Of a DNA stretch of 64,000 nucleotides, positions 1 through 64,000 are shown in pieces. This DNA comes from Actinomycetota bacterium (GTDB lineage: Bacteria > Actinomycetota > Actinomycetes > Mycobacteriales > HKI-0501), in assembly GCA_030840805.1 (NCBI GenBank), contig JAVEDU010000055.1:62001-126000 (forward strand), given 5' to 3'. How positions within the stretch are numbered: the first letter of the stretch is position 1; the number at the start of each line of letters is the position of its first letter. A model generated the notes under the pieces. That model saw only the letters and a program-made list of their open reading frames with translations. It had not been told where the DNA came from and ran no database searches. Made by a program: the position numbers and the translations under genes.

Positions 1-2443
1 GGAGCCCGGACGTCGCGGACAGGACCGCGCCGGTGATGGCGCCGTTGGCGAGCAGCACGATGTCCTGACGCTGCCGCCCGGCACCGTCGAGACTGATGGT
101 CTGCGCGCTCGGCCGGGTGCCCGGCGCCGAGGCCGTGAGCGTGTACTGCCCCGGGTACAGGTCGGTCAGCTCGTACTCCCCATCGGGTCCCGCCGTCGCC
201 GTGCCGACGACCTCGCCGCGGGCGTCGGTCAGCGTGACGGTCGCATCGGTGACCGGCTCGCCGGACAGGCCGGCCACCCGGCCGCCGAGCACGCCCGCCC
301 CGACCAGCGACAGGTCCCGGCGGACCTCCCCGGCACCCACCGCGACGAGCGCCGCGGCCGGCTGGTGGTCGGTCGCCGCGACGATGAGCAGGAAGCTCCC
401 GCCGGTCGGCAGGTCCAGCCGGTACGCGCCGTCGTCGGCCGTGTGCCCGCGGGCCACCTGCTGCCCCATGAAATCGGTGACCGTCACCGCGGCACCCACG
501 AGCGGCCGCCCGCCGGGGCCCGTCACCAGTCCCGCGAGCACAGCACTGTTGCTCAGCCCCATCGCCGTCACCGCCCCAGCCCGTCCGTTCGGCTCGGTCC
601 ACACGTCCCTGTCCGCCCCGTCGCCGCCCGGGGCCACCCCGTCCGGCGAGGTGGCCGCGAGCGCGGCCCCGGAGTCGCCGCGCCCGTCCGGCCCGTCGGG
701 CTCGGCCGGCCCGTCGCCCGTCCCGCCTGCGGCCGGGGCCGCCGGTGGCATCTCGCCCACCGGGGTCGCCGCCTGCCGCGCGGCGATCCCCGACATCGTC
801 CGCAGCGGGAGCGACGGGAGGAACAGCACGAGCAGGAACCCGACCAGCAGCACGGCCGCGCCGATCAGGAACACCAGGTCCATCGAGTCGGAGAACCCCA
901 CCTTGAAGGGCCGCGCGAGCACGCTGTTCATGCTGTGCAGGAACGAGGTGTCGTCTAGGGTGGACCCGCCGACCGCCCCACCGCCGTGCACGGCGTCGAG
1001 GATCGGCGCATTGGCCGGGTTCGCGGCCACGGCCGGGTCGTTCAGCGCCCGCTGGAACTCCGGCATGTTCGCGGCGTCCCGGTACGCCCGGCCGATGTTG
1101 TCGCCCGCCGTGGAGAACAGCACCGACAGGAACACCGCGGTGCCGAGCGTCCCACCCATCTGCCGGAAGAACGTGGCCGAGGACGTCGCCACCCCGATGT
1201 CCTTGGGCGGCATCGCGTTCTGCACGGCCAGCGTGATCGGCTGCATGACGTTGCCGAGCCCGAACCCGAAGACGCCCATGTAGACGCTCGTCCGCCAGAA
1301 CGGCGTGTCGACTCCCACCCGGGAGAGCAGCAGCAGGCCGGCGATCATCATCAGCGTGCCGAGCACCGGGTAGACCTTGTACCGGCCCGTCCGGCTGATC
1401 AGCTGACCGGAGATGATCGAGCCGAGCATGATCCCCGCGGTGAGCGGGATCAGCAGCAGGCCCGACTCGGTCGGCGTCGCACCGCGGACGATCTGCAGGT
1501 ACAGCGGCAGGGCGGCGATACCGCCGAACATCCCCATCCCGACGACGAGCCCGGCCAGTGACGTGATGCTGAACGTGCGGTCCCGGAACATCCGCAGCGG
1601 GATCAACGCGTCCTCGCCGGCCCGGGCCTCCGCCCACAGGAACACGATCAACCCGAGGGCCCCGACGCCGTAACACGTGAGCGCGCGCTGGGACGTCCAG
1701 CCCCAGTCGCGGCCCTGCTCGGCGACGGTCAGCAGCGGGACCAGGCAGACGCTGATGGCCACCGCGCCGAGCCAGTCGATCCGGTGTTCCCGGCGGGTGT
1801 GCGGGATGTTCAGCACCTTGGCGACGACCAGCAGCGCGATCAGCCCGATCGGCACGTTGACGAGGAACACCCAGCGCCAGCCAGTGATCCCGAGGATCTG
1901 GTCGGCATCGGCGAAGAACCCGCCGATCACCGGGCCGAGCACGCTGGACGTGCCGAACACGGCCAGGAAGTAGCCCTGGTACTTGGCGCGTTCCCGCGGT
2001 GCCACGATGTCCCCGACGATCGCGAGGGCCAGGGAGAACAGGCCACCCGCGCCCAGCCCCTGGACCGCCCGGAACCCGGCGAGCATGTACATCGACGTCG
2101 CGAACGCGCACAGCACCGAGCCGACCAGGAAGATGCTGATCGCCAGCAGGAAGAACGGTTTCCGGCCGTACAGGTCGGACAGCTTGCCGTACAGCGGCGT
2201 GGTGATCGTGGCCGTGATCAGGTACGCCGTGGTCACCCAGGCCTGGACCGACAGGCCGTGGAGGTCGTCGCCGATGGTGCGGATCGCGGACGCGACGATC
2301 GTCTGGTCCAGCGCCGCGAGGAACATCCCGAGCATCAGACCGCTGATGATCTCGATGATCTGACGGTGGGTGAGATGACCGCCACCCAAAGGCACCTCTG
2401 GCCCCGGCGCGACGGAGGGTGCGGGCGCCTGCGTCGCGGTCAT
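1..2443 (-). CDS. DHA2-type MFS exporter with C-terminal beta domains (3' end outside window)
   Basis: Membrane exporter of the EmrB/QacA drug:proton antiporter type. I translated the minus strand from the ATG at 2443, preceded by AGGAGGT; the frame is open to base 1, giving at least 814 residues. The motif LDQTIV lies near residues 45-50 and MFS motif A (GKLSDLYGRKP) near 86-96; hydrophobic segments continue to about residue 560, as expected for 14 helices. From about residue 630 there are at least two, probably three, transthyretin/carboxypeptidase-regulatory-like beta repeats (pattern GxPLVGAAVTVTD..G), an extension that ordinary DHA2 proteins lack. The YceI protein at 6190 starts with the same kind of domain, suggesting a shared role. 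Substrate unknown. Confidence 0.93.
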   Translation of the reverse strand, partial: MTATQAPAPSVAPGPEVPLGGGHLTHRQIIEIISGLMLGMFLAALDQTIVASAIRTIGDDLHGLSVQAWVTTAYLITATITTPLYGKLSDLYGRKPFFLLAISIFLVGSVLCAFATSMYMLAGFRAVQGLGAGGLFSLALAIVGDIVAPRERAKYQGYFLAVFGTSSVLGPVIGGFFADADQILGITGWRWVFLVNVPIGLIALLVVAKVLNIPHTRREHRIDWLGAVAISVCLVPLLTVAEQGRDWGWTSQRALTCYGVGALGLIVFLWAEARAGEDALIPLRMFRDRTFSITSLAGLVVGMGMFGGIAALPLYLQIVRGATPTESGLLLIPLTAGIMLGSIISGQLISRTGRYKVYPVLGTLMMIAGLLLLSRVGVDTPFWRTSVYMGVFGFGLGNVMQPITLAVQNAMPPKDIGVATSSATFFRQMGGTLGTAVFLSVLFSTAGDNIGRAYRDAANMPEFQRALNDPAVAANPANAPILDAVHGGGAVGGSTLDDTSFLHSMNSVLARPFKVGFSDSMDLVFLIGAAVLLVGFLLVLFLPSLPLRTMSGIAARQAATPVGEMPPAAPAAGGTGDGPAEPDGPDGRGDSGAALAATSPDGVAPGGDGADRDVWTEPNGRAGAVTAMGLSNSAVLAGLVTGPGGRPLVGAAVTVTDFMGQQVARGHTADDGAYRLDLPTGGSFLLIVAATDHQPAAALVAVGAGEVRRDLSLVGAGVLGGRVAGLSGEPVTDATVTLTDARGEVVGTATAGPDGEYELTDLYPGQYTLTASAPGTRPSAQTISLDGAGRQRQDIVLLANGAITGAVLSATSGL

Positions 2444-2610
2444 CGGACCTCCTGGCGGGACCGAGAGGGTGGCAACAGGGAGCCTACCCAGCGTTGGGCC
2501 GCGCGCCGCCCCGGTTTGTCGGTCCCCTGACCCGTCGCCGTGATCATGAGCCGTTTTCTGGCACTATCGCACGAAAATCGACTCGTGATCGCGGCGGGGG
2601 CGGGCACCGG

Positions 2611-5600
2611 TCACTCCAGGACCAGCACCAGGTCTCCGCCCTCGACCTGCTGGACCGCACCGATCGCCACGCGCGCCACCGTGCCGGCCACCGGCGCGGC
2701 GATGGACGCCTCCATCTTCATCGCCTCGATCGTCGCGACGGCCTGACCGGCCTCGACCGCGGCGCCCTCCTCGACCGCCAGCGTCACGACCCCGGCGAAC
2801 GGCGCGGCGACGTGACCCGGCACCGTGGGGTCGGCCTTCTCGGCGGTCTTGACGTTCACCTCCACCGACCGGTCCCGCACCTGGACGGGCCGCAGCTGGC
2901 CGTTGAGGGTGCACATCACCGTGCGCATGCCGCGCTCGTCCACCTCGCCGACGGCCTCCAGCCCGGCGATCAGGCTGACCCCCTTCTCCAGCCGGACGGT
3001 GTGCTCCTCTCCCGCCCGCAGCCCGTACAGGTAGTCCCGGGTGTCGAGCACCGACACGTCGCCGAAGCTCTCCCGCACCTTCGCCAGCTCCCCCGCCGGG
3101 CCGGGGAACAGCAGCCGGTTGAGGGTGTCCCGCCGGACCGGCCCCGGCTCGGCCAGGCCGGTGCGGTCCTCGGCCGTCAGCTCGGCCCGGGCCTTCGGCC
3201 GCGTCCGGCCCTGCAGCGCCTTGGTGCGGAACGGCTCGGGCCAGCCGCCGGGCGGGTCGCCCAGCTCACCGGACAGGAACCCGACGACCGAGTCCGGGAC
3301 GTCGAACTGCTGCGGGTTCTCCCGGAACTCCGCCGGGTCCGCCCCGACCGCGACCAGATGCAGCGCCAGGTCGCCGACCACCTTGGACGACGGGGTGACC
3401 TTCACCAGCCGGCCGAGGATCCGGTCGGCGGCCTCGTACGTCTCCTCGATCTGCTCGAACTTCTCGCCGAGGCCCAGCGCGATGGCCTGCTGGCGGAGGT
3501 TCGACAGCTGGCCGCCGGGGATCTCGTGGTCGTACACGCGACCGGTCGGGCTCGGCAGCCCGGACTCGAACGGGGCGTACACCCGCCGGACGGCCTCCCA
3601 GTACGGCTCCAGGTCCATCACCGCGCGCAGGTCGAGTCCGGTCTCCCGCTCGGTGTGCGCGAGCGCGGCCACCAGCGCGGACGCGGGCGGCTGGCTGGTC
3701 GTGCCGGCCATCGCCGCGCTCGCGACGTCCACCGCGTCGACGCCCGCGTCGACCGCCGCGAGCAGGGTCGCGAGCTGACCGCCGGTGGTGTCGTGGGTGT
3801 GCAGGTGGACCGGCAGGTCGAACCGCTCCCGCAGCGCGGTCACCAGCCTGGCCGCCGCGGCGGGGCGCAGCAGTCCGGCCATGTCCTTGATGGCGAGGAC
3901 ATGCGCGCCCGCGGCGGCGATCCGGTCGGCGAGGTGGAGGTAGTAGTCCAGCGTGTACAGGTCCTCGGCGGGGTTGAGCAGGTCACCGGTGTAGCAGAGC
4001 GCCACCTCGGCGACGGCGGTCCCGGTGTCGCGGACCGCGTCGATCGCGGGTTGCATCTGGGCCACGTCGTTCAGCGCGTCGAAGATGCGGAACACATCGA
4101 TGCCGGTCGCCGCGGCCTCGTCGACGAACGCCCTGGCGACCTCGGTCGGGTACGGCGTGTAGCCGACCGTGTTCCGGCCGCGGAGCAACATCTGGAGACA
4201 CAGGTTCGGCATGGCCTCGCGCAGCGCCGCGAGCCGGTCCCACGGGTCCTCGCCGAGGAATCGCAGCGCCACGTCGTAGGTGGCACCGCCCCAGCACTCG
4301 ACGCTCCACAGCTGCGGGGTGAGCCGGGCGACCTGCGGCGCGGCGGCGAGCAGGTCCCGGGTCCGCACCCGGGTGGCGAGCAGCGACTGGTGCGCGTCGC
4401 GGAACGTGGTGTCGGTGACGGCCACCGCGGTCTGTGCCCGCAGCGCCGCGGCGAACCCGGCCGGGCCGAGCTCCCGGAGCCGCTGCCGGGAGCCGGCGGG
4501 CGGCGCGGTGTCCAGGTCCGCCGCGGGCAGCTTCGCCGCCGGGTCGAGCGCGACGGGCGCGGTCCCGTGCGGGGTGTTCACGGTGACATCCGCCAGCCAG
4601 GTCAGCAGCTTGGTGCCGCGATCGGCCGAGGTGCGGTCGGCGAGCAGCTCCGGCCGGTCGTCGATGAACGACGTGGACAGGTCACCCGCGATGAACGCGT
4701 CCTCCCGGAGCACGGCCTGGAGGAAGGAGATGTTGGTGTGCACGCCGCGGATCCGGAACTCCGCGAGCGCGCGCCGGGCCCGGCGTACCGCGGTCGGAAA
4801 GTCCCGGCCCCGGCAGCTGAGCTTGACCAGCATCGAGTCGAAGTGCGCGCTGATCTCGGCGCCGGTCGCGGCTGTACCGCCGTCGAGCCGGACCCCGGCG
4901 CCCCCGGCCGAGCGGTACGCGGTGATGCGGCCGGTGTCGGGGCGGAACCCGTTCGACGGGTCCTCGGTGGTGATCCGGCACTGCAGCGCCGCGCCGTTGA
5001 CGCGGATCATGTCCTGGGACAGCCCGAGGTCGGCGAGCGTCTCCCCGCTCGCGATCCGCAGCTGGGCCTGGACGAGGTCGACGTCGGTGACCTCCTCGGT
5101 GACCGTGTGCTCCACCTGGATCCGCGGGTTCATCTCGATGAACACGTGCTCGCCGGCCCGCTCGCCCACGGTCTCGACGAGGAACTCGACCGTCCCGGCG
5201 TTCACGTACCCGATCGCGCGGGCGAACGCGACGGCGTCCCGGCACAGCGCGTCCCGCAGCGCGGGGTCGAGGTTGGGGGCGGGCGCGATCTCGATGACCT
5301 TCTGGTGGCGCCGCTGCACCGAGCAGTCCCGCTCGTACAGGTGGACGACCTCGCCGGTCGCGTCGGCGAGCACCTGCACCTCGACGTGCCGGGGCCGGCC
5401 GACGGCCTGCTCCAGGAAGACGGTCGGGTCGCCGAACGCGCCCTCGGCCTCCCGCATCGCGGTGCGCAGCGCCTCGGGCAGCTCGCCGGGGGTCTGGACC
5501 CGGCGCATGCCGCGGCCACCGCCGCCCGCGACCGCCTTGACGAAGATCGGGAACCCGACCTCCTCGGCCGCGGCCACCAGCTCGTCCACCTCGGACGAGG

Positions 5601-6009
5601 GCGCGCTGGACCGCAGCACCGGGATCCCGGCCGCCCGGGCGGCGGCGAGGGCGCGCACCTTGTTGCCGGCCAGCTCCAGCACGGCCGGCGGCGGGCCGAC
5701 GAACGCGACGCCCGCCTCGGCACAGGCCTCGGCGAGCAGCGGGTTCTCGGACAGGAACCCGTACCCGGGGTACACGGCGTCGGCGCCGGACTCCCGCGCC
5801 ACCCGGACGATCTCGGCCACATCGAGGTACGCGCGGACGGGGTGGCCCGCCTCGCCGATCACGTACGCCTCGTCGGCCTTGATCCGGTGGACGGCGTTGC
5901 GGTCCTCGTGCGGGAAGACCGCGACCGTCCGCGCGCCGAGCTCGTACGCGGCACGGAAGGCGCGTACCGCGATCTCCCCGCGGTTGGCGACCATCACCTT
6001 GCTGAACAT
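2611..6009 (-). CDS. pyc: pyruvate carboxylase
   Basis: Biotin enzyme making oxaloacetate from pyruvate, bicarbonate and ATP in the cytoplasm (anaplerosis). 1132 residues, the usual single-chain length. Domain order is biotin carboxylase (about 1-450; glycine-rich ATP loop AVAGGGGRGMRR, and EMNPRIQVEHTVTEE), carboxyltransferase (about 530-800; begins TDTTFRDAHQSLLATR), and a C-terminal biotinyl domain with EAMKME, the biotinyl lysine being about residue 1098. The frame is open further upstream, but the ATG at 6009 follows GGAGGG and gives the normal N-terminus MFSKVMVANRGEIAVR. No frameshift or missing motif seen. It is monocistronic as far as can be told and converges with nothing at its 3' end. 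Confidence 0.97.
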   Translation of the reverse strand: MFSKVMVANRGEIAVRAFRAAYELGARTVAVFPHEDRNAVHRIKADEAYVIGEAGHPVRAYLDVAEIVRVARESGADAVYPGYGFLSENPLLAEACAEAGVAFVGPPPAVLELAGNKVRALAAARAAGIPVLRSSAPSSEVDELVAAAEEVGFPIFVKAVAGGGGRGMRRVQTPGELPEALRTAMREAEGAFGDPTVFLEQAVGRPRHVEVQVLADATGEVVHLYERDCSVQRRHQKVIEIAPAPNLDPALRDALCRDAVAFARAIGYVNAGTVEFLVETVGERAGEHVFIEMNPRIQVEHTVTEEVTDVDLVQAQLRIASGETLADLGLSQDMIRVNGAALQCRITTEDPSNGFRPDTGRITAYRSAGGAGVRLDGGTAATGAEISAHFDSMLVKLSCRGRDFPTAVRRARRALAEFRIRGVHTNISFLQAVLREDAFIAGDLSTSFIDDRPELLADRTSADRGTKLLTWLADVTVNTPHGTAPVALDPAAKLPAADLDTAPPAGSRQRLRELGPAGFAAALRAQTAVAVTDTTFRDAHQSLLATRVRTRDLLAAAPQVARLTPQLWSVECWGGATYDVALRFLGEDPWDRLAALREAMPNLCLQMLLRGRNTVGYTPYPTEVARAFVDEAAATGIDVFRIFDALNDVAQMQPAIDAVRDTGTAVAEVALCYTGDLLNPAEDLYTLDYYLHLADRIAAAGAHVLAIKDMAGLLRPAAAARLVTALRERFDLPVHLHTHDTTGGQLATLLAAVDAGVDAVDVASAAMAGTTSQPPASALVAALAHTERETGLDLRAVMDLEPYWEAVRRVYAPFESGLPSPTGRVYDHEIPGGQLSNLRQQAIALGLGEKFEQIEETYEAADRILGRLVKVTPSSKVVGDLALHLVAVGADPAEFRENPQQFDVPDSVVGFLSGELGDPPGGWPEPFRTKALQGRTRPKARAELTAEDRTGLAEPGPVRRDTLNRLLFPGPAGELAKVRESFGDVSVLDTRDYLYGLRAGEEHTVRLEKGVSLIAGLEAVGEVDERGMRTVMCTLNGQLRPVQVRDRSVEVNVKTAEKADPTVPGHVAAPFAGVVTLAVEEGAAVEAGQAVATIEAMKMEASIAAPVAGTVARVAIGAVQQVEGGDLVLVLE

Positions 6010-6189
6010 GCACCCTCCGGACCCGGCACCTGTGACTGCGAGTGGCGTCACACTAGCGACCGGCGCCGCGGGCAAGATCCTTCGGTGTCGGCCGGTGCGA
6101 GCGGCCCCAGGCTCGGTACCGTTCGGGACGCGCCGTGCCGGTCCCGGTGGCCGGGCCCACGGCACCCGACCCGACGAGGGGGGACGCAC

Positions 6190-7002
6190 GTGTCCCGGGT
6201 TCACGGAGTGGTCGCCACCGCCGACGGCTGGCCCGTGCCGGGTGCCGTCGTCACGGTGGTCGGGGCCGGCGGCCGGCAGCTCGGCCGGGGGGCCTCGGAC
6301 GAGACCGGCGCGTTCGGCGTGCCCCTCAGCGCGGACGGCCCGGTCACGGTGATCATCGCGGCCGCCGGCGTCGACCCGGTCGCCCGCGCGGCGACGGCCG
6401 GCGCCAACGGCCGGACCGAGCTGGGCGTCGTCGTGCTGGACCGGCCCACGCGGACGGCCCTGCCGGCGCCCGGGCTGTGGCGGATCGACCCGGCGCACTC
6501 GATCCTGCGCGCGACCGCCCGCCATCTCGCGCTGTCCCGGGTGGAGGGACGGTTCATGGCGTTCTCCGGCGAGATCGCGGTGGCCGACCCGGCCGAGGAG
6601 TCCAGCGCCCGAGTGACGATCTCGGCGGGGAGCATCGAGACCGGCAGCGAGGACCGAGACGCCCATCTGCGGTCGCCGGACTTCCTCGATGTGGAGCGGT
6701 TCCCGTTCCTCACCTACCGCAGCACCGGGTTCACCGCGCGGTCCGCCGAACGCTGGCTCGTCGACGGGGTGATGACGATCCGGGACCGGTCCCGCGGCGT
6801 CGTCCTCGACCTGACCTACCTCGGCACCAGCGGGGACCCGTGGGGCGGCACCCGGACGGCGTTCACGGCCACCACCACGCTGCCGCTGCACGACTACGGC
6901 ATCCACTGGAACATGGCGCTCCCGGAGGGGCTGTCGGTGATCGGCCCGTCGCTGCGGATCCAGCTCGACGTCGAGGCGGTGTTCGAGCCGCCCGCGGACT
7001 GA
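6190..7002 (+). CDS. YceI-family protein with N-terminal carboxypeptidase-regulatory-like domain
   Basis: 270 residues. Residues 1-85 form a transthyretin-like beta domain (HGVVATADGWPVPGAVVTVV, then DETGAFGVPL), and residues about 95-270 a YceI lipocalin-like domain (WRIDPAHSILRATARHL; SPDFLDVERFPFLTYRST). YceI proteins bind polyisoprenoid-type lipids; ligand here unknown. The GTG at 6190 is chosen because GAGGGGGG lies just upstream and it begins the domain. No signal peptide is seen, so a cytoplasmic location is likely despite the usual periplasmic site of E. coli YceI. The stop codon sits in a perfect palindrome shared with the convergent oxidoreductase gene. Confidence 0.93.
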   Translation: MSRVHGVVATADGWPVPGAVVTVVGAGGRQLGRGASDETGAFGVPLSADGPVTVIIAAAGVDPVARAATAGANGRTELGVVVLDRPTRTALPAPGLWRIDPAHSILRATARHLALSRVEGRFMAFSGEIAVADPAEESSARVTISAGSIETGSEDRDAHLRSPDFLDVERFPFLTYRSTGFTARSAERWLVDGVMTIRDRSRGVVLDLTYLGTSGDPWGGTRTAFTATTTLPLHDYGIHWNMALPEGLSVIGPSLRIQLDVEAVFEPPAD

Positions 7003-7015
7003 GCTCAGTCCGCGG
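6992..7015. terminator. perfect 24-bp palindrome holding two convergent stop codons
   Basis: CCGCGGACTGAG followed by its exact reverse complement. The TGA of the YceI gene (7000-7002) and the TGA of the convergent oxidoreductase gene (7005-7007) both lie inside it, so both proteins end in Ala-Asp. It could fold as a hairpin in either transcript and act as a bidirectional terminator, although no T-tract follows. Terminator function is inferred. Confidence 0.55.
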
Positions 7016-10000
7016 ACACGGGCTGGGGCGCAGCGAGCTCGGCGCGCAGCTCGGCGGCCCGGTTCCGGAAGCGGTCCACGCCCGCCAGCTTGAGGTGCTC
7101 GTACCCGCGGACCACGTCCGGGAGGGCGCACAGCTCGACCACCGCGTCCTCGTTCTCCGGCCGCAGCGCGCCCAGCGCCGCGCCGACGTGGTCCAGGTAC
7201 TCACCGACCAGCGCCCGCTCGGTCCGCCGCACCGCGGTGTGCCCGAACGGGTCCAGCGGCGTGCCGCGCAGCCGCCGACCGGCGTACAGCAGCCGGAACA
7301 GCGGAGTGGTCCGCCGGCCGAACCCGATCTTCCGCCGGCGGCCCAGCGCCCGCAGAACCGGTGGGTGCAGCTTCAGCCGGTAGTTCGTCCCCGCCGGCAG
7401 GTCCCGCACCAGCTCCAGGTGGAGCCGGGCGACCTCGTACTCGTCCTTGTACGCCATCAGCTTGTACAGCCCCCGCGCGACCGCCTCGGCCACCCGGTCG
7501 CCGCCCCGCCGTGCCGCCTCGGCCACCGCGTCGGCATACCGCTCCGCGTAGGCCACCCCCTGGTAGGCGACCAGGTCCGGGATGCGCAGGGCGACCAGCC
7601 GGCGCAGCTCACCCCCGGCGGTCGTCACGCGGTCCACCAGGGCGTCGTGCCCCGGGCCCGGCACCGGCGTGCCGGGGTCCAGGGCCCGCGCGACGACCTC
7701 CGGTGCCGCGACCGCCGCCCGGCCCCAGGCGAACGCGGCGAGGTTCTGCTCCACGGCGACGCCCGCGTTCCGTATCGCCTGCTCGATCGAGGCCCGCGAC
7801 ACCGGGACCACGCCGCGCTGCCACGCCGCCCCGAGCATGATCACGTTGGTCGGCAGGTGGTCGCCGAACACCGCGCTCGCGAGGTTCCGCGCATCGATGC
7901 CGACTGCCTCGCGGGTACCGGCGGCGACCGCGGCCCGGGCCGCGGCGAGATCGGGTGCGGGCGCGGTCACGTCGGTCGCCATCCGGCCGGTCGGGGCGAC
8001 GCTGTCGCAGAGCACCGCGACCGTGCGGTCCGGGCTCGCCGCGGCGAGGTTCGCCGGTGCCGCCGCGCCGAGCAGGTCCAGGCCCAGCAGCAGGTCGACG
8101 CTGCCCGCGGCGGTCGCCGAGCCGTCCAGCGGATGCGCCGCGAGCCGCAGGTCGGACACCACGGGTCCGCCCTTCTGGCTCAGCCCGGTCTGGTCGAGCC
8201 CGGCCGTGTGCAGCCCGTCCAGCATCGCGGCGGCGCCGAGGAGCTGCGCCACCGTGACCACGCCGGTACCGCCGATGCCGACCATCCGGATCCGGACGTC
8301 GGTGCCGGGCCCGGGACGCGCGATGTCGGGCAGCGTGACGCCGGGCCCGCGCGGCTCCGGCCGCCGGGGCGTCCCGACGACCGTGAGGAACGACGGACAG
8401 TCCCCGGCCAGGCAGGAGAAGTCCTTCGTGCAGGAGGACTGGTGGATGCGGGTCTTGCGGCCGAACTCGGTGTCGACCGGCTCGACCGCCAGGCATCCGG
8501 ACTTGTCGCCGCAGTCGCCGCAGCCCTCGCAGATCCGCTCGTTGATCAGCACCCGCTCCGCGGGCTCGGCGAGGGTCCCCCGGCGGCGGGCCCGCCGCTT
8601 CTCGATCGCGCACTGCTGGTCGTGGATCAGCACGGTGGTGCCCGGGATCGCGGCGAGCTCCTCCTGCACCGCCATCAGATCCTCCCGCGGCCGCACGCTC
8701 GCGATGCCGGCCAGCGGCACCCGGCGGTACCGGGAGGTGTCCTCCGTGGTCACCACGATCCGGCGGACGCCCTCGGCCGCCAGCAGCCGGGTGAGGTCCG
8801 GGACGGACAGCCGTCCCGCCGCCCGCTGCCCGCCGGTCATCGCGACGGCGTCGTTGTACAGCAGCTTGTAGGTGATGTCGACGCCGGCCGCGACCGCCGA
8901 CCGGATCGCCAGCGAGCCGGAGTGCGCGAACGTGCCGTCCCCGAGGTTCTGCACGAAATGCGGCCGGTCGGTGAACGGCGCCATCCCGATCCACTGCGCG
9001 CCCTCGCCGCCCATCTGGGTGACGCCGGTGATCGTGCCGTGATGGTCGGGATTGATCAGCACCATCGCGTGGCAGCCGATCCCGGCGCCGACGAGCGTGT
9101 CGTCGGCCGCCCGCGTCGAGGTGTTGTGCGGGCAGCCGGGGCAGAAGAACGGGGTCCGCTGGGTGATCAGCGGCAGGCTGCGGCCGCGCAGGCTCGTCAG
9201 GTCGGCGAGCCGCCGCGCCACCGCCGGAAGGTCGTGGTGGGCCAGCACCCGGTTCGCCACCGGGCGCAGCAGGGCCGCGGCGTCCAGGGCACCCGCGCCG
9301 GACACCAGGCGCGCCCCCGCCGGGTCCTTCTTGCCGGTCACCACCGGTGCCGACGCCAGTCCGTACAGCGCGTCCTTGACCAGCAGCTCCAGGAACGGGC
9401 CCTTCTCCTCCAGCACCAGCACCTCGTCGAGCCCCGCCGCGAACCCCCGCACCGCGCGGTCGTCCAGCGGCCAGATCAACCCGGCCTGGAGGATCCGGAC
9501 CCCGCTGATCCCGAGCTGCTCCAGCGCCTCCAGCAGGTCGTGGTAGGCCGTGCCGGCCGCGACGATGCCCAGCCTCGCCTCCGGTTCGGCGTGGGTGAGA
9601 CGGACCAGGCCGTTGCGGCGGGCGTACTCGCGGACCCGGTCCAGGCGCGTCTCGACGAGGCTGCGCTCCAGCTCCAGGAGGGCCGGTCCGATCATCACGG
9701 CATGCGGCCGGTGCGGGCTCTCGTCGCCGAGCAGCGGGCGCACCCGGCCGGGTCCGACCTCCACCGTCGCGGTGGCGTCGGCGACCCGGGTGACGACCTT
9801 CAGCGCGGCCATCAGCCCGGACTCGCGCGAACACGCGACGGCGTGCCGCCCGAGGTCGAGCACCTCCTGCACGCTGCCCGGCTGGAACACCGGGATCGAC
9901 AGCGCGGCGAGCGTCGCCTCGGACGCGCCCGGGACGGTGGACGACTTCGCGCCCGGGTCGTCCCCGGCGAGCACCAGCACGCCGCCTCGCGGCGAGGTGC

Positions 10001-10394
10001 CCATCAGGTTGCCGTGCCGGAGCGCGTCGGTGGCCCGGTCGACGCCCGGCGACTTGCCGTACCAGACCCCGAGCACGCCCTCGGCCGTGCTGCCGGGGAG
10101 CGTGGGCACGAGCTGGGTGCCGTACACCGAGGTCGCGGCCAGCTCCTCGTTCACGCCGGGCCGGAACTCGATGCGGTGCTCGGCGACGACGTCCCGCTGC
10201 CGGCCCAGCTCGGTGTCGAGGGTGCCGAGCGGCGAGCCCTGGTACCCGGACACGAATGCGGCGGTGTCCCAGCCGGCGCTCGTGTCGGCACGGCGCTGGT
10301 CGAGCAGCAGGCGGACGAGCGCCTGCACCCCGGAGAGGTACACCCGGCCGGCGGGCAGCCGGTACGGGTCGGTCGTGGTGCCGTCGTGAGTCAT
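7005..10394 (-). CDS. indolepyruvate ferredoxin oxidoreductase (fused alpha-beta type)
   Basis: Thiamine-diphosphate and iron-sulfur enzyme family that oxidatively decarboxylates aryl- or 2-oxo-acids to acyl-CoA with ferredoxin as acceptor. 1129 residues, the length of the single-chain form in aerobic bacteria. The TPP part includes FCPGCPHNTST and GIGCHAMV; a ferredoxin-like cluster ICEGCGDCGDKSGC lies near residues 621-634; the C-terminal third carries a gamma-type domain (MVGIGGTGVVTVAQLL). The ATG at 10394 follows GGGAGGAG. Its 3' end abuts the YceI gene with two bases between the stops. Substrate in actinomycetes is uncertain; some annotations only say 2-oxoacid:ferredoxin oxidoreductase. 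Confidence 0.93.
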   Translation of the reverse strand: MTHDGTTTDPYRLPAGRVYLSGVQALVRLLLDQRRADTSAGWDTAAFVSGYQGSPLGTLDTELGRQRDVVAEHRIEFRPGVNEELAATSVYGTQLVPTLPGSTAEGVLGVWYGKSPGVDRATDALRHGNLMGTSPRGGVLVLAGDDPGAKSSTVPGASEATLAALSIPVFQPGSVQEVLDLGRHAVACSRESGLMAALKVVTRVADATATVEVGPGRVRPLLGDESPHRPHAVMIGPALLELERSLVETRLDRVREYARRNGLVRLTHAEPEARLGIVAAGTAYHDLLEALEQLGISGVRILQAGLIWPLDDRAVRGFAAGLDEVLVLEEKGPFLELLVKDALYGLASAPVVTGKKDPAGARLVSGAGALDAAALLRPVANRVLAHHDLPAVARRLADLTSLRGRSLPLITQRTPFFCPGCPHNTSTRAADDTLVGAGIGCHAMVLINPDHHGTITGVTQMGGEGAQWIGMAPFTDRPHFVQNLGDGTFAHSGSLAIRSAVAAGVDITYKLLYNDAVAMTGGQRAAGRLSVPDLTRLLAAEGVRRIVVTTEDTSRYRRVPLAGIASVRPREDLMAVQEELAAIPGTTVLIHDQQCAIEKRRARRRGTLAEPAERVLINERICEGCGDCGDKSGCLAVEPVDTEFGRKTRIHQSSCTKDFSCLAGDCPSFLTVVGTPRRPEPRGPGVTLPDIARPGPGTDVRIRMVGIGGTGVVTVAQLLGAAAMLDGLHTAGLDQTGLSQKGGPVVSDLRLAAHPLDGSATAAGSVDLLLGLDLLGAAAPANLAAASPDRTVAVLCDSVAPTGRMATDVTAPAPDLAAARAAVAAGTREAVGIDARNLASAVFGDHLPTNVIMLGAAWQRGVVPVSRASIEQAIRNAGVAVEQNLAAFAWGRAAVAAPEVVARALDPGTPVPGPGHDALVDRVTTAGGELRRLVALRIPDLVAYQGVAYAERYADAVAEAARRGGDRVAEAVARGLYKLMAYKDEYEVARLHLELVRDLPAGTNYRLKLHPPVLRALGRRRKIGFGRRTTPLFRLLYAGRRLRGTPLDPFGHTAVRRTERALVGEYLDHVGAALGALRPENEDAVVELCALPDVVRGYEHLKLAGVDRFRNRAAELRAELAAPQPVSAD

Positions 10395-10498
10395 GTGGAA
10401 CTCCTCCCGGATACCGGCGCGCACCCTGTCTACACGTCCCCGGGACACGACGGGCCACCGCCCGCCCGCAGCCGTCGACGAGTCGCAATATGACAATC

Positions 10499-10514
10499 AA
10501 TGCAGATCCGCATT
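10499..10514. promoter_or_regulatory. inverted repeat in AT-richer divergent promoter region
   Basis: The 190-bp gap between the divergent oxidoreductase and SCO5389-like genes becomes markedly AT-richer from about 10485 to 10575, unlike the surrounding DNA, as expected for promoters. Within it lies AATGC-AGATCC-GCATT, a 5-6-5 inverted repeat that could be an operator for either gene. No regulator is identified. Confidence 0.35.
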
Positions 10515-10584
10515 CGACTATTTGTGCGCCGTATTTGCCCGCCCTATCGTCGCCGGAATTCAATCCTTTATTTCGGGAGGTCCC

Positions 10585-10989
10585 ATGTCCCTCACCGTGT
10601 CACCTGAGCTGCTCACCCGTGCCGAGGCCGGCGACGTCGACGACGCGACGTTCGTCGACTGCATCCGCGAGTCCCTGCCCTACCCGTTCGAGCTGGTGGA
10701 GAGCCTGACGCGCCGCCTCGCCGCCGGGGACGTCGAGCCCGGTTCGGCCTTCGCCGACAACCGGGAGGAGCCCGCCACCGAGGCGGCCCGCGGGCAGCTC
10801 CTGCGGGCGATGGCGAGTGACGCGATCCGCGGCGCGCTGGAGCGGCACTTCGACGTCCGGATCGCCTTCCAGAACTGCCACCGGGTCGCGGTCTTCGACC
10901 CCGCACCGGCCGCCGGCGCGCAGTTCGCGCGGTTCACCTCGGGCCGCGCGCAACTGCTCAACCAGTCGCCGGGGCTCGTGAACTGCTGA
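10585..10989 (+). CDS. SCO5389-like conserved actinobacterial protein
   Basis: 134 residues, soluble, no signal or membrane segment. It resembles, from memory, the small Streptomyces SCO5389 family: an N-terminal MSLTVSPELL, a central RGQLLRAMASDAIRGALERHF followed by LAFQNCHRV-like text (here IAFQNCHRVAVF), and a C-terminal RAQLLNQSPGLVNC. The biochemical role of this family is unknown to me. ATG at 10585 follows GGGAGG with normal spacing. It is transcribed away from the oxidoreductase gene and followed by a strong hairpin, so it is probably a single-gene unit. The conserved cysteines (in QNCHR and at the last residue) may be functional. Confidence 0.85.
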   Translation: MSLTVSPELLTRAEAGDVDDATFVDCIRESLPYPFELVESLTRRLAAGDVEPGSAFADNREEPATEAARGQLLRAMASDAIRGALERHFDVRIAFQNCHRVAVFDPAPAAGAQFARFTSGRAQLLNQSPGLVNC

Positions 10990-10994
10990 GCCAC

Positions 10995-11038
10995 GGACGC
11001 GCCGGGGCGTGCCGTCCGGCGCGCCCCGGCGCGCGTCC
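10995..11038 (+). terminator. GC-rich terminator-like hairpin after SCO5389-like gene
   Basis: The arms GGACGCGCCGGGGCG and CGCCCCGGCGCGCGTCC are nearly perfect reverse complements (a 2-nt insertion in the right arm) with a loop of about 12 nt, starting 6 nt after the stop codon. There is no T-run, which is common for high-GC actinomycete terminators. It isolates the gene from the formate dehydrogenase operon downstream. Confidence 0.6.
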
Positions 11039-11157
11039 ACCGCACCGCCGGACCTCCGGTCCGACCTCGCGGGTGCCGAGCACCCGCCGGTGCCATAGGT
11101 TCGACGGGAGTGGTGCCGCCGGACATCGGCGCGCGCGGGCACGGAAGGGACACCGAC

Positions 11158-14100
11158 ATGGGTGTGCGGACGTTCATCGAGGGCTGGCCGGTCTACCGGC
11201 AGCTCACCGGTTCGGACCCGCTGGGTCGCGGGGCCGCCGTGCAGTCGCCCCGCTCGAAGTCGCTGGAACCCCGCACCGAGACCGCCGACTCGGTGGCCCG
11301 CTCGGTCTGCCCGTACTGCGCGGTCGGCTGCGGCCAGCGCGTGTTCGTGAAGGACGGCAAGGTCGTCCAGATCGAGGGCGACCCGGACAGCCCGATCTCG
11401 CGCGGCCGGCTGTGCCCGAAGGGGTCCGCGAGCAAGAGCCTCGTCACCAGCTCGCTGCGGCAGACGAAGGTCCGCTACCGGCGCCCGTACGGCACCGACT
11501 GGGAGGACCTCGACCTCGACGTCGCGATGAACATGATCGCGGACCGGGTGGTCGCCGCCCGCAACGAGACCTGGCAGGACACCGACGCCCAGGGCCGCAA
11601 GCTCAACCGGACGGTCGGGATCGCGAGCCTCGGCGGCGCCACGCTGGACAACGAAGAGAACTACCTGATCAAGAAGCTCTTCACCGCGATGGGCGCTCTG
11701 CAGATCGAGAACCAGGCCCGTATTTGACACTCCGCCACTGTCCCCGGTCTGGGGACCAGCTTCGGTCGCGGCGGCGCCACCAACTTCCAGCAGGACCTCG
11801 CCAACTCTGACTGCATCATCATCCAGGGTTCCAACATGGCCGAGGCGCACCCCGTCGGCTTCCAGTGGGTGATGGAGGCCAAGGCGCGCGGTGCCAAGGT
11901 CATCCACATCGACCCGCGGTTCACGCGGACATCGGCGGTGGCGGATCAGTACGTCCCGACCCGGGCGGGGTCCGACATCGCGTTCCTCGGCGGTGTCATC
12001 CACTACATCCTGACCAACGAGCTGGACTTCCGGGAGTACGTCCTCGCGTACACCAACGCGGCGACGATCATCAGCGACCGGTACGTCGACGCCGAGGACC
12101 TGGACGGGCTGTTCTCCGGCTTCGACCCGGAGACGAACAGCTACGACCCCGAGAGCTGGCAGTACGCCGGGCACGAGCACAACCACACGGTCCCGCAGGA
12201 CACCGCCAAGCAGCGGGAGACCGCGATGGGGCTCCAGCACGAGTCCCACGGCATGCCCGTGCCCGGCGACGTGCAGCGGGACGAGACCCTCCAGCACCCC
12301 CACTGCGTCTACCAGATCCTCAAGCGCCACTTCGCCCGCTACACGCCGGAGATGGTGGAGCGGACGACCGGCGTGTCCCAGGACGCGTTCCGCGAGGTCT
12401 GCGAGGCCTGGACCGAGAACTCCAAGCGCGACCGCACCACCTGCCTCGTCTACTCGGTCGGCTGGACCCAGCACAGCGTGGGGGTGCAGTACATCCGGGC
12501 CGGCTCGATCATCCAGCTGTTGCTGGGCAACATGGGCCGTCCGGGCGGCGGGATCATGGCGCTGCGCGGGCACGCCAGCATCCAGGGCTCCACCGACATC
12601 CCGACGCTGTTCAACCTGCTGCCGGGTTACCTGCCCATGCCACACGCGGACGATCACCCCACGCTCCAGAAGTGGATCGACAGCATCCGGCACCCCGGCT
12701 CCAAGGGCTTCTGGGCGAACGCCGACGCGTACGGCATCAACCTGCTCAAGGCGTACTGGGGTGAGAAGGCGACGCCCGAGAACGACTTCTGCTACGACTA
12801 CCTGCCCCGGATGACCGGCGACCACGGCACGTACCGCACGGTGCTGGACATGATCGACGGCAAGATCAAGGGCTACTTCCTGCTCGGGCAGAACCCGGCC
12901 GTCGGCTCGGCCCACGGCCGCGCGCAGCGGCTCGGCATGGCGAACCTGGACTGGCTCGTCGTGCGGGACCTGTACGAGATCGAGAGCGCAAACTTCTGGA
13001 AGACGTCCCCGGAGATCGAGACCGGCGAGATCGTCCCGGAGCAGTGCCGCACCGAGGTGTTCCTGATGCCGGCGGCGTCCCATGTGGAGAAGGAGGGGAC
13101 GTTCACCCAGACGCAGCGGATGCTGCAGTGGCGGGAGAAGGCGGTGAACCCGCCGGGTGACGCCCGGTCGGAGCTGTGGTTCTTCTACCACCTGGGGCTG
13201 ATGATCCGGGAGCGGCTGGCGGGCTCCACCGAGCCGCGGGACCGCGGGATCCTCGACCTCGCCTGGGACTATCCGGAACACGGTCCCGACCGCGAGCCGA
13301 GCGCCGAGGCCGTCCTGATGGAGATCAACGGGTACGAGGTCGCGACCCGTCGGCCACTGTCGAGCTTCACCGAGATGAAGACCGACGGTACGACGCTCGG
13401 CGGCTGCTGGATCTACACCGGCGTGTACTCCGGCGGCGTCAACCAGGCCGCCCGGCGCAAGCCCGGCCAGGAGCAGAGCTGGGTGGCCCCGGAGTGGGGC
13501 TGGGTGTGGCCGGCGAACCGCCGCCTGCTCTACAACCGCGCCTCGGCCGACCCGGACGGCAAGCCGTGGAGCGAGAAGAAGGCGTACGTGTGGTGGGACG
13601 AGGAGGCCGGCCGGTGGACGGGGCACGACGTTCCCGACTTCCCGGTCGACAAGGCGCCCTCGTACCGGCCGCCGGAGGGCGCGAGCGGTGTCGAGGGGCT
13701 CGCCGGTGACGACGCGTTCATCATGCAGGGCGACGGGAAGGGCGCGCTGTTCGTCCCGGTGGGCCTGGTGGACGGCCCGCTGCCGACGCACTACGAGCCG
13801 GTCGAGTCGCCGGTGCGCAACCCGCTGTACACGCAGCAGGCGAACCCGACGCGGAAGGTCTACGACCGCCCGGAGAACCCGCTGCACCCCAACCCGGTCG
13901 AGGGCCGGGCCCAGCTGTTCCCGTACGTGTTCACCACGAGCAGGCTCACGGAGCACCACACCGCCGGCGGCATGAGCCGGACCCTGCCGTACCTGTCGGA
14001 GCTCCAGCCGGCGATGTTCTTCGAGGTGTCCCCGGAGCTGGCGGCCGAACGCGGCCTCGAGCACATGGGCTGGGGCCACGTGGTGACCGAGCGTGCCGCC

Positions 14101-14451
14101 GTCGAAGGGCGCGTCATGGTGACCGACCGGATCACGCCGCTGCGGGTCGAGGGCAGGGTCATCCACCAGGTGTGGCTGCCGTACCACTGGGGCAGCAGCG
14201 GGCTGACGACGGGCGACTCGGCCAACGACCTGTTCGGCATCGCGCTGGACCCGAACGTGCTCATCCAGGAGACCAAGGCCGGCACGTGTGACGTCCGGCC
14301 CGGCCGTCGCCCGACCGGACCGGCGCTGCTCGAGTTCCTCGCGGAGCTGCGCCGCCGGGCGGGCACGCAGTCCGTGACCAGCACCGCACCCGGCGGCGAC
14401 GGCCCCGAGCCGGTCTTCGACAACCGCGCACCCGACGAGACGAGGAGCTGA
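11158..14451 (+). CDS. fdhA: formate dehydrogenase catalytic subunit, selenoprotein (TGA at 11725 = Sec190)
   Basis: Molybdopterin enzyme of the FdnG/FdoG type oxidising formate to CO2; 1097 residues when TGA 11725-11727 is read as selenocysteine. The N-terminal [4Fe-4S] motif is CPYCAVGC (Cys51, 54, 58) with Cys86 in LCPKGS. The in-frame TGA sits in ARI-Sec-HSATVPGLGTSFGRG, matching the Sec-His active site of E. coli FdnG, and the frame stays open across it. A SECIS-like hairpin follows and selD, tRNA-Sec, selA and selB lie within 15 kb. ATG at 11158 has GGAAGGGA upstream. Unlike E. coli FdnG, no twin-arginine signal precedes the Fe-S motif, which suggests a cytoplasm-facing enzyme. First gene of an fdhA-fdhB-nrfD operon. 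Confidence 0.95.
11738..11759 (+). promoter_or_regulatory. SECIS-like hairpin for Sec190
   Basis: Eleven nucleotides after the Sec TGA, GTCCCC (11740-11745) pairs with GGGGAC (11751-11756) around the loop GGTCT, with further pairing outside around an unpaired U/C. The GGUCU apical loop matches the loop known to contact SelB in E. coli fdhF-type SECIS elements, and the distance fits bacterial elements, which lie within the coding sequence just after the UGA. Function is inferred from this fit. Confidence 0.85.
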
Positions 14452-14452
14452 C

Positions 14453-15526
14453 GTGGTCAGCGGGAACAGCCTCTACGGTCCCCTCGACCCCGCACCGGAC
14501 GCCGGGTACACCGACGCCCCGCCGCGCAAGGGGTTCTTCACCGACACCAGCGTGTGCATCGGGTGCAAGGCGTGCGAGGTGGCCTGCAAGGAGTGGAACG
14601 CGGTCCCGATGGACGGCCTCAACCTCCTCGGCATGTCGTACGACAACACGGGCGGGCTGACGGCCAACTCGTGGCGGGCGGTCCACTTCATCGAGCAGCC
14701 GGTGCCGGCCGGACGGCGGACCCCGCCGTTCGAGCACACCCCGACCGGCCCGACGGGCACGCACGACCAGGCCGTCGTCGCCGCGGGCACCGTGCAGGAC
14801 ACCGGCACCGAGCCCGGCGTCGGCCCCGCCCCGGACGTCCTCGCGGCGGCCCGCACGATCACCCCGGCCGGCGGCACCTCGCCCGGCTCGGACCCGCAGT
14901 TCCTCGGCATGCCCGGAGTGGACCTGCCCGGCCGGATCGGTGATCCCGGCAACCGGACCGACTTCCGCTGGCTGATGATGTCCAACGTCTGCAAGCACTG
15001 CACGCACGCCGGGTGCCTGGACGTGTGCCCGACCGGGTCGCTGTTCCGTACCGAGTTCGGCACCGTGGTCGTGCAGGAGGACATCTGCAACGGCTGTGGC
15101 TACTGCATCCCGGCCTGCCCGTACGGCGTGATCGACCAGCGCAAGGACGACGGCCGGGCGTGGAAGTGCACGCTCTGCTACGACCGCCTCGGCGAGGGCC
15201 AGACGCCCGCGTGCGCCCAGGCGTGCCCCACCCAGTCGATCCAGTACGGCGACCTCGACGAGCTGCGGACGCGCGCCCAGGAGCGGGTCGAGCGGCTGCA
15301 CGAGGTGGGGGTGCCGGAGGCGCGGCTGTACGGCCACGACCCGGATGACGGCGTGGGCGGCGACGGCGCGTTCTTCCTGCTGCTCGACGAGCCCGAGGTG
15401 TACGGGCTGCCGCCGGACCCGATCGTGACGACCCGTGACCTGCCGCAGATGTACAAGCGCATGGGCCTGGCGGCGGCCGCGATGGCCGCCGTGGCCGTGG
15501 CCGCGTTCGCGCGGGGTACCCGGTGA
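14453..15526 (+). CDS. fdhB: formate dehydrogenase iron-sulfur subunit
   Basis: Electron-transfer subunit with four ferredoxin-type cysteine clusters: CIGCKACEVACKEW near residue 35, CKHCTHAGCLDVCPTGS, CNGCGYCIPACPYGV, and CTLCYDRLGEGQTPACAQACP, enough for four [4Fe-4S] centres as in FdnH. 357 residues. The last 20 residues form an Ala/Val-rich hydrophobic segment, a likely C-terminal membrane anchor. The GTG start lies one base past the fdhA stop, with GAGGAG inside the fdhA end. An insert of about 80 residues between the first and second clusters, rich in Gly/Pro/Thr, looks like a linker. It should pass electrons from FdhA to the NrfD-type membrane subunit encoded next. Confidence 0.95.
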   Translation: MVSGNSLYGPLDPAPDAGYTDAPPRKGFFTDTSVCIGCKACEVACKEWNAVPMDGLNLLGMSYDNTGGLTANSWRAVHFIEQPVPAGRRTPPFEHTPTGPTGTHDQAVVAAGTVQDTGTEPGVGPAPDVLAAARTITPAGGTSPGSDPQFLGMPGVDLPGRIGDPGNRTDFRWLMMSNVCKHCTHAGCLDVCPTGSLFRTEFGTVVVQEDICNGCGYCIPACPYGVIDQRKDDGRAWKCTLCYDRLGEGQTPACAQACPTQSIQYGDLDELRTRAQERVERLHEVGVPEARLYGHDPDDGVGGDGAFFLLLDEPEVYGLPPDPIVTTRDLPQMYKRMGLAAAAMAAVAVAAFARGTR

Positions 15527-16650
15527 GCGGCCCGCCCGACGAGACCACCGCGGCGCACGAGGTCGATCCGCAGGCGGACCGGCAGGCCCCGCCCGCGGAG
15601 GCTCGGCCGCACGAGGCCCAGATGTGGTCCCAGGGGCGCGGCCGGAGCCGTCGCCGCGGGGGAAGGCGGCCGGGCGGCGAGGAGCTGAACGTCCCGCCGG
15701 CGGAGTTCCGGTCGTACTACGGGCGCCCGATCATCAAGCCGCCGGTGTGGCACCACGACATCGCGGCGTACCTGTTCACGGGTGGGCTCGCCGCCGGCTC
15801 CTCGCTGATCGCCGCGGGCGCCGACGTCACCGGCCGGCCGGCGCTGCGACGCGCCGGGCGGCTGACGTCGATGGGCGCGCTGCTGGCGAGCACGTACTTC
15901 CTCATCAACGACCTCGGCCGGCCGGAGCGGTTCCACCACATGCTCCGCGTGGCGAAGGTGACCTCGCCGATGTCGATGGGGACGTGGATCCTCTCCGCGT
16001 ACGGCGGCGCGGCGGGTGTCGCGGCGGTGGCCGAGGCCGCCCCCCTCCTGCCCGAGCGCGGTCTCCTCGGCCTGGTCCGGAAGATGCTGCCGTTCACCGG
16101 TCGCGCCGCCGGACTGGCGGCGGCCGCCGCGGCGCCCGCGCTGGCCACGTACACCGCGGTGCTGCTCGCCGACACGGCCGTACCGTCCTGGCACGAGGCG
16201 TACCCGGACCTGCCGTTCGTGTTCGCCGGCAGCGCGCTCGCCGCCGGTGCCGGCGCCGGGCTCATCGCGGCACCGGTCGCCGAGACCGGGCCCGCGCGGC
16301 GGCTCGCCGTGGCCGGGGCTGCGGTGGAGCTCACCGCGATCCACCGGGTCGAGCACGGCATGGGCCTGGTCAGCGAGCCCTACCGGAAGGACCGGGCCGG
16401 GCACCTGCTGAGGACGGCGCGCACGCTGACGATGCTCGGCGCGGCCGGTGCGGTGGTGGGCCGGCGGAGCCGGCTCGTCTCCGCGGTCTCGGGTGCCGCA
16501 CTGCTCGCCGGTTCCCTCGCGACGCGGTTCGGCGTGTACGAAGCGGGTATGGCGTCCGCACGGGATCCGAAGTACACGGTCGTGCCGCAGCGCGAGCGGC
16601 TGGAGGCACGGGAGTCCCTGGCGCACGAGCCCAAGGTGCAGTCCCCCTAG
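15523..16650 (+). CDS. nrfD: NrfD/PsrC-type membrane subunit of formate dehydrogenase
   Basis: Polytopic quinone-interacting membrane subunit, 375 residues. After a charged N-terminal tail of about 65 residues the NrfD signature begins (EFRSYYGRPIIKPPVWHHDIAAYLFTGGLAAGSS), followed by STYFLINDLGRPERFHHMLR, typical of the PsrC/NrfD family, and about eight hydrophobic segments. It replaces the cytochrome b subunit FdnI of E. coli. The GTG start overlaps the fdhB stop by 4 bp (GTGA), so translation is probably coupled. Expected role: transfer of formate electrons from FdhB to menaquinone. Confidence 0.93.
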   Translation: MSGPPDETTAAHEVDPQADRQAPPAEARPHEAQMWSQGRGRSRRRGGRRPGGEELNVPPAEFRSYYGRPIIKPPVWHHDIAAYLFTGGLAAGSSLIAAGADVTGRPALRRAGRLTSMGALLASTYFLINDLGRPERFHHMLRVAKVTSPMSMGTWILSAYGGAAGVAAVAEAAPLLPERGLLGLVRKMLPFTGRAAGLAAAAAAPALATYTAVLLADTAVPSWHEAYPDLPFVFAGSALAAGAGAGLIAAPVAETGPARRLAVAGAAVELTAIHRVEHGMGLVSEPYRKDRAGHLLRTARTLTMLGAAGAVVGRRSRLVSAVSGAALLAGSLATRFGVYEAGMASARDPKYTVVPQRERLEARESLAHEPKVQSP

Positions 16651-16669
16651 AGAAGGCCTGGAGGACTCG

Positions 16670-17950
16670 ATGGAGTCCAGCCAGAACCCCACCCACGGCC
16701 GGTGGAACATCGCGGCCGCGGGAATCCTCGTCCAGTTGGCGCTCGGCGCGGTCTACGCGTGGAGCGTGTTCAACAAGCCGCTCCAGGCGCAGTTCGGCTG
16801 GAGCCGGTCGCAGGTCGTGCTGCCGTTCGAGGTCGCGATCGGGACGATCTTCATCGGCACGCTGATCGGTGGCTGGCTCCAGGACCGCCGCGGGCCGCGC
16901 CCGGTCGCGCTGGCGGGGGTGCTGCTGTACGCCGGCGGCATCATGCTGGCGTCCCGGGTGTCGAGCGCAGACCAGTTGTGGCTGCTGGTGCTCGGGTACG
17001 GCCTGCTCGGCGGGATCGGACTCGGCCTCGCGTACATCACCCCGATCGCGATGCTGGTCAAGTGGTTCCCGGACCGGCGGGGACTGATCACCGGCATCGC
17101 CGTCGGCGGGTTCGGCTTCGGCGCGGTCCTCACCGGGCCGGTCGCGAAGGCCCTGCTCGAGCGGGTGGACAACAAGCCGGCCGTCTTCCTCCCGCTCGGG
17201 TTCGCCTATCTCGTGATCGGGCTGGCCGGAGCGGCGATGTTCCGCAATCCGCCGCGGGGGTACGCCGTGCCGGGGTTCACGCCGCCCGCCGGTCACGCGC
17301 TGGCGGGGTACACGCTCGCGGCGGCCCTGCGGACGCCCCAGTGGTACCTGCTGACCGCGATCCTGTTCCTCAACACCATGTGCGGCATCGCGTTCATCTC
17401 CCAGGCGGCCGATGCCGCGGCGGAGATCGCGCTCGTCAGCGCCACGACGGCGGCAACGTTCGTCGGCGCGATGGGACTGTTCAACGGCGCGGGCCGGATC
17501 GCGTGGGCCGCGGCGAGCGATCACATCGGACGGATGCGGGCCTTCCTCGGCATGCTGGGCCTGCAGGGGGTCTGCTTCCTGCTGCTGCCGCACGCGCGGG
17601 CGTTCGCGCTCTTTGCCGTGCTGGGCGCGCTGGTGTACCTGGCGTACGGCGGCGGCTTCGGCACCATGCCGGCGACCGCGGCGGACTACTTCGGCACCGC
17701 GCACGCCGGAGCCATCTACGGCGCGATGATCGTCGCGTGGTCCGCCGGGGGCGTGGTCGGCCCGCAGGTGGCCGCGCGGCTCTACGAGTCCAGCGGCGGG
17801 TACGCCGTGCCGTTCACCGTGCTCGGGATCGTCGCGCTGGTCTCGCTTGTCCTCCCGGTGCTGGCGAAGCCGCCGGCGCCGGTGGTGGACCTGCGGGAGG
17901 ACACCGACGTCAGCGCACGACGACCGTCACGCCGTCGCGCCGGGGCGTGA
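16670..17950 (+). CDS. OFA-family (oxalate/formate antiporter type) MFS transporter
   Basis: 426 residues, 12 predicted helices. The N-terminus (GRWNIAAAGILVQLALGAVYAWSVFNKPL) and YITPIAMLVKWFPDRRGLITGIAVGGFGFGA are typical of the OFA family. The ATG at 16670 is chosen because GGAGGA precedes it; 19 bp separate it from nrfD, so it is probably in the fdh operon. Context suggests uptake of formate or exchange of a related carboxylate, but many OFA members carry other acids, so the substrate is an inference. The last 41 bp overlap the convergent selD gene. Confidence 0.9.
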   Translation: MESSQNPTHGRWNIAAAGILVQLALGAVYAWSVFNKPLQAQFGWSRSQVVLPFEVAIGTIFIGTLIGGWLQDRRGPRPVALAGVLLYAGGIMLASRVSSADQLWLLVLGYGLLGGIGLGLAYITPIAMLVKWFPDRRGLITGIAVGGFGFGAVLTGPVAKALLERVDNKPAVFLPLGFAYLVIGLAGAAMFRNPPRGYAVPGFTPPAGHALAGYTLAAALRTPQWYLLTAILFLNTMCGIAFISQAADAAAEIALVSATTAATFVGAMGLFNGAGRIAWAAASDHIGRMRAFLGMLGLQGVCFLLLPHARAFALFAVLGALVYLAYGGGFGTMPATAADYFGTAHAGAIYGAMIVAWSAGGVVGPQVAARLYESSGGYAVPFTVLGIVALVSLVLPVLAKPPAPVVDLREDTDVSARRPSRRRAGA

Positions 17951-18917
17951 GGCACCCGATCACCGGGTAGCCCGGCACCTCGCCGGCCACGAGCAGCCCG
18001 CCCGAGGTCTGCGCATCGGCCAGCAGCAGCGCCTCGTCCTCGGTGATCGCGGACAGGTCGGCATGCGGGCGTACCCAGTCCAGGTTCCGCCGGGTACCGC
18101 CGCTCACGTACCCCGCGGCGAGCGCGTCCCGGGCGCCGTCGAGATACGGGACGGCGGAACTGTCGATCTCCGCGGTCACGCCGCTGGCCCTGGCGAGCTT
18201 GTGCAGGTGGCCGAGCAGCCCGAACCCCGTGACGTCCGTGGCGGCCTTGGCGCCGTGGTCGAGGGCCGCGCCGGCGGCGTCCCGGTTCAGCGCCGTCATC
18301 GCCGCGATCGCCTGGGGAAAGACCTCGCCGGTGGTCTTGTGGCGGGTGTTCAGGACGCCGATGCCGAGGGGCTTGGTGAGCGTCAGCGGGACGCCGGCCT
18401 CGCCCGCGTCGTTGCGCAGCAGCCGGTCCGGGTCGGCGAGCCCGGTCACGGCCATGCCGTACTTCGGTTCGGGGTCGTCGACGCTGTGCCCGCCGGCGAC
18501 GTAGCAGCCGGCCTCGCCCGCGACGTCCAGTCCGCCGCGCAGCACCTCGCGGGCCAGCTCGAACGGCAGGACGTCGCGCGGCCAGCCCAGCAGGTTCACC
18601 GCGACGACGGGACGGCCGCCCATGGCGTACACGTCGGAGAGCGCATTCGCGGCGGCGATCCGGCCCCAGTCGTAGGGGTCGTCGACGACCGGCGTGAAGA
18701 AGTCGGCGGTGAGGACGATCGCGCCCACGTCGGTGCGGACGACGGCCGCGTCGTCGCCGTCGTCCAGGCCGACGATCAGCTCGCCCTGCGCGCCGGCGAG
18801 CGGGCCGGAGCGGTGGAGCCCGGCGACGACCTCCTCCAGCTCACCGGGCGGGATCTTGCACGCGCAGCCTCCGCCGTGGGCGTACTGGGTGAGGCGTACC
18901 CGGGCGGTGGTGGTCAT
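17910..18917 (-). CDS. selD: selenide, water dikinase (selenophosphate synthetase)
   Basis: Makes selenophosphate from selenide and ATP, the selenium donor for SelA. 335 residues, normal length. The active-site segment is YAHGGGCACKIPP: Cys18 occupies the place that is Cys in E. coli (Cys17) or Sec in some organisms, and Lys21 is the conserved lysine. Asp-rich motifs VGLDDGDDAAVV and GAIVLTADFFTPVVDDP match the ATP/Mg site. Start ATG at 18917. Oddity: its 3' end overlaps the convergent transporter gene by 41 bp. It is separated from selA-selB by an ABC transporter operon and tRNA-Sec. Confidence 0.96.
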   Translation of the reverse strand: MTTTARVRLTQYAHGGGCACKIPPGELEEVVAGLHRSGPLAGAQGELIVGLDDGDDAAVVRTDVGAIVLTADFFTPVVDDPYDWGRIAAANALSDVYAMGGRPVVAVNLLGWPRDVLPFELAREVLRGGLDVAGEAGCYVAGGHSVDDPEPKYGMAVTGLADPDRLLRNDAGEAGVPLTLTKPLGIGVLNTRHKTTGEVFPQAIAAMTALNRDAAGAALDHGAKAATDVTGFGLLGHLHKLARASGVTAEIDSSAVPYLDGARDALAAGYVSGGTRRNLDWVRPHADLSAITEDEALLLADAQTSGGLLVAGEVPGYPVIGCLTPRRDGVTVVVR

Positions 18918-19386
18918 CCCCCCAGGCTAATACCGGCCTGCCGATCGGCCGGAGGTGGTGACCACCCCTTCTCTCGTGGCACCCCATGAGGCGGGCTCCG
19001 GCCGAGTGCCGGTCCATACCGAAGGGCGCACGGGACCCCGGAGGCGTCCCCCTGCCGGCGACATCACGGCTGGAGAGCGCCGTCCGAGGCGTGCAGGTGG
19101 GCACGCTCCCCGCGATCTGGCGGTCCGCGGCACGCGGACCGCCTGGGCGGCTCACCGCCCCTGAGGCGGTCGCCCACCGGGGCGTGACCTGCTCGCCGTG
19201 CCGGGTTTGTGGTTTTCCGAGCTAGACTGTGGTCCTACGAACGGTGGATCAGCCCATCGGCTGACAAGCTCCGCCCGTCAGAGCGTGACACGTCACTGTG
19301 TCGTGTCGCGCCCACGAGGGACCCCACGACCCAGCACTGGCAACGCGGTGTGCTCGGGCGTCGGCGACGACAGGAGCGATCCGCAA
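18918..19386. other. 469-bp divergent intergenic region with strong overlapping hairpins
   Basis: This gap separates selD (leftward) from the OpuC-type operon (rightward). I found no convincing protein-coding frame. Two strong hairpins share bases: GGTCCGCG-GCA-CGCGGACC (19122-19140) and a longer one in which GACCGCC (19137-19143) pairs with GGCGGTC (19165-19171) and GGGCGG with CCGCCC above an internal loop. They cannot form fully at once, so they could be alternative structures in a long leader. A third repeat, GACAC-GTCACT-GTGTC (19287-19302), may be an operator. Terminators are not expected between divergent genes, so an unannotated RNA or leader control is possible. Confidence 0.5.
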
Positions 19387-20028
19387 ATGTGGCAGTACGT
19401 GCTGGACAGGCGCGAGCAGATCGCGTTCCAGGCGTTCCAACACGCGAGCCTCGTCGTGCAGTGCGTGGTCCTCGCGACCGTGCTCGCCGTGGCCCTCGCC
19501 GTCGCGGTCTACCGCCGCCCCCGGTTGGTCGCCCTCGCCAACGGCCTCTCGGCCATCGGCCTGACCATCCCGTCGTTCGCGCTGCTCGGCCTGCTCCTGG
19601 CGCCGTTCGGCTTCGGCATCACGCCGGCCGTCGTCGCGGTCACCTTCTACGCGGTGCTCCCGATCCTGCGCAACGCCATCGTCGGACTGTCCGGTGTGGA
19701 CAAGTCGCTGGTGGAGTCCGCCCGCGGCATCGGGATGAGCCGGGCGGCGGCGCTCGTCCGGGTCGAGATCCCGTTGGCGTGGCCGGTCATCCTCGCGGGC
19801 GTCCGGGTGTCCACCCAGATGGTCATGGGAATCGCGGCGATCGCCGCCTACGTTCTCGGCCCGGGCCTCGGTGGGTTCATCTTCACCGGCCTGTCCCGGC
19901 TGGGCGGCGCCAACGCCCTGAACGCCACCATCACCGGAACCCTCGCCGTTGTCGTACTCGCCCTCGCCGTCGACCTCCTGCTCGTCCTGGTCGGCCGGCT
20001 CACCGTCCCCAGGGGAATCCGTGTCTGA
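19387..20028 (+). CDS. OpuC-type ABC transporter permease (1 of 2)
   Basis: Inner-membrane permease of the quaternary-amine (glycine betaine/choline/carnitine) OpuC/ProW family. 213 residues with five or six hydrophobic segments; the EAA loop region reads NAIVGLSGVDKSLVESARGIGMSRAAALVRVEIPLA, including the typical GM..A..L..VE.PLA. The ATG at 19387 is the first sensible start, with GGAG about 12 nt upstream. First gene of a four-gene operon; its stop lies inside the start of the ATPase gene. Possible substrates are discussed with the binding protein. Confidence 0.92.
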   Translation: MWQYVLDRREQIAFQAFQHASLVVQCVVLATVLAVALAVAVYRRPRLVALANGLSAIGLTIPSFALLGLLLAPFGFGITPAVVAVTFYAVLPILRNAIVGLSGVDKSLVESARGIGMSRAAALVRVEIPLAWPVILAGVRVSTQMVMGIAAIAAYVLGPGLGGFIFTGLSRLGGANALNATITGTLAVVVLALAVDLLLVLVGRLTVPRGIRV

Positions 20029-21154
20029 AGTCAGTGGTGTGTCGATCCACCTGGAGCAGGTCACCAAGCGCTATCCGGGCCAGGCCAAGGCGGCCGTGGA
20101 CGCCGTGAGCCTCGAGATCCCCGCCGGGGAGATCGTCATGCTCGTCGGCCCGTCCGGGTGCGGCAAGACGACGACGCTCAAGATGATCAACCGGCTGATC
20201 GAGCCGACCAGCGGCCGCATCGTGCTCGGCGGCGAGGACGTGACCCGCAAGGACCCGGACGAGCTGCGCCGCCGCATCGGCTACGTGATCCAGGCCGGCG
20301 GCCTCTTCCCGCACATGACCGTGGGGCACAACATCTCCCTGGTCCCGCGCATGCTCAAGTGGTCCCGCGCGAAGACGTCCGAGCGCGTCGACGAGCTCCT
20401 CGACCTGGTGGGCCTGGACCCGTCGATCTACCGCGACCGCTACCCGCGGGAGCTGTCCGGCGGGCAGCAGCAGCGCATCGGCGTCGCACGGGCCCTCGCG
20501 GCCGACCCGCCGGTCCTGCTGATGGACGAGCCGTTCGGCGCCGTCGACCCGATCACGCGGGTGCGCCTGCAGGATGAGCTCCTGCGCATCCAGGAGGAGC
20601 TCGGCAAGACGATCGTGTGCGTCACCCACGACTTCGACGAGGCGGTCAAGCTCGGCGACCGGATCGTCGTCCTCGACTCCGGCGCCCGGGTCGTGCAGTA
20701 CGACACCCCGGCGGAGATCCTCGCCAACCCGGCGGAGGAGTTCGTCGAAGACTTCGTGGGCGCGGGCGCGGCGCTCAAGCAGCTGACGCTGACCCGGATC
20801 GCCGACGTGGAGCTCGGAGAGACGGTCACCGCGACGGTCGGCGAGCCCACCGACCAGGTGGTCCGCCGGGCACGCGAGGCCGGGAAGGCCCACGTCGTCG
20901 TCCTGGACAGGCGCGGCCGCCCCATCCGCTGGCCGGCCCTCCGCGAGCTGGAGCGCTCCTCCACCGTGCTCGGCGGCGTCGACGAGAAGCTGTCCACCGT
21001 CGGCCTGCGCGCGACGCTCAACGACGCCCTCGACATCATGCTGGTGTCCAGCCACGGCGCGGTCATCGTGACCGGCCGCCGTGACACCTACGTCGGCGTG
21101 ATCGCCGTCGACACCGTGATGGCCGCGATCCAGCATGCGCGGGAGCCCCAGTGA
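20021..21154 (+). CDS. OpuC-type ABC transporter ATPase with C-terminal CBS domains
   Basis: Energises the importer. 377 residues. Walker A is GPSGCGKTTT, the signature LSGGQQQRIGVARAL and Walker B VLLMDEPFGAVDP, with a switch HD in VTHDFDEAV. Residues about 255-375 form a CBS-pair region as in OpuCA/ProV, where it senses ionic strength or second messengers. The GTG at 20021 is preferred (AGGGGA upstream); it overlaps the upstream permease by 8 bp. Its 3' end overlaps the second permease by 4 bp (GTGA). Confidence 0.94.
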   Translation: MSEVSGVSIHLEQVTKRYPGQAKAAVDAVSLEIPAGEIVMLVGPSGCGKTTTLKMINRLIEPTSGRIVLGGEDVTRKDPDELRRRIGYVIQAGGLFPHMTVGHNISLVPRMLKWSRAKTSERVDELLDLVGLDPSIYRDRYPRELSGGQQQRIGVARALAADPPVLLMDEPFGAVDPITRVRLQDELLRIQEELGKTIVCVTHDFDEAVKLGDRIVVLDSGARVVQYDTPAEILANPAEEFVEDFVGAGAALKQLTLTRIADVELGETVTATVGEPTDQVVRRAREAGKAHVVVLDRRGRPIRWPALRELERSSTVLGGVDEKLSTVGLRATLNDALDIMLVSSHGAVIVTGRRDTYVGVIAVDTVMAAIQHAREPQ

Positions 21155-21882
21155 GCGGCGAACAGAGCTGGCGCTCCCTGCTGACCCAGCCCGTGCTGAT
21201 CGCGCTCGGCCTGGCCGGCTTCCTGGTGTGGCGCGCCACGGCGGAACTGTCCACCACGGAGTCCCGGCAGCTCGGCGCCGACGCCCTCGGGCGCAGCGCG
21301 CTGGAGCACCTCACGCTCACCGCGGTGTCCGCCCTCCTCGTGCTGCTCGTCGCGCTGCCCGTCGGGATCGCCGTGACGCGGCGCCCGCTGCGCCGCCTCG
21401 CCGGCCCGGTCCTCGCCGTGGCGAGCACCGGGCAGGCCGCGCCGGCCATCGGCCTCGTCGTGCTCCTGGCGGCGTGGCTCGGGTTCGGCTTCCGCACGGC
21501 GGTGCTGGCGCTCGTCCTGTACGCCGTGCTCCCGGTACTCCGCAACACCGTGGTGGGACTCTCCGGAGTGGACGCGCGGCTCGTCGAGGCCGGCCGTGGC
21601 ATGGGGATGTCGGCCACGGCGGTGCTGCTCAAGGTGGAGCTGCCGCTGGCCGTGCCGGTGATCCTGGCCGGCGTCCGCACCGCGCTGGTCCTGCTGGTGG
21701 GCACCGCGACGCTGGCCGTCTTCGTGGACGGCGGCGGGCTCGGCGTCCTCATCACGACCGGCGTCAACCTGTACCTCAACTCGCTGCTGATCAGCGGCGC
21801 GCTGCTCGTGGCTCTGCTGGCCCTGTCCGTCGACTGGGTCGGCCGCGTCGTCGAGCACGTCGCCCGCCCCAGAGGAATCTGA
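21151..21882 (+). CDS. OpuC-type ABC transporter permease (2 of 2)
   Basis: Second inner-membrane permease, 243 residues, paralogous to the first (NTVVGLSGVDARLVEAGRGMGMSATAVLLKVELPLA parallels the EAA loop of the other). About six hydrophobic segments. GTG start overlaps the ATPase stop by 4 bp; its stop overlaps the ATG of the binding-protein gene by one base (TGATG), so the four genes form a tightly coupled operon with two different permeases, as in OpuC. Confidence 0.93.
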   Translation: MSGEQSWRSLLTQPVLIALGLAGFLVWRATAELSTTESRQLGADALGRSALEHLTLTAVSALLVLLVALPVGIAVTRRPLRRLAGPVLAVASTGQAAPAIGLVVLLAAWLGFGFRTAVLALVLYAVLPVLRNTVVGLSGVDARLVEAGRGMGMSATAVLLKVELPLAVPVILAGVRTALVLLVGTATLAVFVDGGGLGVLITTGVNLYLNSLLISGALLVALLALSVDWVGRVVEHVARPRGI

Positions 21883-22847
21883 TGAAGCGCCTGACCCTCG
21901 TCCTGGCCACCCTCCTCGCCCTGACCGGCTGCGGCCTCCGTGGAGCGTCCGAGTTCACCCCCGACGCCGAGCCGGGCTCGATCCGGCCGCTGGACGGAAC
22001 CGCCGGCGTGCAGCTCGTTGTCGGGTCGAAGAACTTCACCGAGCAGATCGTGCTCGGCAAGATCGCCGTGATCGCCCTGCAGGTATCGGGTTTCGACGTC
22101 GTCGACAGCACCAACATCCCCGGCTCCGTCGCCCACCGCGAGGGCATCCTCAGCGGCGAGGTGGACCTGCACTGGGAGTACACCGGCACGGCGTGGATCT
22201 CCTACCTCGGCAACGAGGCCGGCATCCCGGACCGGAAGCGGCAGTGGGAGGCGGTACGGAAGGCGGACGCGAAGAACGGCCTCACCTGGCTCCCGCCCGC
22301 CCCGATGAACAACACCTACGGCTTCGCGGTACGCCGGGAGGCCGTCGCCGAGCTCGGCGGCATCACCAAGCTCTCGCAGATCGCCGACCTGCCGGTCGAC
22401 CAGCGGACGTTCTGCGTGGAGAGCGAGTTCGCGAGCCGCAACGACGGCTTCGAGCCCATGCTGGCCAAGTACGATCTCGCGTTCGGGAAGCCGCGCGGCG
22501 TCCCGCGCGACAACGTCCGCATGCTGGACACCGGCGCGATCTACGCGGCCACGGACGCCGGCGCCTGCAGCTTCGGCGAGATCTTCACGACGGACGGCCG
22601 GCTCAAGGCACTGGGGCTCACCGTGCTGGAGGACGACCGCCACTTCTTCCCCGCGTACAACGTGGCGCCCGTGGTGCGGACCGACGTGCTCGCGCAACAC
22701 CCGCAGCTGGCGCAGGTCCTCGGCGGGATCACGCCGATGCTCACCGACGACGTCCTCATCGAGCTCAACCGCCGCGTCGACGTCGACGGCGAGGAGCCCG
22801 CGGACGTGGCCCTCGAGTGGATGCGCTCCAAGGGCCTCGTCGGCTGA
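21882..22847 (+). CDS. OpuC-type substrate-binding lipoprotein
   Basis: Extracytoplasmic binding protein, 321 residues. A lipoprotein signal ends at LALTGC (Cys17). The mature part starts with LVVGSKNFTEQIVLGKI and contains GSVAHREGILSGEVDLHWEYTGTAW, the hallmark of the OpuAC/OsmF-like family that binds glycine betaine, choline, carnitine or, in the EgtU branch, ergothioneine. The operon lies between selD and the tRNA-Sec/selA/selB genes, so a selenium-containing small molecule is a possible substrate; this is only inference, and an ordinary osmoprotectant remains the default. Confidence 0.92.
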   Translation: MKRLTLVLATLLALTGCGLRGASEFTPDAEPGSIRPLDGTAGVQLVVGSKNFTEQIVLGKIAVIALQVSGFDVVDSTNIPGSVAHREGILSGEVDLHWEYTGTAWISYLGNEAGIPDRKRQWEAVRKADAKNGLTWLPPAPMNNTYGFAVRREAVAELGGITKLSQIADLPVDQRTFCVESEFASRNDGFEPMLAKYDLAFGKPRGVPRDNVRMLDTGAIYAATDAGACSFGEIFTTDGRLKALGLTVLEDDRHFFPAYNVAPVVRTDVLAQHPQLAQVLGGITPMLTDDVLIELNRRVDVDGEEPADVALEWMRSKGLVG

Positions 22848-22908
22848 CCCTGCCCGATCGGCGCGCGGCCGGCCTTGGATACTGGTCGCCTCGTGCCGAT
22901 CGGTGCGA

Positions 22909-23001
22909 GGAGGCGTTCGGGTAGCTGGTGCTCCCCGCGGTCTTCAACACCGTAGTGGCCGAGCATCTCGGTCAGGCGGGTTCGATTCCCGTCCGCCTCC
23001 G
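22909..23001 (+). tRNA. selC: tRNA-Sec (anticodon TCA)
   Basis: 93 nt. The acceptor stem starts GGAGGCG and pairs with CGCCTCC; the next pair (T/C), which would complete the 8-bp stem of selenocysteine tRNAs, is a mismatch. The anticodon stem GCGGT/ACCGT encloses CTTCAAC with anticodon TCA at 22944-22946, which reads UGA. A long variable arm GGCCGAG-CAT-CTCGGTC and a TTCGATT T-loop follow. Discriminator is G, and CCA is not encoded. The long extra arm and TCA anticodon identify tRNA-Sec. It lies 21 bp before selA and 61 bp after the ABC operon; a weak -10-like GATACT lies at 22878. Confidence 0.93.
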
Positions 23002-23022
23002 CTCCGCAGTTAGAGTTTCCCC

Positions 23023-24336
23023 GTGGTCGACGCGGCGGTTTCCCGGGAGGACTTCCGTCGCCGGGTGCCGCGTACCGACGCGCTGCTCGCCGACCCGCGC
23101 CTGGCGGCCGCCGCCGAGCGGGTCGGCCGCGTCGCCGTGAAGGCCGCCGTCACCGCCGCCCAGGACCGGGCCCGCCGCGGCGAGCTGGCCCCCGAGGAGG
23201 TCGCCGACGCCGCGGTCGCCGCGCTCCCCGAGCGTGCGTCCTCGCTCCGCCCCGTCTTCAACGCCACGGGCGTCGTCCTGCACACGAACCTCGGCCGCGC
23301 GGTGCTCTCCGACGCCGCGGTGGGCGCGGTACAGGCCGCCGCCGGTGCCACCGACGTCGAGCTCGACCTCGCCACCGGCCGCCGGGCCCGCCGCGGCCGG
23401 GGCGTGCTGGCCGCGCTCGCGGACGCCGTGCCGGCCGCCGAGGCCGTCCACGTCGTGAACAACGGGGCCGCCGCCCTGGTCCTCGCCGCGACCGCACTCG
23501 CCCAGGGCCGCGAGATCGTCGTGAGCCGCGGCGAGCTGGTCGAGATCGGTGACGGGTTCCGGGTCCCGGACCTGCTGGCGTCCACCGGCGCCCGGCTGCG
23601 CGAGGTCGGCACCACCAACCGCACGTCGCTGGGCGACTACGCCGACGCCGTCGGACCGCACACCGGGTTCGTGCTCAAGGTGCACCCGTCGAACTTCCTC
23701 GTCACCGGCTTCACCTCCGCCGCCGGCATCGCCGAACTGTCCGATTTGGACGTCCCCGTCGTCGTCGACATCGGATCCGGGCTCCTCGCCCCCGAACCGC
23801 TGCTGCCGGACGAGCCCGACGCGGCGACCGCGCTGGCCGCCGGGGCGGCGCTCGTCACGGCGAGTGGCGACAAGCTCCTCGGCGGACCGCAGGCCGGGCT
23901 GCTGCTGGGCCGCGCGGACGTGGTGGAACGCCTCCGCCGCCATCCCCTGGCCCGCGCGCTGCGGGTCGACAAGCTCACGCTCGCGGCGCTGGAGGCGACG
24001 CTGACCGGGCCGCCGACCCCCACCCACCGAGCGCTGCACACCGACGCCGCGACCCTGCGGGACCGGGCCGAGACACTCGCCGGCCGCCTCCGGGAGACCG
24101 GTCTGGACGCGACCGTGCGGGACACCGACAGCGTGGTCGGCGGCGGCGGCGCCCCCGGCGTGGTGCTCCCCTCGGCCGCGGTCGTGCTGCCGCCCGGGTA
24201 CGCCGAGCCGCTGCGCACCGGAACCCCCGCCGTCCTCGGCCGGGTCGAGCAGGGCGCGCTGCTGCTCGACCTGCGGTGCATCCCGGCGGCGGCCGACGAC
24301 GAGCTGTACGACATCGTCCGGCGGACCACTCCCTGA
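23023..24336 (+). CDS. selA: L-seryl-tRNA(Sec) selenium transferase
   Basis: PLP enzyme converting Ser-tRNA-Sec to Sec-tRNA-Sec with selenophosphate. 437 residues, slightly shorter than E. coli SelA. Key segments: [52 protein letters not shown], and [14 protein letters not shown], whose Lys binds PLP. GTG at 23023 lies 21 bp downstream of tRNA-Sec and is the first start in frame. Its stop overlaps the selB ATG (TGATG), so selA-selB are coupled. Probably transcribed with, or just after, the tRNA. Confidence 0.96.
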
Positions 24337-26078
24337 TGCACGTCATCGCCACCGCCGGCCACGTGGACCACGGCAAGTCCACGCTCGTCCGGGCGCTCAC
24401 CGGCATGGAGCCGGACCGCTGGGCCGAGGAGCGCCGCCGGGGCATGACGATCGACCTCGGGTTCGCCTGGACGAGGTTGCCGGGCGGCGGCGAGGTCGCG
24501 TTCGTGGACGTCCCGGGGCACGAGCGGTTCGTCCCGAACATGCTCGCCGGGGTCGGCCCCGTGCCCGCCGCGATGCTCGTCGTGGCCGCGGACGAGGGCT
24601 GGATGCCGCAGACCGCCGAGCACGTCGCCGCCCTCGATGCCCTCGGCGTCCGGCACGCGGTGCTCGCCGTCACCCGCAGCGACCTCGCCGACCCCGACCT
24701 GGCGATCTCCGAGGCCCGCGACCACCTGGCCGGTACGTCGCTGGCCGGCATCCCCGCGGTCCCGGTCAGCGCGCCGACCGGGACGGGGCTGCCCGAGCTG
24801 CGCGCCGCGTTGGAGCGGCTCACCGCGGCACTGCCCGCGCCGGACACCACGGCACCGGTCCGGCTGTGGGTGGACCGGGCGTTCACGATCCGCGGCAGCG
24901 GCACGGTGGTGACCGGCACCCTGACCGCCGGTACCCTCCGGCTGCGCGACGAGCTGGACCTGGGCGGGCGCACCGTCCGCATCCGCGGGCTCCAGTCGCT
25001 CGGCGAGCCCGCGGAGGCCGTCGCCGCCGTCGCCCGGGTCGCCGTGAACCTCCGCGGCGTGGAGGTCGACGAGGTGGCCCGGGGAGATGCGCTCCGCACA
25101 CCGGGCCGGTGGGTCGCGACGAACACCGTGGACGTGCGCGTGGACGGCGACGACCCGGGCTCCGCGGCGGCCGGCCTGGTCCTGCACGTCGGCTCGGCCG
25201 CGATCCCGGTCCGGATCCGGCCGCTCGGCGGGCCCTACGCCCGGCTGGCCCTCGGCCGTCCCGTCCCGGTCGGCGCCGGCGACACCGCGCTGCTGCGCGA
25301 TCCCGGCCTGCACCACATCGTCGGCCGGGTGACCGTGCTGGACGCCGCCCCGACCCCGCTCCGGCGCCGGGGCGCGGCGGCCCTGCGCGTGGCGGAGCTG
25401 ACCGAGGGCGCCGGTGGCGTCCTCCGGCGGCGCGGGGTGGTCCGGGCGGCCGAACTGCGCGGGCTCGGGGTCGAGGCCCCGGCGGACGCGCTCGCCGCGG
25501 GGGAGTGGCTGATCGACGCCACCGCGGCGGCCGACCTGCGGGAACGCCTCGCCGAGGCGGTCGGCACCCACCGCCACAGCGGCTCGGTGGACGCCGGCCC
25601 GACCGTCGAGGCGGTGCGGGCGCTCCTCGGCGTACCGCATGCCGCGGTCGTCACCGCACTGGTCACCCCACCGCTCGGCGTGCGCGACGGGCGCGTCGTG
25701 GACCTGACCGCCCGGCCGACACTGCCCCCCGCGGTGGCGCGGGCGGTGGAGGCGCTGACAGCGGACCTGGCGGCTGCACCGTTTCAGGCCCCCGACGCCG
25801 GCAGGCTGGCCGACCTCGGCCTCGGCAGCCGCGAGCTGGCGGCGGCCGAACGGGCCGGCGCGGTGCTCCGCGTCACCGACGGCGTGGTGCTCCTCCCGGA
25901 CGCCGAGCGGCGGGCGGCCGAGGTTCTCGCCGCGCTCCCCCAGCCGTTCACGCTCAGCGAGGCACGGCAGGCGCTCGGCACGTCCCGGCGCGTGGCCGTA
26001 CCGCTGCTGGAGCTGCTGGACCGGCGGCGGCTGACCACCCGGCTCCCCGACGACCGCCGGACCGTCGCCGGAGCTTGA
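24336..26078 (+). CDS. selB: selenocysteine-specific elongation factor SelB
   Basis: GTPase that carries Sec-tRNA-Sec to ribosomes stalled at UGA with a SECIS. 580 residues. GTP-binding motifs: GHVDHGKST (residues 8-16), MTIDLGFAW in switch I, DVPGHERF in switch II, and VTRSD in the NKxD position. Domains II and III follow, then C-terminal winged-helix repeats (about 380-580) that bind the SECIS. The only selenoprotein gene visible here is fdhA, which should be its client. Start overlaps the selA stop by one base. Confidence 0.95.
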
Positions 26079-26140
26079 GCCCTTCCGGACCGGTCGCCAC
26101 CGGGGGACCATGCGAGAAGGGTGCGGTGACGGAGGGTCTC

Positions 26141-26380
26141 ATGGCGTATCTGGTGCTCATCGGCTCCGGCGGCTGGACCGAGAAGTGGGAGATCGCCCCC
26201 GGCGAGGACGACACGGTGGCCAGGGAGCTCGCCCAGATGGGTTCGGACGGGACGAGCCACCTGCCGCTGCTCAACCCCGGCACGGACGAGCAGATCGACC
26301 TCGTGGTGGCGTGGCGGGCGGTCGCGGCGGCGTCCGTCGTGCCCTCGGTCCGCGCCCCGTTACCCGGCCAGTACGCCTGA
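26141..26380 (+). CDS. small protein of unknown function
   Basis: 79 residues, acidic, soluble, beginning MAYLVLIGSGGWTEKWEIAPGED. I do not recognise a family. ATG at 26141 is preceded by GGAGGG at ideal spacing, which supports it as a real gene; an in-frame GTG at 26126 is a less likely start. It sits 62 bp after selB and may be read through from it. The middle (LLNPGTDEQIDLVVAWRAVAAASVV) looks like a beta strand and a helix. No functional inference beyond position. Confidence 0.65.
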   Translation: MAYLVLIGSGGWTEKWEIAPGEDDTVARELAQMGSDGTSHLPLLNPGTDEQIDLVVAWRAVAAASVVPSVRAPLPGQYA

Positions 26381-26436
26381 GGCCGGACGCGCGCCCTGCT
26401 GCTGCCCGTTCGTCCCACACCTGTCACAGTGGTGGG

Positions 26437-26643
26437 ATGAGCGAGTCGCACGACCCCGAACCCCAGCAGACCCCCGAGCGGAGCCGATTCGGCGAGTGGG
26501 CGTACCGGATCTTCGGTCCGGCCCAGGTCGACGGTGCGATCCAGGGGCACAGCCCGGAGGCCCGCGAGTCCTGGAAGCGCCGGGTGGCGGCGCGTCGCCA
26601 GGAGCGCGAGGACAGCGCCCGGAAACGGCACGAGCGCGGGTGA
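26437..26643 (+). CDS. small basic protein of unknown function
   Basis: 68 residues: a short acidic/proline start, then RSRFGEWAYRIFGPAQVDGAI and a strongly charged helical C-terminus (WKRRVAARRQEREDSARKRHERG). I believe similar short proteins occur in other actinomycetes, but cannot name a function. ATG at 26437 with GGTGGG immediately upstream. Follows the 79-residue gene by 56 bp in the same direction. Confidence 0.6.
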   Translation: MSESHDPEPQQTPERSRFGEWAYRIFGPAQVDGAIQGHSPEARESWKRRVAARRQEREDSARKRHERG

Positions 26644-26788
26644 CGCGCACGCGCTGAGGGCGCGCATCCCCGGCTCGGTTCCTACCGTTCGGTAACCCCC
26701 GGTTTTCGCCTATTGATCACCGTCGGTACGGTCCAGGCAGCCGGGCGTATCGGTACGCCCCCGTACGAGCCGAGGGGTCCCCTTCCAC

Positions 26789-27514
26789 ATGCCCACGTTG
26801 CTCCGCCGCTTCGCCGTCCCCGCGCTCGCCCTGGTCCTCCTGACCGGCTGCAGCGACGGAACCCCGGACACTCCCGAGCCGTCCCCGGTGGCAGCGGGTT
26901 CGGCCGCCGTCGAGGGCCCCCGGGACCCGGCCGGCCGCACGATGACCGCGGCCCAGACCCGCGGGGTCATCCCGCCGGCGGCCGTGCTCCCCGGTGGCTG
27001 GCGGGTGGACCGGGACCGCGGCTTCCCCTCCCCGACCGACGCCAGGGCGGAGATCGACCCGCCGCGGTGCCAGACCCTGTTCGACGAGCTGCACCGCGCC
27101 CACAAGGCCTCGGGCAGCGCCGTCGCCGCGTCCGCCGAGGGGTTCTTCCGGGCCCGGGACACCGGCCCGTTCCTGTCGGTCACGGTCGACTCGTACGCCC
27201 GCCCGGTCACCGTGGGCGTCTTCGACAAGGCCGCGACCGCACTGGCCGACTGCCCCCGGTTCACCGGCACCGTCGACGGCATCGCCGCGGAGTTCCGCGC
27301 GAGCCCGCTGGAGCTGCCGCGGGTCGGCGACGAGTCGCTGGCACTGCGGTTCATCGGTGAGACCGGCTCGCGCCCGTTCACCCTGGACTTCATCGCGGTC
27401 CGGATCGGCAACAACAGCATCACCGCGCAGCAGGTTTCCCGGGGCGCCACCGCGGACCCCGCTCCCCTTCGGCGGATGGTGTCGGCCGCGCTCCAGCGGC
27501 TGCCGGCGCGCTAG
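26789..27514 (+). CDS. secreted lipoprotein of unknown function
   Basis: 241 residues. A basic N-terminus (MPTLLRRF) and hydrophobic core end in the lipobox LLTGC, so the protein should be lipid-anchored outside the membrane. After a Pro/Ser/Thr linker comes a soluble domain with two cysteines (PPRCQTLF and LADCPRF), similar in plan to sensor-type lipoproteins of actinobacteria, but I cannot place it in a family. Upstream 26644-26788 contains no gene. Its TAG stop shares the CTAG tetranucleotide with the TAG of the convergent carboxypeptidase gene. Confidence 0.8.
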   Translation: MPTLLRRFAVPALALVLLTGCSDGTPDTPEPSPVAAGSAAVEGPRDPAGRTMTAAQTRGVIPPAAVLPGGWRVDRDRGFPSPTDARAEIDPPRCQTLFDELHRAHKASGSAVAASAEGFFRARDTGPFLSVTVDSYARPVTVGVFDKAATALADCPRFTGTVDGIAAEFRASPLELPRVGDESLALRFIGETGSRPFTLDFIAVRIGNNSITAQQVSRGATADPAPLRRMVSAALQRLPAR

Positions 27515-28866
27515 CGGTACGGCGCGCCCGCGCGCCCGGCGACGTACATCAGCGCCGGCCGGTTCGCCGTCCAGTCGGTGTCGACGCACGAGTACGCGGG
27601 CGTGAAGCTGCCGCAGCTCGCCACCTCGACGGTGAAGCTGGCGATGCCGAGCTCGCCGTACGACCAGTCGTCGCTGGTGCCCGAGGCGTTGTAGAGGATC
27701 TCGCCCGGCTGCCCGTACCGGTAGCCGTTGTACCGGCTCATCTGCGCGGCGATCGACCGGAGCTGGGCGTCGTTCGCGCTGTGCGTGGTGGACCATCCCC
27801 ACGGGAACAGGTTCATCCCCGCGTACGAGTGCAGCGTGATCATCGCGCCGCGGGTGCTCGCCGGTGCGGCGTCGGTGTCGTTCGGGCCGCGCTGGTCGGC
27901 GAACAGCCGCCGGAACAGGCTCTCGACGGCCCGCGTCTCCGGCTCGCTGTCGGCGGCGCGGCCGAGGTAGGTCTGCTGGCAGGGGTTCGTGCTGGTCCCG
28001 CTGGTCCCCCACCGGGTCGCGGTGTTGCGGTTGAGGTCCACCCCGGCCTGGTTCGATCCGGTCGGCGGGTTGGCGCAGCCGCTGCCGTCGAGGTTCTTGC
28101 GCTGGAGGTACGGCCGGTTGCCGCCCTGCTGGACGACGTCGACGCCGTCGGGGTTGACGACCGGCACGACCCACACCTCGGTGGTGTCCAGCAGCTCGGT
28201 CACCGCGGGGTCGGTGCCGAAGCCGGCGACCAGGTGATCGATGAACCGCCAGGTGAGCTCGCCGGTGACGATCTCCCGGGCGTGGATCTGACTCATCAGC
28301 AGGAACCGCGGCTTCGGTGCGCTCGGCGTGAGCGCGCAGTCCCCGGCCCGCCGGTGCGTCAGACAGATCGCCTCGAGGTCGTACCCCGTCGCGGCGTCGC
28401 GGGTCTTGAGGTAGGAGTCGCCGTAGTCCACGACGGTGGCGAGGGACGGGTGGCCGGCCGCCACCTGGCCCAGGTGGGCCTGCTGGGCACGAACGGTGTG
28501 GTACCCGCCGGCGTAGGTCTCGTCGATCGGGGCGACCGCCGGTGCCGGGGCGTCCGGCACGAGCCGGGTCGACGGCGCCCGCCAGCCGGCCGGAGCGAGC
28601 CGCTCGGCGATCGTGGGCGCGAATCCGGCCGCCCGGAGCTTCGTGGCGGTCGCGGTGTCGCCCAGGACGAACAGGGAGGTCCCGGCCCGGTCCTCCAGGA
28701 CGTCGAAGCCGCCCCGGAACAGCCGCTGGGCGGCGGCGTCCGACCCGGCGGCGACCCGGTAGACGTAGAGACGCTCGGGACCGGCGGACGCGCCCGGTCC
28801 GGTGATCAGCGCGGTGACGGTGGCGACCAGCGCCAGGACTGTCCATCGAGCACGGTGTCGGCGCAT
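27511..28866 (-). CDS. secreted zinc carboxypeptidase, M14 family
   Basis: 451 residues; a Sec signal peptide (MRRHRARWTVLALVATVTALITGPGASA) precedes the enzyme. The zinc motif HARE lies near residue 195 (SQIHAREIVTGEL), the third ligand is probably in TLHSYAGMNLFPWG, DLNRNTATRWG matches the Asn-Arg substrate site, and the catalytic Glu is in SFTVEVASCG. The order matches the carboxypeptidase A/T type. Residues about 35-100 look like an inhibitor-like propeptide. ATG at 28866 is chosen because upstream in-frame starts would destroy the signal peptide. Likely role: release of C-terminal amino acids from extracellular peptides. Confidence 0.93.
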   Translation of the reverse strand: MRRHRARWTVLALVATVTALITGPGASAGPERLYVYRVAAGSDAAAQRLFRGGFDVLEDRAGTSLFVLGDTATATKLRAAGFAPTIAERLAPAGWRAPSTRLVPDAPAPAVAPIDETYAGGYHTVRAQQAHLGQVAAGHPSLATVVDYGDSYLKTRDAATGYDLEAICLTHRRAGDCALTPSAPKPRFLLMSQIHAREIVTGELTWRFIDHLVAGFGTDPAVTELLDTTEVWVVPVVNPDGVDVVQQGGNRPYLQRKNLDGSGCANPPTGSNQAGVDLNRNTATRWGTSGTSTNPCQQTYLGRAADSEPETRAVESLFRRLFADQRGPNDTDAAPASTRGAMITLHSYAGMNLFPWGWSTTHSANDAQLRSIAAQMSRYNGYRYGQPGEILYNASGTSDDWSYGELGIASFTVEVASCGSFTPAYSCVDTDWTANRPALMYVAGRAGAPYR

Positions 28867-28965
28867 GGCCCACCCATCCACGAGCCGGCGGGCACTCGTG
28901 ATGGCCTCGCCGGGGCCGGAAAACGGTGCCACACCGTACTGCCCGACATACCCGGACAGCCAGGG

Positions 28966-29730
28966 TCAGCCCGTGCGTTCCGTCCCGACCCGATCGGCGA
29001 GGAACTCCGCGTAGGTACGGCGCCCGGCCGCGTGGCCGGGCGTGAGGTGGCCACCCTCGCGGTACGCGCGCGCCACCCGGCCGGGAAGGCGGACGGGGAG
29101 GACCGGACGCCGGACACCACGCGCGCGGAGGTACGCGCGGGCGAGGTCCGTGAACGGCACGACCTCCGGGCCGCCGAACTCCGGCGCCCACCCGGCCGGC
29201 GCGGCCAGCGCCAGTTGCGCGAGCCGGGCGGCGACCTCCGCCGCGTCGACGGGCTGGACGGAGGTCCCGGCCGGCACCACCATCACGGGCGACCGGGCGA
29301 GGAAGCGGGACAGCGTCAGCACCAGGTCGTGGAACTGGGTGGCGCGCAGGATCGTCCACGGCAGTCCCGACTCCACCACGATCCCCTCGACCTCGTGCTT
29401 CACGCGGTAGTAGGGAAACGGCACCCGGTCCACGCCGACGATCGACACGTACACCAGACGGGGCGCGCCGTGCCGGTGTGCCGCCTCGGTCAGGTTGCGG
29501 ATGCCGGTCACGTCGTTCCGGGGGACGCGGGTGTCGGTGGCGCAGTGCACGATCGCCCCGACTCCCCGTATCGCGTCGTCGAGGCCCGCGCCGGTGGTGA
29601 GGTCACCGACGACGTGACCGTCGCCCGCGCGGCGGCTCAGCACGCGCACCTCCGCGCCCGCCTCGCGCAGCTCGCGCACCACCGACCGGCCCAGCGTGCC
29701 GGTACCACCTGTCACCACGACCGGCCGCAT
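28966..29730 (-). CDS. NmrA-like NAD(P)-binding protein
   Basis: 254 residues, atypical short-chain dehydrogenase. The nucleotide motif is VVVTGGTGTLGRSVVRELREAG at the N-terminus; later come YVSIVGVDRVPFPYYRVKHEVEGIVVESGLPWTILRATQF, the typical YxxxK replaced context of NmrA/SDR_a5 proteins that often bind NAD(P) without classical dehydrogenase activity. ATG at 29730. The next upstream gene ends 14 bp away in the same direction, so the two may be co-transcribed. Substrate unknown. Confidence 0.88.
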   Translation of the reverse strand: MRPVVVTGGTGTLGRSVVRELREAGAEVRVLSRRAGDGHVVGDLTTGAGLDDAIRGVGAIVHCATDTRVPRNDVTGIRNLTEAAHRHGAPRLVYVSIVGVDRVPFPYYRVKHEVEGIVVESGLPWTILRATQFHDLVLTLSRFLARSPVMVVPAGTSVQPVDAAEVAARLAQLALAAPAGWAPEFGGPEVVPFTDLARAYLRARGVRRPVLPVRLPGRVARAYREGGHLTPGHAAGRRTYAEFLADRVGTERTG

Positions 29731-29744
29731 GCCACGTCCCGTCC

Positions 29745-30362
29745 TCAGTCCCGGTAGGGGGCCATGCCCGAGCCGGCGGCCCACATGGCGTCGAAACGTT
29801 CGACGGTGCGACGGTACGCGGCCTCCTCCGCCGAGCTCAGCACCACATCCACCGGCCCCGCCGGGGCGATCCGGGCGTGCAGCAGCGCCACGTCGTCGGT
29901 CCACTCCAGATCGAGCAGGCCGTGCAGCCGGGCGAGCTGGACGACCAGCGCGCCGGGCGTGGTGTCGCAGCCGCGGGCGTGGTCGGTCAGCACGGCGGCC
30001 AGCTCCCCCTGCCCGGACCCGGGGAGCAGCGCCCGGCCGAACACCGCCGCCGAGACGCCCAGCACCGCCAGATCCTGGGGGTCCACCTCGAAGAACCGCA
30101 GCGGCGCGTGCGCGGCCCGGCCGTCCGGCGCCAGCAGGCGCGGCAGCACCCGGCGGCGGGCACTCTGGGTGGGGGCGACGGCCCAGGCGATCCGTACCGC
30201 GGCACCCAGCGCGACGCCGCCGGCGAGCGGATCCGGTACCGGCAGTGCCCGGAACTTCGCGGCGATCCCGAGCGCCACGAACAGCTCCTCCACCGAGCGC
30301 AGCGCACCGGTGAGCCCGTCACCGAGGTCGGGCACCACACAGGTACGGCGCGCCGCGCTCAC
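29745..30362 (-). CDS. protein of unknown function
   Basis: 205 residues, soluble, no signal. Starts VSAARRTCVVPDLGDGLTGALRSVEELFVALGIAAKFRALP, with many alanines and predicted helices, and ends FDAMWAAGSGMAPYRD. I do not recognise a domain. GTG at 30362 follows GGGAG at normal spacing; an upstream in-frame ATG at 30536 would add about 58 low-complexity residues and is less likely. Lies 14 bp upstream of the NmrA-like gene and is probably in an operon with it. Confidence 0.7.
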   Translation of the reverse strand: MSAARRTCVVPDLGDGLTGALRSVEELFVALGIAAKFRALPVPDPLAGGVALGAAVRIAWAVAPTQSARRRVLPRLLAPDGRAAHAPLRFFEVDPQDLAVLGVSAAVFGRALLPGSGQGELAAVLTDHARGCDTTPGALVVQLARLHGLLDLEWTDDVALLHARIAPAGPVDVVLSSAEEAAYRRTVERFDAMWAAGSGMAPYRD

Positions 30363-30563
30363 GGGGCGCTCCCGGCTGGGCGTCCTGTCGTCATCGCCGG
30401 CTCCCGGACATCCGACGGTGGGAACGAGGTGCACGGCGGACGCTACCGGCCCGACCCTGCTCCCGGCGACACTCCGGCGTACCGGATCGACACGGGACGT
30501 GAACCCGGCGGACACATCGCGGCGGTACGTTGACACGGTTCACACGCACCCCCGGAGGTGGGC

Positions 30564-30767
30564 ATGCGCTCGACCCTGCGACCAGAGCAGCGCCAGGATC
30601 TGCACAACCCGGCGGTGGACGAGGACGCGGCCCGGCACGGGGCCTGCGCCGGGGTGCACCTGCAGACGGGCCGGATGTGCACGCTGGAGAACGGCCACCC
30701 GGGCTCCTGCGACTTCGTCGCGCGCGACGAGCTCCCCGCCGAACTGCGGCCCGACGACCCCTCGTGA
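30564..30767 (+). CDS. small cysteine-containing protein
   Basis: 67 residues. The middle CAGVHLQTGRMCTLENGHPGSCDF has three cysteines and two histidines in a compact arrangement that could bind a metal; this is inference only. The start ATG at 30564 follows GGAGGTGG, a very good ribosome-binding site. The preceding gene is divergent, so the gene has its own promoter in 30363-30563. Function unknown. Confidence 0.65.
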   Translation: MRSTLRPEQRQDLHNPAVDEDAARHGACAGVHLQTGRMCTLENGHPGSCDFVARDELPAELRPDDPS

Positions 30768-30828
30768 GCACGGCCCGCACGGGCTACGGTGCACAGGCCA
30801 CCGGAGCCGCAGCGCGAGGGGTGAGGCC

Positions 30829-31080
30829 GTGGAGGTCCGACGCAGCCCGGAGGAGCTCTCCGAGGACGAGCGGGCGCGCCTGCACCGCGCCCACCAGCGC
30901 CTCCGTAACGCGTCCCAGGCACTGGAGGCGCTGACGGTGATCGAGCCGGTCCGGGGCCGGTGGGTGGCCCGGTCCGCGCCGGCGGAGGCGCTCGACGCGG
31001 CCGGCGCCGAGCTACACGAGGCGTGGCAGGAGCTCCGGCGCGCGCAGCGGGAACTGCTCGGCAGCGAGCCGTCCGGCTGA
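30829..31080 (+). CDS. small helical protein of unknown function
   Basis: 83 residues, rich in Glu, Arg and Ala, mostly heptad-like helix (ELSEDERARLHRAHQRLRNASQALEALT, then ALDAAGAELHEAWQELRRAQRELLG), suggesting a two-helix coiled coil. GTG at 30829 follows AGGGGTGAGG. It lies 61 bp after the cysteine-containing gene in the same direction. No function can be assigned. Confidence 0.6.
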   Translation: MEVRRSPEELSEDERARLHRAHQRLRNASQALEALTVIEPVRGRWVARSAPAEALDAAGAELHEAWQELRRAQRELLGSEPSG

Positions 31081-31188
31081 CCCCCGCCGCCACCCGGTCG
31101 GCGGCGGGACGGTGAACCGTCGGTGACGACCCGCCCGCCGAGGCCGTCCCACCGTTCCGCGCGGACCACGCTTGCCGAGGGGGTCCCG

Positions 31189-31254
31189 ATGTCGCGGTTC
31201 GGCCGCAACGCCGACGCCGTCGTCGGCGACGCGCGGTTCGGGGGTCTGGCCTGA
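31189..31254 (+). CDS. putative 21-residue leader peptide overlapping the permease start
   Basis: MSRFGRNADAVVGDARFGGLA, ATG at 31189 with GAGGGGG five to seven bases upstream, a stronger site than anything nearer the permease. Its TGA (31252-31254) overlaps a CTG (31251-31253) in the permease frame, exactly like the ATGA/GTGA overlaps elsewhere in this window. This suggests translational coupling of the permease to a leader. No attenuation structure was identified; existence is inferred from the overlap and the ribosome-binding site. Confidence 0.4.
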   Translation: MSRFGRNADAVVGDARFGGLA

Positions 31255-32543
31255 CCGCCCCCGGTGGGCTGAGGCGCCGGCTCGGCCTCGGCGATGCGGT
31301 GCTGATCGGCCTCGGGTCGATGCTCGGCGCCGGGGTGTTCACCGCGTTCGCCCCGGCCGCGCGGGCCGCCGGCGCGGGGCTGCTGCTGGGGTTGGTCGTC
31401 GCCGCGGTGCTCGCGTACTGCAACGCCACCTCGTCCGCCCGGCTCGCCGCGCTGTACCCGGCGTCCGGCGGTACGTACGTCTACGGCCGCGAGCGCCTGG
31501 GCGACTTCTGGGGCCATCTCGCCGGGTGGGCGTTCGTGGTCGGCAAGACCGCGAGCTGCGCGGCGATGGCGCTCACCGTCGGGAGCTATCTGGCGCCGGG
31601 GCACACCCGTCCGGTCGCCGTCGCCGCCGTGGTGGCGCTGACCGCGGTGAACTACCGCGGCATCCACCGGAGCGCGTGGCTCACCCGGGTCGTCGTCGCC
31701 GTGGTCCTCGCCGTGCTCGCCGCGGTCGTGGTCAGCTGCCTCACCGCCGGCGACCCGCGCCTCGGTAACCTCACCCCGCCCACCGGGCACGGCCCGGCCG
31801 GGGTGCTGCAGGCGGCCGGCTTCCTGTTCTTCGCGTTCGCCGGGTACGCGCGGATCGCGACCCTCGGCGAGGAGGTCCGTGACCCCGCGCGGACGATCCC
31901 GCGCGCCATCCCGATCGCCCTCGGGATCACCTTCGGCGTGTACGCGCTGGTCGCGGTCGCCGTGCTCGCGGCGCTGGGCCCGGACCGGGTCGGTGCCACG
32001 CCCGCCCCGCTCGCCGCCGCCGTGCGCGCGACCGGGTGGGCCGCGCTCGAACCCGTCGTCCGGGGCGGGGCGGCCGTCGCCGCCGTCGGCTCCCTGCTCG
32101 CACTGGTCCTCGGGGTGTCCAGGACGGTGTTCGCGATGGCCCGGGACCGGCACCTGCCACGCGTCCTGGGCGCCGTCCATCCGCGGTACGGGGTGCCCCA
32201 CCGCGCCGAGCTGGCCGTGGGCGCCGTCGTCGTGGCGGTGGTGCTCGCCGCGGACCTGCGCGGCGCGATCGGGTTCTCCTCCTTCGCGGTGCTGGTCTAC
32301 TACGCGATCGCGAACGCGTCGGCGCTCACCCTGGGCGGCGGGCGCGCGATCCCGGCGGTGGGCCTCGCCGGGTGCCTGCTGGTCGCCGCGTCCCTGCCGA
32401 GGCAGGCGACGCTGACCGGACTGGCCGTGCTCGCCGCCGGTGCGGCGCTGTGGTGGGTCCGCCGGGCACTCCCGGGGTGGCTCAGGACGAGACCGCGCAC
32501 CGGCCGCGGTCGGCCACCGTCGGACCGGACGCCGACGGCCTGA
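31251..32543 (+). CDS. APC-superfamily amino acid permease
   Basis: 430 residues if started at CTG 31251 (TAPGGLRRRLGLGDAVLIGLGSMLGAGVFTAF), 414 from GTG 31299. The GTG start would cut into the first membrane helix and remove the basic RRRLGLGDA segment common to APC proteins, so CTG coupled to the leader is preferred, though unproven. About 12 hydrophobic segments; ALYPASGGTYVYGRERLGDFWG and GYARIATLGEEVRDPARTIPRAI are typical of the APA family. The last 62 bp overlap the convergent formamidase gene. Near formamidase, it might import an amide or amino acid, but that is conjecture. Confidence 0.88.
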   Translation: MTAPGGLRRRLGLGDAVLIGLGSMLGAGVFTAFAPAARAAGAGLLLGLVVAAVLAYCNATSSARLAALYPASGGTYVYGRERLGDFWGHLAGWAFVVGKTASCAAMALTVGSYLAPGHTRPVAVAAVVALTAVNYRGIHRSAWLTRVVVAVVLAVLAAVVVSCLTAGDPRLGNLTPPTGHGPAGVLQAAGFLFFAFAGYARIATLGEEVRDPARTIPRAIPIALGITFGVYALVAVAVLAALGPDRVGATPAPLAAAVRATGWAALEPVVRGGAAVAAVGSLLALVLGVSRTVFAMARDRHLPRVLGAVHPRYGVPHRAELAVGAVVVAVVLAADLRGAIGFSSFAVLVYYAIANASALTLGGGRAIPAVGLAGCLLVAASLPRQATLTGLAVLAAGAALWWVRRALPGWLRTRPRTGRGRPPSDRTPTA

Positions 32544-33729
32544 GGTCGAAGTCGAAGATCGCGGTGGGCAGGTACAGCGAGCAGCAGGCGTTCGGGATGT
32601 CGACCACACCGCTGACCCGGCCCTCGATCGGCGCGGCGCCGAGCAGCAGGTACGCCTGCGCACCGCTGTAGCCGAACTTCGTCAGGTACTCGATCGCGTT
32701 GAGGCACGCGTTGCGGTAGGCCACGGTCGCGTCGTTGTAGAGGTTGGTGTCGGTGTCGTGGTCCACCGAGACGCCGACGAACGAGACGAACTCGCTGTAC
32801 CGCGGCTCGACGTTGCCCGGCAGGAAGACGGGGTTCGTGGTCACCCCATAGGTCTCCATCCCGCCCTTGATCAGGTCGACGTGGAGGTCGATGAAGCCAC
32901 CCATCTCGATCGCGCCGCAGAAGGTGATCTCGCCGTCGCCCTGGCTGAAGTGCAGGTCACCGCCGGAGAACAGCGCGCCGGCCCGATGGACGGGGTAGAA
33001 GACCCGGGTTCCCCGCGTGAAGTTCTTGATGTCGTGGTTGCCGCCGTTCTCCCGAGGCGGCACGGTGCGGGCACCGTCCCGGGCGATCCGGCCGAGGACC
33101 TCACCGCCGGCGGTGCCCCCGAGTGTCCCGCTCTCCAACGGCGGCAGCGCCAGTGCCGGAACGCGGTCCGGGTCGGTGGCGATCAACGCGCGCTCCCGGA
33201 CGTTCCAGCGGGCGAGGAGGTCGGCCGAGGGCGCGGTGCCGAACAGCCCCGGGTGGGTGATGCCGGTGAACCCCACGCCGGGGAGGTGCCGCGACGTCGC
33301 CCGCTGCCCGTGGAAGTCCCAGATCGCCTTGTAGGCGTCCGGGTACCGGTCGGTGAGGAACCCGCCGCCGTTCGCCTTCGCGAAGATCCCGGTGTACCCC
33401 CACCCCTGCCCCGCCACGTCCCCGGTCTGCTGCGGCACGGGGCCGAGGTCCAGGATGTCCACGACCAGCAGGTCGCCCGGCTCGGCGCCCTCGACGGCGA
33501 TCGGGCCGCTGAGCATGTGACACCGGTCGAGGTCCACGTCGCGGACGTCGTTCGCGGAGTCGTTGTTGCCGATCTGGCCGTCCGTCCACTCGCGACACTC
33601 GACGCGGAACTCGGAGCCGGGGCGGACCGTCACGGCCGGCGGGATGTCCGGGTGCCACCGGTTGTGCCCGGGCACGCTCTGATCGCGCATCGACCGCGTC
33701 TGGTCGACGCCGAAGACGACCTCGGGCAT
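32482..33729 (-). CDS. fmdA: formamidase / acetamidase
   Basis: Hydrolyses formamide (or short amides) to formate and ammonia in the cytoplasm. 415 residues, normal for FmdA. Characteristic segments: HNRWHPDIPPAVTVRPGSEF, EWTDGQIGNNDSANDVRDVD, HMLSGPIAVEGAEPGDLLVVDILDLG, FPGLFG-like HPGLFGTAPS, and GGNHDIKNFTRGTRVFYPVHR with GDLHFSQGDGEITFCGAIE. ATG at 33729 lies 13 bp after the fmdB stop. Formate from this enzyme could feed the selenoprotein formate dehydrogenase 20 kb away. The 3' end overlaps the APC permease gene by 62 bp. Confidence 0.95.
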   Translation of the reverse strand: MPEVVFGVDQTRSMRDQSVPGHNRWHPDIPPAVTVRPGSEFRVECREWTDGQIGNNDSANDVRDVDLDRCHMLSGPIAVEGAEPGDLLVVDILDLGPVPQQTGDVAGQGWGYTGIFAKANGGGFLTDRYPDAYKAIWDFHGQRATSRHLPGVGFTGITHPGLFGTAPSADLLARWNVRERALIATDPDRVPALALPPLESGTLGGTAGGEVLGRIARDGARTVPPRENGGNHDIKNFTRGTRVFYPVHRAGALFSGGDLHFSQGDGEITFCGAIEMGGFIDLHVDLIKGGMETYGVTTNPVFLPGNVEPRYSEFVSFVGVSVDHDTDTNLYNDATVAYRNACLNAIEYLTKFGYSGAQAYLLLGAAPIEGRVSGVVDIPNACCSLYLPTAIFDFDLRPSASGPTVADRGRCAVSS

Positions 33730-33742
33730 CGTGGACCTCCGA

Positions 33743-34024
33743 TCACGGGCGGGGCAGGGACAGGTGGCGCGGGTCGGTGGTGAGCGGGGTGCGGCGCGCC
33801 CCGGGTGGCACCGAGGTCACCACCCGGGGCGAATCGGCGCTGCGCTCCTGCGCGGTCAGGGCGCGGCGTACCGCCGGGTCCAGCGACCGCAGGGCCGGGG
33901 CACCGAACACCCGGTGCGCGGGCTCGGCGCAGCCCGGGCAGGGCTCCCGTTCGGCGAGCCGGGCCATCGGCCGGACCAGGTCGAACGTCCCGCAGGTCAC
34001 GCACCGGTAGCGGTAGGTCGGCAC
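33743..34024 (-). CDS. fmdB: FmdB-family zinc-ribbon protein
   Basis: 93 residues. Starts VPTYRYRCVTCGTFDLVRPM with a second pair in PCPGCAEPAHRVFG; the four cysteines form the zinc ribbon of the FmdB/CxxC-SSSS family. In Methylophilus, FmdB is a putative regulator in the formamidase operon; gene order here (fmdB then fmdA) agrees. GTG at 34024 follows GGGGGT. The C-terminal half is Arg/Pro rich and probably disordered. Divergent from the quinone oxidoreductase gene, with 114 bp between. Confidence 0.9.
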   Translation of the reverse strand: MPTYRYRCVTCGTFDLVRPMARLAEREPCPGCAEPAHRVFGAPALRSLDPAVRRALTAQERSADSPRVVTSVPPGARRTPLTTDPRHLSLPRP

Positions 34025-34138
34025 CGAGACCCCCGTTCGCCGAAGCCTCCGGACCGGCAGTATCCCGACCGTGGGGGCCGGGCGCCAGGGTCGCGCGGAT
34101 AGCATCCGGTCCGGTCGGGTTTCGGCGGAGAGGACAGC

Positions 34139-35107
34139 ATGCGCGCAGTCCAGGTGGTCCGGTTGGAAGGTCCCTCGGCGGTCGAGGTCGCGGAGGTCGC
34201 CGACCCGGTGCCGACCGACGGCCAGGTGCTCGTCGAGGTCCACGCGGCCGGCGTGACGTACCCGGATGTGCTGCTCACCCGTGGCCGGTACCAGCTCAAG
34301 CCGGAGCCCCCGTTCATCCCCGGTTCCGAGGTGGCGGGCGTGGTCCTGTCGGCGCCCGAGGGCGCCGCGGTGCGGGCCGGGGACCGGGTGGCCGCGTTCC
34401 CCGGCTTCGGCGGGTTCGCCGAGCTGGTCACGGTCGACCCTGCCGCCGTGTTCGCGCTGCCCGAGCGGGTGTCGATGGCCGCCGGTGCGGCGCTGCCGAT
34501 GAACTACCTGACCATGCACTTCGCGCTGACCCGGCGCGGTCGGCTGCGACCCGGTGAGACCGTCCTGGTGCACGGCGCGGCCGGCGGCATCGGCACGGCC
34601 GCCGTCCAGCTGGCGTCCGCCCTCGGCGCCCGGGTCATCGGCGTCGTCTCCTCGGACGCGAAGGCCGAGGCGGCGCGGGCGGCCGGCGCCCACGAGGTCG
34701 TGCCTGCCGAGGGGTTCCGCGCGGCGGTCGCCGAGCTGACCCGGGGCCGTGGGGTGGACGTGGTGGTCGATCCGGTCGGCGGCGACCGGTTCACCGACTC
34801 GCTGCGCAGCCTGGCCACCGAGGGGCGGATGCTGGTCATCGGGTTCACCGCGGGCGAGATCCCGACCGTCAAGGTGAACCGGCTCCTGCTGAACAACATC
34901 GACGTCGTCGGCGTGGGCTGGGGCGCGTTCTTCCTGCCGCGCACCGGGTACCTGCAGGAGCAGTGGGCGGACCTGGAACCGCTGCTGACCGCCGGGCGGC
35001 TCGACCCGCCGCTGGGCGGCAGCTACCCGCTCGCCGAGGCGGCGGCCGCGCTCGCCGAGCTCGACGAGCGGCGGGCCACCGGGAAGGTGCTGCTCACGCC
35101 CCGCTGA
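34139..35107 (+). CDS. NADPH:quinone oxidoreductase family (zinc-free MDR)
   Basis: 322 residues. The N-terminal catalytic domain has GVTYPDVLLTRGRYQLKPEPPFIPGSEVAGVV, and the Rossmann domain starts with VLVHGAAGGIGTAAVQLASALGARVIGVVSS (AAGGIG variant of GxGxxG). It lacks the cysteine-rich zinc sites of alcohol dehydrogenases and fits the QOR2/Tdh-like quinone reductase group. Cytoplasmic; substrate unknown. ATG at 34139 is preceded by GGAGAGGA. Its last 14 bp overlap the convergent DapA-family gene. Confidence 0.93.
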   Translation: MRAVQVVRLEGPSAVEVAEVADPVPTDGQVLVEVHAAGVTYPDVLLTRGRYQLKPEPPFIPGSEVAGVVLSAPEGAAVRAGDRVAAFPGFGGFAELVTVDPAAVFALPERVSMAAGAALPMNYLTMHFALTRRGRLRPGETVLVHGAAGGIGTAAVQLASALGARVIGVVSSDAKAEAARAAGAHEVVPAEGFRAAVAELTRGRGVDVVVDPVGGDRFTDSLRSLATEGRMLVIGFTAGEIPTVKVNRLLLNNIDVVGVGWGAFFLPRTGYLQEQWADLEPLLTAGRLDPPLGGSYPLAEAAAALAELDERRATGKVLLTPR

Positions 35108-36035
35108 CCCGCAGTGCGGCCCGGGGGTCGTACCTGGACAGCCGCGCGAGCAGGTACTCCACCTCGTCCCGGGCGGTCACGGTCAGCCGCCCGGCCGGGC
35201 TCCGCTGGGTGTCGGACGCGATCACCCCGCGCCGCGCCAGCACGTACTTGCGCACCGCCAGCCCGACGCCCGGCTGCTGCTCGTACCGCAGCAGCGGCAG
35301 ATGCGCGTCGAACAGGTCGTGGGCGGCGTCCCGCTCACCGGCCGCGGCCGAGCGCACGACGTCGACCAGCATGTCCGGGAAGCAGTAGCCCGTCATGGCC
35401 CCGTCGGCGCCCCGTTCGGTCTCGAAGTCGAGGAACAGCCCGCCGTTGCCGCACAGCACCGACAGCCGGGGCATCGAGCCGTCCGCCTCGAACCCGCGCA
35501 GCGCCGTGATCTTCTCCAGCCCCGGCCAGTCCTCGTGCTTGAGCATCACGCAGTTCTCGTGCTCCGACGCGATCCGCCGGATCACGCCGGGGGTCATCAC
35601 CACCGAGAACGACAGCGGGTAGTCCTGGATCACGAACGGGGTGCTCGGGCCCACCGCCTCGGCGGCCCACGCGTACCAGCTGACGATCGCGTCGTCGGTG
35701 CGCAGCGACGACGGCGGCGCGATCATCACGCCCGCGGCGCCGGCGCCCATCACCGCGGTGGACAGGGCGCGCATCGCGGCGAACCCCGGCGCCGACACCC
35801 CCACCACCACCGGAACCGGCGCCCGCGCGATGACCCGCGATGCGACGGCCACCGCCTCGTCCTGGTCGAGCTTCGGCGCCTCGCCGAGCTGCCCGAGGAC
35901 GGTGAGGCCGTCCACCCCGGCCGCGGCGTAGAAGTCCACCATCCGGTCGATGGACGCCGGGTCGACGGTTCCGTCCGGACAGAACGGCGTGGGCGCGATC
36001 GCGTAGACGCCGCGGGTGTGCCTGGTCACGGCCAC
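35094..36035 (-). CDS. DapA-family (dihydrodipicolinate synthase-like) aldolase
   Basis: 313 residues, TIM-barrel Schiff-base lyase. PTPFCPDGTVDPASIDRMVDFYAAAGVDGLTVLGQLGEAPKL resembles the substrate loop but has GQLGE in place of the GTTGE of true DapA; the Schiff-base lysine is probably in NCVMLKHEDWPG, and the bridging Tyr may be in VIQDYPLSF. This suggests a member acting on another 2-oxo acid or sugar acid rather than lysine synthesis; also there are no lysine genes nearby. GTG at 36035 follows AGGAGGT. Confidence 0.9.
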   Translation of the reverse strand: MAVTRHTRGVYAIAPTPFCPDGTVDPASIDRMVDFYAAAGVDGLTVLGQLGEAPKLDQDEAVAVASRVIARAPVPVVVGVSAPGFAAMRALSTAVMGAGAAGVMIAPPSSLRTDDAIVSWYAWAAEAVGPSTPFVIQDYPLSFSVVMTPGVIRRIASEHENCVMLKHEDWPGLEKITALRGFEADGSMPRLSVLCGNGGLFLDFETERGADGAMTGYCFPDMLVDVVRSAAAGERDAAHDLFDAHLPLLRYEQQPGVGLAVRKYVLARRGVIASDTQRSPAGRLTVTARDEVEYLLARLSRYDPRAALRVSGA

Positions 36036-36219
36036 GGATCGGACCTCCTCGGGGCTCGTTCCGAGGACGGTAGCCCGCGATCCGCCCCCGGGGTGGCCGC
36101 ACCGCACTCGGCCAAAACGGGGCACATCAAAAGAAATCCCTTTACAGGTCATATCCGAATGTCAACGTGTGTCGTTGATCACGCAACGGGCCTCGGAGCC
36201 CCTCTCGGACGGAGTCACG

Positions 36220-38442
36220 GTGGAAGACCTCAACGCGGCAACCCCCTCCACGGCCCGGGATCCGGGCCGGCGCCGGTTCCTCACCCTGCTCGTCGCCGCG
36301 CCGACCCTGACGCTCGCGACCCGGCTGATCGGCTCGGAGCCGGTGGCGGAGGCGGCGATGCGCGCACCCGCCCTGGCGGACGTCGCGGACCTGGGCGACG
36401 TGCTGATCCTCGCCGGGAAGCCGACCTCGCACCTGCTGGTGCTGGAGCTGCGGGAGGACGGCACCGTCCGGTTCCAGCTCCCCCGCGCCGAGGTCGGCCA
36501 GGGCATCACCACCGCGATAGCGATGCTGGTCGCCGAGGAGCTCGACGTCCCACTGGGCAAGGTCGAGGTCCACCTCGACGACGCCCGCTCCGAGCTGATG
36601 ATGAACCAGCTCACCGGCGGTTCCAACACGATCCGCTCGATGTACGAGCCGGTACGCGCGACCGCCGCCGCCGCCCGCGGCCGGCTGCTCGCCGCGGCGG
36701 CGATCGCGCTGGGCCTGCCGGTGGACCGGCTGTCCACCCGCGACGGTGCGGTGGTCGCCCCGGACGGGCGCAGCGCGACATACGCGTCGCTGGCGCGCCC
36801 GGCCGCGGACCGGGCGCTCCGCGCCGCGACCGTGGCACCGAAGAAGGAGTCGACGCACACGCTGGTCGGCACCCCGACCTCGCGGGTCGACGCCCGCGCG
36901 ATGGTCACCGGCACGCTGAAGTACACGCTGGACCTCGAGGTCCCCGGTGCGATGCCGACGGTGCTGCGGCGACCGCCGACGATCAACGGCTCGGTGCGGT
37001 CGGTGGACGACTCGGCGGCACGGCGGATGCCGGGCGTGCTCGGGATCGCGGTCATCCCCACCGGGGTCGCCGTGGTGGCCGAGACGTTCGGTCAGGCGCT
37101 CGACGCCCGGGACGCCCTGAAGGTCGTCTGGAACGACGGCACGATCGACGGCCTGTCCGATGCCGACATCCAGAAGAAACTGCGGGCGGCAGCGCTGCCG
37201 TTCGCGGTGCCCCCGGTGCTGACCCAGCACGTGGACGCCGAGTTCGACTTCGCCTTCGCGAGCCACGCGCCGATGGAGACGAACTCGGCGGTCGCCGACG
37301 TCCGCGAGGACCGCGCCGAGATCTGGGCCGGCCTGAAGTCGCCGGTCGTCGCGAAGCAGACCATCGCCGGCCAGCTGGGCCTGCCGGAGAGCAAGGTGAC
37401 GGTCCACGTCACCCAGGGCGGCGGGTCGTTCGGGCGCCGGCTGTTCTTCGACGCGGCGCTGGAGGCGGCGCAGGTCTCCCAGAAGCTGGGCCGGCCGGTC
37501 AAGCTCATGTGGACCCGCGTGGACGACATGCGGCACGGCCGGGCCCGCCCGGCCACGCACCACAAGCTCCGCGCGACGCTCGGTCTCGGGAAGGTGCTGA
37601 CGTACGAGCACCGCGTCGCCGCCGTGGAGACGGACTTCCGGCACGGGCTCGGCGAGATCCTCACCGCGATGGGGTCCCAGCTGCCGGTGGGCGGCAACCT
37701 GAGCTTCGCCCAGACGGTGTTCCACACGACCGTCAAGGTGCCGTACGACTTCGGCGTCGTCACCGAGCTCCTCAGCGAGATCCCGCTCCAGATGCACACC
37801 GGGAGCTGGCGGTCGGTGTACTCGGCGAACACCCGCGGCGCCGAGGAGATCCTCGTCGACGAGATCGCAGAGAAGCTCGGCAAGGACCCGGTGGCGTTCC
37901 GCCGGAGCCTGCTGTCCTCCGCCCGTCAGCGGGCCGTCCTGGACAAGGTCGCGTCGGCGGGGCGCTGGGGTCGCGCGATGCCGAGGGGCTTCGCGCAGGG
38001 CGTCGGCTTCCACGAGGAGTACAAGTCCTGCACCGCCTGCCTGGTGGAGATCGATGCCCGCGACCCGAGGTCGCCGCGGGTCGTCAAGGCCGTCATCGCG
38101 GCGGACGTCGGCCGGCCGATCAACCCGCGCGGCCTGGAGTCCCAGCTGCTCGGCGGCCTGACCGACGCCCTCTCCACCACGCTCCGCGCCGGGCTGCACA
38201 TCCGGGACGGGCTCCCGCTGGAGGGCAGCTACTCCCAGTTCCACTACGCGCGGCAGAAGGACACTCCCCGCGACGTGGAGATCTTCGTGATGCCCGCGAA
38301 CGGCGAGCCGGGTGGCGCCGGCGAGCTGGGCGTCCCGGCCGCGGTCGGCGCCGTCGCCAACGCCTACGCCCGGGCGACCGGGATCAGGCCCCGCAGCTTC
38401 CCGATCAACTTCCCCGTCGACTTCACCCCGTTCCCCCGCTAG
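36220..38442 (+). CDS. iorB: Tat-exported molybdenum hydroxylase large subunit (isoquinoline 1-oxidoreductase beta-like)
   Basis: 740 residues, xanthine-oxidase-family catalytic subunit. A twin-arginine signal sits at residues 17-40 (GRRRFLTLLVAAPTLTLA), so the enzyme is folded with cofactor and exported. VGQGITTAIAMLVAEELDV, NQLTGGSNTIRSMYEPVR, THVTQGGGSFGRRLFFDAALEAA-like text, and the C-terminal NGEPGGAGELGVPAAVGAVANA (GGxGE, active-site Glu) mark the isoquinoline/nicotinate dehydrogenase or aldehyde dehydrogenase branch. GTG at 36220 is chosen because upstream frame sequence is not protein-like and GGAG precedes it. The gap 36036-36219 is AT-richer and should hold both divergent promoters. 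The substrate cannot be told. Confidence 0.92.
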   Translation: MEDLNAATPSTARDPGRRRFLTLLVAAPTLTLATRLIGSEPVAEAAMRAPALADVADLGDVLILAGKPTSHLLVLELREDGTVRFQLPRAEVGQGITTAIAMLVAEELDVPLGKVEVHLDDARSELMMNQLTGGSNTIRSMYEPVRATAAAARGRLLAAAAIALGLPVDRLSTRDGAVVAPDGRSATYASLARPAADRALRAATVAPKKESTHTLVGTPTSRVDARAMVTGTLKYTLDLEVPGAMPTVLRRPPTINGSVRSVDDSAARRMPGVLGIAVIPTGVAVVAETFGQALDARDALKVVWNDGTIDGLSDADIQKKLRAAALPFAVPPVLTQHVDAEFDFAFASHAPMETNSAVADVREDRAEIWAGLKSPVVAKQTIAGQLGLPESKVTVHVTQGGGSFGRRLFFDAALEAAQVSQKLGRPVKLMWTRVDDMRHGRARPATHHKLRATLGLGKVLTYEHRVAAVETDFRHGLGEILTAMGSQLPVGGNLSFAQTVFHTTVKVPYDFGVVTELLSEIPLQMHTGSWRSVYSANTRGAEEILVDEIAEKLGKDPVAFRRSLLSSARQRAVLDKVASAGRWGRAMPRGFAQGVGFHEEYKSCTACLVEIDARDPRSPRVVKAVIAADVGRPINPRGLESQLLGGLTDALSTTLRAGLHIRDGLPLEGSYSQFHYARQKDTPRDVEIFVMPANGEPGGAGELGVPAAVGAVANAYARATGIRPRSFPINFPVDFTPFPR

Positions 38443-38451
38443 GAGCCAGTC

Positions 38452-38907
38452 GTGCCGAACTACACCCTGACCGTGAACGGGGAGACCCACCGGCTGAACC
38501 TGCCGGCGGACATGCCGCTGCTGTGGGTCCTGCGCGACAAGCTCGGCATCAAGGGGCCGAAGTACGGCTGCGGCATCGGTGTCTGCCACGCCTGCACCAG
38601 CCACCTGGACGGCAAGGAGATCCAGCCCTGCCAGGTCCCGGTGGCGGACGCGGCGGACCGCGAGGTCACGACGATCGAGGGACTCGCCGACGGCGACACC
38701 CTCCACCCGGTCCAGGAGGCCTGGCTGGAGGAGGACGTCGCGCAGTGCGGGTACTGCCAGCCCGGCCAGATCATGGCCGCGGTGGCCCTGCTGAAGCGAA
38801 CCTCGAACCCGACCGACGCCGACATCGACAAGATCGAGAACGTCTGCCGGTGCGGGTCCTACTTCCGGATCCGCGAGGCCATCAAGCGGGCCGCCGCAAA
38901 GATGTAG
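38452..38907 (+). CDS. iorA: [2Fe-2S] small subunit of the molybdenum hydroxylase
   Basis: 151 residues. Plant-type [2Fe-2S] motif [15 protein letters not shown]...C and the second cluster CGYCQPGQ...CRCGSYFRI, as in IorA and other xanthine-oxidase-family small subunits. It has no signal peptide of its own and is expected to be exported bound to the Tat-carrying large subunit. GTG at 38452 follows AGGAG, 9 bp after the large-subunit stop. Gene order large-then-small is opposite to Brevundimonas iorAB. There is no cytochrome subunit or FAD subunit in the window. Confidence 0.94.
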
Positions 38908-38977
38908 GCCCAGGGTCCCGGCCTTGACCGGGCGGTCATCCTCGTAGCCAGGACGTTCCCCGCGGAGGGAGACCCTG

Positions 38978-40654
38978 GTGGCCGTCACGAGTGCACCCGC
39001 CGAGCACCGCCTCCGCCGGGACGTCAGCCGCATCGGGCTGCTGTTCATCTCGCTCGGTTCGATCATCGGGTCCGGGTGGCTGTTCGGCGCACTCACCGCC
39101 GCCACGCTCGCCGGGCCGGCCGCGCTGATCTCCTGGCTCCTCGGCGGCGCGGTGATGATCCTCCTCGCGCTGGTCCACGCCGAGCTGGGTGGGATGTTCC
39201 CGGTGGCCGGCGGCAGCGCCCGCTTCCCGCAGTACGCGTTCGGGGCCCTCGCGGGCTTCGCGGGCGGCTGGTTCGCGTTCCTCGGCGCGGTCACCACGGC
39301 GCCGATCGAGGTCGAGGCCGGCCTGCAGTACGCCACGAACTACCTGCCCGGGCTCACCCGCACGGCGGGCGCCACGCCGGTCCTCACGCCCACGGGGTAC
39401 GCGGCCGCGGCGGCGCTGATGCTGCTGTTCTCGATCGTGAACGTGCTCGGCGTCCGGTGGCTGTCCGAGACGAACAAGGCCACGGTCTGGTGGAAGATCG
39501 CGGTCCCGGTGCTCACCGTCGTGGTGCTGATGGCGGTGTCGTTCCACCCTGGCAACTTCCACGCGGGCGGCGGGTTCATGCCGTTCGGCGTCAAGGGCGT
39601 GCTGGTCGCGGTGACCGGGGGCGGCATCATCTTCGCGTACCAGGGCTTCGAGCAGGCGATCCAGGTCGGCGGGGAGACGCGCGACCCTCAGCGGAACATC
39701 CCGTTCGCCGTGATCGGCTCGATGGTGCTCGGAGTGGTGCTGTACCTGGCGCTCCAGGTCGCGTTCGTGGCGGCACTGGCTCCCGCGGACCTCGCCCAGG
39801 GGTGGGCGGCCGTGGCGTTCACCGGCACCGGCGAGGTGTTCGGCCCGTTCGCGGGGCTCGCCGCCGCGCTCGGCCTCGGCTGGCTGGCCTTCCTGCTGTA
39901 CACCGACGCGGTCATCTCGCCGGCCGGTACGGCGCTGCTGTACGTCGGGACGAGCGCGCGCCTGACCTACGCCCTCGGACGGCAGCGGCACATCCCCCGG
40001 GTGTTCGCGCGGGTGACCGGCCGCGGGACGCCACTGGTCGCGATCGGGTTCTCGTTCCTCTGCGGCATGGTGATCTTCCTGCCGTTCCCCGGCTGGCAGC
40101 AGCTCGTCGGGTTCATCACCTCCGCCACCGTGCTGGCGTACGCGAGCGCACCGCTCGCGCTCGGCGCGCTGCGGCGGCAGGTCCCGGACCGCCCGCGCCC
40201 GTACCGGCTCCCCGCCGCGGGCGTACTCGCGCCGCTGGCGTTCGTCGTCGCGAGCGAGGTGATCCTGTTCACCGGCTGGACCGTGGTGTGGAAGCTCGTC
40301 GTGGCGGTCCTGGTCGGGGTGGTGCTCCTGGCGCTCTCCCGGGCGACCACCCCGCCGACCGAACGGCCCGAGCTGAACTGGGCCGCCGGTGCCTGGCTGG
40401 CGCCGTACCTGGCGGGGCTGGCGGGGCTGTCGTACCTGGGGTCGTTCGACACGGCCGCGCCGAGCACGGTCCCGGTCCTCGGCCTCGCCGGGCCACGGAA
40501 CCTGCTGCACTCCGGCTGGGACCTCGCCGCGGTCGCCGTGCTCGCGCTGGCCGTGTACTGGCTGGCGATGCGGCTACGGCTGCCCGACGACCGGGTGCGG
40601 GAATACACCGGCAGGAGCACCGACGAGGCCTGGGACCTCGCCGGCGCCCCCTGA
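38978..40654 (+). CDS. APC-family amino acid permease
   Basis: 558 residues, about 12 to 14 hydrophobic segments. GLLFISLGSIIGSGWLFGALTAATLAGPAALISWLLGG is the classic first helix of APC proteins, with the GSGW substrate-site motif, and FAYQGFEQAIQVGGETRDPQRNIPFAV marks helix 6 to loop 6. It is longer than the APC permease at 31251 and belongs to a different branch. GTG at 38978 follows GGAGGG. It lies 70 bp after the hydroxylase small subunit, so it might import that enzyme's product or be independent. Confidence 0.92.
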   Translation: MAVTSAPAEHRLRRDVSRIGLLFISLGSIIGSGWLFGALTAATLAGPAALISWLLGGAVMILLALVHAELGGMFPVAGGSARFPQYAFGALAGFAGGWFAFLGAVTTAPIEVEAGLQYATNYLPGLTRTAGATPVLTPTGYAAAAALMLLFSIVNVLGVRWLSETNKATVWWKIAVPVLTVVVLMAVSFHPGNFHAGGGFMPFGVKGVLVAVTGGGIIFAYQGFEQAIQVGGETRDPQRNIPFAVIGSMVLGVVLYLALQVAFVAALAPADLAQGWAAVAFTGTGEVFGPFAGLAAALGLGWLAFLLYTDAVISPAGTALLYVGTSARLTYALGRQRHIPRVFARVTGRGTPLVAIGFSFLCGMVIFLPFPGWQQLVGFITSATVLAYASAPLALGALRRQVPDRPRPYRLPAAGVLAPLAFVVASEVILFTGWTVVWKLVVAVLVGVVLLALSRATTPPTERPELNWAAGAWLAPYLAGLAGLSYLGSFDTAAPSTVPVLGLAGPRNLLHSGWDLAAVAVLALAVYWLAMRLRLPDDRVREYTGRSTDEAWDLAGAP

Positions 40655-40660
40655 CCGGGC

Positions 40661-42346
40661 CTACGCGTCGATGACGACCGGGATGACGATCGGGCTGCGC
40701 CGGTAGGTGCGGTGCGCCCAGTTCGACACGGTGCGGCTGATCAGCTGCTCCAGCTGGAACGCGTCCCCGATGCCCTCGGACGCGGCCTTCGCCAGCGCCC
40801 GCTCGATCGCCGGCACCACCGCGTCGAACGTGGACTCGTCGTGGACGAACCCGCGGGCGAGGAAGTCGGGCTTCTCGGCGAGCGCGCCGGTGTCCGCGTC
40901 CACGATCGCGACGACGGTCACCACGCCCTCCTCGGCGAGCGTCCGGCGGTCCTTCAGCGACGTCTCGGTGGCGCCGCCGACGGTCTCGCCGTCCACGTAC
41001 ACGTACCCGGCGGGCACCTTGCCGGTGATCTTGGCGCGGCCGTCGACGAGGTCCACGACCACGCCGTCCTCGGCCAGCACGACCCGGTCCGGATCCACCC
41101 CGGTCCGTACGGCCAGCTCACCGTTGGCCTTCAGGTGCCGCCACTCACCGTGTACCGGCATGACGTTCGACGGCTGGACGATGTTGTAGCAGTACACGAG
41201 CTCGCCGGCGCTGGCGTGGCCCGACACGTGCACCTTGGCGTTGCCCTTGTGCACGACGTTCGCGCCCCAGCGGGTCAGCGAATTGATCACGCGGTAGATC
41301 GCGCTCTCGTTGCCCGGGATCAGCGAGCTGGCGAGCAGCACGGTGTCGCCCTCGCCGATGCGGATCATGTGGTCACGGTTCGCCATCCGGGACAGCGCCG
41401 CCATCGGCTCACCCTGCGAGCCGGTGCAGATCAGCGCGACCTTGTCGTCCGGGAGCTTCTCGAGCTTCTTGAGGTCCACGACCAGGCCCTCGGGGATGGT
41501 CAGGTACCCGAGGTCGCGGGCGGTGCCCATGTTGCGGACCATCGACCGGCCCACGAACGCCACCTTGCGCCCGTGCCGGTGGGCGGCGTTCAGTACCTGC
41601 TGGATGCGGTGGACGTGGCTCGCGAAGCTGGACACGATCACCCGCCGCGGCGCCGTGCGGAACACCTCGTCGATCGCCGGGATGAGGTCACGCTCCGACG
41701 TGGTGAAGCCGGGGACCTCGGCGTTGGTCGAGTCGGTGAGGAACAGGTCGACGCCCTCCTCACCGAGCCGCGCGAACCCGCGCAGGTCGGTGATCCGGCG
41801 GTCGAGCGGGAACTGGTCCATCTTGAAGTCGCCGGTGTGCAGCACCAGACCCGCGCGCGTCCGGATCGCCACCGCGAGGCTGTCGGGGATGGAGTGGTTC
41901 ACCGCGAGGAACTCGGTGTCGAACGCCCCGAACCGCCGCCGGTCGCCCTCGCGGACCTCGATGGTCTTCGGGGTGATCTTGTGCTCGACCAGCTTGGCCT
42001 TGATGAACGCCAGGGTCAGCTTGGAGCCGACCAGCGGGATGTCCGGCCGCTCCCGCAGCAGGTACGGCACGCCGCCGATGTGGTCCTCGTGCCCGTGGGT
42101 GAGCACGATCGCCTCGATGTCGGCGAGGCGGTCCCGGATGTACGTGAAGTCCGGGAGGATCACGTCCACCCCGGGCTGGTGCTCCTCCGGGAACAGGACG
42201 CCACAGTCGACCACCAGCAGGCTGCCGTCGTGCTCGAAGACGGTCATGTTGCGGCCGATCTCGCCCAGGCCACCCAGCGCGACGACGCGCAGGCCGTCCT
42301 CGGGGAGTGCGGGCGGCGTACCGAGGGCAGGATGCGGGTGACTCAT
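40661..42346 (-). CDS. rnj: ribonuclease J
   Basis: Metallo-beta-lactamase-fold exo/endoribonuclease for mRNA decay and rRNA maturation; 561 residues, normal. The zinc motif LTHGHEDHIGG lies near residue 80, LHTGDFKMDQ and FLTDSTNAEVPGFT follow, beta-CASP part includes CTGSQGEPMAALSRMANRDH and VHVSGHASAGE. In many actinomycetes rnj follows dapA; here the nearest DapA-like gene is 4.6 kb away and of a different subtype. ATG at 42346; divergent from the helicase gene with 58 bp between. Confidence 0.96.
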   Translation of the reverse strand: MSHPHPALGTPPALPEDGLRVVALGGLGEIGRNMTVFEHDGSLLVVDCGVLFPEEHQPGVDVILPDFTYIRDRLADIEAIVLTHGHEDHIGGVPYLLRERPDIPLVGSKLTLAFIKAKLVEHKITPKTIEVREGDRRRFGAFDTEFLAVNHSIPDSLAVAIRTRAGLVLHTGDFKMDQFPLDRRITDLRGFARLGEEGVDLFLTDSTNAEVPGFTTSERDLIPAIDEVFRTAPRRVIVSSFASHVHRIQQVLNAAHRHGRKVAFVGRSMVRNMGTARDLGYLTIPEGLVVDLKKLEKLPDDKVALICTGSQGEPMAALSRMANRDHMIRIGEGDTVLLASSLIPGNESAIYRVINSLTRWGANVVHKGNAKVHVSGHASAGELVYCYNIVQPSNVMPVHGEWRHLKANGELAVRTGVDPDRVVLAEDGVVVDLVDGRAKITGKVPAGYVYVDGETVGGATETSLKDRRTLAEEGVVTVVAIVDADTGALAEKPDFLARGFVHDESTFDAVVPAIERALAKAASEGIGDAFQLEQLISRTVSNWAHRTYRRSPIVIPVVIDA

Positions 42347-42404
42347 ACGCCACACGGTACAAGTTGGGCCCGTCGGGGCTGCCACCGGCGCGGGCTCCGA
42401 GGCC

Positions 42405-44111
42405 ATGCGGGACGATGTGCACGTGACCACGACCGACGCTGCTCCGACCGACGACGCCACGACCTTCGCCGACCTCGGCCTCCGCGAGGAACTTCTCCGC
42501 GCGCTGACCGGCCTCGGCTACGAGGAGCCCACGCCGATCCAGCGTGAGGCCATCCCCGAGCTGATGACCGGGCGGGACCTGCTGGGCCAGGCCGCGACCG
42601 GGACCGGCAAGACCGCCGCGTTCGCGCTGCCGATCCTCCAGCGGATGCCGGCGCAGGGCCGTGGCGGTGACCCGACCGCGCTGGTGCTGGTGCCGACCCG
42701 CGAGCTGTGCATCCAGGTCTCCGAGGCGCTGCACCGGTACGGCCGTGAGCTCGGTGCCCGTGTGCTCCCGATCTACGGCGGCCAGCCGATCGGCCGTCAG
42801 CTGCGCGAGCTCGAGCGCGGCGTCGATGTCGTGGTCGCCACCCCCGGCCGCGCGCTCGACCACCTCGCGCGCGGGACCCTGCGCCTGGACCAGATCGAGA
42901 TCGTGGTGCTCGACGAGGCCGACGAGATGCTCGACATGGGCTTCGCGGAGGACCTGGAGGGCATCCTCACGGCCACCCCGCCCCTGCGGCAGACCGTGCT
43001 GTTCTCCGCGACCATGCCGTCGCGCATCAACGGCATCGCCCGCAAGCACCTCCGTGAGCCGGTCCGCATCCAGATCGAGCGCGAGGTGACGGCCGCCGGC
43101 GAGGTGCCGCGCGTCCGGCAGACCGCCTACGTGGTGGCCCGGTCACACAAGGCCGCCGCGCTCGGCCGCATCCTCGACATCGAGTCGCCGACGGCAGCCA
43201 TCGTGTTCTGCCGTACCCGCGAGGAGGTCGACCAGCTCACCGAGACGCTGAACGGGCGCGGCTACCGGGCCGAGGCGCTGCACGGCGGGATGGGCCAGGA
43301 GCAGCGGGACCGGGTGATGTCCCGGCTCCGCGCCGGCACCGCCGACCTGCTCGTCGCCACCGACGTGGCCGCCCGGGGACTGGACGTCGAGCAGCTCACG
43401 CATGTCGTGAACTACGACGTGCCGTCGGCACCGGAGTCGTACGTGCACCGAATCGGGCGGGTGGGCCGGGGTGGCCGCGAGGGCGTCGCGATCACGCTGG
43501 TCGAGCCGCGGGCGCATCGGATGCTCAAGACCATCGAGCGGGTGACCAAGCAGCGCATCGCGGTGGAGAAGGTGCCCACCAGTGCGGACCTGCGGGCGCG
43601 CCGGCTGGAGCTGACCCGGGCCGCCCTGCACGAGACGCTGCTGGAGGACGACCTGGAGCACTTCCGGGTCGTGGTGGAGACGCTCACCGACGACTTCGAC
43701 ATCATGCAGGTGGCGCTCGCCGCGGTGAAGCTGGCCCACGAGGCGAGCGGCGCCGGTTCCGACGAGGACGAGATCCCGGAGGCCGCGCCGGCGCCGGTGC
43801 GCGAGGACCGCGAGCACCGCACCCCGGGCGGCAGCCGGTCCGGGCGGGACCGCAGCCGCGGCCCGTCAGGCGGGATGGCGCGGGTGTACGTCGGGGGCGG
43901 GCGCAGTGCCGGCATCCGGCCGCAGGACCTCGTCGGCGCGATCGCCAACGAGTCGACCCTGTCCGGCCGGGACGTGGGCGCCATCGAGATCGCGGACCGG
44001 TTCTCGCTGGTGGAGGTGCCGGAGGGCGCCGCGGACGAGGTGATCAACGCACTGCAGAACACCCGGATCAAGGGCCGGAAGCTGCAGGTACGCCGGGACG
44101 AGAAGAGCTAA
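42405..44111 (+). CDS. deaD: DEAD-box RNA helicase (DeaD/CsdA-like)
   Basis: 568 residues. Motifs in order: Q motif (FADLGLREELLRALTGLGYEEPTPIQ), ATGTGKT, PTRELCIQ, DEADEM, SAT, ATDVAARGLD, HRIGRVGRGG. The C-terminal part is an acidic/Gly-Arg linker and a DbpA-type RNA-binding domain (MARVYVGGGRSAGIRPQDLVGAIANESTL). Likely role: RNA unwinding in ribosome assembly, cold response and mRNA decay, fitting its place next to RNase J. ATG at 42405 is preferred; a GTG at 42423 is possible. Confidence 0.95.
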   Translation: MRDDVHVTTTDAAPTDDATTFADLGLREELLRALTGLGYEEPTPIQREAIPELMTGRDLLGQAATGTGKTAAFALPILQRMPAQGRGGDPTALVLVPTRELCIQVSEALHRYGRELGARVLPIYGGQPIGRQLRELERGVDVVVATPGRALDHLARGTLRLDQIEIVVLDEADEMLDMGFAEDLEGILTATPPLRQTVLFSATMPSRINGIARKHLREPVRIQIEREVTAAGEVPRVRQTAYVVARSHKAAALGRILDIESPTAAIVFCRTREEVDQLTETLNGRGYRAEALHGGMGQEQRDRVMSRLRAGTADLLVATDVAARGLDVEQLTHVVNYDVPSAPESYVHRIGRVGRGGREGVAITLVEPRAHRMLKTIERVTKQRIAVEKVPTSADLRARRLELTRAALHETLLEDDLEHFRVVVETLTDDFDIMQVALAAVKLAHEASGAGSDEDEIPEAAPAPVREDREHRTPGGSRSGRDRSRGPSGGMARVYVGGGRSAGIRPQDLVGAIANESTLSGRDVGAIEIADRFSLVEVPEGAADEVINALQNTRIKGRKLQVRRDEKS

Positions 44112-44437
44112 CCGGCCGAGCGGGCGACGACGTGCAGGATCGCGTTCGTGGCCCGCAGGCGCACCGTGCCGTCGGACGCCTCCGCGCGCTCGCCGTCGAC
44201 CAGCAACGCGTGGGACTCCCCGGGCGGGGCCGGCCAGAGCAGGCTCACCAGCGGCCGGTCGGCGGCATTGGCGACCGAGCGGCGGCCGGCCCGGACGATC
44301 GCGTCCGTGCCGTCCCACTCGACGGTCACCGCGCTGGCCCGGGGCCGGCCGTCCGGGTCGGTGGTGAGCAGCATCGGCACGGTGGCGTACCCCGCCGCGG
44401 TCTCGGCGAGCCGGTCCAGGTCGATCGTGACGCTCAT
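44108..44437 (-). CDS. PPOX-class (pyridoxamine 5'-phosphate oxidase-like) flavin/F420-type protein
   Basis: 109 residues of split-barrel fold: LAETAAGYATVPMLLTTDPDGRPRASAVTVEWDG and RSVANAADRPLVSLLWP resemble small PPOX-family proteins that bind FMN or F420. Shorter than most members (about 140), so cofactor binding is uncertain. ATG at 44437. Converges with the helicase gene, overlapping by 4 bp in the sequence CTAA. Reaction unknown. Confidence 0.75.
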   Translation of the reverse strand: MSVTIDLDRLAETAAGYATVPMLLTTDPDGRPRASAVTVEWDGTDAIVRAGRRSVANAADRPLVSLLWPAPPGESHALLVDGERAEASDGTVRLRATNAILHVVARSAG

Positions 44438-44643
44438 GGCTGCATGGGACCACACCGCCCACCCGTCGACCAGGGCGCGCCTCCCTCGCGCCGCGATCTC
44501 CGCGGTGGCCGGCCGCGGCCGGCGGCGTGCGCAGCCCGTGCGGCCCGTCGGCACCGGGAGGCGGGCCGCTCGGCGAGTGCCGGGTGCCAGGGGTCGAGCC
44601 GCCGCACCGCGCGGCCGTGTCCTCCGACGTCAGGCCCGGCCCG

Positions 44644-44993
44644 TCAGGCCCCACCGGACTGCACGGTGAGGTGGACCGTCTGCACCCGGATCAGCCCGTC
44701 GTCGAAGAGGAACGTGTCGACGCCGTCCTCGATCCGGTTGCCGCCGCCCGCCGCCGCCCACTCCAGGAAGAGCACGTCGCCCTCGAAGACGGTCGTCCTG
44801 AGGTCCCAGGCGGCCTGTGGGACGACGGCGAGCAGGCGGGCGAACATCTCCCGGATTCCGTCCCGGCCCCGGACCACGCCCTCGGAGGTCATGACGACGG
44901 CGTCCTCGGCGTAGTCGGAGACGATCGCGTCCAGGTCCTCGGTCCCGAGCGCCTCACCGTGATGGCGAAGACCTCTTGCGGTGAACGAGCCAT
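44644..44993 (-). pseudogene. frameshifted NTF2/SnoaL-like protein (SgcJ/EcaC type)
   Basis: A good ribosome-binding site (GGGAGGT) precedes ATG at 44993, reading MARSPQEVFA. The rest of a normal SgcJ/EcaC-like domain (HHGEALGTEDLDAIVSDYAEDAVVMTSEGVVRGRDGI, then FEGDVLFLEWAAAGGGNRIEDGVDTFLF) continues in another frame to the stop at 44644. The two parts fit if one base is missing near 44965-44966, between the codons for Phe9 and His. So this is a recent single-base frameshift or a sequencing error. If corrected it would be a protein of about 116 residues. Ligand unknown. Confidence 0.8.
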
Positions 44994-45151
44994 GGTCGAC
45001 CTCCCGCCGGAGCAGTGTCGCCCGATCATCGTCCCCGGCGGCCCGGCTGTCACGGGAAGGTGCGAGCGTTCCGGGCCGGCATCGGGCGACTGCACGGTGG
45101 ACAGCGCCGACGGACCGACCCTCGTCCGCCGCCGCTGACCGGCCGATCCCG

Positions 45152-45418
45152 TCAGCCGCGCAGTTCCGGGAACTGGTCGTCGCGCCATTCCCGCGCCAAC
45201 TCCGTGCCGGTGTCCGCGGCGTCGCGCTCACGACCCCGGAGCTCGACCCGGCGGATCTTGCCGGACATCGTCTTGGGCAGGTCGGCGAACTCCAGCCGCC
45301 GCACCCGCTGGTACGGCGCGAGGTGGTCGCGGGCGTACCGCAGGATCGCCAGGGCCGTCTCCCGGTTCGACTCCCATCCTGCGGCCAGGGTGACGTAGGC
45401 CTTGGGAACGGCCTGCCG
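45152..45418 (-). pseudogene. C-terminal remnant of an AMP-binding acyl-CoA synthetase
   Basis: The minus frame ending at TGA 45152-45154 reads VPKAYVTLAAGW, then ILRYARDHLAPYQRVRRLEF, DLPKTMSGKIRRVELRG (A10 motif with the catalytic Lys) and REWRDDQFPELRG. This is the last 85-90 residues of a typical actinomycete acyl-CoA ligase. Sequence similarity ends abruptly near 45418 with no start codon or upstream domain, so the rest of the gene has been lost. It is not a copy of the synthetase at 54491, whose C-terminus differs. Confidence 0.8.
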
Positions 45419-45420
45419 GG

Positions 45421-45511
45421 TCGGCGCGGCCCTGGAGCTGCGGAGCCTCGGCGCCGACCGGCGGGCGCCGACCTGGGCGACGCGAACCTGACCGGCGCAA
45501 CGGGCCGGTAA
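45421..45511 (+). pseudogene. possible remnant of a pentapeptide-repeat gene
   Basis: On the plus strand, one frame reads ALELRSLGAD and, after a one-base shift, another reads GADLGDANLTGATGR followed by TAA at 45509. A(D/N)LxG pentapeptides of this kind form the C-terminus of pentapeptide-repeat proteins. The segment directly abuts the truncated acyl-CoA synthetase end, suggesting a deletion or recombination scar just before the duplicated gene cassette. Short, so tentative. Confidence 0.4.
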
Positions 45512-45520
45512 CCCGGCAGG

Positions 45521-45550
45521 TTGCCATTCGGGGTGCCGTGGCCGTACTTA
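45521..45550 (+). promoter_or_regulatory. candidate promoter of copy 1: TTGCCA-N18-TACTTA
   Basis: TTGCCA at 45521-45526 and TACTTA at 45545-45550 are 18 bp apart, 57 bp before the copy 1 ATG. The second copy has TTGCCA-N18-TACTAC at nearly the same distance, and both read GGTTGCCA. The spacer sequences differ while the boxes are kept, which favours a functional promoter. A 13-bp direct repeat (CCACCGCCGAGAC at 45561 and 45579) lies between it and the gene. Confidence 0.5.
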
Positions 45551-45606
45551 CTGGCAGAGACCACCGCCGAGACAGAGGCCACCGCCGAGACCTACTGGAG
45601 TCCGTG

Positions 45607-45993
45607 ATGGGTGTCATCGATAGCTGGTTCCGTCGGCCCGGGCCCCTGTCCGGATGTCGTGCCGAGGCGGTCGACATCGTCGCCCACTGGCTCACCCCGG
45701 ACCTGGTCCTCACCCTCGGCAGCCTCCACGAGGCGCCACCCGCCGTCGCCGACGCGGTGGTACAGCTCTTGCCGTTCGGATCCCGGGCCGCCCTCGAGGA
45801 GCTCGGACTGGCCCTTCCCGGTACGGACGGCGCCGACCGGGGCAGGCGCCCGGTGACACTGGCCCCGCTCGCGTACGAGGTCATGGCCGTCGCGTCCGCC
45901 CGGATCGAGCCCGGCCCCGCCGAGGCCGACGAGTGGACCCGCCTCGCCCAGCGCGCCGCCCACCCCGGTCAGGCCTCCAACGGACAGCAGTGA
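45607..45993 (+). CDS. duplicated unknown protein, copy 1
   Basis: 128 residues, soluble. N-terminus MGVIDSWFRRPGPLSGCR, then a core almost identical to the protein at 48627. I do not recognise a family; the segment VVQLLPFGSRAALEELGLALPG..RRPVTLAPLAYEVMAVA resembles a winged-helix plan (helix, strand pair with LTPL.Y), so DNA binding is a possibility. ATG at 45607 follows ACTGGAG; an in-frame GTG lies directly before. Part of the sigma-like gene cassette and preceded by a promoter motif shared with copy 2. Confidence 0.85.
   Translation: MGVIDSWFRRPGPLSGCRAEAVDIVAHWLTPDLVLTLGSLHEAPPAVADAVVQLLPFGSRAALEELGLALPGTDGADRGRRPVTLAPLAYEVMAVASARIEPGPAEADEWTRLAQRAAHPGQASNGQQ
45651..45985 (+). repeat. 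direct repeat, left copy (about 335 bp)
   Basis: Matches 48671-48999 at about 98%: I count seven substitutions and one 6-bp indel (loss of two codons in the right copy, around GAGCCCGGCC). Identity drops sharply toward the 5' ends of the two genes and after the stop codons. The copies are direct, 3,020 bp apart, and flank the sigma-like and membrane genes, so homologous recombination between them would delete the intervening genes. Confidence 0.93.
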
Positions 45994-46015
45994 TCGCACC
46001 GCGACGACACCGGCG

Positions 46016-46039
46016 GCCCGGGGTTCCTCAGCCCCGGGC
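46016..46039. terminator. convergent terminator hairpin between copy 1 and sigma-like gene
   Basis: GCCCGGGG and CCCCGGGC, perfect 8-bp arms with an 8-nt loop, 23 bp after the copy 1 stop. The stop of the convergent sigma-like gene (46028-46030) is in the loop. No T-run. Probably terminates both transcripts. Confidence 0.55.
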
Positions 46040-46648
46040 TTCGTGCTGGAGGTAGACCCCGAACCGGCGCAGGGCATCGGCCACCCCGGTGTGGCTGATC
46101 GTCCCCAGCTTGCCGGCGATGGCCCGGTTGCTGGGTCGCCGTCCCGATCGGGCCGCCTCGTCGAGCAGGCAGGTCGCCACCTGGAACGCGGTGGTGTCGC
46201 CCTTGCTCCGCGCCACCGCCAGTGCCGATCGCACCAGGTCGGCGGTGGCCGCGCGGTCGATGGCCAGGGCGATGTCGTCGTCTCCGGCCAGCTCGGGCAG
46301 CAACGCCGGCTCGGAGAGAACCTCGCGCCGATTCCGCGTGAGCACCCGGAGGTGGTCCAGGGCCACGGACCGGCAGACCGCCCACAGGTACCCGGCGGGC
46401 TGCCGGGCGGCGTCGAGCCTCCCGTCGGCCATGACCCGGAGGAACCGGATCATCACCTCGCTGGCGACGTCCTCCACCTCCTGCACCGTCAGGTCCCGGA
46501 AGCGCCCGCGTACGTACCGCCGCACCTGGCGGTTCGCCTCCCCGAAATCCCGGTCCGACAGGGTCTCCGGGTGCTCGGCCATCCGTCGGGCGAAGGACGC
46601 GAAGTCGTCGGAGGCCGTGACGCCGTCCGCGTCCTCGGGGTGGCTCAC
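46028..46648 (-). CDS. sigma-70-family (ECF-like) protein
   Basis: 206 residues. Residues about 45-110 match sigma region 2: RRYVRGRFRDLTVQEVEDVASEVMIRFLRVM followed by PAGYLWAVCRSVALDHLRVLTRNRR, with the DxxSE-like VEDVASE and the region 2.4-like arginine end. The C-terminal part RRPSNRAIAGKLGTISHTGVADALRRF is a helix-turn-helix where region 4 is expected, but divergent from ordinary ECF region 4. GTG start overlaps the upstream gene's stop by 4 bp, so it is translated together with the paralogous protein encoded at 46645. No anti-sigma with a zinc motif is seen. Targets could be the TGCCA-N18-TAC promoters nearby. Confidence 0.82.
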   Translation of the reverse strand: MSHPEDADGVTASDDFASFARRMAEHPETLSDRDFGEANRQVRRYVRGRFRDLTVQEVEDVASEVMIRFLRVMADGRLDAARQPAGYLWAVCRSVALDHLRVLTRNRREVLSEPALLPELAGDDDIALAIDRAATADLVRSALAVARSKGDTTAFQVATCLLDEAARSGRRPSNRAIAGKLGTISHTGVADALRRFGVYLQHEARG

Positions 46649-47271
46649 GGCCGCGCCCTCCGGGGGAGGCGGCAGGCGAACCGGAAGAGGAGCTTCTGCA
46701 CGGTCTCGGCGTCGATCCCGTCCCGGGCCAGCCGGTCCGCGACCTCCTGGAAGGACGGGGGCTGCCCGGTCCGCGCGCGCTGGTCCACGAAATCGGTGAC
46801 GGCCAGGAACGCCTCGTACTCCCCTGCCGTGCGCAGCTCGCGCAGGGCCGACCGGTAGCCGTCCGGATCGACGTCGTCGCCGAAGATCGACGCCACGACC
46901 TCCCGGTCGGTGGCCCCGACACTGCGGCGTGCGCCCTCGCCGGGCCGGGAGGATCCGGTGAGCCTGTCCAGGGCGATGTCGTCGAGCAGCCGGAACAGGT
47001 CCTCGGGCGGGGGCGGGCCCTCGGCCGGGTTCCGGGTGTAGAGGGGGACGAGGAACGTCACCAGGCCGGCCAAGACGATCTCGGCGACCTGGCCCTCGCG
47101 GAGCCGTCCGGCGAAGCGGATGCTGAGGTGCTCACAACAGCTGTCGTACAGCAGGACGTAGTGCGCCTCGCCGACGTGCAGCCCCTGCCGGCCGACCTGG
47201 GACCACACGGCAGCCACGGCCGAATACGCCTGATGGCGTGCCGCTTCACGCGTGCTGTCCGCAGTTGTCAT
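46645..47271 (-). CDS. sigma-like partner protein, divergent paralogue of the adjacent sigma factor
   Basis: 208 residues, not recognised by family at first sight. By eye it aligns with its downstream neighbour: IRFAGRLREGQVAEIVLAGLVTFLVPL with YVRGRFRDLTVQEVEDVASEVMIRFL, IALDRL with VALDHL, and FLAVTDFVDQRARTGQPPSFQEVADRLA with FQVATCLLDEAARSGRRPSNRAIAGKL. It therefore seems to keep both the region-2-like and the C-terminal HTH-like parts but lacks clear promoter-melting residues. First gene of a coupled pair; ATG at 47271 follows GAGGA. It could be a co-sigma (as RsoA is to SigO in Bacillus) or a negative regulator. Confidence 0.75.
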   Translation of the reverse strand: MTTADSTREAARHQAYSAVAAVWSQVGRQGLHVGEAHYVLLYDSCCEHLSIRFAGRLREGQVAEIVLAGLVTFLVPLYTRNPAEGPPPPEDLFRLLDDIALDRLTGSSRPGEGARRSVGATDREVVASIFGDDVDPDGYRSALRELRTAGEYEAFLAVTDFVDQRARTGQPPSFQEVADRLARDGIDAETVQKLLFRFACRLPRRARP

Positions 47272-47294
47272 CGATCCTCGACCTGCGCGAGTGC

Positions 47295-47324
47295 GTGCCA
47301 CCGCTGGTGCTCGGACTCTACGCT
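47295..47324 (+). promoter_or_regulatory. candidate promoter of membrane gene: GTGCCA-N18-TACGCT
   Basis: GTGCCA at 47295-47300 and TACGCT at 47319-47324, separated by 18 bp like the two TTGCCA-N18-TACT motifs before the duplicated genes. It is the weakest of the three. A second possible promoter, TTACCA at 47331 with ATATAC 18 bp later, lies just downstream and could be the ordinary one. Confidence 0.35.
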
Positions 47325-47390
47325 CGACGGTTACCACGAGACCCGAAAGGTTGGATATACGTCAGCTCGCCACCGTGAGAGGAGAAGCCG

Positions 47391-48065
47391 GTGTCGTCAC
47401 TCCTCATCGCGGTGCTCACGGCGACGTTCTTCGCCGTTTTCGGCTTCCCGTACCTCTTCTACCACTACTGGTTCAGCTGGGACCGGTGGGGAACTGTTGC
47501 CGGCAGCACCCTGTATCTGCTGCTCGCCGGAGTGGGCGGTGGGCTGCTCGGCTGGTCGACCGCCTACGCCGCGAGCGCCAAGCTGAGCGACCAGTTCGCC
47601 GTCCAGGGAGTGCTGTCCGGCATCCTCGGCACCCTGGCCATGCGTGCGGACTTCGGGACGACCCGCGCGAGACCCACGCCCCCCGGCACCGGCGCTGCCG
47701 ACGCCCGCGGCGCCCTCTCCCTGCTCGGCGCGAGCCTCACCTGGACCACCTCGCTGCTCGACCACCGGGCCCGCCATCAGGCCGAGCGCTGGTACCGGGC
47801 CCTCGACGACGACGCGCTGCTGCTCCAGGCCTGGGACGTCTATGTGCACATCCTCGACTGCGAGCTCCCCGCCCGGGCGAAGAGAGAGCTGCAGAAACGC
47901 CTGTCCACGGCGATGAGCATGGTCCGTGCCGGGTGCGACAAGACGACCCACGACGAGGGCCGCGCGCTCGTGGTCCAGTTCTGCGTCAGCTACTCCGGCG
48001 ACCAGCACCTGGCCAAACCGGCGGGTGGGCCGCTCACCGCCCGAGCCCCGGCGGCGGGCGGGTAG
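47391..48065 (+). CDS. two-helix membrane protein of unknown function
   Basis: 224 residues. Two hydrophobic helices at the N-terminus (SLLIAVLTATFFAVFGFPYLFY and STLYLLLAGVGGGLLGWSTAYAA), then a soluble, mostly helical domain of about 150 residues with DHRARHQAERWYRALDDDALLLQAWDVYVHILDC and two later cysteines. GTG at 47391 follows AGGAGA. It is divergent from the sigma-like pair and shares 119 bp of upstream DNA with it. A membrane-bound sensor or anti-sigma role for the pair is conceivable but unsupported by motif. The last 32 bp overlap the next, convergent gene. Confidence 0.78.
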   Translation: MSSLLIAVLTATFFAVFGFPYLFYHYWFSWDRWGTVAGSTLYLLLAGVGGGLLGWSTAYAASAKLSDQFAVQGVLSGILGTLAMRADFGTTRARPTPPGTGAADARGALSLLGASLTWTTSLLDHRARHQAERWYRALDDDALLLQAWDVYVHILDCELPARAKRELQKRLSTAMSMVRAGCDKTTHDEGRALVVQFCVSYSGDQHLAKPAGGPLTARAPAAGG

Positions 48066-48477
48066 CCGCCCCCGGACCGATCAGCTGCTCCGGGTAGCGG
48101 TACTCGCCGTCTCCCGACGCCCGCTCCCGGACCGTGAGCTCGGCGCGCAGTCGGATCACCCGGACGTCGTCGGGCTCGGCGGCATCCAGCAGCGAGCGCA
48201 GTTGCGCCCGGTCCGCGAGCGGACGCAGCGTCGCCGACAGCCGGCGCAGTGCGGCCGCCGCGACCGGATCCCGCCCCGCGAGGTCCGCGCCGTCGACCCG
48301 CTCGCTCCAGGCGCGCACCTCGGCCGCCCGCGCGACCGCCCCGGCACAGTCCGCCTCCGCCCGCCGGAGCCGCTCGGTCCGCGCCCACGGATGATCGGAC
48401 AGATACCACTCGTACGCCGCCCGGTCCGTCACGCTGTAGCCGGACAGGTCCGGGCCGGTCCACCGCTCGTCGAGCAC
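48034..48477 (-). CDS. soluble helical protein of unknown function
   Basis: 147 residues, charged and alanine-rich: DRAAYEWYLSDHPWARTERLRRAEADCAGAVARAAEVRAWSERV and later ALRRLSATLRPLADRAQLRSLLDAAEP, probably long helices. GTG at 48477 follows GGGGAGG. It overlaps the membrane gene by 32 bp at the 3' end. I recognise no family. Its coding frame has the high third-position GC of the neighbours, supporting a real gene. Confidence 0.65.
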   Translation of the reverse strand: MLDERWTGPDLSGYSVTDRAAYEWYLSDHPWARTERLRRAEADCAGAVARAAEVRAWSERVDGADLAGRDPVAAAALRRLSATLRPLADRAQLRSLLDAAEPDDVRVIRLRAELTVRERASGDGEYRYPEQLIGPGAATRPPPGLGR

Positions 48478-48561
48478 GCCGCCGGTCCTCCCCAGGTTGA
48501 CGGGGAAAGTACGTCCGGGCGGACGCTACCGGTGGCGTACGACAATTCCGGTGGCGGCGGG

Positions 48562-48591
48562 TTGCCAGTGCCGGCGCGGCCGTCGTACTAC
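48562..48591 (+). promoter_or_regulatory. candidate promoter of copy 2: TTGCCA-N18-TACTAC
   Basis: TTGCCA at 48562-48567, TACTAC at 48586-48591, 18 bp between, 36 bp before the copy 2 ATG. Same boxes and spacing as before copy 1 (45521-45550), with different spacer and different distance to the gene. It could be read by the sigma-like protein encoded between the copies. Confidence 0.5.
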
Positions 48592-48626
48592 TTGACAGAG
48601 ACGACAACAGCGGACTGGAGCCTGTG

Positions 48627-49007
48627 ATGGATGCGATCCGTGCGTGGTTCCATCGACCCGAACCATCGTCCGGACGTCGCGCCGAGGCGGTCGATATCGT
48701 CGCCCACTGGCTCACCCCGGACCTGGTCCTCACCCTCGGCAGCCTCCACGAGGCGCCACCGGCCGTCGCCGACGCGGTGGTACAGCTCTTGCCGTTCGGA
48801 TCCCGGGCCGCCCTCGAGGAGCTCGGACTGGCCCTTCCCGGTACGGACGGCGCCGACCGGTGCAGGCGCCCGGTGACACTGGCCCCGCTCGCGTACGAGG
48901 TCATGGCCGTCGCGTCCGCCCGGATCGAGCCCCCCGAGGCCGACGAGTGGACCCGCCTCGCCCAGCGCGCCGCCCACCCCGGTCAGGCGCCCAACGGACC
49001 GAGCTGA
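48627..49007 (+). CDS. duplicated unknown protein, copy 2
   Basis: 126 residues, MDAIRAWFHRPEPSSGRR followed by the core shared with the protein at 45607. Two codons are deleted relative to copy 1 (EPPEADE against EPGPAEADE), and the last residues differ (APNGPS against ASNGQQ). The N-terminal 18 residues are only about half identical, in contrast to the near-perfect core. ATG at 48627 with TGGAG upstream; an in-frame GTG precedes. Same possible winged-helix plan as copy 1. Confidence 0.85.
   Translation: MDAIRAWFHRPEPSSGRRAEAVDIVAHWLTPDLVLTLGSLHEAPPAVADAVVQLLPFGSRAALEELGLALPGTDGADRCRRPVTLAPLAYEVMAVASARIEPPEADEWTRLAQRAAHPGQAPNGPS
48671..48999 (+). repeat. direct repeat, right copy (about 329 bp)
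   Basis: Partner of 45651-45985; about 98% identical with one 6-bp deletion. The sharp borders inside otherwise diverged genes suggest gene conversion rather than a simple recent duplication. Confidence 0.93.
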
Positions 49008-49012
49008 CCTCC

Positions 49013-49043
49013 GGACCGAGCCGGCCTCACGACCGGCCGGTCC
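49013..49043 (+). terminator. terminator-like hairpin after copy 2
   Basis: GGACC...CCGG pairs with CCGG...GGTCC around the loop CCTCACGA, just after the copy 2 stop and before the convergent hydrolase stop at 49054. GC-rich, no T-run. Probably bidirectional. Confidence 0.45.
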
Positions 49044-49053
49044 ACCGACAGCG

Positions 49054-50610
49054 CTAACTCCGGACGAGCGGGACCGGCCGGCCGGGCCGCACGTCGAGCG
49101 ACCCCACCCCGCCCGGCACCGGCTGCGGCAGCGGAGCGCAGGCCGCGTCGGCGCGGTCGCCCCCGCGGCGCGGTGGCAGCTCCCCGGTGGCCAGATAGGC
49201 CGCGATCACGTCGTCGACGCACGCGTTGCCGTGCAGCGTTCCGGCGTGCGTCGTACCGCCGGGGAGGGCGAGGAGGCGGGAGGCCGGGAAGAGCCGCCGG
49301 ACCTCGCGGCTGCCCTCGTACGGCGTCGCGGCGTCGAGCGTCTCGTCCACGAGCAGGGCCGGCACGTGGTGGCCGTTCACCCGCACGGGCACCCCGGCCG
49401 GCGCAGGCCAGTAGAGGCACGGCGCGTTGTACCAGGCGTTCCCCCAGGTCTCGAACGGGGCGATCCGGTACGTCCGCCAGTTGTCCCTGGCCCACGTGCT
49501 CCACCGCCGCGGCCACTGCACGTCGGTGCACTGCACCCCGTTGTACACGGCGAACCCGTTGTCGTCGCCGGGGCTGTCCGCGGCCTCGTACGCGGCGACC
49601 AGCCTCGCCGGGTCGCCCTGGTGGACCCAGGTGGCGAACGCCCCGGCGAGCTCCGCCCAGCCGAACTGGTAGTACCCGGCGCCGAGGAAGGCGTCGTCCC
49701 ACTCGTCCGGGCCGACGACACCGCCGGCCGGGTGCCGCCGCAGTGCCGCCTCCTGGCGGTGGAACAGGCGCCGGACGGCCCGCTCGGTGTTCCCCAGGTG
49801 GTAGACGGCGTCGTACCGGGCGAGCCAGCCGAACCAGATCCGGATGTTGCGTTCGAACGCGACGTCCTGCCGGAGATTGGCCTGATACCAGACGTAGCGG
49901 GGGTCGACGTTGCTGTCGAGGACCATCCGCCGGACCCGGCCCGGGAACAGCGTGGTGTACACCTGGCCGAGATAGGTGCCGTAGGAGAAGCCGTAGTAGT
50001 TGAGCTGCCGCGCCCCGAGCGCCGCGCGGAGGAGATCCAGGTCGCGCGCGGAGTCGACGGTCGTCAGATGCGGGAGGAGCCGCGCGGCGCCGCTCCGCGC
50101 ACACCCGGCGGCGTAGGACGCCGACCGGCGGAGCCAGCGGCGGACGAGAGCCGCCGTGGCCGGGACGTACGACGGGCGCGGCCCCTGGAAGTAATCCGGC
50201 CGGCAGGACAGGGCGGGCACGCTGGAACCCACGCCCCGCGGGTCGAAGCCGATCCAGTCGTACGCGTCACCGGCGTGCGCGGGAACGTACTGCCCCAGGG
50301 CGGCCAGCCCGAGCCCGGAGCCTCCGGGGCCGCCCGGGTTGACCAGCATGACGCCCTGGTACCGCGGGTCGGGAACCGTGTGGCGGACCCGGGAGACGGC
50401 GAGCCGGATCGTCGGCCCGCCGGGATTGCCATGGTCGAGCGGCACGGCCAGGAACCCGCACTCGGCGTGGGCGCGCACCAGGCCCGGCGAGGAGCAGGTG
50501 CCCCAGTCGATGCTCGCGCGGGCCGGTCCGGCGCTCACGGGTACCGGCACCGTCACCAGCCCCACCGCGGTGAGACAGGCGGCCGCGGCCAGCGCGACAA
50601 GTCTCCTCAT
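49054..50610 (-). CDS. secreted alpha/beta hydrolase (tripeptidyl aminopeptidase family)
   Basis: 518 residues with a Sec signal peptide (MRRLVALAAAACLTAVGLVTVPVPVSA). LVNPGGPGGSGLGLAALG is the oxyanion region, YYGFSYGTYLGQVYTTLFPGRV has the nucleophile Ser near residue 207, PALLVDETLDAATPYEGS the acid Asp, and LLALPGGTTHAGTLHGNACVDDVIAAYLATG the His. This matches Streptomyces Tap/SlpD-like exported aminopeptidases or esterases. ATG at 50610 (GTG one codon earlier possible) follows GGAGGGGG. The actual substrate, peptide or ester, is open. Confidence 0.93.
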   Translation of the reverse strand: MRRLVALAAAACLTAVGLVTVPVPVSAGPARASIDWGTCSSPGLVRAHAECGFLAVPLDHGNPGGPTIRLAVSRVRHTVPDPRYQGVMLVNPGGPGGSGLGLAALGQYVPAHAGDAYDWIGFDPRGVGSSVPALSCRPDYFQGPRPSYVPATAALVRRWLRRSASYAAGCARSGAARLLPHLTTVDSARDLDLLRAALGARQLNYYGFSYGTYLGQVYTTLFPGRVRRMVLDSNVDPRYVWYQANLRQDVAFERNIRIWFGWLARYDAVYHLGNTERAVRRLFHRQEAALRRHPAGGVVGPDEWDDAFLGAGYYQFGWAELAGAFATWVHQGDPARLVAAYEAADSPGDDNGFAVYNGVQCTDVQWPRRWSTWARDNWRTYRIAPFETWGNAWYNAPCLYWPAPAGVPVRVNGHHVPALLVDETLDAATPYEGSREVRRLFPASRLLALPGGTTHAGTLHGNACVDDVIAAYLATGELPPRRGGDRADAACAPLPQPVPGGVGSLDVRPGRPVPLVRS

Positions 50611-50737
50611 CACAACCCCCTCCGGCGGGTGGTCGTTGCGTACGCGATCGTTCCGCGCACCGACGGGTCCTGTCTACGGCGCAGGCCTCGTCGCGGCCGT
50701 ACGGTCGGGAGCGCTCCGACCGCCGGAGCCGGGGAGC

Positions 50738-51856
50738 GTGACCACGTTGCCGTCCGTCGATCCGCGCTGGGGCCACGAGATGCGGGGCATGCGCGAGGAC
50801 CGCGGCCTGACGCTGCGCCGGCTCGGGACGCTGACCGCCTACAGCCACACGTACCTGTGGGAGATCGAGACCGGGCGCAAGCGGCCGCGGCCCGAGGTGG
50901 CGATGCGCGTCGACGAGGCACTCCGGGCCGGTGGCCGGCTGCTCGCCCTGCTCGACGAGGCACCGGTGACGCCCGAGGACATGGACCGGCTGGCGTGGAT
51001 CACCGCTCGGCCCCGCACCCTCGACGTCCCGGCGCTGGACTCGCTGCGGACGGTCCTCGCCCACCATCGACGCCTGGAGGACTCCCTCGGGTCCCGCGCA
51101 CTGGCGGCGCCCACGCTGGCGCACCTGCGCATGCTGACCGACCTGGTGACGGAGACGCGCGGCGCGGTACGCACGGAGGTGGTGGACGTCGCCGCGCAGT
51201 GGGCGCAGTTCGCGGGATGGCTGCAGGCCGCGTCCGGACGTCCGGGGCGGGCGCGTGAGCTGTACGCGCTGGTCCTGGAATGGGCGACCGAGGCCGGGAA
51301 CCGCCAGCTGATCGCGACTGCCCTGAGCCTGCGCGGTCATCTGGCGTGGCAGGCCCGCCGGCCTGCCGCGGTGATCGACCTGTCCGCCGCGGCGCTGCGG
51401 CAGCGGACGACCCCCGGGGTGCGCGCGCTCGCCGCGCAGCAGGAGGCCCGCGGTCACGCCCTGGCGGGCGAGGGCGACGAGGCGGACCGGAAGCTCGACC
51501 GGGCGGCGTCGCTGACCGCCGCGGCGACCGAGCACCCCGACCGTGAGCCGCCGTGGATCTACTTCTTCGACGGCGACTACCTCACCGTGCAGCGCGGGCT
51601 CGCGTACCGGCTGCTCGGCCGCCGGGAAGCGGCCGCCGAGCAGCTACAGGTGGGGCTTGCGGCGATGCCCGAGCAGCTGCGCCGGTCGGAGTGGGTCGGC
51701 ACCTACGTGCTGCAACTGGCGCTGACCTGCCACGAGATCGGCGAGTCCGTCGAGGCCCGGCGCTGGCTCGACGAGGCCCGCGCGATCGTCGCGGCGACCG
51801 GCTCGCGGCAGCTGGACCGCCAGACCGAGCTGCTCGCCCGCCGGCTCGGCGGCTGA
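50738..51856 (+). CDS. XRE-family regulator with C-terminal helical repeats
   Basis: 372 residues. HTH at residues about 10-65 (WGHEMRGMREDRGLTLRRLGTLTAYSHTYLWEIETGRKRPRPEVA), then a long helical part with TPR-like repeats (RARELYALVLEWATEAGNRQLIATALSLRGHLAW and further). This layout is common for actinomycete regulators that bind a small molecule or peptide via the repeats. GTG at 50738. Divergent from the hydrolase gene, 127 bp apart, so it may regulate it; that is inference. Confidence 0.88.
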   Translation: MTTLPSVDPRWGHEMRGMREDRGLTLRRLGTLTAYSHTYLWEIETGRKRPRPEVAMRVDEALRAGGRLLALLDEAPVTPEDMDRLAWITARPRTLDVPALDSLRTVLAHHRRLEDSLGSRALAAPTLAHLRMLTDLVTETRGAVRTEVVDVAAQWAQFAGWLQAASGRPGRARELYALVLEWATEAGNRQLIATALSLRGHLAWQARRPAAVIDLSAAALRQRTTPGVRALAAQQEARGHALAGEGDEADRKLDRAASLTAAATEHPDREPPWIYFFDGDYLTVQRGLAYRLLGRREAAAEQLQVGLAAMPEQLRRSEWVGTYVLQLALTCHEIGESVEARRWLDEARAIVAATGSRQLDRQTELLARRLGG

Positions 51857-51983
51857 GCCGAGCGCCGTCAGCCGTCCTGTTCGCCGACAGCGGCGTGGTC
51901 CGCACCGTGCCGCGGAGGCACGACGATGAACGGGCCCCACCCAGACCCCCGGACCGGCGGCGCGCCGTCATCCCCTCGAACGG

Positions 51984-52004
51984 CCGGACCCGTCGCCGGT
52001 CCGG
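51984..52004. terminator. hairpin between convergent XRE and enoyl-CoA hydratase genes
   Basis: CCGGACC-CGTCGCC-GGTCCGG, a perfect 7-bp stem with 7-nt loop in the 181-bp gap 51857-52037, 34 bp past the hydratase stop. Likely ends the long leftward operon; the rest of the gap holds nothing I can identify. Confidence 0.5.
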
Positions 52005-52037
52005 GCCCCGGCACCGTCCCGCCGCTACCGCGTGTGG

Positions 52038-52826
52038 TCAGCCCGCCGCCGGCCAGCGGGGTGCGCGGCGCTCCAGATACGCCTGGATGCCCTCCCGGGC
52101 CGCGGGGCTGCCCATCGCCACCCCCGCCTCCCGGACCGAGAGCGCGCCGCGCTCCCGCGGGTCGGCGGCACCGACCTCCGCCAGGAACTCGACGGTCCGG
52201 CGCAGCGCGTCCCGAGCGGTCCCGCCGAGCGCCGCGACGATGCGCTCGGCCTCGCCCGGCAGGTCGGGCTCGGCCACGACCCGGCTGAGCAGCCCGGCGG
52301 CGAGCGCCTCGGCGGCGGTGCGCTGCCCACCGGTGAGGAGCCAGTCCCTGGCCCGCTTGTCCGGCATCGCACGCAGCGCGTCGACGAGGACGAGCGACGG
52401 GACGATGCCGATCGCGAGCTCCGGCAGCAGGAACCGCGCGGTGTCCGCCGCGACCGCGAGGTCACAGCGGCTCACCAGCGAGACGCCGAGGCCCGCCGCG
52501 ACCCCGTGCACCACCGCGACGGTGACCTGGGGCAGCGCGCCCAGCGCGTCGAGCATCGCGACGTGGCCCGCGAAGACCCGCTCGCACTCCGCGGCGCCCA
52601 GCCGTGCCAGCTCGGTGAACTCCTCGATGTCGCCGCCCGCGCAGAAGCTCGGGCCCTGACCGTCGAGCACGAGCACGTCGACGTCGTCCCGCCGCGCCAG
52701 GTCCGCGAACACCTCGCTCAGCCCGGCGACCACGGCGCGGTTCACGGCGTTGCGCCGGTCGGGGCGGGCGAGGCTCACCCGGGCACACCGGCCGTCGATC
52801 CGTACCGCGATCACGTCCGCCGTCAC
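52038..52826 (-). CDS. enoyl-CoA hydratase/isomerase family protein
   Basis: 262 residues, crotonase fold. First oxyanion segment GQGPSFCAGGDIEEF, second VVHGVAAGLGVSLVSRCDLAVAADTARFLLPELAIGIVPS. One catalytic Glu is likely in PELAIG; the other position cannot be settled. Probably hydrates an enoyl-CoA from the substrate brought in and activated by this operon. GTG start overlaps the TetR stop by 4 bp; last gene of the operon. Confidence 0.93.
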   Translation of the reverse strand: MTADVIAVRIDGRCARVSLARPDRRNAVNRAVVAGLSEVFADLARRDDVDVLVLDGQGPSFCAGGDIEEFTELARLGAAECERVFAGHVAMLDALGALPQVTVAVVHGVAAGLGVSLVSRCDLAVAADTARFLLPELAIGIVPSLVLVDALRAMPDKRARDWLLTGGQRTAAEALAAGLLSRVVAEPDLPGEAERIVAALGGTARDALRRTVEFLAEVGAADPRERGALSVREAGVAMGSPAAREGIQAYLERRAPRWPAAG

Positions 52827-54076
52827 CGGTCCGCCACCAGTCCGTGGAGGAGCAGCTCGCCGAACTGCAGCCCGATCGAGTCCGCCGACAGCCGCCCACC
52901 CGGGCGGTACCAGCGGTACGTGGAGTTCAGCATGCCGAGGATCGCCAGCGTCTCGACGCGGTCGTCGGTCACCCGCAGCTCCCCGGCCTCACCGGCCCGC
53001 CGCAGCAGGTCCTGGATGCCCGCGGTGTAGACGTCGCGACGCCGCACGACCGTCGCCATCGGCTCGGGGTCGAGGTACTTCAGCTCCTCGCTGACGACCG
53101 CCATCGAGTGGTGGTAGCTGTGCAGGATCCGGAAGTGGGCGACCACCATGCGGGCGAGCGCCTGCGCCGCCGTGCCGGGCTCCGCGAAGATCGCCGACTG
53201 CATGGTGATGCCCTCCTCCACCACCGCGCTCTGGATCGAGAACAACACCTCCGCCTTGTGGCCGACGTGGTAGAACAACGCGCCCTTGGTCAGCCCGGCG
53301 GCTTCGGCCAGCTCCCGCGTCGCCGTGCCGTGGTAACCCTTGGTGCTGAACAGTTCGGTGGCCGCGGCCGTGATCCGGGCCATCGGCTCGTCGGGGTCCT
53401 TGACCGGCGCCACGATGGGCACGCCGGTGAGCCACTCGGCCGGGTCACCGGCGGAGGCGCCGGGCGGCAGCAGGCCGTGGAGGAACAGATCGCTGACCAC
53501 GCGCGCGATCGCCTCGGGCCGGGAGTTCCGGCGCGGCCGGTACCAGCGGTACATCTCGGTCAGCGCGCCCAGCACGCCCTGCGCGAGCAGCCGGGCGTCT
53601 CCGCGCACGAACACACCGGAGTCCATGCCGTCGGTGAGGATGTCCCGCAGCACCGCCTCGTAGGTGTCGCGGCGCCGGGAGATCTCCAGCTTCTTGTCGT
53701 CCGGGAGATGCTTGCGCTCCTCCATGAAGACGCGGATCTCCTGGGTGTGATTGACCACCACGTCCACGTGCGTGCGGAGCATGTGCTCGAAGCGCTCCAC
53801 CGCGGTGCCGTTCCCGGTGACCTCCTCGAAGACGGTGCGGTTGAGGAACCGGTCGTGGATCTCGAAGAGGATCTGCTCCTTGCTGGCCATGTACCGGTAC
53901 AGCGTCCGCTTCGTCACGCCGGCCACGTCCGCGATGTCGTCGGTCGTGGTGCCGTGGAAGCCCCGCTCGTCGAACAGGCCGGTGGCGGCGTCGAGGATCG
54001 CGCGCCGCCGCGTCTCCTCGGCGATCGCCCGCCGTGACGGCGGCGGCGACTGCCCGGCCGCGCCCAGAGTGGTCAC
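52823..54076 (-). CDS. tandem TetR-TetR transcriptional regulator
   Basis: 417 residues made of two complete TetR units. The first HTH (residues about 15-65) reads RRAILDAATGLFDERGFHGTTTDDIADVAGVTKRTLYRYMASKEQILFEI, the second (about 210-260) ARITAAATELFSTKGYHGTATRELAEAAGLTKGALFYHVGHKAEVLFSI. Both ligand domains end similarly (EMYRWYRPRR...FLHGLL and STYRWYRPGG...LLHGLV), showing internal duplication. It would act as a monomeric pseudo-dimer or a dimer with four HTHs. GTG 54076 follows AGGACGG. Probable repressor of the operon via 62695-62712. Confidence 0.92.
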   Translation of the reverse strand: MTTLGAAGQSPPPSRRAIAEETRRRAILDAATGLFDERGFHGTTTDDIADVAGVTKRTLYRYMASKEQILFEIHDRFLNRTVFEEVTGNGTAVERFEHMLRTHVDVVVNHTQEIRVFMEERKHLPDDKKLEISRRRDTYEAVLRDILTDGMDSGVFVRGDARLLAQGVLGALTEMYRWYRPRRNSRPEAIARVVSDLFLHGLLPPGASAGDPAEWLTGVPIVAPVKDPDEPMARITAAATELFSTKGYHGTATRELAEAAGLTKGALFYHVGHKAEVLFSIQSAVVEEGITMQSAIFAEPGTAAQALARMVVAHFRILHSYHHSMAVVSEELKYLDPEPMATVVRRRDVYTAGIQDLLRRAGEAGELRVTDDRVETLAILGMLNSTYRWYRPGGRLSADSIGLQFGELLLHGLVADR

Positions 54077-54095
54077 GGTGTCCGTCCTATCACGA

Positions 54096-54494
54096 TCAAC
54101 GGACAAGGAAGCTCCCGATGCCGACCGCCACCAGGGTGCCCTCGGTGGTGGTCACCTCGGCCCGGGTGGTGACGACGGACCGCCCGGCGCGCACGACCAC
54201 GGCCTCGCAGGCGAGGTCGGAGTCCACCACCGGGCGCAGGTACTGGACGTGCAGGTCGACCGTCGGCGCCAACCGCGGATGGATCGACGACGTGACGGCC
54301 CACGCCATCGCGACGTCGATCAGGGTGGCGATGACGCCACCCTGGAGCACGCCCAGGTGCTGACGGTGCTCCGCACGGAACGGCAGGCACACCACCGCGG
54401 ACCCGTCGCCGCACCGGTCCAGCGACATGCCGAGGTGGGCGGGCAGCAGGCCGGGGGCGAACGCCTCGGCCTGCATCTCCTCCATCGTCGTCAC
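54096..54494 (-). CDS. PaaI-type hotdog-fold thioesterase
   Basis: 132 residues. HLGVLQGGVIATLIDVAMAWAVTSSIHP contains the hotdog helix with the expected catalytic acid in DVAMAW, and VDLHVQYLRPV is the following strand. Probably hydrolyses an acyl- or aryl-CoA made by the neighbouring synthetase, relieving CoA trapping. GTG start overlaps the synthetase stop by 4 bp; 19 bp to the TetR gene. Confidence 0.92.
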   Translation of the reverse strand: MTTMEEMQAEAFAPGLLPAHLGMSLDRCGDGSAVVCLPFRAEHRQHLGVLQGGVIATLIDVAMAWAVTSSIHPRLAPTVDLHVQYLRPVVDSDLACEAVVVRAGRSVVTTRAEVTTTEGTLVAVGIGSFLVR

Positions 54495-56062
54495 GCCTGG
54501 GCCTCGAGGAAGAGCTTCCGGAGGACGTACCGCTGGATCTTGCCGCTGGCCGTCATCGGGAAGCCCTCGACGATGCGGACGTGGCGGGGAGCCTTGAACC
54601 GGGCCAGGTGGCCGCGGACGAACTCCCGCAGTTCCTCGGGCTGCGCGGTGGCACCCGGCAGGAGCTGCACGTACGCGACGCCGATCTCTTCGAGCCGGGC
54701 GTCGGGCACGCCGACGACCGCGGCCATCGCGACCGCCGGGTGGCGCATCAGTGCGGACTCGACCTCGATCGGGTCGACGTTCTCGCCGCCGATCTTGTAC
54801 ATGTCCTTGATCCGGCCGCCGTACCGGACGTACCCGTCCTCGGTCAGCGCGGCGAGGTCGCCGGTGCGGAACCAGCCGTCGTCGTCCAGGACGGCCGCGG
54901 TGGCCTCCTGCTTCTTGTAGTAGCCGAGCATCACCGGGTGGCCCCGGACGACCAGCTCGCCGCTGTCCCCCACCGGTACCGTCGCGCCGTCCGCCCCGAC
55001 GATCTTCACCTCGAACCCGGGCAGGGGGTACCCCACCGTGTCGCCGCGCCGCTCGAACGGGTCCTCGATGCCGGCGAGCGTGGTGATCGACGTCGTCTCG
55101 GTCATGCCGTACACATTGATGGCCGGGCCGATCTTCTCGGACACCAGCCGGATCAGGTCACCGGTGCCCGGGACGAGACACAGCCGCACCCGGGACAGGT
55201 CCCGGGTCGGGAACGTCGGGTGCTGCAGCTGGTCGTAGTACATGGTGGCGACGCCGTACATCACGGTCGCCCGCTCGCGCTCGACCAGCTCCAGCGTGTG
55301 TGCCACGTCGTACGTCCGCACCAGCACGATCGAGCCGCCGGCGTACAGGAAGCTCAGCACCGCCGCGGCGCCGAAGACGTGGAACAGCGGCAGGTACAGC
55401 ACGAGCGTGTCGTCCGAGGCGAGGCGCATCCGGTCGGCGGCGTCGCACATGTTCCGGATGACCTTGTGCGAGTGCATCGCGCCCTTGGGGAACCCGGTGG
55501 TGCCCGAGGTGTAGAGCATCAGCACGACGTCGTCGGCGTCCACGGTGGACAGGCGGGCGACCAGATCGGCCTCGGGGGTCTCACCGGCCCGCGCGAGCAG
55601 CTCCTCCAGCGGCATCGCCCCGGCCGGGCAGTCGTCACCGACCACGATGACGGTGTGGGCGCTGACCCGGTCGTCGGCGAGCACCACGAGGGCGTCCACA
55701 CCGAGGTCACGGTCCCGGATCCGGCCACCGGCGATCAGCACCGCCGAGTCGGACTGGCCCACCACGTAGGCGGCCTCGTCCACGGTCAGGCCGGTGTTGA
55801 CCGGAACCAGCACCGCGCCGATCCGCGCCGTCGCGAGGTAGAGGCAGACCCACTCCAGTCGGTTCCCCATCCAGAGCGAGATGCGGTCCCCGGGCGCGAT
55901 GCCGAGCGCCATCAGGGCCCGGCCGTAACGGTCGACCTCCGCGGACAGCTCGCGGAAGGTCAGCCGCCGCTCACCGTCCACATAGGCCTCGCGGTCCCCG
56001 AAACGTCCGACCGCCCGCTCCAGCAGGTCCCCGATGGTCACTCCGGCGGTGTCCTGCGACAT
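54491..56062 (-). CDS. acyl-CoA synthetase (AMP-forming)
   Basis: 523 residues. Adenylation motifs: LMLYTSGTTGFPKGAMHSHK (A3), NVYGMTETTSITTLAG (A5), DGWFRTGDLAALTEDGYVRYGGRIKDMYKIGGENVDPIEVE (A7-A8), and TASGKIQRYVLRKLF (A10 with Lys). Fits long- or aromatic-acid CoA ligases. ATG at 56062 follows GGGGGGAGGGG. It should activate the acid imported by the Liv-type transporter encoded upstream. Confidence 0.95.
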   Translation of the reverse strand: MSQDTAGVTIGDLLERAVGRFGDREAYVDGERRLTFRELSAEVDRYGRALMALGIAPGDRISLWMGNRLEWVCLYLATARIGAVLVPVNTGLTVDEAAYVVGQSDSAVLIAGGRIRDRDLGVDALVVLADDRVSAHTVIVVGDDCPAGAMPLEELLARAGETPEADLVARLSTVDADDVVLMLYTSGTTGFPKGAMHSHKVIRNMCDAADRMRLASDDTLVLYLPLFHVFGAAAVLSFLYAGGSIVLVRTYDVAHTLELVERERATVMYGVATMYYDQLQHPTFPTRDLSRVRLCLVPGTGDLIRLVSEKIGPAINVYGMTETTSITTLAGIEDPFERRGDTVGYPLPGFEVKIVGADGATVPVGDSGELVVRGHPVMLGYYKKQEATAAVLDDDGWFRTGDLAALTEDGYVRYGGRIKDMYKIGGENVDPIEVESALMRHPAVAMAAVVGVPDARLEEIGVAYVQLLPGATAQPEELREFVRGHLARFKAPRHVRIVEGFPMTASGKIQRYVLRKLFLEAQA

Positions 56063-56097
56063 CGCCCCTCCCCCCGTAGAGCCCGGCACACCGGTCG

Positions 56098-57072
56098 TCA
56101 CCGCGAGAACCTCGCGATGACGGACCCGAACGACCTGATGCTGGCGAGCACGTCCTCCTGCGCCAGCCCCGGCCACTGCATCCGCAGACCGAGGAAGGAC
56201 GTGCCCACCTCGGTGCGGTACCGCTCGACCTGCTCGGCACATCGGTCGACGTCACCGAGCACGAACGAGTCCCGCGCCATGTCGTCGAACGAGCCGACCT
56301 CGTGACCCCACCGGGCGTACGCCGCGTACTTCGTCTCCAGCGCCGGCCGGGCGATCCGCACGGCGTCGTCGTAGCTCGCCCCGCAGTACGCCTCCCGCAG
56401 GATCGGGAACAGCTTGTCCTCCGCGCGCACCCCCTCGGGCAGTGCGTCCCGGTACCACTGCTGGCGCTCGGCGATCGTGCCGATCGGCAGCTCCGGCGAC
56501 ACCAGCCACTCGTCCCCGATGCGGGCGGCCTGGGCGACCCCCTTCGGGCCGGTGGCCCCGATCCAGAACGGGGTGGCCTCCCGGTTCGCGGGAAGCAGCC
56601 GGGCCCGGGCCTCGTTCAGCTCCACGCCGTTGCCGCTGTACGTCACGGGCTTGCCGCTCCACAGTCGACGGAGCAGGTCCACCGTCTCGGCGAGCCGCAC
56701 GGCCCGCTCCTTGCGCGGTACGCCGAGGGCCGCGAACTCCTCCTCGCGGTAGCCGGCGCCCGCGCCGACGATCAGCCGGCCACCACAGAGCACGTCCAGC
56801 GTGGCGAGCTCCTCCGCCAGCAGCACCGGCGGGTACATCGGGGCGAGCAGCACGGCCGTGCCGAGGGACATGCCCTCGGCCTCCGCGGCGACCCGGGACA
56901 GGAACGGGATCGGCTGGAGGAACTGGAAGTCCGCGAGGAAGTGCTGGGTCACCCAGATCGAGGTGAACCCGGCCTCCCGGGCGGTCCGCACCTGCTCCAG
57001 CGCCTGCCCGAGCTGCGCGTGGGGGTCCTCGCCCTCCAGGAACTGACCCGCCAGCAGGTACCCGAACTTCAT
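56098..57072 (-). CDS. LLM-class flavin-dependent oxidoreductase
   Basis: 324 residues, luciferase-like monooxygenase fold: MKFGYLLAGQFLEGEDPHAQLGQALEQVRTAREAGFTSIWVTQHF, ATLDVLCGGRLIVGAGAGYREEEFAALGV, ATPFWIGATGPKGVAQAARIGDEWLVSPE. Uses FMN or F420; which is uncertain. ATG at 57072 preferred over 57075, since AGAGGAG is then at proper distance; the start overlaps the SDR stop. In this operon it could oxygenate or reduce the CoA-activated substrate. Confidence 0.93.
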   Translation of the reverse strand: MKFGYLLAGQFLEGEDPHAQLGQALEQVRTAREAGFTSIWVTQHFLADFQFLQPIPFLSRVAAEAEGMSLGTAVLLAPMYPPVLLAEELATLDVLCGGRLIVGAGAGYREEEFAALGVPRKERAVRLAETVDLLRRLWSGKPVTYSGNGVELNEARARLLPANREATPFWIGATGPKGVAQAARIGDEWLVSPELPIGTIAERQQWYRDALPEGVRAEDKLFPILREAYCGASYDDAVRIARPALETKYAAYARWGHEVGSFDDMARDSFVLGDVDRCAEQVERYRTEVGTSFLGLRMQWPGLAQEDVLASIRSFGSVIARFSR

Positions 57073-57890
57073 CATGACTCCTCTCGCTGCGGGACGCGCA
57101 GCGTGGCGGGCCCCCCGGTCGTGCGCTCGATCGCGCCGAGCACACCCTGCATCTGGCCCGCGGCGGTGAAGCCGCCGTCGACCGCGATCTCCGCGCCGTT
57201 GATGTAGCTGGAACCGTCCGAGCACAGGAAGGCGACCAGTGCCGCCACCTCCTCGGCCCGGCCTCCCCGGCCGAGCGGGGTGATGCTCGCGAACGCGTCG
57301 AGCATCGCCGACGGGGCGTCGCCGAGCATCGGCGTCTCGATCAGTCCGGGGTGGACGGAGTTGACCCGGATTCCGGCGGGCCCGAGCTCCAGCGCGCCCA
57401 CCTTCGTCAGGCCGCGCAGGGCCCACTTGCTCGCGGAGTACGCCGAGGCGGAGTACGCGGTCAGTCCGGCGATGGACGAGACGTTGACGATCGAGCCCCC
57501 GCCCGCGCGCCGCATCGACGGCACACAGGCCCGCATCCCCAGCAGCGGGCCGGTGAGGTTGACGTCGAGCACCCGGTTCCAGTCGCCGAGGTCGATGTCC
57601 ATCAGACCGACACGGTGGCTCACGCCGGCGTTGTTCACCAGCGCGCGCACCGGGCCGAACCGGCTCTCCGCGAGCTCCACCGTCCGGGCCCAGTCCGGCT
57701 CGGACGTGACGTCGAGGTGGACGTAGAGCGCGTTGTCCCCCAGCTCGGCGGCGAGCGCCTCGCCCGCGTCGTCCAGGACGTCGGCGAGGACCACCGAGGC
57801 GCCCTGGTCGACGAGCAACCGCGCCTCGGCGGCGCCCTGGCCGCGCGAAGCCCCGGTCACGATCACCGTGTTGTCCACTGTGGATCCCAT
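57072..57890 (-). CDS. short-chain dehydrogenase/reductase
   Basis: 272 residues, classical SDR: TGASRGQG (TGxxxGxG) near residue 13, NNAGV, VNVSSIAG with catalytic Ser, and YSASK with catalytic Tyr and Lys; C-terminal SSYINGAEIAVDGGFTAAG. NAD(H) preferred is suggested by Asp in VVLADVLD. ATG at 57890 overlaps the transporter stop (ATGA). Likely oxidises a hydroxyacyl intermediate of the pathway. Confidence 0.94.
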   Translation of the reverse strand: MGSTVDNTVIVTGASRGQGAAEARLLVDQGASVVLADVLDDAGEALAAELGDNALYVHLDVTSEPDWARTVELAESRFGPVRALVNNAGVSHRVGLMDIDLGDWNRVLDVNLTGPLLGMRACVPSMRRAGGGSIVNVSSIAGLTAYSASAYSASKWALRGLTKVGALELGPAGIRVNSVHPGLIETPMLGDAPSAMLDAFASITPLGRGGRAEEVAALVAFLCSDGSSYINGAEIAVDGGFTAAGQMQGVLGAIERTTGGPATLRVPQREES

Positions 57891-59623
57891 CAGGTTCCGA
57901 AGTACATGGCGGCCAGCTCGCGGTCCCCGGTGATCTCCGCGGTCGGGCCCTCCTTGACGAGCGCGCCGTCGGCGAGGAACACGACCCAGGAGCACACGTT
58001 CCGGATCACGTCGAGGCTGTGCTCCACGAGGCAGATCGTGGCGCCCTGTGCGACGGTGTCCCGCAGCAACGCCAGGATGCGCTCCCGCCCGGCGGCGTCC
58101 AGCCCGGACATCGGCTCGTCCAGCAGGTAGCAGTCGGCCTTCGTGGCGAGCAGCCGTCCCATCATCAGGAGCTTCTGCTCGGCGTACGACATGTCCCCGG
58201 CCAGTGTCTCGGCGTGGTGCGCGATCCCGAGGTAGGCGAGCATCTCGTCGGCCCGCGCCACCCGCTCCCGCTCGGGAGCGTGCCGGCCACCGAGCACGAC
58301 GCCCGGGGTGAGGATCCGCTCGTCGCCCTTCGGGGTGAGGGCGAGAAGGAGGTTCTCGCGTGCGGTCATGCCGTCGAACAGCCGCATCTCCTGGAAGGAG
58401 CGGACGATCCCGTTCCGGGCCCGGGTGTCCAGGGAGGACCGGGTGACGTCGCGGTCACCGAAGTACACCCGCCCGGTGTCGGGCTCCAGCAGGCCGGACA
58501 GGAGGTTGAACAGCGTGGTCTTCCCCGCGCCGTTCGGCCCGACGAGACCGGTGATGCTGCCCGGCCGCAGGGTCAGCGTGACGCCGTCCACGGCCTTGAG
58601 GCCGCCGAACGAGATCGACACGTTCTCACACCGCAGCGCGTCACCGCCGGCCCGCTCGACCACCGGCGCACCGGCCACCTCGGGCACGAGGACCGGCGCC
58701 TCGTCCCGCTGTCGCGGTACCGGCGCGGCGGCCGGGGCCACCGCGGGCGCCGAGGTCTCCCGGCGCCGGCGGCCCGCGATGCCCTGCGGCCGGAACAGCA
58801 GGAACGCGAGCAGCAACAACGAGAACACAAAGCCCTTGACGGCGCCGACGAGCGTGTCCGGCAAGTCGAGGTAGGTGAGCGACTCCGGGATCAGGAGCAC
58901 CACCGCGGCGCCCACGAACGGTCCCCACCAGACGGCGAGCCCGCCGATGATCGTCAGTGACAGCACCTCGATCGAGCGGTCGAGGCCGAAGTCCGCGGTG
59001 CTGATGTACCGCACCTGCACGGCGAACAGGGCGCCGGCGACCCCGGCCAGCGCCGACGACAGCGCGAACGCCTTGATCTTCGCCATCGGGGTGGCCTTGC
59101 CGAGCGAGCGCGCCGCGAGCTCGTCCTCGCGCAGCGCCTTCAGCGAACGGCCGAACGGCGAGCGGACGATGCCCCGCAGCGCCACCGCGATCAACAGGCA
59201 GAGCACGACCGCGAGACCCGCGACCTGCTCGGGCGTGACCAGTACCCCACCGAAGATGTCCGGCCGGGGGATGCCGATCAGGCCGCCCGCGCCGCCGGTC
59301 ATGGCGGTGTTCCGGATGATCTCGATCGCCCCGACCTGGAAGGCCAGCGTGAGGATCACCAGATACACGTCGGTGACCCGGCGAGCCGCGATCCCCAGGG
59401 CCATGCTGACCACCGCACACGCGCCGGCCGCGGCCAGCGCGGCCGGGATGAAGCTCCAGCCCGCATCCCGCATCAGCAGGCCGGTGGTATACGCGCCGAG
59501 GCCGAAGAAGGCGCCGTGGGCGATGGAGAACAGCCCGGCGTTGCCCATCAGCAGGTTGAAGGACATCCCGAGGATGACGAAGATCGCCAGCAGCGCGATC
59601 AGGTTGCTCAGATAGAAGGCCAT
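57890..59623 (-). CDS. fused Liv-type ABC permease and ATPase (LivM-LivG)
   Basis: 577 residues. Residues 1-300 are a LivM permease (MSFNLLMGNAGLFSIAHGAFFGLGAY; ALREDELAARSLGKATPMAKIKAFALSSALAGVAGAL), a Pro/Ala linker follows, then LivG ATPase from about 330 (Walker A GPNGAGKTT, signature here MSYAEQKLLMMGRLLA, Walker B CYLLDEPMSGLD, LVEHSLDVIRNVC). The fusion replaces two genes found separately in E. coli. The signature LSGG is replaced by MSYAEQ, normal in LivG-type proteins (SYGxQ). Confidence 0.95.
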   Translation of the reverse strand: MAFYLSNLIALLAIFVILGMSFNLLMGNAGLFSIAHGAFFGLGAYTTGLLMRDAGWSFIPAALAAAGACAVVSMALGIAARRVTDVYLVILTLAFQVGAIEIIRNTAMTGGAGGLIGIPRPDIFGGVLVTPEQVAGLAVVLCLLIAVALRGIVRSPFGRSLKALREDELAARSLGKATPMAKIKAFALSSALAGVAGALFAVQVRYISTADFGLDRSIEVLSLTIIGGLAVWWGPFVGAAVVLLIPESLTYLDLPDTLVGAVKGFVFSLLLLAFLLFRPQGIAGRRRRETSAPAVAPAAAPVPRQRDEAPVLVPEVAGAPVVERAGGDALRCENVSISFGGLKAVDGVTLTLRPGSITGLVGPNGAGKTTLFNLLSGLLEPDTGRVYFGDRDVTRSSLDTRARNGIVRSFQEMRLFDGMTARENLLLALTPKGDERILTPGVVLGGRHAPERERVARADEMLAYLGIAHHAETLAGDMSYAEQKLLMMGRLLATKADCYLLDEPMSGLDAAGRERILALLRDTVAQGATICLVEHSLDVIRNVCSWVVFLADGALVKEGPTAEITGDRELAAMYFGT

Positions 59624-59663
59624 GCTGACGCGGTCCCTTCTGCGACGACAGCGGAGATCCGGG

Positions 59664-60545
59664 TCATGCCGACCGCAGTCTGCTGCGGGTCAGCCCGTTG
59701 GGCCGGACGACGACGAACAGGAAGAGGACCGCGAACAGGGTGAACTCGGCCCAGTGCGTCGGGAGCTTGTAGACGGCCAGGCTCTCGACGAGTCCGATCA
59801 GGACACCGCCCAGCAGCGCGCCCGGCATGCTGCCGATCCCGCCGATGACCAGGGCGATGACCGCCTTCACGAGCAGGTCGAAACCCATCGACGGCGTGAC
59901 GGGGTTCTGCACGGAGAGCAGGATCGCGGGCAGTCCCGCGACGACCGAGCCGGCGAGGAACACCCAGACGTACGTGTGCTGGAGCCGGATGCCGAGCGTC
60001 TCTGCGCGCTGCGGGTTGTCCCCGACGGCGCGGAACGACAGCCCGACGGCGGTCTTCGTCTGCAGGAGGTACAGCCCGACGAAGGCGACGAGGCTGGCCG
60101 CGATCACGAGCACGTCGAACGTGCGGATCAGCAGCGGGCCGAACGAGACGCTCCAGGACATGAACTCCGAGGGCGGCGTCGGCTTCGGGTCGGTGCCGAA
60201 CAGCAGGACCAGGAAGTTCTGGCCGAGGGTCAGCACCGCCAGCGAGGCCACGAGGAACGTCATCTCTCCCGCCTTGCGGCGGCGCAGCGGCCGGTAGATG
60301 CCGAGCTCGATCAGCACCCCGATCGCGCCGGCGACCACGAGGGTGAGCGCCGCGGCGAGCACCGGATGGACATCCTGGCCCTGGAACAGCCACCAGAACG
60401 TGTACGCGGAACCGACGAGCGTGAAGCCGTGGGCGAAGTGCAGCACGCCGGTCGTCGAGACGATCAGGCTCATGCCGTAGGCGAACAGGCCGTACAGCAG
60501 GCCGATGATCGCACCGTTCTTGGCGAGCTGGAGGAGCAGGTCCAT
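59664..60545 (-). CDS. livH: branched-chain amino acid-type ABC permease LivH
   Basis: 293 residues, eight or so helices. GLLYGLFAYGMSLIVSTTGVLHFAHGFTLVGSAYTFWWLF, GLSFRAVGDNPQRAETLGIRLQHTYVWVFLAGSVVAGLPAIL and VKAVIALVIGGIGSMPGALLGGVLIGLVESL are standard LivH segments. ATG at 60545 follows GAGGA. Partner of the LivM-LivG fusion encoded 40 bp downstream. The substrate is probably a carboxylate, not necessarily a branched-chain amino acid. Confidence 0.95.
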   Translation of the reverse strand: MDLLLQLAKNGAIIGLLYGLFAYGMSLIVSTTGVLHFAHGFTLVGSAYTFWWLFQGQDVHPVLAAALTLVVAGAIGVLIELGIYRPLRRRKAGEMTFLVASLAVLTLGQNFLVLLFGTDPKPTPPSEFMSWSVSFGPLLIRTFDVLVIAASLVAFVGLYLLQTKTAVGLSFRAVGDNPQRAETLGIRLQHTYVWVFLAGSVVAGLPAILLSVQNPVTPSMGFDLLVKAVIALVIGGIGSMPGALLGGVLIGLVESLAVYKLPTHWAEFTLFAVLFLFVVVRPNGLTRSRLRSA

Positions 60546-60609
60546 GGACAATCCTCGGTTCGGGGGCCTCCCGCCCGCCCCACGGGGAGGGGCGGGCGGG
60601 AGGGGTCGG

Positions 60610-61824
60610 CTAGGGCTCGATGGTGGCGATGGCCTTGTCCCGGGCCGGGTTGTCCGCCGTGGTCCCGATCTTCTTGAGGATCACCTGCTTGCGGACGATG
60701 CCGGTGTCGGTGAACTCCGTCGACCGCTGCAGCGGCAGCGGGAAGCTGTCGGTGTCGTCGATGGCCTTGAGGATGTTCTCGCCGGTGACCGGCTTGTCGG
60801 CGGCGCGGATGCCCTTGATCAGCTCGGCGAAGAAGAACGCGCTGTCGTACATGTAGACGTCGTAGGACAGCCCGGCCGGCTCGCGGTTCTTCTCCTTCTT
60901 GAACCGCTCGACCAGCGAGGCGATCTTCGGATCCTCCGGCGAGGTGTTCGCGAGCGTCGTGTAGATCAGGCCGTCCATCGCCGCACCGGAGGCCGTGCGG
61001 ACGGCAACCGCCTCGCCGAGCCCGGCATAGGTCGTCAGCGGGACGGTCGAGCCCTGCTCGCGCAGCGCCTTGAAGATGACCGGCGCCTCACCGAGCAGCG
61101 CGTGGACGTGGATCGTGTCCGGCTTGGCGGCGAGCACCTTGGCGACCTGCGCGGAGGCGTCGACCGCGTCCTGCCGGATCGACTCGGTCGCGACGATCTC
61201 GCCACCGGCCTTCTCGAAGGACTTCTTGTAGACCTCCGCGGCGCCCTGTCCCGTCGCGTTGTCGACGTGGATGATCGCGGCGCGCTTCTTCTTCTCGTGC
61301 TCGGCCATGTAGGTGCTGACCGCGGCGACGTCGTTGGACGCGAGCGGGAAGAAGTTGCGCAGGTTCTCACCGGCGCCCTCGAGCTCCGGGCTGTTCGCGC
61401 CGCTGTTGATCAGCGCGACGCCGACGTCCTTCGAGGCCGGCGCCATCGCCTTGACGACCGCGCTCCACGCGGTGAAGACGACCGGAGCCTGCTCGATCGA
61501 GGCCAGCTTGTTGAACGCCTTGAGGCCGACGTCGGCCGTACCGGCGGTGTCCTCGGTGACGAGGTCGATCTGGAACCCGTCCTTCTTGTACTCCTTGTTG
61601 GCGTCCTCGACGCCGTACTTCACGAACGTGACGAAGTCCTGGCCCAGCGCCGCCTGGCTGCCGGACAGGGCCATCGCGACGCCCATCTTGTACGTGGTCA
61701 CGCCGTCCTTGGTGACGGAGGCGTCCCCGCCCTGGGCGGCACCGCCGCCACATGCCGAGGTACCGAGAACGGCAACCGCCGCCACCGCGACCAGCCACCG
61801 CCGACCGCCTGCTCCGAACTTCAC
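60610..61824 (-). CDS. Liv-type substrate-binding lipoprotein
   Basis: 404 residues. Signal MVKFGAGGRRWLVAVAAVAVLGTSAC ends in a lipobox (Cys26 or so). The mature part follows the type I periplasmic-binding fold of LivJ-like proteins: YKMGVAMALSGSQAALGQDFVTFVKYGVEDAN, GANSPELEGAGENLRNFFPLASNDVAAVSTYMAE. GTG at 61824 follows AGGAGAA. Determines the specificity of the importer; actinomycete homologues in similar operons take aromatic or aliphatic acids. Confidence 0.94.
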   Translation of the reverse strand: MKFGAGGRRWLVAVAAVAVLGTSACGGGAAQGGDASVTKDGVTTYKMGVAMALSGSQAALGQDFVTFVKYGVEDANKEYKKDGFQIDLVTEDTAGTADVGLKAFNKLASIEQAPVVFTAWSAVVKAMAPASKDVGVALINSGANSPELEGAGENLRNFFPLASNDVAAVSTYMAEHEKKKRAAIIHVDNATGQGAAEVYKKSFEKAGGEIVATESIRQDAVDASAQVAKVLAAKPDTIHVHALLGEAPVIFKALREQGSTVPLTTYAGLGEAVAVRTASGAAMDGLIYTTLANTSPEDPKIASLVERFKKEKNREPAGLSYDVYMYDSAFFFAELIKGIRAADKPVTGENILKAIDDTDSFPLPLQRSTEFTDTGIVRKQVILKKIGTTADNPARDKAIATIEP

Positions 61825-61874
61825 GGGTTCTCCTCTCGAGGGGACCGGGCGCAACGAGGCCCGGGTGGTGCGGA

Positions 61875-62624
61875 TCAGAAGAGCTCTGACCAGTCCCGCT
61901 TCTCCAGCTGCGCCGGGGTCCCCGTGAAGACGAGGCCACCCAGCTTCAGGACATACGCCCGGTCGGCGACGCCCAGCACCCGCTTGATGTCCTGCTCGAC
62001 GACCAGGACGCTGGTGCCGAGCTCCCGGTTCACCTTCCGCACCGCGGCGAGCACCTCGTCGACCAGCACGGGGGCGAGCCCCGTGGACGGCTCGTCGAGG
62101 AGCATCAGGCGCGGCTGGGTCATCAGCGCCATCGAGATGGCGAGCATCTGGCGCTGTCCCCCGGACAGCGACCCGGCGCGGTCCTTCGGGCGCTGCTTGA
62201 GGATGCCGAACAGGTCGAAGGCGAATGCCTTCGAGTCGGCCAGCGTGGCCGCCGAGGCGCCCCGCTTGCCGCCGGTGGCGGCCGCGAGGGTCAGGTTCTC
62301 CTCGATGGTCAGCGACGGGAACACGCCGTGGCCCTGCGGCACGAGGCTCATGCCCGCGACCGCGGTCGCGGACGGCGGACGGCCGGTGAAGTCGGCGCCG
62401 TCCAGCAGCACGCGGCCGGCGGTGGGCTTCACCTGACCGACGATCGACCGCAGGAGCGTGGTCTTGCCCGCGCCGTTGTGGCCCAGCAGGGCCACCAGCT
62501 CGGACTCCCCGACCGTCAGTCCGACGCCCCGCAGGACGGTGTTCTTGCCGTAGCCGGCGACCACGTCCGCGACGTCCAGAACGTGCGGCTGGGCCGCGGC
62601 ATGCGGCGCGTCATGGGTACGCAC
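61875..62624 (-). CDS. livF: Liv-type ABC transporter ATPase LivF
   Basis: 249 residues. Walker A GHNGAGKTT, SLVPQGHGVFPSLTIEENL, signature LSGGQRQMLAISMAL, Walker B LMLLDEPSTGLAP, and VVEQDIKRVLGVADRAYVL. First gene of the long operon. GTG at 62624 follows AGGAG; an in-frame GTG at 62651 is possible. The transporter so contains LivF, a binding protein, LivH and the LivM-LivG fusion. Confidence 0.94.
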   Translation of the reverse strand: MRTHDAPHAAAQPHVLDVADVVAGYGKNTVLRGVGLTVGESELVALLGHNGAGKTTLLRSIVGQVKPTAGRVLLDGADFTGRPPSATAVAGMSLVPQGHGVFPSLTIEENLTLAAATGGKRGASAATLADSKAFAFDLFGILKQRPKDRAGSLSGGQRQMLAISMALMTQPRLMLLDEPSTGLAPVLVDEVLAAVRKVNRELGTSVLVVEQDIKRVLGVADRAYVLKLGGLVFTGTPAQLEKRDWSELF

Positions 62625-62694
62625 CTGCGCTCCTGTCGTACTGGATGTCACCTGGCTGCCCCTCGGTCGGAGACCTGTAACGTGCGTCACATTG

Positions 62695-62712
62695 ATACTG
62701 ACCGGACGGTAT
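62695..62712. promoter_or_regulatory. TetR-like operator
   Basis: ATACTGACCGGACGGTAT, an imperfect 18-bp palindrome (7 of 9 half-site pairs match) with the inner ACCG-GA-CGGT. It overlaps the predicted -10 box of the livF promoter and is the best candidate site for the tandem TetR encoded in this operon, which would make it autoregulated. Confidence 0.5.
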
Positions 62713-62734
62713 ACACATGCGTCGGCGTGGTCAA
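62706..62734 (-). promoter_or_regulatory. promoter of the Liv/acyl-CoA operon
   Basis: On the minus strand TTGACC (62734-62729) is followed after 17 bp by TACCGT (62711-62706), a plausible housekeeping promoter about 80 bp before the livF start. The region is AT-richer than its surroundings and carries the palindromic operator on its -10 side. Confidence 0.5.
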
Positions 62735-62814
62735 GGACTTCGGCGATGAATCCGCAGGGTGGCCGGGAAGTCGACGCCCCCCAGGCCGTGTTGGTCATGG
62801 GCTTTTGGCACGAA

Positions 62815-62836
62815 ACGCCGGCGTTTCCGGCGAAAG
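62815..62836 (-). terminator. terminator of the acetyl-CoA hydrolase-like gene
   Basis: On the minus strand CGCCGG-AAACG-CCGGCG is followed by TTT, 32 bp past the stop codon at 62864. A compact hairpin with short T-tract, consistent with an intrinsic terminator. Confidence 0.55.
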
Positions 62837-62863
62837 CGCCGTGCTCGTTCGGAGGAGGGGCGG

Positions 62864-64000
62864 TCAGCCCCAGAGGTCGAGGAGCGCGGCGGTGCGCTCG
62901 GCGTCGGTACATCCGCGCAGGTCCGCCGACCCGTGTTCGGTGACGACCACATCGACGTCCGAGCGGGCGGTGGAGGTCGGCGCGGAGAGCCGCTCGACGA
63001 GCGTGCGACGTCCGCCGCGCACCGTCGGCAGGGCCACCACGCTCACCCCGAGGGGAGACCGGGCGGCGGCGACGGCGTAGTCCGGATGCCCGCCGATCCC
63101 GGCCACGATGTCCCCGCCGAAGCCCTCGACGTTGACCTGACCGGTGAGGTCCAGCTCCAGCGCGGTGTTCACCGCCACCAACCGCTGGGAGGACAGCCGG
63201 GTCAGGTCGTGGGTGCGCTCCAGCCGCGCGGTGATGGCCCGCCCGTCGGCCCAGCGGTACACCTCCGCGGTACCGGCGAGGTAGGTCGCGAGCGGGATTC
63301 CGGACAGCAGCCCGCGCCGGTCCAGGTCGAGGACCGCGTCCCCGACGATCCCGGAGTCGATCCGGACCGGGACGTCGATCGCCCGCAGCGCCGCGTCGCC
63401 GATCGTGCCGGGGCCGAACTGGATCGCCGAGCCCGGCCGGACCAGCGCGGCGACATGCCGGCCGACCGCGTCGGACACCTCGTCGACCCGGGGCCGCGGG
63501 AGCTCCAGCGGTGGCCGGTCGACCTCGCTCACGACCGTGACGCGATCGGACGGCAGCGCGGGCTCGCGGGAGGCCGCGGGCAGCGCGTGGTTCACCTCGG
63601 CGAGCACGTGGGCACCGGCGTCGACCGCCGCCCGCATCCACGCCACCTCGCTGCCGAAGCCCAGCCCGTCCGGCACCGGCCGCAGCCCGGCGAGGAGCAC
63701 GTCCGGGCGCCATCCGCTCGCGAACAGCGCCGGCACCGTGCTCAGCCGCACCGGCAGGTACCGCACGCCGCCGCCGAACGCGCGCCGCAGCGCGTACCCG
63801 CCGAGCAGCGTCCGCACGTCCGGGAAGGCGACCGGGTCCTCCGGCACCGGCAGCGTGAACGACCAGCCGAACAGCAGCCGCACCCCGCCGACCTGCCGGG
63901 CGGCGTGCGCGAGCGGGCGGCCCAGCCCGATCGGCATGCCGGCCCCGTCCGCGATCGCGACCCGGCAGCCCGGGGTCAGGAACTCCGCGATCCGGGCCGC
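62864..64000 (-). CDS. acetyl-CoA hydrolase/CoA-transferase family protein (5' end outside window)
   Basis: The minus frame is open from the right edge to TGA at 62864, giving 378 residues of the C-terminal part; an internal ATG at 63937 is not the start, because protein-like sequence (RIAEFLTPGCRVAIADG) precedes it. IQFGPGTIGDAALRAI, VNTALELDLTGQVNVEGFGGDIVAGIGGHPDYAVAAARSPLGVSVVALP and ADLRGCTDAERTAALLDLWG match the class I CoA-transferase/acetyl-CoA hydrolase family. The segment VRIDSGIVGDAVLDL has Gly where related CoA-transferases have their catalytic Glu. Function may be CoA transfer or hydrolysis, or another activity. Confidence 0.9.
   Translation of the reverse strand, partial: AARIAEFLTPGCRVAIADGAGMPIGLGRPLAHAARQVGGVRLLFGWSFTLPVPEDPVAFPDVRTLLGGYALRRAFGGGVRYLPVRLSTVPALFASGWRPDVLLAGLRPVPDGLGFGSEVAWMRAAVDAGAHVLAEVNHALPAASREPALPSDRVTVVSEVDRPPLELPRPRVDEVSDAVGRHVAALVRPGSAIQFGPGTIGDAALRAIDVPVRIDSGIVGDAVLDLDRRGLLSGIPLATYLAGTAEVYRWADGRAITARLERTHDLTRLSSQRLVAVNTALELDLTGQVNVEGFGGDIVAGIGGHPDYAVAAARSPLGVSVVALPTVRGGRRTLVERLSAPTSTARSDVDVVVTEHGSADLRGCTDAERTAALLDLWG

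Follow-up and report, generated by a model that had tools for sequence, protein, structure and literature searches.

A putative ECF-like sigma factor and its overlapping degenerate paralogue in a rare four-gene cassette of Actinomycetes

Sigma factors are usually restrained by anti-sigma proteins that are unrelated to them. In literature searches, no pair of a sigma factor and a degenerate twin was found apart from the cases of SigO–RsoA and PhyR. The former, named also YvrI–YvrHa in Bacillus subtilis, represents one sigma factor divided between two adjacent genes, SigO carrying region 4 and RsoA region 2 (PMC8103513, PMC10028694). The latter contains a sigma-like domain with the ECF fold and degenerate promoter and core regions, which titrates NepR (PMC8103513). 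Kinases drive PhyR, which possesses, in addition, a receiver domain, the whole PhyR–NepR–EcfG system serving the alphaproteobacterial general stress response, whereas the cassette described here comes from Actinomycetes.

The window, i.e. the entire 64,000-nucleotide stretch of DNA that was analysed, contains two sigma-related genes, designated A and B (Table 1), which are adjacent to each other and presumed to act together, as in the case of SigO and RsoA. An earlier note on this DNA had reported that they overlap by 4 bp; the overlap is present, in the form of GTGA, with both reading frames lying on the minus strand, and it is consistent with translational coupling. The GC content at the third codon position (GC3), being 0.91 for A and 0.93 for B, fits real genes of a GC-rich actinomycete. 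The same window also carries a selenocysteine tRNA gene (22909–23002), so the organism probably makes selenoproteins.

Table 1 Coordinates of the features of the cassette in the window
Feature	Position	Strand	Remarks
Gene A	46645..47271	-	208 aa, ATG at 47271; degenerate full-length sigma-like protein
Gene B	46028..46648	-	206 aa, GTG at 46648; predicted ECF-like sigma factor
GTGA overlap, stop of A/start of B	46645..46648	-	4 bp, read from the sequence
Membrane-protein gene	47391..48065	+	224 aa, divergent from A; assigned by hydropathy
Divergent promoter region (A/membrane-protein gene)	47272..47390	.	119 bp, against 98 bp in G. siccatus
Small-protein gene	45607..45993	+	about 128 aa, convergent with B
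Small-protein gene, second copy	48627..49007	+	other side of the cassette

Concerning the conservation, the search with A led to an orthologue (E 6e-5) in Geodermatophilus siccatus DSM 45419, a member of another family of the same order, in which the same four genes are found in the same orientations—the membrane-protein gene divergent from A, B following A in the same direction, and the small-protein gene convergent with B. Conservation of the pair, the absence of which would have spoken against the earlier note, was thus seen in a second genus, both in order and orientation and in the overlap of A with B, which amounts to 17 nt in G. siccatus. Between the two species, the identity is 30% for the membrane protein, 27% for A, 37% for B and 47% over 89 aa for the small protein, while A has 208 aa in both genomes. 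The cassettes stand at unrelated sites, the one in the window being flanked by genes for an RNA helicase, a SnoaL-like protein and a TAP-like hydrolase, and that of G. siccatus by an ACC-deaminase-like gene and an oxidoreductase, both named by eye. No further cassettes were found in samples of approximately 400 genomes of the order, 395 of the class and 115 of the Geodermatophilus family; the plasmid searches with A, B, the B orthologue and the membrane protein yielded no match, nor did the searches of viral contigs, and the scan of genome contigs gave no match with A alone and only G. siccatus with the alignment of B. Other matches of B within the class were not accepted as cassette members, their aligned region looking like ordinary ECF sigma factors, and three matches of A (at L036, L040 and L048), with no sigma pair seen beside them, were set aside as apparently due to chance. 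With two carriers in incomplete genome samples, the cassette is thus rare and of patchy distribution, which suggests horizontal movement; the four genes would represent one rare regulatory cassette moving between genomes as a unit. That A is just a decaying functionless duplicate appears highly improbable: it does diverge faster than B, as seen from the identities given above, but its frame is open with the GC3 of 0.91 given above, and a protein of the same length occurs also in another family, both times upstream of and overlapping B.

As far as the neighbours of the pair are concerned, the membrane protein contains two predicted N-terminal transmembrane segments (residues about 1–25 and 34–60), followed by a tail of ~150 aa that is probably cytoplasmic. 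It is a candidate sensor or anti-sigma protein, for which neither a family match nor a recognisable anti-sigma domain was found with Pfam and NCBIfam; these databases revealed no known anti-sigma family among the cassette genes. A membrane protein, YvrL, is encoded near SigO–RsoA, too, so that the two loci are alike in this respect. In the divergent promoter region, no conserved promoter word was recognised, the two species having no common word longer than 7 bases. A 147-aa reading frame on the minus strand (48034–48477), with a GC3 of 0.91 as in coding DNA but without a family match, overlaps the end of the membrane-protein gene encoding the tail, and no counterpart of it was seen in the cassette of G. 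siccatus.

The small protein, exhibiting the motif LHEAPxAVAxAxVQLLPFGSRAxLE, looks by eye like a winged helix. Its gene is present in this genome in two copies only, which lie on either side of the cassette as direct repeats, with identities of 93% over 300 nt and 96% over 70 nt; their central ~250 bp are near-identical and both ends are different, a pattern resembling that left by a recent gene conversion of paralogous copies. A weak match of the small protein (residues 68–115, E 0.0044) to the PADLOC model PDC-S09, a phage-defence candidate, was the sole hint of a defence function of the cassette, and this reading was dropped. The segment at 45000–45540, situated between the cassette and the SnoaL-like gene, shows no obvious minus-strand gene, the GC content at the three codon positions being 0.66/0.83/0.75; it may hold a decayed gene.

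A and B are paralogues across most of their length. Their Smith–Waterman score of 97, for a local alignment spanning from about A54/B47 to A207/B205, exceeds that of the shuffled sequences (34.3 ± 6.0; z 10.4) and was reached by none of the 1000 shuffles, and BLASTP aligned 71 C-terminal residues with 37% identity, both segments beginning at residue 137. The match obtained with hhalign for the profiles of the two orthologous pairs was collinear and covered 149 columns, with a probability of 89.5 and an E-value of 2e-6, the control with the membrane-protein profile being null (probability 0.3). In the whole genome of 4.46 Mb, the profile of B found A (E 3.3e-4) and that of A found B (E 0.007) as the best non-self match, i.e. 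ahead of the other sigma factors of the genome; these profiles included the G. siccatus orthologues, and the searches with single sequences gave E-values of 9e-4 (B to A) and 0.001 (A to B). The shuffles, the profile–profile match and the reciprocal best matches thus confirm the alignment of the two proteins that had been proposed by eye, and, since neither the profile searches nor the models revealed an unrelated fold, they support the view of A as a divergent sigma paralogue. The three sequence blocks named by the earlier note are by and large correct, their spacing agreeing just within 3–4 residues. The helix-turn-helix (HTH) block has the same numbering in both proteins (residues 166–173). 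The xALDxL block is present in both proteins with an offset of 4 (A 99–104, B 95–100), while RxxGRxR is not exactly common to them, A having RFAGRLR at 52–58 and B RYVRGRFR at 44–51, with RF52–53 of A set by the alignment against RF49–50 of B. It should be noted that, when A and B of G. siccatus were compared with each other, no similarity was detected (z about -0.3); in that species, the paralogy is supported by orthology and synteny instead.

The evidence from domains and conserved residues is best read as describing B as a working ECF-like sigma factor, predicted to initiate transcription at specific promoters. It scores 27.8 bits with Pfam Sigma70_r2 (PF04542; gathering cut-off 24), and its G. 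siccatus orthologue (P0005) 33.6 bits, plus a match to HTH_50 at the cut-off of that model. Its layout—sigma region 2 at residues 40–104, a linker and a C-terminal HTH at about 172–198—is that of the ECF (group IV) sigma-70 factors, unlike which, however, the HTH is matched by the HTH_50 and TyrR-type (HTH_TypR) models, no Sigma70_r4 match having been found with the Pfam and NCBIfam profiles. With reference to 28 actinobacterial ECF-like sequences picked by similarity to B, the protein keeps, in both species, the acidic residues of region 2.2 (positions 57, 59, 60 and 64), the aromatic residue 87 of region 2.3, as well as D98 and R101 of region 2.4, the net charge of its region 2.3–2.4 helix being +2 and +3 in the two species. 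The HTH is the most conserved part of B between the species (21 of 37 positions identical; motif PSNRAxAxxLGxSHTGVAxALRR), with the recognition helix SHTGVAxALRR nearly unchanged.

The structural models, of medium confidence (pLDDT 67.3 for A and 67.5 for B), display the same order of nine helices with a disordered linker at the same place, although they were built from alignments that do not overlap, the input for A consisting of A and its orthologue only. In B, helices cover residues 32–49, 55–74, 84–106, then, after the linker, 126–133, 136–148, 152–168, 174–181 and 186–205. In A, helices are located at 35–52, 59–79 and 89–105, and, beyond the linker, at 122–130, 136–149, 151–168, 174–183 and 188–199, its layout being sigma2-like helices at ~35–105, the disordered linker at 107–119 and sigma4-like helices at 122–199. 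The model of B is closest to AlgU, SigW, sigmaE, SigG1 and SigK (Z about 8), and the N-terminal half of A aligns mostly with chains of sigma domain 2 (Z 5–7); for helical folds, Z values of 5–8 are supportive yet weak by themselves and do not constitute a proof. With AlgU, the model of B aligns end to end (residues 21–206, Z 8.5), the rmsd of 11 arising because the domains are differently set, and its final two helices occupy the positions of the last two of sigma4. Foldseek found no match for either model at E ≤ 0.001. A kinship of the C-terminal half of A with RecX was rejected, for the ~52 residues involved form a three-helix unit that is a common helical arrangement.

With regard to the residues kept by B, A has Q/A/E/A in one species and D/R/D/S in the other at positions 57/59/60/64, and T or E instead of R at position 101, so that the acids of region 2.2 remain in part only, the conserved acidic region 2.2 and D/R of region 2.4 are not preserved, and most of the residues kept by B are gone from A in both species. 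The net charge of its region 2.3–2.4 helix is -3 in both species, the conserved recognition helix of B is lost, with only 9 of 37 HTH positions identical between the species, and the best-conserved part of A is the linker with the start of the C-terminal half (R..G..R.S..A.D.E.V...F..D.D....LRELR). This pattern, based on the two sequences from the two cassette genomes, suggests that A probably no longer has the core and DNA contacts for switching genes on, which fits the label of decoy paralogue used in the earlier note. It also speaks against A being another, independent sigma factor whose promoter specificity has diverged, a reading that is quite unlikely. Such a role would agree with the full two-domain layout retained by A and with its HTH region in the window, which has a net charge of +3 and resembles the HTH block of B; the corresponding region in G. 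siccatus has, however, a net charge of -3, the acidic residues of region 2.2, R101 and the positive charge of region 2.4 have been lost in both species, and neither a Pfam sigma match, for A and its orthologue, nor an NCBIfam match, for A, was found.

The possibility raised by the earlier note that the pair is a two-subunit sigma factor, A and B binding the core polymerase together, both being needed and A perhaps lending one domain, is fairly unlikely; for two full-length paralogues, it would be the more novel one. The genes overlap, would be co-translated and are conserved together, their products are alike in size and fold, and the existence of such sigma factors has been shown by SigO–RsoA (PMC8103513, PMC10028694). 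On the other hand, region 2 and an HTH are both present in B, which thus has no missing half to be supplied, and A is without the residues by which a sigma factor grips the core and DNA. A division of the SigO–RsoA type is not seen here, each of the two proteins having a region-2-like and a region-4-like half with the same order of helices; the pair was therefore not assigned to that system, the comparison serving as an analogy only.

The closest described logic to A would rather be that of PhyR, with which A, judged from its model, would have in common the full ECF sigma layout with degenerate promoter and core regions, located beside a true sigma factor. There are differences, too: no receiver domain was found in the 208-aa A with Pfam, and there is no NepR-like small anti-sigma protein found, the genes A and B overlapping and being accompanied by the divergent membrane protein. 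Since the pair is accompanied by the same two genes in a distantly related organism, A is probably a regulator dedicated to B. In the favoured, still tentative reading, B would function as an ECF-like sigma factor, while A, a regulator with the shape of a sigma factor, would act by mimicry, both being parts of a mobile four-gene cassette. A would have arisen from a duplication of B or its ancestor and lost the promoter recognition and the normal grip on the core polymerase, so that it would start no transcription by itself; A being translated first and B coupled to it by the overlap, both would be made together. A might then bind the restraining partner of B and so free B, by partner switching as in PhyR–NepR–EcfG, a candidate for that partner being the tail of the membrane protein whose gene is divergent from A, or A might cap B itself. 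Against this reading stand the facts that the membrane protein is divergent, not co-operonic, and has no recognisable anti-sigma domain, and that there are only two carrier genomes and models of medium confidence.

If A acted as a direct anti-sigma protein, binding B and keeping it off the polymerase without a third partner, this would agree with their co-production through the overlap, with the cassette having no known anti-sigma family and with the presumable ability of duplicated subunits to associate often still with each other. It is nevertheless unlikely, as ECF sigma factors are not generally known to dimerise and the conserved divergent membrane protein would be left without a role. 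That the pair is either an obligate heterodimeric full-length sigma factor or a partner-switch pair controlled by the membrane protein, so that the four genes would be a mobile signalling cassette of a kind undescribed in Actinomycetes, is possible, though doubtful. A sigma factor that is held back or helped by a degenerate copy of itself would represent a compact switch made of one overlapping gene pair, and it would offer a small portable system for testing how duplication yields sigma mimicry.
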